From a virus: a stretch of DNA of 21,951 nucleotides. The notes below the pieces were generated by a model. That model saw only the letters and a list, made by a program, of their open reading frames with translations, searched no databases and was not told the DNA's origin. How positions within the stretch are numbered: position 1 is the stretch's first letter; every line of letters starts with the position of its first letter. The stretch is taken from positions 1 through 21,951 of the IMG/VR virus record IMGVR_UViG_3300033994_001890; one strand, given 5' to 3'. Positions 1 through 21,951 of the stretch are shown here, in pieces. The translations under genes were made by a program, and so were the position numbers.

Positions 1-97
1 CGTGATACCAGGGGTGATACACGGTCGCCGTAGCTTGCCTGGCATCGGCTGGCGCGTGAGTGGCTGCCAGCAACCACAGAAAAACAAGCCGTCTCAT
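1..97 (-). CDS. Partial secreted protein, N-terminus only
   Basis: Only the first 32 codons lie in the window; the gene runs off the left edge. The N-terminus (MRRLVFLWLLAATHAPADA) is a textbook signal peptide: two arginines, a hydrophobic stretch and a small-residue cleavage region. The mature start then reads roughly RQATATVYHPWYH. The start ATG overlaps the stop of the upstream gene as ATGA, and an AAGGTG-like ribosome site sits seven bases before it, so translation is probably coupled. The post-cleavage ATVYHPWYH loosely recalls the start of double-psi beta-barrel (RlpA-like) or other wall-acting proteins, but too little is visible to name it. An envelope or lysis role is only a guess. 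Confidence 0.7.
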   Translation of the reverse strand, partial: MRRLVFLWLLAATHAPADARQATATVYHPWYH

Positions 98-504
98 GCT
101 GGCACCTTGCGTGAGGGCTGAGCTTTGCCGGCATCCGATCGCGTCTTGCGTGGGGCACCCTTGCTGGCACGGGTCCTACTGACTGGGGCTTTAGGTGGTT
201 CCGGTGTGCGCGGAATAATTCCCGTAGCTTGTGGAAAAAGTTCTGCGGGTATGTCGGCCCCACCGTTGAGGGCTTGGGACGCACGCCAGTAAGGCACAAG
301 CTCGCGCCACACCTGTAGCGGGCCTTCTTTACCGTGGGCGGCCTGCAGAGCCAGCAAATCAGCCCAGTCTGAAGCTTCGATGCTGGAGCGCTCAACTGCC
401 CAGCGGAGGTCGCGCAGGTGACGCTTCTCAAGTCGCAACTGTTCGCGCTCAGCTTCGCGGGCTTCACGCTGGCGCCCCTTAGTCGTCCACTCGCCTCCGG
501 TCAC
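94..504 (-). CDS. Hypothetical charged protein, middle gene of minus-strand operon
   Basis: A 136-residue protein that I do not recognise. A longer reading from GTG at 525 exists, but GTG at 504 is preferred. It is preceded by a good GGAGG site seven bases upstream, and it overlaps the upstream stop as GTGA, as the next gene does with ATGA. Residues about 7-40 are a highly charged Arg/Glu helix (REAREAEREQLRLEKRHLRD), a possible coiled coil. The middle is Trp-rich (DWADLL, VWRELVPYW). The C-terminal 35 residues are Pro/Lys/Arg-rich and look disordered and basic, possibly nucleic-acid binding. It is the second of three coupled genes, the last of which encodes a secreted product. Confidence 0.65.
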   Translation of the reverse strand: MTGGEWTTKGRQREAREAEREQLRLEKRHLRDLRWAVERSSIEASDWADLLALQAAHGKEGPLQVWRELVPYWRASQALNGGADIPAELFPQATGIIPRTPEPPKAPVSRTRASKGAPRKTRSDAGKAQPSRKVPA

Positions 505-773
505 GAGAGAACCTCCCGCACCCACGCTTCACACTGCAGCTGGCACGCTGCTACAGCATCCGGCGCCAATTCCTGCCGTTCAAAGGTTCCACCAGTCAGG
601 CAAAGCCCTTCGCCAGCCGGGATGCCTTGGAACGTCGACAGGTAGTAGGCCGAGCACTCGATCCCACCGGGATACCGGAACACGACAATCGGTTCCGGGT
701 GCCCAGCTGGGATTCTGTGAATCGCTTCAAGATGCACCGAGAGGGTTTGCCCCTGGCGCGTGGTGGTTTGCAT
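501..773 (-). CDS. Hypothetical protein, first gene of minus-strand operon
   Basis: A 90-residue protein with no family I recognise. The open frame extends to 965, but the ATG at 773 is chosen. Its first 14 bases, ATGCAAACCACCAC, are identical to those of the diverging gene at 880, so both proteins start MQTTT, and the extended reading would overlap that gene. ATG at 806 is an alternative. The sequence has a beta-rich core (IVVFRYPGGIECSAYYLS) and four cysteines, including a CQLQC pair near the C-terminus. A TAATGT hexamer lies 29 bases upstream as a possible -10. It heads the operon containing the genes at 504 and 97. Confidence 0.6.
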   Translation of the reverse strand: MQTTTRQGQTLSVHLEAIHRIPAGHPEPIVVFRYPGGIECSAYYLSTFQGIPAGEGLCLTGGTFERQELAPDAVAACQLQCEAWVREVLS

Positions 774-893
774 GGTGCCCGATGGGTGAGGGATACCCTG
801 CGACATTAGCGCAGCGGTCAACCCTTGCCAGCTGGCTCTGATGTAGTATTGTGGGGAAGTAACCAAGGCACATCCTGCCATGCAAACCACCAC
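760..893. repeat. Perfect 16-nt inverted repeat containing both start codons
   Basis: GTGGTGGTTTGCATGG at 760-775 is the exact reverse complement of CCATGCAAACCACCAC at 878-893. Each arm contains the start codon and first codons of one of the two diverging genes, so both messages have the same initiation region. Confidence 0.85.
774..879. promoter_or_regulatory. Divergent control region between two operons
   Basis: This 106-bp gap separates the minus-strand operon (start 773) from the plus-strand gene at 880. Candidate -10 hexamers are TAGTAT at 844-849 (plus) and TAATGT read leftward from about 808 (minus), each about 30 bases from its start codon. The leftward leader also has a CACCCAT element eight bases before its ATG, as in several plus-strand leaders. 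Both ends run into the 16-nt inverted repeat that contains the start codons. The promoters are inferred from sequence only. Confidence 0.4.
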
Positions 894-1737
894 ACCAAAA
901 GCCAGCCCAGCACTGCTGGAGCGTATCGGACGACTGGAGATTTGCTCCGGACATTGGGTCCTCATCCGAGACGGCGAACCCGAGACGGATTGTTCCCATC
1001 AGTGGCACCACACACCGGAGCGCCACCTAGAGACCTGCCTAGCTGAGCGCTGGCGCGATGTCTCCCTGGGTTTCGTTCCTTCCTATTGCGGCTGGAGTGA
1101 TTACGCCAGCACCGGCCTAGTGGGCAAGGCTAACTACAACGTCTTAACCGATCCCGCCAGCACACCCGACCCTTACGGTGGCATCCTCACCGTGGGCTAT
1201 GGGTGGAACGGATCCGGCGTTGTGCTGGATCTGCTGCGGGTCCCGGCAGACGTGCTTGAAACCGTAGAAGCGCTGGAGTCCTATCCGCTGATCTCTGAAG
1301 ATGAGCACTCCACACTGGAGATGGAGGAGATTGATCGGGCCTGGCAAGACTGCTACGCGTCAGACTGGCGCGATTCAATCCGGGATCAACTGGCTGCCTA
1401 CTGTCCTGAAGCGGTGCTGGAGCAAAACCAGTATGGGCCGAGCACCGCGAAGTATTGGGCCGATGATCAGCTGGACTCCCTGCCCGATGATCAGCTGGAG
1501 CGCGATCTGCTGGAGCTTTTCAACGCTTGCCGCGAAATGGTCGGCGAGGAATGGGAAGTGCAGGACCTGAGCACTGGCGCCTACATCAGACTGGAGCGGA
1601 TCGCCGCAGGAATCGACCGCCTGGATCTCGTGGCGCTAACCGGCCTGGCACTGCTACCACTCGATCAAGAATGGCGCCGGGAGTCCTATCCGTGGCCGGA
1701 CGGCTCCCGCGACGCACTGGCGCCGGCCTTGGCTTGA
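880..1737 (+). CDS. Hypothetical acidic phage protein, 285 aa
   Basis: A soluble, acidic, Trp- and Asp/Glu-rich protein of 285 residues, without a signal peptide or membrane segment. The central part (LESYPLISEDEHSTLEMEE, then a WQDCYASDWRDSIRDQL segment) resembles conserved but uncharacterised proteins that I recall from actinobacteriophages. I cannot attach a function. A 15-nt direct repeat at 1461-1475 and 1485-1499 (24-nt period) encodes repeated DDQL motifs. The start ATG is fixed by the inverted repeat shared with the leftward gene. It is followed by a similarly uncharacterised gene at 1796 that has its own promoter-like sequence, suggesting an early or accessory module before the packaging genes. 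Confidence 0.75.
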   Translation: MQTTTPKASPALLERIGRLEICSGHWVLIRDGEPETDCSHQWHHTPERHLETCLAERWRDVSLGFVPSYCGWSDYASTGLVGKANYNVLTDPASTPDPYGGILTVGYGWNGSGVVLDLLRVPADVLETVEALESYPLISEDEHSTLEMEEIDRAWQDCYASDWRDSIRDQLAAYCPEAVLEQNQYGPSTAKYWADDQLDSLPDDQLERDLLELFNACREMVGEEWEVQDLSTGAYIRLERIAAGIDRLDLVALTGLALLPLDQEWRRESYPWPDGSRDALAPALA

Positions 1738-1763
1738 CGCCGGGCCGGATCCGGTTCTACACT
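1734..1763 (+). promoter_or_regulatory. Probable promoter for gene at 1796
   Basis: TTGACG (1734-1739) and TACACT (1758-1763) are separated by 18 bp, the clearest -35/-10 pair in the window. The -10 ends 32 bases before the ATG at 1796. The -35 overlaps the stop codon of the preceding gene. Confidence 0.6.
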
Positions 1764-1795
1764 CTCACACGAGACCCCACCCATAGGCTCACACC

Positions 1796-2185
1796 ATGAT
1801 CACAACCACAGAAACCCACGCTGCCGCTAACGCCGCTGCATGGTGCGAAACCATCCTGTCCCAGCTGGATCGCCTTAAGGCTGCCTGCCGCGAATCGGAC
1901 GACGCGTATGAGGCTATCCGGCAAGAGATCCAAGAATCACCGCTAAGCCTCTCAGTGCGCAGCCACTGGGTCGACTTGGGCGAACCGCTTAAGCCTGCTC
2001 AGTTTTGCATCCTGTTGAGCACCGGAGGGCCTGGCCTACGTATTGTCGGCGGACTGGGGCGGTTCAACTGTCCGGAGGATGCCCGTATGGAGTATCAGGA
2101 TTGGGGCACCCCGTGGACTGAGTACCGCGCTATCGGTTCTGTGGTGTTGGATTCTTGGGCTGCGCAGTTCTGGTGGGGTGACTGA
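1796..2185 (+). CDS. Hypothetical phage protein, 129 aa
   Basis: An unrecognised 129-residue protein. Residues about 1-50 are predicted helical and charged. The C-terminal half has a conserved-looking, aromatic-rich pattern (RFNCPEDARMEYQDWGTPWTEY, ending in WAAQFWWGD). That pattern resembles small uncharacterised proteins I recall from tailed phages, so it is likely a real family without assigned function. It has its own promoter-like sequence upstream and an intrinsic terminator immediately downstream, so it appears to be a single-gene transcription unit. The leader carries the CACCCATAG element found in other leaders here. There is no obvious Shine-Dalgarno. Confidence 0.7.
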   Translation: MITTTETHAAANAAAWCETILSQLDRLKAACRESDDAYEAIRQEIQESPLSLSVRSHWVDLGEPLKPAQFCILLSTGGPGLRIVGGLGRFNCPEDARMEYQDWGTPWTEYRAIGSVVLDSWAAQFWWGD

Positions 2186-2207
2186 TTCCGTTACCTACCG
2201 ATCAACG

Positions 2208-2231
2208 GCCCGGCCAGTAGGTCGGGCTTTT
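2208..2231 (+). terminator. Intrinsic terminator after gene at 1796
   Basis: An 8-bp stem (GCCCGGCC with GGTCGGGC, one G-T pair) closes an AGTA tetraloop and is followed by TTTT. It lies 22 bases after the stop codon at 2185. Confidence 0.7.
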
Positions 2232-2279
2232 CGCTGCAAACGTGACAGCAGGAGAGGTTAGCATTGACCCATAGAGTTT

Positions 2280-2744
2280 GTGACTCAAACGGTGCCCGAT
2301 TCTGACAAGTTGGAAGTAACAAAACCGACGACCGTTGCTAATGACGAGTCGAAGCGCTGGCGCGGTGGTAAGGGGTCGAGCGTACGTGTAGAAGAACGGG
2401 CGAATTGGTGTTACGCGGAGATTCTGAATGGTGGCACGCGTAGGCAGATCACGCAGAAACTAGCGGATCGCTTCGGGGTGTCTGTGCGCACGGCAGACGA
2501 CGACTACAGCCGCGCAGCAGAGATGCTGAAAACGGAGCAAATTGCCACACGAGGCGATCTGCTGAACCAAATACAGGCATTGCGCCTTTCTGCCTGTCGT
2601 AAGGCGATGGCAAAAGGTCAGCTGCAGACTGTGGCGATGCTGCTCAAAGATATGGGTGCGGTCATTGGCGAGGCTGCACCCGAGCAGCAGGCAGCCGCTG
2701 CCCCTACGCTCAACATCACGGTTGAAGACAAGCGCCAGGGCTAG
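2280..2744 (+). CDS. Probable terminase small subunit
   Basis: A 154-residue protein starting at GTG. Residues about 38-82 form a helix-turn-helix of the small-terminase type (EILNGGTRRQITQKLADRF then VSVRTADDDYSRAAEML). A helical segment (about 90-130) with QALRLSACRKAMAKGQLQTVAMLLKDMG follows, the usual oligomerisation region. Small terminases recognise packaging-site DNA and load the large subunit. The location, two tiny genes before the large terminase, agrees. The start is preceded by ACCCATAG, shared with other leaders, and a TAGCAT hexamer 15 bases upstream. The assignment rests on fold-like pattern, length and neighbourhood; another DNA-binding phage protein cannot be excluded. Confidence 0.75.
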   Translation: MTQTVPDSDKLEVTKPTTVANDESKRWRGGKGSSVRVEERANWCYAEILNGGTRRQITQKLADRFGVSVRTADDDYSRAAEMLKTEQIATRGDLLNQIQALRLSACRKAMAKGQLQTVAMLLKDMGAVIGEAAPEQQAAAAPTLNITVEDKRQG

Positions 2745-2751
2745 GCATTCA

Positions 2752-2774
2752 GCCATTCACGCTTGCCATTCACG
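2752..2774. repeat. Tandem 10-nt direct repeat GCCATTCACG
   Basis: GCCATTCACG occurs at 2752-2761 and 2765-2774, a 13-nt period, in the 73-bp gap between the small terminase and the next small gene. It sits just upstream of a TAGTGT hexamer and could be a protein-binding site, but its function is unknown. Confidence 0.6.
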
Positions 2775-2817
2775 GGATAGTGTGCAACAATAGCAGGCAA
2801 GCTCACCGCGCTTTCTC

Positions 2818-2964
2818 ATGTCTTCCCGCCTTTTCACCTTGGCCGCAGTGCTGACCGCTTGCGGTGTGCTCGCCATGGGTGCCGACAATGCAAACCAGCT
2901 GGCACGCTGTGAGTCTGCCGGTCGATCGGCTGATGAATGTCGACTGGTGGTTCTTGGTCGCTAG
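2818..2964 (+). CDS. Small secreted lipoprotein candidate, 48 aa
   Basis: A 48-residue protein with an N-terminal hydrophobic export signal (residues 4-20) ending in a good lipobox, L-T-A-C (Cys15), so it may be lipidated. The remaining mature part has a cysteine pair in the pattern RCESAGRSADECRLVVLGR (C31 and C41). Cys-paired tiny exported proteins of this kind recur in phages, but I know no function. It lies between the terminase subunit genes with a second small membrane protein downstream. That arrangement could suit superinfection exclusion or lysis regulation, which is inference only. The start has no clear Shine-Dalgarno. Confidence 0.55.
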   Translation: MSSRLFTLAAVLTACGVLAMGADNANQLARCESAGRSADECRLVVLGR

Positions 2965-3032
2965 CGGCTTGTGCCAATTGGCGATCCGGTACAACTCCGT
3001 CCGGATTGCTCGCAATCGGCCACCAAATCGAC

Positions 3033-3038
3033 TAGACT
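3033..3038 (+). promoter_or_regulatory. TAGACT -10-like box for gene at 3068
   Basis: CTAGACT ends 29 bases before the ATG. It is one of a set of TA-N-N-CT boxes at similar distances before non-coupled genes. No convincing -35 is visible. A hairpin (ATCCGG with CCGGAT) lies just upstream. Confidence 0.4.
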
Positions 3039-3067
3039 CACACAGTAACGCTCACCCATAGCGAACC

Positions 3068-3235
3068 ATGACCTCAGTCCCCAGCCGCGCTACCAAGGCT
3101 CAACTGTGCGAGATCCTCTCCACCACCATTGAGCAAAGGAACCGCGCACTGCACACTGCAGCCCAGAGTCAGGAACAGGCCACCACAGCACTGATCATCA
3201 CCATCGTTGCATTCTGCCTAGGGTTGCTGTTCTGA
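3068..3235 (+). CDS. Small C-terminal tail-anchored membrane protein, 55 aa
   Basis: A 55-residue protein with a charged, helical, cytoplasmic-like N-terminus (residues 1-38). A single hydrophobic segment at the very C-terminus (TALIITIVAFCLGLLF) is a tail-anchor topology. The ATG follows CACCCATAG by six bases, and a -10-like TAGACT lies upstream. A strong terminator begins eight bases after the stop, so this is a discrete unit. Topology and size resemble small phage membrane proteins such as holin-like or exclusion proteins, but a single segment without other hallmarks is not enough to call a holin. Confidence 0.6.
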   Translation: MTSVPSRATKAQLCEILSTTIEQRNRALHTAAQSQEQATTALIITIVAFCLGLLF

Positions 3236-3243
3236 TCACGCCG

Positions 3244-3270
3244 AGCCGGGGGGCGACCTCCGGCTTTTTT
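3244..3270 (+). terminator. Intrinsic terminator before terL
   Basis: A 9-bp stem (AGCCGGGGG with CCTCCGGCT, one G-T pair) closes a GCGA tetraloop and is followed by six T. It should separate the small-gene units from terminase large subunit transcription. Confidence 0.85.
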
Positions 3271-3359
3271 GTGCCGTGGGCGGCACCCAGGGAACCTACT
3301 GGCATATCCTCAATTTCTTCTTCTGTACTACACCGGGGGCAGGGGTTCAAATCCTGTAC

Positions 3360-3385
3360 TACCCTAGAAGGTACCCATACCCCAA
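3360..3385 (+). promoter_or_regulatory. Probable -10 and leader element of terL
   Basis: TACCCT at 3360-3365 ends 23 bases before the terL ATG. It is followed by CCCATACCCCAA (3374-3385), a 12-base string also present in the leader of the tail chaperone gene (13094-13105). No good Shine-Dalgarno is seen. Immediately upstream is a tRNA T-arm-like string (see findings). Confidence 0.4.
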
Positions 3386-3388
3386 AAA

Positions 3389-4639
3389 ATGCCCGATTCT
3401 GCTGGAGCACTCACCCTTCGCTACGCGCAAGGCGAAGTATTTTCCAGCCGAAAACGCTTCAGAGTGTTGGTAGCTGGCCGAAGGTTCGGCAAAAGTTATC
3501 TGTCATGTATCGAGTTATTGCGTGGGGCGATCGAAAGGCCGGGCGAAACTTTTTTCTATGCCGCGCCTACATACCGGATGGCGAAAGACATTGCCTGGAA
3601 GGTAATGAAACGCCTCGTCCCGAAAGCTTGGATCAAAGCAAAGAACGAGACCGACCTCAAGATCGAGCTAGTGAACGGCTCGACCATCGAACTGAAGGGC
3701 ACTGAAAACGCAATGGCCCTCCGAGGCCGCAGCTTGGCTGGCGTGGTGCTAGACGAAGCCGCCTTCATGGACGCCGAGGTCTGGTTCGAGGTAATCCGCC
3801 CCGCCCTTGCGGACAAACAAGGCTGGGCACTATTCATCTCCACCCCGGATGGCACCGCCAGCTGGTTTTACGACCTCTGGTGCTATTGCGAGGAAGGCGA
3901 TAAGGACTGGCAGCGGTGGCAATTCACCACGATTGACGGCGATAACGTCCCACCGGAAGAAATCGAAGCCGCCCGCGCCCAACTCGACCCCCGCACCTTC
4001 CGCCAAGAATTCGAAGCCAGCTTCGAGAATCTCAGCGGTCTTGTTGCTGTTTCATTCGGCGACGACAACATCGATAAACAAGTCCAAGACCTACCCGTTT
4101 TACCCCTATTGCTTGGAGTGGACTTCAATGTGAGTCCGATGACGGCTGTCTGCGCCGTCAAAAAAGGCGAAGACTTGTGGGTATTTGACGAGATCGTACT
4201 GACTGGTGGAGCGACCACCTGGGACCTCTGCGAGGAGGTCCAGAACCGCTTTGGCGTAGAGCGCCGCGTGATCGCCTGCCCGGACCCTACAGGAGGCGCC
4301 AGGAAGACCTCAGGCGTTGGCGCAACCGACCACAACATCCTCCGCAAATCCGGTTTTACGGTCTCCAGCCCCCGATCTCCCTGGGCCATTCGTGACAAAA
4401 TCACGGCTGTCAACACAGCGCTGCTAGATGCGTCTGGACGCCGCCGGTTATTTATAAATCCAAAATGCAAAGAGTTAATTAAGTCTCTACGCACACTCAC
4501 ATACGCACCCAATTCACAACTACCCAACAAAAATTTAGGTGTAGATCATAGTTTTGACGCTCTGGGCTATATGTGTTTGCAGGTATTTAACCTTGCAAAA
4601 GGTGAAAACATCGGAAAAACTAACTATAGAGTTTGGTAG
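3389..4639 (+). CDS. terL: Terminase large subunit (packaging ATPase-nuclease)
   Basis: A 416-residue packaging motor. The ATPase domain shows a Walker A motif AGRRFGKS (residues 29-36), Walker B VVLDEA (119-124, with D122 and E123) and a coupling motif FISTPDG (149-155). The RNase-H-like nuclease domain has GVDFNVSP (D245), a second acidic site CPDP (D299) and DHSFDALGY (D386, D390), a plausible metal-binding set. It cuts concatemeric DNA and pumps it through the portal. It is compact compared with typical 450-550 residue homologues because the N-terminal adenine-binding region is short. The last 60 codons or so (about 4440-4639) are visibly AT-richer than the rest, next to an HNH endonuclease gene whose 3' end overlaps by 20 bases. 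Confidence 0.95.
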   Translation: MPDSAGALTLRYAQGEVFSSRKRFRVLVAGRRFGKSYLSCIELLRGAIERPGETFFYAAPTYRMAKDIAWKVMKRLVPKAWIKAKNETDLKIELVNGSTIELKGTENAMALRGRSLAGVVLDEAAFMDAEVWFEVIRPALADKQGWALFISTPDGTASWFYDLWCYCEEGDKDWQRWQFTTIDGDNVPPEEIEAARAQLDPRTFRQEFEASFENLSGLVAVSFGDDNIDKQVQDLPVLPLLLGVDFNVSPMTAVCAVKKGEDLWVFDEIVLTGGATTWDLCEEVQNRFGVERRVIACPDPTGGARKTSGVGATDHNILRKSGFTVSSPRSPWAIRDKITAVNTALLDASGRRRLFINPKCKELIKSLRTLTYAPNSQLPNKNLGVDHSFDALGYMCLQVFNLAKGENIGKTNYRVW

Positions 4640-5129
4640 CATTTACCTCTTTTTGTCTAGCACGCCACGCACGCATTTTGGCCCTGTTATTGCACCGTTT
4701 GCAGCAAAATTTTTGCCTAAAATTAGTAGGTTTAAACTCGCTGAAGCACTCCGTGCACTGAAGGATGCCCTTGCTTGCCATAAGCGCGTCAAAATGCTCT
4801 TTATGCCATTTACTGCCCTCTTCCGATTTATGCCAAGCTTTTGCTGCCTCTTTACCTAATTGTTGAATAGTACGCATATGTTCTTTTGCTCTTTCCGTGG
4901 AACTGTGCGCGCGTACGTGCTCCTTTCCATCTACAAGCTGTAAGTTGTCGATCTCATTATTTCGCCGGTTTTGGTCGATGTGATGCACGTGGTGGCCAGC
5001 TGGGACGGGGCCGTTATGGGCTTCCCACACATCTACATGAAGCCTCCGTGGCGCAACAAGTCCTTTGTGCCTCGCGTAGTACCGCCCGTCCCAGTAATAC
5101 TCATGCTCACCGACTGTTATCCGGTCCAT
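4620..5129 (-). CDS. HNH endonuclease, probably homing type
   Basis: A 169-residue protein on the opposite strand to its neighbours. It has an HNH_3-type core at about residues 28-75 (LHVDVWEAHNGPVPAGHHVHHIDQ, then NNEIDNLQLV) with catalytic-type histidines H49/H50 and the asparagine NEIDNL. The C-terminal half carries a likely zinc-binding knuckle (C125-x2-C128 and C142/C143, C146) followed by a basic tail. Such free-standing enzymes often sit next to conserved phage genes, cut alleles lacking them and spread by repair. Its 3' end invades the terL 3' end, and its base composition is AT-richer than the surrounding genes, consistent with acquisition. TACCCT lies 23 bases before the ATG. A packaging-associated HNH role is the alternative. 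Confidence 0.9.
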   Translation of the reverse strand: MDRITVGEHEYYWDGRYYARHKGLVAPRRLHVDVWEAHNGPVPAGHHVHHIDQNRRNNEIDNLQLVDGKEHVRAHSSTERAKEHMRTIQQLGKEAAKAWHKSEEGSKWHKEHFDALMASKGILQCTECFSEFKPTNFRQKFCCKRCNNRAKMRAWRARQKEVNATKLYS

Positions 5130-5152
5130 TGGATGCGCTAGGTAGATGCTTT

Positions 5153-5158
5153 AGGGTA
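5153..5158 (-). promoter_or_regulatory. TACCCT -10-like box of the HNH gene
   Basis: On the minus strand TACCCT ends 23 bases before the HNH start at 5129, the same sequence and spacing as upstream of terL. Confidence 0.35.
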
Positions 5159-5214
5159 CAGGAACGGCATAAATCCGTCAACCCCCGTAAGCTGTGTTTA
5201 CTTGCCCTGCAGAT

Positions 5215-5382
5215 ATGGCTAAAAAGCCCACTAAAGGCCAGAAGAAGGTGGAAAAAGTCATGTCCGAGTACAAATCTGGCGCACTGAAGTCCAGCTCGGG
5301 CAAAAAAGTAACCAACCGCAAGCAGGCCGTGGCGATTGCCATGTCCGAGGCTGGCATGACCCGCAAAAAGCGCAAGAAGTAG
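5215..5382 (+). CDS. Small basic protein, DUF6496-like
   Basis: A 55-residue Lys-rich protein. The motif KVEKVMSEYKSGALKSSSGKKVTNRKQAVAIAMSEAG matches my memory of the DUF6496 family, found in phages and bacteria, with the typical segments VMxEYKxGxLKS, GKKVTNRKQAxAIAxSEA and a basic tail. An in-frame start 21 bases earlier exists, but ATG 5215 matches the family N-terminus (MAKKPTKGQKK). Function is unknown; charge suggests nucleic-acid contact. TAAGCT (5188-5193) is a candidate -10 ending 21 bases upstream. It heads a run of five small genes that ends at the portal. Confidence 0.8.
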   Translation: MAKKPTKGQKKVEKVMSEYKSGALKSSSGKKVTNRKQAVAIAMSEAGMTRKKRKK

Positions 5383-5386
5383 ACCG

Positions 5387-5563
5387 ATGGCACGCAAAAA
5401 ACCCGGCGACCCCGGCCTTTACGCCAACATCCAGGCAAAGCGGAAGCGCATCGCAGCCGGCAGCGGCGAAAAAATGCGCAAACCCGGCACTAAGGGTGCC
5501 CCCACCGCCGCTGCCTTCAAAGCCGCCGCCAAAACCGCCAAGCGACCTAAAGGTCGCAAATAA
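5387..5563 (+). CDS. Small basic phage protein, 58 aa
   Basis: A very basic 58-residue protein, with about a third of residues Lys/Arg, and an N-terminal half DPGLYANIQAKRKRIAAGSGE followed by KMRKPGTKGAPTAAAF. This resembles a short phage protein type with GLYANIxAKRxRI that is common near packaging and portal genes. I know no function. It begins four bases after the preceding stop codon, so the two genes are co-translated. The C-terminus is Ala/Lys-rich and likely disordered. Being too short, it is easily missed by gene callers. Confidence 0.75.
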   Translation: MARKKPGDPGLYANIQAKRKRIAAGSGEKMRKPGTKGAPTAAAFKAAAKTAKRPKGRK

Positions 5564-5577
5564 CCCGGAGATAAACC

Positions 5578-5928
5578 ATGGCCGCCAAAGCAATCACCAC
5601 TAAGGATTACTTCACCAACATCGTTGAATACACCGGCGCAAACTTGACCGCTGTAAACGACTGGATGGAAGTCTCCGCTCAGTCTTCCAGCTACACCTTT
5701 GCGGCCACTGTTACCGGCGGCGCCAACTTCCAACTAGCCCTGGAATGCAGTTTCAACGGTAACGGCAACTGGTTCACCATCGACAACGGCAAAACCATCA
5801 ATTCCAACGGCCAATACGTCTACTTCTATGACGGCAAACCTGCCGCCAAGATCCGTATGCGCATTGACTCCATCAGCTCTGGTACCCCCACGGTGGTACC
5901 CCACATTGCAGTCGCTTATCACGGCTAA
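5578..5928 (+). CDS. Hypothetical structural-type protein, 116 aa
   Basis: A 116-residue protein with alternating polar/hydrophobic beta-strand patterns, many Asn/Gly/Thr residues and almost no charged clusters (NFQLALECSFNGNGNWFTIDNG, YVYFYDGKPAAKIRMRIDSISSGT). This is typical of a beta-sandwich virion decoration or fibre-like protein. GGAG lies ten bases before ATG. It follows the basic small genes by 14 bases and overlaps the next start by one base (TAATG). A head decoration role is possible given the position just before the portal-scaffold-capsid block, but I do not recognise the family. Confidence 0.7.
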   Translation: MAAKAITTKDYFTNIVEYTGANLTAVNDWMEVSAQSSSYTFAATVTGGANFQLALECSFNGNGNWFTIDNGKTINSNGQYVYFYDGKPAAKIRMRIDSISSGTPTVVPHIAVAYHG

Positions 5929-6125
5929 TGGCAATCCAAACAGTGAACGGAGGCTGTATTCACATCGAAATTGATGCTGAAGACGGCCTCACCCACGCCA
6001 CATTCGTCTTCAAATCACCCCAAAATCCAGAAATCTTGGGCGGTTTCGTAGCAATGCTTGCCCAAGGCATTGAAGTGCTGGTGCCAATCTCCGATCCTGA
6101 CGACGAGGAAGACGACGATGATTGA
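5928..6125 (+). CDS. Small acidic protein, 65 aa
   Basis: A 65-residue protein that starts on the last base of the previous stop codon (TAATG) and ends with a run of acidic residues (SDPDDEEDDDD). The body looks like a small alpha/beta unit (CIHIEIDAEDGLTHATFVFKS). Strong negative charge contrasts with the three very basic small proteins around it, so it may pair with one of them or mimic nucleic acid; that is inference. Its end overlaps the next gene by eight bases. Confidence 0.65.
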   Translation: MAIQTVNGGCIHIEIDAEDGLTHATFVFKSPQNPEILGGFVAMLAQGIEVLVPISDPDDEEDDDD

Positions 6126-6390
6126 GTATCGCGGCGAAAAGTTTTCGGGCTACAACAAACCCAAGCGCACCCCAAACCACCCCAATAAATCACACGTCGT
6201 TTTAGCAAAAGAAGGCGATAAGGTAAAACTTATCCGCTTCGGCCAACAAGGAGTTTCTGGTTCACCCAAACGCGAAGGTGAATCAACCGCAAATAAAGCC
6301 CGCCGCGAAGCCTTCAAAGCACGCCACGCAGATAACATCGCCAAAGGAAAAATGTCCGCCGCCCACTGGGCAAACAAAACCAAGTGGTGA
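6118..6390 (+). CDS. Small basic phage protein, 90 aa
   Basis: A 90-residue basic protein. The ATG at 6118 overlaps the previous gene by eight bases; the open frame extends further upstream, but only within that gene. Segments VVLAKEGDKVKLIRFGQQGVSG, ARREAFKARHADNIAKGKMSAAHWANKTKW look like a small conserved phage family with a KARHxxNIAKGKMSxxxWAxKxKW ending that I recall from several tailed phages without assigned function. It is the last of the five coupled small genes before the portal and may be a virion-associated or DNA-binding protein. Confidence 0.75.
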   Translation: MIEYRGEKFSGYNKPKRTPNHPNKSHVVLAKEGDKVKLIRFGQQGVSGSPKREGESTANKARREAFKARHADNIAKGKMSAAHWANKTKW

Positions 6391-6427
6391 CTCTCTGCCA
6401 AAATGAGTACAAAGTAGGAGCCTAGCC

Positions 6428-7867
6428 GTGGTCTACAGCGCCAACATCCCGCCAACTGGAGCTGTAGTCAGCGAATCCCCGTTCGTCCGCAGCTTGGACG
6501 TAATCGCAATGATGCCCGACTGGAGCGTCATGGCAGCCGTCACTCGTGGCACCAACTACATCCGCGACCTGAGCGAAACATATCTTCCGCAAGAACCCCG
6601 CGAAGACGACGACGCCTACCAAACCCGCGTCGACCGCAGCGTCCTCAGCCCCTACACCAGCCGTTTAATCGAAACTGCCGCTGGCGCCATCCTCCGCAAA
6701 CCGATCCACATCGAAGGCGACCCCTACTGGCTGGAACTCGCCCAAAACATTGACGGCCTGGGCTCAAACATCAACGAATACGCCCGCCGCGCACTGGTAA
6801 GCAGCCTCACCTACGGCCACAGCGCAATTTTGGTGGACTACCCAGCAGCGACTGAAGCCCGCAATTTGGCCGAAGAACGCGCCATGGGCCGTCGCCCCTA
6901 CTTTGTCCACGTTGACGCCCCCCAGATCTGGGGCTGGCGCAAAGAACCCGGCACCAACCGCTTGTTGCAGGTCCGCATCCACGACTACGACGTCCGCCCG
7001 CTGAACGAATTTGGCGAAGAACAAGTCGAGGAAATGCGCGTCATCTACCCCGGACGCTACGACCTCTACACACTGGGCCAAGAAGTCGTCGAGTTCACGG
7101 CAACTGGCGGCTACAGCCTCGACGAAATCCCCCTAGTCCCGATCTATAGCAACCGCCGTGGTCTGTTGATATCCCAACCTCCGCTGCTGGATATTGCCAA
7201 CCTGAACATCACGCATTACCAACGCCAAGCGGACCTGATCCACGCGCTCCACATAGCCGCTATGCCCACCCTCGTCCTAGAGGGCTGGGACGACACAACT
7301 GGTTCCGCAACGATGGGCGTGAACTACGCCATCGCCATGCAACCGGGCAACAAGGCGTATTACGTACAGGCTGACGCCACCAGCTTCGACGCCCAAATGC
7401 AAGAACTCCAGTCACTGGAGGGTCAAATGTCCACGCTTGGCGTCACTAAGCTTTTCGGCCAAAAGTTCGTTGCCGAGTCTGCCGAGGCCAAGCGCATCGA
7501 CCAAGCCCAAAGCAATAGCGTCCTCTCGATCATCAGCCAAGAACTGGAAAGCGCCCTCAACCAAGCCTTCAGTTTCGCCGCCCAGTACGTGGGCATGGAA
7601 CCTCCTGAAATCACCATCGACCGCGACTTCGACTACTACCGCCTGATCGGCCAAGACGTCTCCGTCCTGGCCCAACTAAACCAGATGGGCAAGATCAGCG
7701 ACGCCATGCTGCTGGAAATCCTCCGTCGCGGCGAAGTCCTGCCCGACAACATCAACATCGAAGACGAACTGGAAGCCTCCACCACAAACGCACTGGCACT
7801 GCCAGAAGCCGCAGAGAACACCGGCGACGAGGACATGGAACAGCGCGAAGAGGAACTCGATTCTTAA
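6428..7867 (+). CDS. Portal protein (DUF4055-like)
   Basis: A 479-residue protein, start GTG, with TAGGAG eleven bases upstream. The region with YIRDLSETYLPQEPRE, then YTSRLIETAAGAILRKPIHIEG and the LVSSLTYGHSAILVDYP segment, matches DUF4055-type portal proteins. The C-terminal part holds the helical crown/stem region (GQKFVAESAEAKRIDQAQSNS, typical EAKRID segment). It ends in a Glu/Asp-rich tail (EDMEQREEELDS). The portal forms the dodecameric DNA channel at one capsid vertex, docks the terminase during packaging and later the neck. Terminase upstream and scaffold/capsid downstream support the call. Confidence 0.9.
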   Translation: MVYSANIPPTGAVVSESPFVRSLDVIAMMPDWSVMAAVTRGTNYIRDLSETYLPQEPREDDDAYQTRVDRSVLSPYTSRLIETAAGAILRKPIHIEGDPYWLELAQNIDGLGSNINEYARRALVSSLTYGHSAILVDYPAATEARNLAEERAMGRRPYFVHVDAPQIWGWRKEPGTNRLLQVRIHDYDVRPLNEFGEEQVEEMRVIYPGRYDLYTLGQEVVEFTATGGYSLDEIPLVPIYSNRRGLLISQPPLLDIANLNITHYQRQADLIHALHIAAMPTLVLEGWDDTTGSATMGVNYAIAMQPGNKAYYVQADATSFDAQMQELQSLEGQMSTLGVTKLFGQKFVAESAEAKRIDQAQSNSVLSIISQELESALNQAFSFAAQYVGMEPPEITIDRDFDYYRLIGQDVSVLAQLNQMGKISDAMLLEILRRGEVLPDNINIEDELEASTTNALALPEAAENTGDEDMEQREEELDS

Positions 7868-7871
7868 CTGC

Positions 7872-7877
7872 TAACCT
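7872..7877 (+). promoter_or_regulatory. TAACCT -10-like box upstream of scaffold gene
   Basis: CTAACCT lies five bases after the portal stop codon and ends 25 bases before the GTG at 7903. It could give scaffold and capsid extra transcription beyond portal readthrough. Confidence 0.35.
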
Positions 7878-7902
7878 ATAAGTGTCCAAGTAACACATAA
7901 CT

Positions 7903-8613
7903 GTGCCTGAAGAACAGCAAGCACCAGTAACTCCTGTGGAGGCTGTTGCCCCTCAGCCTGTGGCTGAAAGCTTTGATCTGGCCGCCCAACTCGAAGCACT
8001 TCGTGCGAAAAACCAAGAGTTGATTGCCGAGCGCCGCAAGGACCGCGAAAACCGCGAAAACCTCCAAAAACAACTTGATGAACTGCGCGTAGCGCAGGAA
8101 TCCGCCAAAACCGCCAAGTTGGCCGAATCCGGCGAATTCAAAACTCTCTGGGAAGAGGCCCAACAAACAGTTGCTGACCTCAAACAACAACTAGCGGCAA
8201 AAGAATCGGAAGTCGAACAAATCCGTCACGGGTTTACACAAGAGCAAGTGAAATCTGCCGCGATTGCACAACTCTCCCAGGCTGGTGCACTGGCACCCGA
8301 TCAGCTGTATCGTTTACTTCAGGAGAACCTACGCGCTAAAGAAGGTCAGCCTGTGGCTGTCGTCGGCGGCGTGGAAGTTCCAGTTGGTGAGTACATCGCC
8401 AATTTAAAAAACCCCGGCAGCGGTTATGAGCATCATTTTGCCGCCACGAACCGCGCCGGCATGGGTGTCACGGGTAGTGCCCGTGCTACTGCCCTCCCCG
8501 GCCAATCCAACCCTTGGACTAAGGAAGGCTGGAACATCACTCAGCAAATGATGATGCTTGCCAGCGACCCCGACAAAGCCAGGTTGTTGAAAGCAGAAGC
8601 CGGTATCAACTAG
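7903..8613 (+). CDS. Capsid scaffolding protein
   Basis: A 236-residue protein, start GTG. Residues about 25-110 form a long charged coiled coil (AAQLEALRAKNQELIAERRKDRENRENLQKQLDELR, and later TVADLKQQLAAKESEVEQIR), preceded by a Pro/Val-rich disordered N-terminus. The middle (KSAAIAQLSQAGALAPDQLYRLLQENL) and C-terminus are helical. Position directly between portal and major capsid protein and this architecture fit a scaffold that organises the procapsid and leaves before DNA entry. No protease motif is seen, so removal rather than self-cleavage is likely, unless a protease lies outside the window. A compact hairpin overlaps its stop codon. Confidence 0.85.
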   Translation: MPEEQQAPVTPVEAVAPQPVAESFDLAAQLEALRAKNQELIAERRKDRENRENLQKQLDELRVAQESAKTAKLAESGEFKTLWEEAQQTVADLKQQLAAKESEVEQIRHGFTQEQVKSAAIAQLSQAGALAPDQLYRLLQENLRAKEGQPVAVVGGVEVPVGEYIANLKNPGSGYEHHFAATNRAGMGVTGSARATALPGQSNPWTKEGWNITQQMMMLASDPDKARLLKAEAGIN

Positions 8614-8625
8614 CCCCTGTGGGGC
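8613..8625 (+). other. GC hairpin 30 nt before the capsid start
   Basis: GCCCC-TGT-GGGGC forms a five-pair stem with a three-base loop that overlaps the scaffold stop codon. No T-run follows, so it is not an intrinsic terminator. A similar hairpin occurs at a similar distance before the tail tube gene. Confidence 0.5.
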
Positions 8626-8655
8626 GACCTCCGCAAACCCATCTAGGAGCCCACA

Positions 8656-9759
8656 ATGGCTGCTTCTCTCGAAAACTATTCCGGCGGAACATTCCTGTCG
8701 GATCTCGTCGCACGCCCCGAGTTTCTCGCTTACACCAGCGAGGGCATCTTCGAGCAATCGAAGTGGATCCAAAGCGGCATTGTGCAGCGCAACGCTGCTC
8801 TTGACGCCCGCAGTGGCGGCACCCGCGTCCGCGTTCCTTTCTTCGACCCCATCAACCCGACCGAAGAGCAAATCCTCTCCTCGGCTGCTTGGGGCACCTC
8901 TGGCGCTGGTTATCTGACTCCTCAGAAGTCGACCGCCGACGAGCAGATCATGACGATCCTGCACCGTGGTTTCGCCTACGCCGCAGACGACCTGAGCAAG
9001 CTCGGCTCTGGCGCTGACCCCTTGGCTCACGTCCGCAACCAGCTGACTGCCGCCATCAACAAGCTGAAGACCTCCACCCTGAAGGCTCAACTGCTGGGTC
9101 TGTTCGGTGGTATCTCCGGCGCTGGCGTTCTCGGCCCCAACCAGGTGGACGCCACCGGCACCACCACCGCAACCGAGGCTAACTACATCTCGGTTGCCAA
9201 CGTCATCAAGACCAAGAACAAGCTGGGTGAGCGCGGCGAGGAGCTGGACTCCATCGCTATGCACTCTGCTGTTGCTTACTACCTGCAACAGGTGGGGATG
9301 CTGACCTTCAGCACCTCTGCTCTTGCAGCAGCCGGCGCCATCACCTGGGGCGGCGGCGGTGTGGGCGTGACCCAACCTGAAGTCGCAACTTTTGCCGGTC
9401 TGAAGGTTGTGATCGACGACCAGCTGACCTACCTGGCCGGTGGCACCGCCACCCACCTGGTGAAGTATCCGGTCTACCTGTTCAAGTCCGGCGTTATTTC
9501 CGAAGGTATCCAGCAGGACCTGCGCCTTGCTGCCGACCGCAACATCCTGTCCATGCAGGATGTGATCGCCGTGGATTACCACTACGGCTACCACGTGACC
9601 GGCACCAAGTGGGCCGCCGCTGGCGACAACCCCACCAACGCTGCCACCACCGGCAACCTGGCCGCCACCGCCAGCTGGAACCTCGTGTACAGCTCCACCA
9701 AGATGGTGCCTGTGGCCCGTCTGTTGGTTAACACTCCCTTCGATTCGACCGTCTACTGA
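8656..9759 (+). CDS. Major capsid protein
   Basis: A 367-residue protein preceded by a good AGGAG site six to seven bases from ATG. It has the pattern of coat proteins: an N-terminal helix with NYSGGTFLSDLVARPEFLAYT, a T-rich beta segment (GGTRVRVPFFDPIN), a long central spine helix (ADPLAHVRNQLTAAINKL) and a C-terminal beta segment (GVTQPEVATFAGLKVVIDDQL). Codon use is strongly C-ending, as in highly expressed genes, and the gene has a dedicated terminator just downstream. An HK97-like fold is inferred from length and context. It assembles the icosahedral shell with the scaffold and portal encoded just upstream. Confidence 0.88.
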   Translation: MAASLENYSGGTFLSDLVARPEFLAYTSEGIFEQSKWIQSGIVQRNAALDARSGGTRVRVPFFDPINPTEEQILSSAAWGTSGAGYLTPQKSTADEQIMTILHRGFAYAADDLSKLGSGADPLAHVRNQLTAAINKLKTSTLKAQLLGLFGGISGAGVLGPNQVDATGTTTATEANYISVANVIKTKNKLGERGEELDSIAMHSAVAYYLQQVGMLTFSTSALAAAGAITWGGGGVGVTQPEVATFAGLKVVIDDQLTYLAGGTATHLVKYPVYLFKSGVISEGIQQDLRLAADRNILSMQDVIAVDYHYGYHVTGTKWAAAGDNPTNAATTGNLAATASWNLVYSSTKMVPVARLLVNTPFDSTVY

Positions 9760-9780
9760 TCCAGTAGCTAAATCGAAATC

Positions 9781-9805
9781 AAAGGGGCCTTGCGGCCCCT
9801 TTTTT
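9781..9805 (+). terminator. Strong terminator after major capsid gene
   Basis: GGGGCC-TTGC-GGCCCC gives a 6-bp all-GC stem followed by six T (extended by A-T pairs). It sits between two convergent genes, and read from the other strand it has a GCAA loop and TTT, so it may work weakly in both directions. Confidence 0.9.
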
Positions 9806-9806
9806 A

Positions 9807-10085
9807 TTACTCCGCACCGAGACGAATTTGCTCTTGCCGCTCAAAGACAGCCGCCGAATCAATCGCCATCTTGTACGACTGCAGGATCAACTGGTTCACC
9901 AGTACATAAGAAACCTGCAGTTGTTCGCAAATTTCGGGAACTGTTGCACCTTTTTCACGCAACGCTTGGACCTCTTTAGCCACATCGGCCCACTTGCGAG
10001 GCTTAGAGAGATCAGCACTCTTCTGTTCAACTGGAGTACCCAGCTCTACGCTGGCCTCAACACTGGAGCTTCTACGGGGGGTCAT
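9807..10085 (-). CDS. Helix-turn-helix DNA-binding protein
   Basis: A 92-residue protein on the minus strand inside the late structural block. Residues about 32-72 (KWADVAKEVQALREKGATVPEICEQLQVSYVLVNQLILQS) form a helix-turn-helix of the resolvase/Sigma-70-region-4-like kind, with TVPEICEQLQVSYVLVNQLI as the helix pair. The N-terminus is Ser/Pro/Arg-rich and flexible. It is convergent with the capsid gene, and its ATG overlaps the ATG of a diverging small gene within one CATG. TATCCT lies 26 bases upstream as a possible -10. It could regulate late genes or be a small DNA-binding packaging factor; the target is unknown. Confidence 0.75.
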   Translation of the reverse strand: MTPRRSSSVEASVELGTPVEQKSADLSKPRKWADVAKEVQALREKGATVPEICEQLQVSYVLVNQLILQSYKMAIDSAAVFERQEQIRLGAE

Positions 10086-10278
10086 GAAACGAGTCCGTCT
10101 CTTCGTACTACAGGATAACTGTCGCAGCTTTATTGACGTTCCTTACGGCCAACACACCGAGGCCCAAGCTGAACTGGAGATGTTTGGAGCCAAGATTTAC
10201 CACTCGATGGTACTGAGCGAACCCGCCAAACAAAGGAAATCGCGCACTGGCGCTAGACTCAAACAAAGGCTGTACTAA
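10084..10278 (+). CDS. Small hypothetical protein, 64 aa
   Basis: A basic 64-residue protein with sequence FVLQDNCRSFIDVPYGQHTEAQAELEMFGAKIYHS followed by a KQRKSRTGARLKQRLY tail. It is not recognised. Its ATG shares two bases with the ATG of the leftward helix-turn-helix gene, and the open frame upstream of it lies within that gene. A GGGGGG run stands three bases before the start, and TACGCT lies 31 bases before. The next gene starts three bases after its stop. Coding status is supported by tight packing and a protein-like sequence, but not proven. Confidence 0.6.
   Translation: MKRVRLFVLQDNCRSFIDVPYGQHTEAQAELEMFGAKIYHSMVLSEPAKQRKSRTGARLKQRLY
10112..10117 (-). promoter_or_regulatory. TATCCT -10-like box of the helix-turn-helix gene
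   Basis: On the minus strand TATCCT ends 26 bases before the ATG at 10085 and lies inside the diverging small coding region. Confidence 0.3.
10254..10259 (+). promoter_or_regulatory. TAGACT -10-like box upstream of head-completion genes
   Basis: GCTAGACT lies within the end of the preceding small gene and ends 22 bases before the GTG at 10282. It would drive the four head-completion genes independently of the capsid terminator. Confidence 0.4.
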
Positions 10279-10281
10279 ACC

Positions 10282-10812
10282 GTGGCTGCTGTCATCGACG
10301 CCACTCTGGGTGGGGCTTCGGCCAACTCGTATGTGACGCTGGCAGACGCTGACGCCTATTTCGAAACCACGCCCGACTCTGGGACGTGGACAGACAAGAC
10401 CAACGACCAGAAAAACCGCGCTCTGATTTCCGCCACGCGCTGGATCGACGCTCTGAGTTTTTACGGCGCCCGCTGCAGCACTACACAAGCCCTGAAGTGG
10501 CCACGTGAGGACTACACCGTCGATGGCATCGACCTCGCCTGCACGCTAATTCCGGTCGGCATCGAAATCGCCACCTACGAACTGGCACGCGCCCTCGCCA
10601 ACGACACCGACGCCATCACCGGCAGCACAGGCACAACGGGCATCTACGACCAAGTTGAGCTGGGCGAACTTAAGGTCAAATACAACAAGACCAGCCAAAC
10701 CAGCGGCGTAATCAACAACGTCTTTGACGTCTACCCCTGGCTCCAGACCTACCTAGGCCCTTACTGCATGGGCGGCGCCGCAAACTACGCCGTCCGCCTA
10801 TTCCGGGGTTGA
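10282..10812 (+). CDS. Head-tail connector / adaptor protein
   Basis: A 176-residue protein, start GTG. The N-terminal segment (ASANSYVTLADADAYFETTPDSGTW, then QKNRALISATRWIDAL with YGARCSTTQALKWPRED) is the pattern of proteins often labelled DnaT-like single-strand binding but encoded in phage head-completion loci, where they act as the first connector ring below the portal. It is followed by a helical stretch (VGIEIATYELARALANDT). Being directly upstream of the head-closure, tail-completion and tail-terminator genes supports the connector reading over a replication role. Confidence 0.8.
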   Translation: MAAVIDATLGGASANSYVTLADADAYFETTPDSGTWTDKTNDQKNRALISATRWIDALSFYGARCSTTQALKWPREDYTVDGIDLACTLIPVGIEIATYELARALANDTDAITGSTGTTGIYDQVELGELKVKYNKTSQTSGVINNVFDVYPWLQTYLGPYCMGGAANYAVRLFRG

Positions 10813-10813
10813 T

Positions 10814-11191
10814 ATGGGCCTGATCGACACCACCTTCGCCCCGATACCAACCTCCGTCCTTGCCGACTGGGGCCAAAACATTACGTACATCAAAACTTCA
10901 ACACCACGCACCTACAACCCAACTACTGGTGCAGTCACTGGTGCTGATGTCACCGTGACAGTTAAAGCCGTCATCACGCGTGTCAGCCCTCGTGAGGCCG
11001 AAGGTTTATACCAAACAACCGACCTAAAGGTCATCATCGGCGCTAGCGAACTAGGCACCTACTACCCCACCGAAGCCGACCGCATCCAGTACCAGCAAGC
11101 TGGAGAAACCCGCGAGGCCAAGATCATCGCCATTACCACCTATCGCGGCGACAACCCGGTTTACCACTCCCTAATCGTGAGGCCCCAGTAA
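10814..11191 (+). CDS. Head closure / stopper protein
   Basis: A 125-residue beta-rich protein that starts one base after the previous stop. Segments ITYIKTSTPRTYNPTTGAVTGADVTVTVKAVITRV and DRIQYQQAGETREAKIIAITTYRGDNPVYHSLIVRPQ fit the small beta-barrel head-tail stopper proteins that plug the connector after packaging. The call depends mainly on length, strand pattern and order (connector, stopper, completion, terminator). Its stop overlaps the next start by one base. Confidence 0.72.
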   Translation: MGLIDTTFAPIPTSVLADWGQNITYIKTSTPRTYNPTTGAVTGADVTVTVKAVITRVSPREAEGLYQTTDLKVIIGASELGTYYPTEADRIQYQQAGETREAKIIAITTYRGDNPVYHSLIVRPQ

Positions 11192-11739
11192 TGGCGCGTA
11201 AAGGAAACTTTTTAAATGAACTGGACCGCTTAGGACAAAATCTGGACCGTCTTGCAGTTGCAGCTTTTAGTCGAGGGCCGGCCCGTGCCGCAGAAGAAAT
11301 CGTCGTAGATCTACAAGAAGCAGGTCCTGTATGGTCGGGTAAGTTTTCAAACTCTTGGCAAATTGAAACCACTGACGGACGCCGCACTGCAGGTGATGGC
11401 GGTCCTGGTGCTCCCCGCCGTGTACCTGCACCACTACTTAGCGGGCGCGGTTTCGCCTTTGATGATGTTAAATACACCATCTCAAATTTCGCATCTTATG
11501 CAGACGAAGCACGCGACTTGGCAGAAGGCATTTTTATCGACCCAGGCACAACCCCGTTAAAGGAATACGAACGTGGCACGCGTGTTAGTGGCTATCGGGG
11601 CGATTTAATAGGAGATGGCGAAGGCCCCAACCGCAGCACAGCCCCACTCGACTGGTACACAACGTATGCCCGTGGTGGTGCTATAGATAGGCGCATACGC
11701 ATCGAAATGGACGAGGAACTAGGACGCATCCGTCTATGA
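11191..11739 (+). CDS. Tail completion / neck protein, HK97 gp10-like
   Basis: A 182-residue protein with an N-terminal amphipathic helix (FLNELDRLGQNLDRLAVAAFSRGPARAAEEIVVDLQEAGPVWSGKFSNSW), the typical arrangement of HK97 gp10-like neck proteins, where VWSGxFxNSW leads into the beta part. A YTISNFASYADEARDLAEG segment follows. It joins the completed head to the tail. Start and stop overlap the neighbours (TAATG and ATGA), so it is co-translated. The length is above the usual 120-160 because of extra sequence after residue 100. Confidence 0.8.
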   Translation: MARKGNFLNELDRLGQNLDRLAVAAFSRGPARAAEEIVVDLQEAGPVWSGKFSNSWQIETTDGRRTAGDGGPGAPRRVPAPLLSGRGFAFDDVKYTISNFASYADEARDLAEGIFIDPGTTPLKEYERGTRVSGYRGDLIGDGEGPNRSTAPLDWYTTYARGGAIDRRIRIEMDEELGRIRL

Positions 11740-12167
11740 ACTACCAAGCAATCCGCGCCGCTGTCGAAAATCCGCTTCTTACAGCGTTCGGCGCACTGGT
11801 ACCACCAGTACCCGTTTATTTCGACAACATCACAGCAGTTCCGCCTAACACCACCACTGAGTACGTTCGCGTCAATGTTACTTTCGGTATTACCAACGAA
11901 CCCACGCTTACCAGCAGCGTTGACAACGCCCGTGGTGCGATTGTTATCCGTATTTTCACAGAAAAAGGACGCGGCCCGGCCCGCAACCAAACCTTGCTGA
12001 CTACAGCAGTAAATGCCTTGGAGACCTTGAACAACGCGGCTAAAACAACAAGCGGCGTATTTTTCCGAGTTGGCGAAATTAACGGGCCTACATTTTCCTC
12101 AACAGAAGAGGCTCCGCATTTCGTGGGGCGAATCGACACTTCTTACGTTGCAACTGTTTTGTCGTAG
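11736..12167 (+). CDS. Tail terminator protein (DUF4128-like)
   Basis: A 143-residue protein, starting in an ATGA overlap. NYQAIRAAVENPLLTAFGAL leads into the strand segment VPVYFDNITAVPPNTTTEYVRVNVTFG. Then come RGAIVIRIFTEKGRGPARN and a C-terminal PHFVGRIDTSYVATV. This matches the small alpha/beta tail-terminator family DUF4128, which caps the tail tube and fixes its length before joining the head. It is the last gene of the head-completion block; the tube gene follows after 76 bases. Confidence 0.82.
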   Translation: MNYQAIRAAVENPLLTAFGALVPPVPVYFDNITAVPPNTTTEYVRVNVTFGITNEPTLTSSVDNARGAIVIRIFTEKGRGPARNQTLLTTAVNALETLNNAAKTTSGVFFRVGEINGPTFSSTEEAPHFVGRIDTSYVATVLS

Positions 12168-12180
12168 GTGATGCTTAACA

Positions 12181-12216
12181 ACAGGCGCTAACCTGTATTA
12201 AGCCGGGCAGTGCCCG
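12181..12216 (+). promoter_or_regulatory. Promoter-like region and hairpin upstream of the tail tube gene
   Basis: TAACCT (12189-12194) sits inside the inverted repeat ACAGG-cgctaa-CCTGT (12181-12196), so a bound protein could cover the -10. Downstream, CGGGC-AGT-GCCCG (12204-12216) forms a compact stem-loop 27 bases before the start, like the one before the capsid gene. The -10 to start distance, about 49 bases, is longer than for the other genes. Confidence 0.4.
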
Positions 12217-12243
12217 CCCAACAACGTTCATTTGGTACGCCCT

Positions 12244-13017
12244 ATGGCCACCACCGTTCTGTCCGGCACGTCCGGCGCCCTCTACTACAAACCCGCTGGT
12301 ACCACCGGCACCTTCGGCGAAACCGGTGTCAACACTGGCACCGACGTAATCACCGTTGCCCCTTACCTGAATTTCAAAGTAGGCGACCCGGTTAAGTTCC
12401 GCGTGGTGAACAGCCAAACCGGCGGCACCGGCAGCGGGACCCTGCCTGCGCCCATCTCTGACGCCACCACCTACTACGTGCTGAGCTACACCGCTGCCAC
12501 TGGTGCACTCACCGTGTCCACTTCTGCCGGCGGCACCATCCTGGCCATTACCGACGACGGCACGGCTGTTGCCCCCAACGAGTTCGAGGTGTATTACGCC
12601 GACTACGCAGTTGTCGGCCAAGTCCGCGACTGGAGCTTCGAAATCAGCCGCGCCGAAATCGACGTCACTACCATCGGCCAAACCCCCGGCCAGTACGTGC
12701 CCTTCCGCAGCTACATCAGTGGTTTCGGTGATGGCACCGGGACCGCAACGGTCTACATGACCAACGAGGACGCCGCCCTGTCCAACCGCATGATCGAGGA
12801 CGTGCTCCAGCGCCAGCAAAACGGCGCCGCCTTTAAGCTTTACACCGACCGCGTGTTTAGCGGCGGCACCCTGAGTGAGAGCCTGAGCCGTTCGATTGCC
12901 TTTGATGCAGTGCTGACCTCGGCCAGCCTGAACATCAACCCCGACGACGCCCAATCGGTAACTGTCAACTTCCGCCCTGCTGGCACCCCGACCTTCGACT
13001 TCAGCACCTCCGCCTGA
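12244..13017 (+). CDS. Major tail tube protein with inserted domain
   Basis: A 257-residue protein. ATG 12244 is chosen; a TTG four codons upstream is also in frame but less likely. The tube core reads TSGALYYKPAG at the N-terminus and resumes at VGQVRDWSFEISRAEIDVTTIG and GDGTGTATVYMTNED, ending in DAQSVTVNFRPAG. Between residues about 30 and 115 a separate beta module is inserted (DVITVAPYLNFKVGDPVKFRV, then DATTYYVLSYTAATGALTVS, GTILAITDDGTA), a phage surface-type domain that would decorate the tube. Strong C-ending codon use and a private terminator fit high expression. A shorter paralogue without the insertion lies at 21569. Confidence 0.85.
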   Translation: MATTVLSGTSGALYYKPAGTTGTFGETGVNTGTDVITVAPYLNFKVGDPVKFRVVNSQTGGTGSGTLPAPISDATTYYVLSYTAATGALTVSTSAGGTILAITDDGTAVAPNEFEVYYADYAVVGQVRDWSFEISRAEIDVTTIGQTPGQYVPFRSYISGFGDGTGTATVYMTNEDAALSNRMIEDVLQRQQNGAAFKLYTDRVFSGGTLSESLSRSIAFDAVLTSASLNINPDDAQSVTVNFRPAGTPTFDFSTSA

Positions 13018-13043
13018 TAGTCTGCTGTCGCAGTCAGTTCAGC

Positions 13044-13070
13044 AAGCCCCGGCCCACAGCCGGGGTTTTT
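13044..13070 (+). terminator. Terminator after tail tube gene
   Basis: CCCCGGC-ccaca-GCCGGGG is a 7-bp stem with a 5-base loop followed by five T, 29 bases after the tube stop codon. Confidence 0.88.
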
Positions 13071-13084
13071 CATTTCTACTCCGC

Positions 13085-13105
13085 TACACTATTCCCATAC
13101 CCCAA
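13085..13105 (+). promoter_or_regulatory. Probable -10 and leader element of the chaperone gene
   Basis: TACACT (13085-13090) ends 23 bases before the ATG, right after the tube terminator. CCCATACCCCAA (13094-13105) follows and is identical to the string in the terL leader. Confidence 0.42.
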
Positions 13106-13113
13106 GCACTGGT

Positions 13114-13455
13114 ATGCCCGTTCCTGTACGCGCAATCGACCGTCTCCGCAAGGCCGCCAACCTGGAGCCGACCAAAAAAGTAGTGGAGCTTTCCGACGGC
13201 AGCAAATTTGAAATGTGGGTGACGCCAATGACGATGGCTGAGCGCGAACGCGCCCAAAAGCAGGCCAAGTCCGACGATGCCAACGCCTTTGCACTTCAAC
13301 TGCTGATCGCCAAAGCCCTCGATGAGTCCGGAGCCAAACTCTTCAACATCGGTGAAGTGGACGTCCTGAAAAACGAAGTGAAGGACAAAGATCTACAAGC
13401 TTTGATGTTGGCAATCCTGACCGACGACGCCGAGCCCATCGACCCAAAATCCTGA
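13114..13455 (+). CDS. Tail assembly chaperone, short (gpG-like) product
   Basis: A 113-residue protein translated without frameshift. Features are VVELSDGSKFEMWVTPMTMAERERAQKQAKSDD, then helical segments ANAFALQLLIAKALDESGAKLF and DLQALMLAILTDDAEP, the layout of siphovirus tail chaperones located between the tube and tape measure genes. These proteins coat the tape measure and recruit tube subunits. Its 3' end holds a slippery heptamer in the correct frame, and the downstream -1 frame encodes a T-type extension. It has its own promoter-like box after the tube terminator. Confidence 0.88.
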   Translation: MPVPVRAIDRLRKAANLEPTKKVVELSDGSKFEMWVTPMTMAERERAQKQAKSDDANAFALQLLIAKALDESGAKLFNIGEVDVLKNEVKDKDLQALMLAILTDDAEPIDPKS

Positions 13456-13640
13456 GCGCCGAACTCCGTAAGGACAACTGGCTCATGCTTCAATTCGGCG
13501 TCGCCAAGGAACTGGGCCTAACCCTTACCGAAGTTCGGACGACCATGACTGCTGAGGAATTACTCGGCTGGAGCGCCTACTTCCAAATCCTGAACGAAGA
13601 CCAGCAGAAGGAGATGGACAAGGCCAGACGCCGCCGCTAA
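13114..13640 (+). CDS. Tail assembly chaperone, -1 frameshift (gpGT-like) fusion
   Basis: Slipping back one base at C-CCA-AAA (13443-13449) joins the 113-residue frame to a 63-codon extension, giving about 175 residues, joined as 13114..13449 plus 13449..13640. The extension (ILSAELRKDNWLMLQFGVA, then TMTAEELLGWSAYFQILNED and a basic KARRRR end) is the typical T-domain, which contacts tube protein. The extension frame lacks a well-placed start of its own and is open across the slip site. Ratios of short to long product are usually critical for tail assembly. The direction and site are read from sequence; efficiency is unknown. Confidence 0.88.
13443..13449 (+). other. Programmed -1 frameshift slippery heptamer CCCAAAA
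   Basis: The incoming frame reads GAC-CCA-AAA-TCC-TGA, so the heptamer fits X-XXY-YYZ with X=C, Y=A, Z=A. After slipping, CCC-AAA-ATC continues into the extension. The zero-frame stop follows one codon later. Confidence 0.88.
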
Positions 13641-13654
13641 CCCGGCGGCTTTTT
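13630..13654 (+). terminator. Terminator overlapping the chaperone extension stop
   Basis: GCCGCCG-ctaacc-CGGCGGC is a 7-bp stem followed by five T. The loop holds the TAA stop at 13638-13640, so ribosomes that frameshift would reach and could melt this terminator. That links frameshifting to tape-measure transcription in principle. Confidence 0.8.
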
Positions 13655-13660
13655 ACCTCG

Positions 13661-13666
13661 TAAACT
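13661..13666 (+). promoter_or_regulatory. TAAACT -10-like box of the tape measure gene
   Basis: GTAAACT follows the terminator by seven bases and ends 26 bases before the preferred GTG start at 13693. Confidence 0.35.
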
Positions 13667-13692
13667 GAAGTACCAGAGTGTGGCGTGGAGCC

Positions 13693-16600
13693 GTGGCCTA
13701 CAGAGCCGATATTGAAATTGCGGTACGTGGCGCCCAAGACCTTAAGCGGCTTCAGAACGAAGTATCTGCAACATCAAAACTTGTAAATCAGCTAAGCAAC
13801 TACCTAGAAAACATAGGTAGCGGAGGCATTGTTCGAAACATCAATAATTTACGTGATGTCGTAGGCCGCGCAGCTGCTGCGTTTAACGAAGCCGCTTTGG
13901 GCACAGATGAAGCAACTATTGCAGCGAAAAAATACATAACAGCAACAAACGAACTTAATACCGGCTTACGTGAAAGAGCTGAGCTACTAAAACAAATCAC
14001 TGAGCAGGAGCGAAAAGCGAAGCTTGCTGCCGCTGGCGTAAGAGAGACTACGCAATACGCTGGTCCTATCGGCCCCGGCCAAGCTTCGGCAGTTGCACTA
14101 TCTTCACAACTGCGCGGACGAACGGAGCAGATACTTGCCGAACGTAAAGGACGTACTGAGCTAAATGCTGTACTACAAGACCAATTTGAACGAGAGCGTC
14201 AGCTTGCTAATTCGAAGCTAGATGCGCAAGCAGCAAAAGTTCAAGCTGCTCTAGAAGCTCAAGCAGACGCCGCCGCCGAAAGCGCTAATCAGACACAAAA
14301 ACTCGCAGATAGACAGCAAGAATTTACACAGCGTACAGAGGCTGCAGCTCGCGCAGCTCGTACACAAACTGCTGAGTTTATCCGCCAACAAAGGCTACAA
14401 AAAGAGTTTTTAAGGGGTCAGACAGTCGGAACGGTTGAATTCGCGCCAGGTGGGCCAGGATTCAGCGGCGGCTTTACAAGAGGACAACGAGAAGCCGCAA
14501 ACGCACAAGCAATACTTAAAACAAAACAACAAGAAAACGCGGTTAGGCGAGAAACTCTACAGTTAATAACCAGAGAAGAACTATTTGAAATCAAACTCAA
14601 CAAAGTACTAGAGCGCAATGCTACTGCCGTTGCCAAACGAGCGACAGGTAGAAAACAAGCATCTGAAGCAGCAGGTAATGCCATCATTGGCGGCGCGTTT
14701 CCCTTACTTTTCGGTCAAGGACTTGGTGCAGCTGTCGGTGGTGGCGCAGGCGGTGCCATTGGAGGCGCATTAGGAGGCTCTTTTGGTTTCGGCTTATCTC
14801 TTGTAGGCACTGCACTAGGTAGCGCTTTTGATACAGCCGCTAATTCTGCTAGAGATTTTGCAAAAGCTTTGCGCGGAACCGGGGATGCCACGCAGAGTCT
14901 TGAAGCTCTGCTAGGAGGCTTAAATCCTCAAACGCGCACCCTTATAGCTAACCTTCAAAGCAGTGGGCAGACAGCACGCGCTGCCGAGGTAGCCTTTAAC
15001 GAACTCAGCAACGTAATCGGAAGGGAAAATACAAAGGCTCTTCAAGACGCAGGTAACGGCTGGGACAACTTTGGCAAGCAAGTTAAAACTACACTCACTT
15101 TAATCACAGCTGAGGTTATTAAAACGTTTAAGGAAATTGAACGTACTAATCCTCAAAAAGGAGGTTTTTCTATTGCCAGTTTTATAGGCCAAGTTGCTCT
15201 GCAAGGAGAGAAGCGGCAACAGGCTGCTGCTGCTGTTACTCCAGAAGCTGCCCAAAGAGCCGCTGGTTTACAGCAAGAAACAGACCAGCTACGTACACAG
15301 GCTGCCTTAACTACACTAAGCGCAAAAAACAATCTGAACCTGTTTGTGTACACGTCGCAAAGACTTATACAACAGGAACGTATTAGTCGAGAAGCTGAAA
15401 TAGAGTACAAATTTGTACAGGGACAAATTAGCGCTAAAGAGCGTTTGATCTTATTGGATCAAAGCCGCTTAAAGACACAAATAGATCTTAATAGTATTGA
15501 AAGACAGCGCATTGAAGAGTTACAACGCCGTCAAGAGGAAGCAGCCCGAAAAGCAGAAGAAAACGCACGTAAACAAGAACAAACAGTAAAAAATATATTG
15601 GGTTTGCAGGTAGAACTAAGCCAGATAACTTTAGATGCAGCTGACGTGGATGTAAGCCGTACATCCGTTGTAGAGGGTCAGCTGGCGGGATTAAAAGAAG
15701 CTTTAGGACAACAACAAGCACGGTTAAATGTCGAAGGGCGTATTCTTGATTTACAGCTAGAGCAAAAGTTACTCTCGGCTGATTTATCCGCACAAGAGAA
15801 AAATTTGCTTACTGCTGTTTATAATCAACAAAGAGCTAATTTAGAGAGCCAAGCTAAAACCAAAGCCCGTTTGCTTCAGCTTGATATTGCGCGGCTAGAA
15901 GCGGCCCGTGCTATTGCGGTCACTGAAGGGCCTAGACAGCTACAGGATATTAACCAGCAGAGGGGAAGTCAACTTGAGCGTATTCAAGCTCAACTAGCCA
16001 ATCCACTAGGCGGTGAAGCGTTAACGCAGCTTAATCAGCAGTTAGATCAAGCTGCACGACGGTATGAAACACTTGTTCCTCTAGAAAGACAATTAGCGGA
16101 CTACCAAATAGAACGCGTTGCCATAGCTTCTACAGCGTCCGAAGAAGATCTAGCTTTGCTGGATGGGCGCATAACTAACACTAAAAATGCTATCCAACTA
16201 GAGCAGCAGTACCTATCTCAAATACAAGCTTCTGAGCAAGCTTTGCTGAGACAACAGCAATTTATGGATCGCTATGGGCAACTTATACAGGGTGTCAGTG
16301 ACCAGGTTGCGGGTTTAATCACCGCGAATCTATCTGAAATTATCCGTGGAACAAAAACAGCCCAACAGGTGTTTGTTGAATTTCTGAATACCGTCGGTAA
16401 TGCTTTGTTGCAAACAGCTCAACAAATGATTTCTCAATATATCGCACTGGGTATCGCCAAATTGTTTGCTTTCGGGTCAAGCGGTTCGGGTTTTGGTTTT
16501 TCTGGTGCAGGACCAGTTTCGGGAGCTTCGGTATTCGGCAGCGGGCAAGCTGGCTTTAATCCAGCGGCATTTACAGGTGGCTTTGGTTTTCGTGCTAACG

Positions 16601-16935
16601 GTGGACCCGTAAGTAATCAGCTGCCCTACATCGTTGGTGAGCGCGGTCCTGAACTGTTTGTCCCAGGAACCGGCGGTAGCGTCGTTCCAACCAACGACCT
16701 CCGCGCTGCAATGGGCGCTGCACCCGGTAGCCGCGCTGGATCACCCGTGCTTAACATGAGCTTTGAAACCACCAACATTGGCGGGGTGGAGTACGTCAGC
16801 CGCGATCAACTCGAAGCCGCAATGGCTACCACCCGCCGCCAAGCCGCCAGCGACGGCGCCAAACGCGGCATGTCCATGACGTTGGATCGTATCCAGCAGT
16901 CACCCCAAACCCGTAACCGCTTGGGTCTCCGCTGA
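13693..16935 (+). CDS. Tail tape measure protein
   Basis: A 1080-residue protein (a GTG five codons earlier is an alternative start). It sets tail length by extending through the tube and enters the host envelope at infection. Long coiled-coil stretches rich in Gln/Ala/Arg/Glu cover about residues 15-290 and 530-870. A glycine-rich hydrophobic segment (about 330-385, GAAVGGGAGGAIGGALGGSFGFGLSLVG) is the probable membrane-interacting part. The C-terminus has the conserved GGPVSNQLPYIVGERGPELFVPGTGG motif (about 970-996). Codons across 13740-16600 are AT-rich (TTA, ACA, AAA, GCT) and differ from the GC-rich C-terminal 110 codons, suggesting recombination. Confidence 0.93.
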   Translation: MAYRADIEIAVRGAQDLKRLQNEVSATSKLVNQLSNYLENIGSGGIVRNINNLRDVVGRAAAAFNEAALGTDEATIAAKKYITATNELNTGLRERAELLKQITEQERKAKLAAAGVRETTQYAGPIGPGQASAVALSSQLRGRTEQILAERKGRTELNAVLQDQFERERQLANSKLDAQAAKVQAALEAQADAAAESANQTQKLADRQQEFTQRTEAAARAARTQTAEFIRQQRLQKEFLRGQTVGTVEFAPGGPGFSGGFTRGQREAANAQAILKTKQQENAVRRETLQLITREELFEIKLNKVLERNATAVAKRATGRKQASEAAGNAIIGGAFPLLFGQGLGAAVGGGAGGAIGGALGGSFGFGLSLVGTALGSAFDTAANSARDFAKALRGTGDATQSLEALLGGLNPQTRTLIANLQSSGQTARAAEVAFNELSNVIGRENTKALQDAGNGWDNFGKQVKTTLTLITAEVIKTFKEIERTNPQKGGFSIASFIGQVALQGEKRQQAAAAVTPEAAQRAAGLQQETDQLRTQAALTTLSAKNNLNLFVYTSQRLIQQERISREAEIEYKFVQGQISAKERLILLDQSRLKTQIDLNSIERQRIEELQRRQEEAARKAEENARKQEQTVKNILGLQVELSQITLDAADVDVSRTSVVEGQLAGLKEALGQQQARLNVEGRILDLQLEQKLLSADLSAQEKNLLTAVYNQQRANLESQAKTKARLLQLDIARLEAARAIAVTEGPRQLQDINQQRGSQLERIQAQLANPLGGEALTQLNQQLDQAARRYETLVPLERQLADYQIERVAIASTASEEDLALLDGRITNTKNAIQLEQQYLSQIQASEQALLRQQQFMDRYGQLIQGVSDQVAGLITANLSEIIRGTKTAQQVFVEFLNTVGNALLQTAQQMISQYIALGIAKLFAFGSSGSGFGFSGAGPVSGASVFGSGQAGFNPAAFTGGFGFRANGGPVSNQLPYIVGERGPELFVPGTGGSVVPTNDLRAAMGAAPGSRAGSPVLNMSFETTNIGGVEYVSRDQLEAAMATTRRQAASDGAKRGMSMTLDRIQQSPQTRNRLGLR

Positions 16936-17324
16936 TGGCACGTTTCCCATCCTTAAAACCAACGTCTAGGAGCTACACAGCGGGCAACTATCCATCAAAG
17001 GAATATCGCTCCCTGTCAGGCGTTGTCGCTAAACGTAGCTTCGGCAACCGCGCTACTGGTTATGCACTGGAAGTGGAGTTTGCCAACATCAGTCAAAGCG
17101 ACATGCGATCAATTTTGAATCACTACGAGGGTGAAAACGGCACCCTCAATTCTTTTACGTTGCCGACTACCCTGACTGCCGGTTACGGCACAGCCGCGAG
17201 CAACGATCTACTGGAACCAAACGCCGCAATCCGCTGGTTCTACGCAGAACCACCACAAATCCAAAGCGTCTTGCGCGACTTAAGCACTGTCCGTGTGCGG
17301 TTTATCGGGGAGCTAGCACAGTAA
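16935..17324 (+). CDS. Minor tail protein, lambda gpM position
   Basis: A 129-residue protein beginning on the last base of the tape measure stop (TGATG). The sequence FPSLKPTSRSYTAGNYPSKEYRSLSG then EVEFANISQSDMRSILNHYEGENGTLNSFTLP resembles short distal tail proteins with a FPSxxPTSRSYTPGxYP opening. By order it is equivalent to lambda gpM at the tail tip, the first of four overlapping genes that assemble the tip complex. Exact function is inferred from order, not from a motif. Confidence 0.75.
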   Translation: MARFPSLKPTSRSYTAGNYPSKEYRSLSGVVAKRSFGNRATGYALEVEFANISQSDMRSILNHYEGENGTLNSFTLPTTLTAGYGTAASNDLLEPNAAIRWFYAEPPQIQSVLRDLSTVRVRFIGELAQ

Positions 17325-17788
17325 TGGCAGTCATCAGAATCGCCCAGTACTTTTATCTGCGCGATACAGACAACAATCGTTACGCGTTTCAGAACTACTT
17401 CGTCCAGCAAACAAAAACGCTAAACGGCCTCAAATACACCTTTGCCCCTTTTCGCGCAGAAGGCACTGTTTCAAACCTGACTGGAGACAACGCACTACTG
17501 CAGGTACTTTTTCCAGCAGAACCGTTCGCCATCAAACTTGTCGAACAAGCCGATGGTAACCGTCTAACTCGCCTGACCCTGACAACACAGTGGCTTAACG
17601 CCAGTGAGAACACAGTGCGCTCGTACGAGGAACGTTACGTGGGCATTGGCGCCAGTGTTTCCGACACCACATTGGAGCTGCGTTTTAGATCCGCAATGGA
17701 CAGCGTTGGAGCACAATTTCCGCGTCAGACACTGACCTTGCGAAATGTGGGTCCATTACCAACAAGCACCCAGATATCGTTGCAGTGA
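17324..17788 (+). CDS. Minor tail protein, lambda gpL position
   Basis: A 154-residue beta-rich protein starting at TAATG overlap with the previous gene. It has regular strands (RIAQYFYLRDTDNNRYAFQNYF, GLKYTFAPFRAEGTV, RLTRLTLTTQWLNASENTV), and the C-terminal half ends with LRNVGPLPTSTQISLQ. It lacks the iron-sulfur cysteines known for lambda gpL and is shorter, so homology is not claimed, only position. It is probably a tail-tip hub subunit connecting the preceding gpM-position protein to the large tip protein. Confidence 0.68.
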   Translation: MAVIRIAQYFYLRDTDNNRYAFQNYFVQQTKTLNGLKYTFAPFRAEGTVSNLTGDNALLQVLFPAEPFAIKLVEQADGNRLTRLTLTTQWLNASENTVRSYEERYVGIGASVSDTTLELRFRSAMDSVGAQFPRQTLTLRNVGPLPTSTQISLQ

Positions 17789-18174
17789 TTGACACCAACG
17801 AGTTCATCGGACTAACCAGGGCTTGGGGCGCATTACCTGGAGACGGAAGCGGTCAGATTGACTGCTGCGCTCTTGCCGCCGAGATCCACAAGCGGCTTGG
17901 CTACTGGGACTATGGACCAGAACTGCGCCAAATTTTCGCCAAATTTGACGATGAGACCTTGCCGCCCAAGTTCATCGCCAAGTGGCTGGTTAAAAACGGC
18001 AAGCGTCTCGAAAAGCCAGAGCCTCACGCCGTTGTACTGCTGCCTAGTCCAGGCGTTGGCGCTCTCGGTACAGTAATGGAAGACATGACCGTGCTTTTTA
18101 TCGGTCCCGGCGGTAAGGTCATCCGATCCGCCCTTCCTGCAAACGACGGCTGGTACTTCAGGCTGAACAAATGA
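17785..18174 (+). CDS. NlpC/P60-like tail protein, possibly degenerate
   Basis: A 129-residue protein, start GTG in a GTGA overlap. The segment GSGQIDCCALAAEIHKRLGYWDYG has the cysteine in the setting of NlpC/P60-type tail peptidases (D-C-x-x-L), and the gene sits where lambda K lies, before the large tip protein. The C-terminal beta part (HAVVLLPSPGVGALGTVMEDMTVLFIGPGGKVIRS) aligns by eye with the region that normally has the catalytic His (SHVGI-like), but GTVME stands in its place. The enzyme may be inactive and structural, or my alignment may be off; the only nearby histidine is HAVVLL. Confidence 0.65.
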   Translation: MIDTNEFIGLTRAWGALPGDGSGQIDCCALAAEIHKRLGYWDYGPELRQIFAKFDDETLPPKFIAKWLVKNGKRLEKPEPHAVVLLPSPGVGALGTVMEDMTVLFIGPGGKVIRSALPANDGWYFRLNK

Positions 18175-21100
18175 CCCGCAAGCTCCTGCCTTACGAGTAC
18201 CAACTGATTGAAGCGCTCGGCATCAGCAAAGACGAGTACCTGGACTTTATTGCCGCAGCACCACTATACGAAGACCCTAAAGAGGGCACCGTTTTAGATA
18301 TTCGCAACGCCGAAGCAACAGTAGCTCTGGTGCTCACTATTGTTGGCATCCTATTTCAGGTTGCATCAGTACTACTTACTCCCCGTCCTGAAATACCAAC
18401 TACAAGAGGTGTTGGTCAATCAAGAGACCAACGTTTTGCACCGCGTTTTGGTTTTAACGGAGCACAAGAGCTAGCGAATTATGGTGATCCACTGCCGCTT
18501 ATTTACACAAACACAAGTATCAATTCTCGTGGTGGCGTTCGTGTAAGCACAGCGCTGCTCTGGAGTGCTGTTCTTAGTTACGGCGGCAACCAGTTCATGC
18601 GTCTAATGCTGAGCATTGGCGCAGGCAAGATCGGCGCCATCGACATTTACCGTAGTGCTCTGGGACAACTGCCGTTGCGCGACTACACGCAGAGCAACCT
18701 TTGGGCATATTTCAACGACAACAGTTACACAAAATACGCACAACTTGCAACGGCAGTAAACACATTCCAAGACCCGACTCGCGTTGGATCTGCAAGTCGT
18801 CCCACGGCACGCCTTACAACACTGGCAGGGCAGCAAGACAAATTCGGCTTTAGCCAGGCTTACGCACCAACTACCAGCGTTTCGTGTGGTGTAACAGCCG
18901 TCATCCCGATCAATGTTCAGGTGATGGTGATTAACCCGAACGGAGATCGCAGGCGCTTCAACGTAGACACACAACTAACTCCTAATACAACGTACTGGCC
19001 CACGAGCGGTGTGCGCCCCAACATCCCAGTTGGTACCCAGTTCACCATTAAGATCCAGCAAACAATACGACTAACTCAAGCCGAAAGAGATCTTTTTAGT
19101 ACTGAAGGAATTGGTCGTTATGCAAAAGAATCAGCATTTACAGCACGTCGCGCAGAAGCCTCTGCTCTGTTTGAAGGCGCACGCTTCAAAATAGGATCCG
19201 CTATTTTGCGTCTAATCAGCGTCGATAATACTGAGACAGATCAAGGCGTGGTGACTGCAACGTTTACTTGCGAACGTCGCGGCAAATTCCCTGCCGCCCC
19301 ATACGCTTCCACCCACTGGATCGAAGACACAGAAGACGAAATAGCAAAACAAAAAAGCATCATCAAACAACAAGAAAATACAATCGCTATCCTCAACAAA
19401 GACAAAGAAGACCTTCAGTACTATCAAGATTTTCTAGCACGCGTTGTAATAAGCAAATACTCTAATTTTAACCAGTTTAATCCCGCTGTTGAAAAATACC
19501 GCAGCCTTGCCTCGAGCGTTAATATCGGCAAAAAAGATGTAAAAGTTATGTTACGTTACGTCGAAAAAAGCATAAAAGAAGCCGAGGAAACTTTAGCTAA
19601 AGCAGAAACTCGACTTGACTCCCTTAAGGACCAAGGCAGCTTAAAAAGCATCCAAGCCTTGTACACCAAGTGCATGGCGCACATCGAAGAGGCGCAGTAC
19701 GCATCAACAACCAAATGCCATGTTGTTGATTTTGCCTTAAAGATACGGGCTTACCGCCGTCTTAGCGGTCGTGCGGATGTTTACGGAAGTGAGCAAGAAG
19801 ATTACGGAGATAGCGCCAGTGAAAATGGTCCACAGCCACGGACGGTCATGTTCCGCATGTATTGGCGTTTCGCTGGCACAACTGAATACACAAGTATCCC
19901 CTATATTTTCTGCGTTCGTAACAGCACCGAACAAGACGTATTTACTTACGTAAAACTCGTCCACGCCAATGCAGCGTTTACACAACCTAAGGCTGCACAG
20001 TATTGGGAAGTCAAATTCGAACCCGTCCTGGAGCCCGGAGCGGAACCCTCGATCACAAAGTATTGCTACCTGCAACAAACAGGTAAGGAGCGGCGCTTAC
20101 CCGCTGGCACCAGTGATGTACACGTAATGTTTAACGGCACAGTCTACGACTTTACCACTTATCCACCGATTAACAAGACAGCGGAAAACCTAACCGAGTG
20201 GGACTTGTTCAACTACGACTCCAATTCTCAGAGTCAGTTTTCCTACGAACAGGGACCGGAAGTAAATATAACAGCCGTAAACGAACAACTTCTGGAGCCC
20301 TGGAACAATTACAGCGACAGGTTGTACAACGGCATCAGCACCCTAGGTTTGCACCTGTTTGCGTCTAAGGCGACTGAAAGTTTGCGCAGCGTTAGCGTCT
20401 GGGTTACACAAGGCAAGTTACTTCGCCCACTGTCACTGAACCCGGCAGACTACGACCAAGACAGCGAAATAAATGCCCTGGTCAATAGCGCACCATCAGC
20501 TTCATCAAGCTACGCGCCAGATATCTTCCTAGATACCATCCTGGACAAAGAAAACGGCATCGGGCAGTACGCCGATATCCATTCCGTTGATGTCCCGCAG
20601 CTCGCCAAAACAAAACGTTTTTGCCGTACAAACAAGCTGTACATGGACGGCATTATTGCTGACCAACGTAGTTGGCGCGAATTTTGGGCACAGACAGCAC
20701 CGTTCAGTCTGCTGGAGCTAGCAAAAATCGGCGGGCGTGACACGCTGGTACCGGGCGTCCCTTACAACGAGACAACCGGAGAAATCAACCCGAACATCCA
20801 AGTATCTGCGCTATTTACTGCGGGCAATATCCTGGAAGATTCTTACAAAGAAGAATTTCTGGATTACGGCGCCAGTGTGCAGGACACGGTTGTGTCAGCC
20901 ATTTACCGCGACACGGAAAACAACGACGTGTTCCCCCGTAACGCCAGTGTCCAAGTCCATCTAAAGGAAGTTGATCCAGATGCAGCCGTACTTGAGACAC
21001 TTGATCTTTCCCAGTACGTAACACGCCGCGAACAAGCAATCCTGCTGGCAAAGTTTTTGTGCCTCAGCAAGCACTACATCCGCCGGGCAATCGAGTTCAA

Positions 21101-21536
21101 GACCTTCCCTACTGACAGTCCCGTCTTCCCTGGCGCGTACATCTATGTCGAAATTGGCCTGAACCAGTGGAACTCGATTTATAGCGGACGAGTAGAAGGC
21201 GGCGGCTTCTTAAACGCACCGTTACCGCGTCAGGTGCCAGACGGTCAGTACACAGTATTCCTGTACCGGCAAGGCAACGGCACTTTTGCCTGCACCAACG
21301 TCCAGGTTGCCAACGGTTACGCACCGCAAATCAAAAGCTACGAAGGTGCGCTCTTCGTATTGGGCAACGCGATTCTGAGCAAGCGCGTATTCCGAGTCAC
21401 AGAAGTGATCATGGACGAGGAAGGCGAAACCACGATCAAAGCCGTGGAACACCAAACCGATTCCAGTGGACGGTCGCAGATCGCCAAACGATTGACCAGC
21501 GCCAACGAGTTTTACGTGGATGGTGCGCTTAGCTAG
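18171..21536 (+). CDS. Tail tip / central hub protein, gpJ-like
   Basis: A 1121-residue protein, about the length of lambda gpJ, starting in an ATGA overlap. A hydrophobic helix at residues 46-68 (TVALVLTIVGILFQVASVLL) followed by a Pro-rich PRPEIP resembles the N-terminal gpI-like anchor often fused to hub proteins. The hub core shows NYGDPLPLIYTNTSINSRGGVRVSTAL and later SVWVTQGKLLRPLS. A coiled-coil module near residues 383-500 (EDEIAKQKSIIKQQENTIAILNK and KSIKEAEETLAKAETRLDS) interrupts it. The C-terminal part is beta-rich and would carry host recognition or tip fibres. Codon use shifts to AT-rich in the coiled-coil part. Confidence 0.85.
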   Translation: MTRKLLPYEYQLIEALGISKDEYLDFIAAAPLYEDPKEGTVLDIRNAEATVALVLTIVGILFQVASVLLTPRPEIPTTRGVGQSRDQRFAPRFGFNGAQELANYGDPLPLIYTNTSINSRGGVRVSTALLWSAVLSYGGNQFMRLMLSIGAGKIGAIDIYRSALGQLPLRDYTQSNLWAYFNDNSYTKYAQLATAVNTFQDPTRVGSASRPTARLTTLAGQQDKFGFSQAYAPTTSVSCGVTAVIPINVQVMVINPNGDRRRFNVDTQLTPNTTYWPTSGVRPNIPVGTQFTIKIQQTIRLTQAERDLFSTEGIGRYAKESAFTARRAEASALFEGARFKIGSAILRLISVDNTETDQGVVTATFTCERRGKFPAAPYASTHWIEDTEDEIAKQKSIIKQQENTIAILNKDKEDLQYYQDFLARVVISKYSNFNQFNPAVEKYRSLASSVNIGKKDVKVMLRYVEKSIKEAEETLAKAETRLDSLKDQGSLKSIQALYTKCMAHIEEAQYASTTKCHVVDFALKIRAYRRLSGRADVYGSEQEDYGDSASENGPQPRTVMFRMYWRFAGTTEYTSIPYIFCVRNSTEQDVFTYVKLVHANAAFTQPKAAQYWEVKFEPVLEPGAEPSITKYCYLQQTGKERRLPAGTSDVHVMFNGTVYDFTTYPPINKTAENLTEWDLFNYDSNSQSQFSYEQGPEVNITAVNEQLLEPWNNYSDRLYNGISTLGLHLFASKATESLRSVSVWVTQGKLLRPLSLNPADYDQDSEINALVNSAPSASSSYAPDIFLDTILDKENGIGQYADIHSVDVPQLAKTKRFCRTNKLYMDGIIADQRSWREFWAQTAPFSLLELAKIGGRDTLVPGVPYNETTGEINPNIQVSALFTAGNILEDSYKEEFLDYGASVQDTVVSAIYRDTENNDVFPRNASVQVHLKEVDPDAAVLETLDLSQYVTRREQAILLAKFLCLSKHYIRRAIEFKTFPTDSPVFPGAYIYVEIGLNQWNSIYSGRVEGGGFLNAPLPRQVPDGQYTVFLYRQGNGTFACTNVQVANGYAPQIKSYEGALFVLGNAILSKRVFRVTEVIMDEEGETTIKAVEHQTDSSGRSQIAKRLTSANEFYVDGALS

Positions 21537-21539
21537 ACT
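21534..21539 (+). promoter_or_regulatory. TAGACT -10-like box for the last gene
   Basis: CTAGACT overlaps the tip-protein stop codon TAG and ends 29 bases before the ATG at 21569. TTTACG stands 17 bp upstream as a fair -35, making this one of the better promoter candidates. Confidence 0.45.
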
Positions 21540-21568
21540 GCTAGCACAGACCACACTTTGGCAGTTCG

Positions 21569-21951
21569 ATGGGCTTCTACACCGGGCGCACCGGCGCCAT
21601 GTACTTTTACGACAGCACTGAAAATCTTTCCAGTGCAGTAGCTGGCGCACCGGAAGCCAACAAAAAACTGCTGAAATTGCGTGACTGGTCCATCGAAACC
21701 AGCTTGGAGCTGCTTGAAACTACAACCATTGATACTGCCGTAAAGAGCTATACACCCGGCATGGTTAGTGCCAATGGCAGCGCCACGGTGCTGTACTACA
21801 GGAGTGAAGCAGGTGATGTCGGTAAGCAGTTCAACAAGCTTCTGGACAACATCATGAAAACCAGCACCGCAGGTATTACGACGTCAGATCGGTGCGGTTT
21901 TATCCTCCGAGCTGGTACGCAAACAGGCACGGGTGTCGACATTAAAGACGA
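21569..21951 (+). CDS. Tail-tube-like paralogue, partial (3' end missing)
   Basis: The first 127 codons are in the window, with no stop before the edge. The N-terminus (YTGRTGAMYFYDSTEN) parallels the tube protein start (TSGALYYKPAG). The core LRDWSIETSLELLETTTIDTAVKSYTPG, then SANGSATVLYYRSE and KQFNKLLDNIMK, aligns with VRDWSFEISRAEIDVTTIG, DGTGTATVYMTNED and NRMIEDVLQ of the protein at 12244. It lacks the roughly 85-residue inserted domain. It may form a specialised tube ring at the tip or a fibre-attachment module. It has its own promoter-like sequence. Confidence 0.8.
   Translation, partial: MGFYTGRTGAMYFYDSTENLSSAVAGAPEANKKLLKLRDWSIETSLELLETTTIDTAVKSYTPGMVSANGSATVLYYRSEAGDVGKQFNKLLDNIMKTSTAGITTSDRCGFILRAGTQTGTGVDIKD

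Follow-up and report, generated by a model that had tools for sequence, protein, structure and literature searches.

A pair of tube-like genes, here called B and C, follows the tail tip gene and goes with the tip module in a group of uncultured phages. We suggest, by analogy with p140 of phage T5, that their products are distal tube-fold rings which seat the side fibres, and we would put the probability of this reading at about one half. The window, i.e., the whole stretch of 21,951 nucleotides that was analysed, ends inside the first of the two genes; an overlapping contig, L002, completes B and supplies C. The features of the tail region are as follows.

12244..13017, plus strand: A, the shaft tail tube protein, whose first strand is followed by an insert of about 100 residues; the tube gene in Cyanophage KBS-S-2A is 73% identical to it
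13114..13455, plus strand: tail assembly chaperone-like gene (phrog_344, E 7.8e-5)
13678..16935, plus strand: tape measure protein candidate (position, size and swap pattern)
16935..17324, plus strand: M-like minor tail protein, a distal ring candidate (phrog_15525, E 4.9e-21)
17324..17788, plus strand: L-like hub protein candidate (position; phrog_25799, of unknown function, E 1e-11)
17785..18174, plus strand: K-like peptidase candidate (position and a putative motif)
18171..21536, plus strand: J', type II tail tip / central fibre protein, 1121 aa (phrog_27845, E 6e-10; phrog_31, central tail fiber J, E 1e-6)
21569..21951, plus strand: B, paralogue with a predicted tail-tube fold, first 127 of 166 aa; complete in L002:6281-6781
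L002:6781-7653, the gene after B: C, a third tube-like protein, 290 aa

The ORF of A opens at 12232, and the ATG at 12244 is the start common to most aligned relatives; a relative of the chaperone-like gene also lies after A in KBS-S-2A. Pfam gave nothing informative for the tape measure candidate and, at E 0.1, no match for the M-like protein, which we liken to lambda gpM, and family searches found no match for the K-like protein, which presumably carries a peptidase motif. J' matches the tail protein of Microcystis phage Mic1 (E 3e-10), whose tip was its sole match in the phage collection. Since the closest cultured relative of A is that of Cyanophage KBS-S-2A, the uncultured viruses that carry B and C probably have cyanobacterial hosts. 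Elsewhere in the window, an ORF on the minus strand at the end of the terminase gene (4620-5129) contains the motif HHIDQNRRNN and is taken by us to resemble an HNH homing endonuclease.

In its truncated form B is an ORF of 127 aa (21569-21949, plus strand) with an ATG start, cut off by the end of the 21,951-base virus record. A preliminary description had read it as a second tube-like gene from the motif RDWS.E.S...TTI and an ATV strand region, which it has in common with A (ORF at 12232/12244). This likeness is borne out, the second shared stretch being G(S/T)ATV: BLASTP aligned the two with 18/68 identical residues (E 1e-5, a single comparison), and their Smith-Waterman score of 70 was reached by 0/2,000 shuffles (mean 35, sd 5.8, maximum 67). 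The window contains 162 stop-to-stop ORFs of 60 aa or more, and among them A was the best non-self match of the fragment, the next one scoring 43. An IMG/VR scan yielded 39 loci with relatives, and contig L002, identical to the window across 6,663/6,663 overlapping bases, supplied the missing end. Completed in this way, B has 166 aa and a stronger homology to A (Smith-Waterman 112; 0/1,000 shuffles as high), and in an hhalign alignment of the family profiles its end TSASVQVGTGELSSVAIQFTVDG is aligned with A's end TSASLNINPDDAQSVTVNFRPAG. The alignments also bear out that the roughly 100-residue insert after A's first strand is absent from B, whose mean column identity is 73%.

Profile HMMs of the three proteins (6 rows for A, 28 for B and 26 for C), searched against the ORFs of ten records and loci, match one another's members, the weakest being A to C (8e-5 to 0.02). 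By hhalign, B aligns with A over 116 columns (95%, E 3.6e-8) and with C (80%, E 1.4e-5), and C aligns with A (52%, E 1.4e-4). That the likeness of the fragment to the tube protein might be a short chance segment could be argued from the raw pair, which shows 26% identity over 68 residues only; this is refuted by the shuffles, by the full-length profile alignment and by the match in fold described below, and has next to no probability left. We conclude from the sequence comparisons that B is a true homologue of A. For C, the single-pair comparison with A is marginal (4/1,000 shuffles as high), and the claim of homology therefore rests on profiles, at which level the tube-protein homology of its core holds. 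C is laid out like A, with a first strand, an insert of about 110 residues and a tube core, and has in addition a conserved C-terminal tail whose median identity, 76%, equals that of the fibre N-terminus. Where one tube-like protein after the tip had been described there are in fact two, as C directly follows B.

Comparisons with known families point in the same direction. All of the B members (24/24) match the major tail protein family phrog_10528 at E<=0.1, the best at 1.1e-5, and at the same threshold C members match phrog_1407 (7/25) and phrog_10528 (6/25). The divergent B of locus L206 finds two proteins annotated as major tail / tail tube in cultured phages, one in Sinorhizobium phage phi3LM21 and one in Roseobacter phage CRP-811 (E 4e-4 and 4e-3). 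Pfam tube models were matched only below their cut-offs, by the B proteins of L157 and L206 and by the C of L002 (E 0.019), and at E 0.1 there was no Pfam match for the B of L002. By sequence, B does not fall in the distal tail protein (gpM / Dit) class: the L002 B has no match to PF05939 at E 0.1, the M-like HMM at E 1e-3 had no B among the matches listed, and a separate M-like gene is present. A tblastn search of the L002 B against 50,697 phage records at E<=1 returned only Synechococcus phage S-H1 (E 0.4) and no T5-type record, and C had no match in phage records at this threshold; a PDB sequence search with B, C and the tip gave nothing relevant, and no relative of B turned up in one scan of bacterial genomes. 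In single-pair comparisons, B and C mostly match the short tubes of S-H1 and of phage MED4-117 more strongly than they match A. In a tree in which 13/23 inner branches are open and several rows are long, A, B and C each form one group on a long stem, with support of 85/72 for B and a weak join of A and B (78/75). A recent duplication of A as the origin of B was considered and is unsupported, given the long stems and this weak join.

The fold of B is predicted to be that of a tube protein. The AlphaFold2 model built from the B alignment is of medium confidence (pLDDT 66, pTM 0.65), and its first Foldseek match in the PDB is lambda gpV (8k36_A, E 8.9e-6, probability 1.00), so that structure prediction upheld the tube fold and gave no different one; the model's 30 PDB matches at E<=0.001 are chains of phage tails, tail-like particles, necks and baseplates. 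VIA-align gave a Z of 9.5 to the Sf11 tail (rmsd 4.7, 140 aligned) and of 8.7 to several tube, baseplate or neck chains, to be read against a common background for this tool of 7-8, an unrelated oxidoreductase scoring 7.7 against B. In BFVD, B had 101 matches at E<=0.001 and, among the matches listed, those with names are often major tail / tail tube proteins. The model of C is well predicted only in the insert (about residues 20-128), the tube part being poor (mean pLDDT 51), and with the tube part so modelled its matches are weak (best Foldseek E 8.8e-3 and none at E<=0.001; VIA Z up to 6), although tubes and Hcp are frequent among them. Fold alone does not separate gpM from gpV.

The order of tip, B, C and fibre is fixed across the group. 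Our locus set comprises 216 uncultured loci with a profile match, the window included; most were fetched with B or C, and some contigs enter as more than one locus. B is present in 145/145 loci whose tip ORF is complete and is followed by 900 nt or more, and the earlier observation that it lies after the large tip gene, away from the usual tube place, extends to 155/155 loci showing both; that usual place, between the head-tail genes and the tape measure, is occupied by A. Both B and C were found in 152 loci (104 distinct B ORFs), always B then C, followed by the fibre N-terminus in 117/117 loci with at least 400 nt beyond C; in the 130 loci showing both, the opening of the fibre frame falls in a span from 42 nt upstream to 38 nt downstream of C's end. 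The same holds in the set fetched with A alone (80 loci), where B follows 21/21 finished type II tips with room for it, 20 of the tips being distinct. In the 50 distinct loci with placeable starts, B and C overlap by 4 nt (40 loci) or 1 nt (7) or are separated by 2 nt (3), and because the genes overlap or abut, their translation is probably coupled. A sublineage of 15 loci, two of which are one contig, has the M-like gene after the tip and before B. Relatives of B and C are encoded in 206 and 433 matched IMG/VR stretches, respectively.

Evidence on the module to which B and C belong comes from phages in which parts of the tail have been swapped. Among 25 loci fetched with A that have at least 9.5 kb after it, 21 have B and C and four (L163, L181, L194 and L209) have neither. 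The A proteins of these four are 85-93% identical to the window's, as are their capsids at 81-89% in the three loci where the capsid gene is included; the window's M, L, K and tip are unmatched in them, save for one short tip stretch (L163, E 1.5e-4), and its tape measure is only partly matched. Their ORFs read as a lambda-type M-L-K-I-J series, with M and K not listed for L209; the M of L163 is Phage_min_tail (PF05939, E 8.9e-24), and the remaining letters are our presumption by position and likeness. KBS-S-2A is lambda-type as well and lacks B and C. Neither in KBS-S-2A nor in the four lambda-type loci did the A, B and C HMMs find a further tube-like gene after A, which argues that A can serve as the tube alone. 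The tip of L209 (10727-14313) has near its N-terminus what we take to be an intein/Hint-type domain.

The opposite case occurs as well. When 20 chosen long records were searched whole, 17 had A, B and C once each, one (G014) had A alone, about 5 kb from the record end, and two (G004 and G012) had B and C with A absent. Stretches of 20 and 19 kb from these two A-less records (L222 and L223) match the C-part of the window's tape measure and its M, L, K and tip at 43-62%, but the window's terminase, portal, scaffold, capsid, A and chaperone go unmatched in both, the one weak A match in L223 being B itself; nor do the whole records match the window's capsid or portal protein. L223 has a tube candidate (phrog_1407 major tail protein, E 5e-4), of which L222 holds a relative that is 40% identical and has no family match. 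Because each occurs without the other in swapped phages, A needs no B or C, and B and C need no A. Judged by these gene contents, it is the tip module, and not the shaft tube, that B and C go with, and the swap point falls after the chaperone gene and either before or inside the tape measure. As a side observation, locus L157 has a window-like terminase (92%), portal (97%) and A (95%) and a diverged part from tape measure to tip, and similar head genes, A and chaperone are joined to very different distal modules in this locus and the four lambda-type ones.

A further line of evidence is co-divergence, measured as the Spearman correlation of pairwise distances in 22 non-identical loci with all six genes (34 before the removal of repeats), the 231 locus pairs being non-independent. 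B correlates with C at 0.89 and with the fibre N-terminus at 0.86, and C with the fibre N-terminus at 0.89; the values for B are 0.67 with the tip, 0.65 with M and 0.01 with A (Mantel p 0.40), which is itself highly conserved (median identity 79%). The N-terminal third of the tip tracks B at 0.81 and C at 0.80, and the tip's last 130 columns, some 20-60 nt from B, track B at only 0.51. This adjacent tip end thus tracks B less than do the tip's N-terminal third and the fibre N-terminus, which is separated from B by all of C; from physical linkage alone one would expect the opposite. The pattern was kept in leave-one-out ranges and in a 14-locus subset; when the loci L148 and L155 are dropped, B tracks tip (0.79) and fibre (0.78) alike, and A at 0.12. 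Co-divergence is support and not proof, as a co-inherited cassette free of contacts gives much the same signal.

How, then, might B and C act? Even without them the tail seems to have its full usual stack (tube, M ring and hub), to which B and C would add extra tube-fold units. On the most likely reading they would form one or two rings at the distal tail that hold the side fibres, with the C-terminal tail of C as the likely fibre contact and B, which lacks A's insert, as a functional look-alike of T5 p140. We infer their presence in the virion, the ring form, the position, the copy number and the docking of fibres. The preliminary description had proposed for B a terminal ring, a second tube segment or a base for receptor-binding proteins; the ring and the base fit its neighbours, its link with the tip module and the way it diverges together with the fibre N-terminus, and the second tube segment is less likely, as the same A occurs with a lambda-type tip in phages that have neither B nor C. 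Two comparisons speak against a role in mounting fibres. Mic1 has a related tip and no B or C detectable with the A, B and C HMMs, and the genes after the tip in KBS-S-2A include a weakly similar fibre N-terminus (26-34 bits) and no B or C, so that this fibre type may not need them.

Distal-ring tube paralogues are already known from T5 and T4. In the cited account of T5, p140 is an undecorated tube paralogue between the tube and the distal protein, ringed by the lateral-fibre collar, to which its authors tie the missing decoration (PMC10038345). B is likewise a paralogue of its own phage's tube without the decoration domain of the shaft tube, and would, like p140, sit at the distal end of a tail whose tip carries side fibres. 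B further differs from p140 in having one tube domain, in being encoded after the tip gene, in accompanying a tip that resembles Mic1's, and in its partner, which is the tube-like C where T5 has the Ig-fold p132. The authors of the T5 account regard p140/p132 as a landmark of T5-like phages only and expect fibre anchoring to differ outside that family, notably in lambdoid phages (PMC10038345). In T4, the hexameric rings of gp48 and gp54 are described as the hub for tube polymerization (PMC8718954); they are, as B and C would be, two extra tube-type rings, lying at the tube-baseplate junction, but they belong to a contractile phage and serve as a polymerization hub. Lambda gpM is reported as a distal ring with a topology identical to that of the gpV tube domain (PMC10721106), and the B model folds like gpV, but type II phages already have an M-like gene, to which B and C are additional. 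The BTC of the archaeal virus HFTV1 is described as an additional ring that separates the hub from the final hexamer of the tube, and its two homologous domains as the likely products of a gene duplication followed by fusion (PMC12494034); unlike B and C, it is one fused trimer.

Among cultured phages, S-H1 also has two tube paralogues in one phage, and its tubes match C, alone among the five compared, but both genes lie before the tape measure, in the usual place; they stand in tandem (L041:32532-33373), are 48% identical and are both annotated hypothetical. MED4-117 was considered as a second phage with two tubes and rejected: the ends of its record (L043:1-1048 and 38091-38834) carry near-identical copies of the gene next to the tube, with one tube-like frame each, and a single gene has probably been annotated twice there as a 'major tail protein'. 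In Mic1, an abundant tail tube protein, ORF20, is reported to be encoded after the tip (PMC7156551); the gene (L045 13975-14613, minus strand) is not before the tape measure and is unmatched by the A, B and C HMMs. Tube-fold genes after the tip are therefore not confined to B and C. ORF27 of Mic1, directly after the tip, was tried as a B-like candidate and rejected as M-like (phrog_15525, E 4.7e-12). Two further observations concern tube-like sequences at other places. Locus L164, whose module looks lambda-type and is incomplete, has a 134-aa tube-like ORF (5887-6291; phrog_10528, E 4.4e-13) between the tape measure and the M-like gene, a different place from that of B and C. In some relatives, part of A's insert (decoration) domain is matched without the tube part downstream of the fibre gene (L014:11489-12094, L086:9712-10305, L089:9622-10116 and G008:12519-12656).

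The main rival of the fibre-seating rings, which we consider unlikely, places B and C in line with the shaft tube, as spacer rings or initiator rings that join it to the hub and take no direct part in holding fibres. Such rings would agree with the tube fold of B, with the extra tube-like ORF of L164, and with how closely both proteins track the N-terminal third of the tip, all the more as B follows tip and fibre alike once L148 and L155 are left out; yet the B and C genes lie after the tip and beside the fibre, the co-divergence in the 22 loci is strongest among B, C and the fibre N-terminus, and an M-like gene to cap the tube is present anyway. To our knowledge, the genes of T4 gp48 and gp54 do not lie beside fibre genes. 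The two rings are a precedent for the spacer or initiator role in the cited work (PMC8718954).

It is quite improbable that B, or B and C together, make up the main or a second shaft tube of type II phages, with A as a minor component: B has the size of an ordinary tube protein and the abundant tube of Mic1 is likewise encoded after the tip in the available description (PMC7156551), but A is the highly conserved one, and KBS-S-2A and the four lambda-type loci have no other tube-like gene after it by the HMMs. We give an equally slim chance to B and C being non-structural assembly factors or fibre chaperones with a tube-like fold. Their place directly before the fibre gene and their tight spacing would suit such a role, against which the conservation of B fits a structural part without being proof of one. 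We know of no chaperone with a tube fold.

With somewhat less confidence than in the rings themselves, we propose that these genes are part of a self-contained cassette for mounting fibres, in which two old, diverged tube paralogues would link the hub to the side fibres as an adaptor and move with the tip between phages of different heads and shaft tubes. Our literature search, made mostly among freely accessible papers, brought up p140 of T5 and the rings of T4 and returned no report of an overlapping pair of tube genes after the tip that moves with it across backbones. For many siphophages the mode of side-fibre attachment is not settled, and a study of phage LSH1 from 2026 states, in the text available, that the attachment site could not be found (PMC13243795). 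B and C are small candidates for this role in an abundant group of uncultured phages. If our reading is true, they would represent a second, independent solution to side-fibre attachment in siphophages beside p140/p132 of T5, with the tube fold reused within one tail and the tip cassette moving as a unit; such a mobile cassette would also be relevant to the prediction of host range from sequence.
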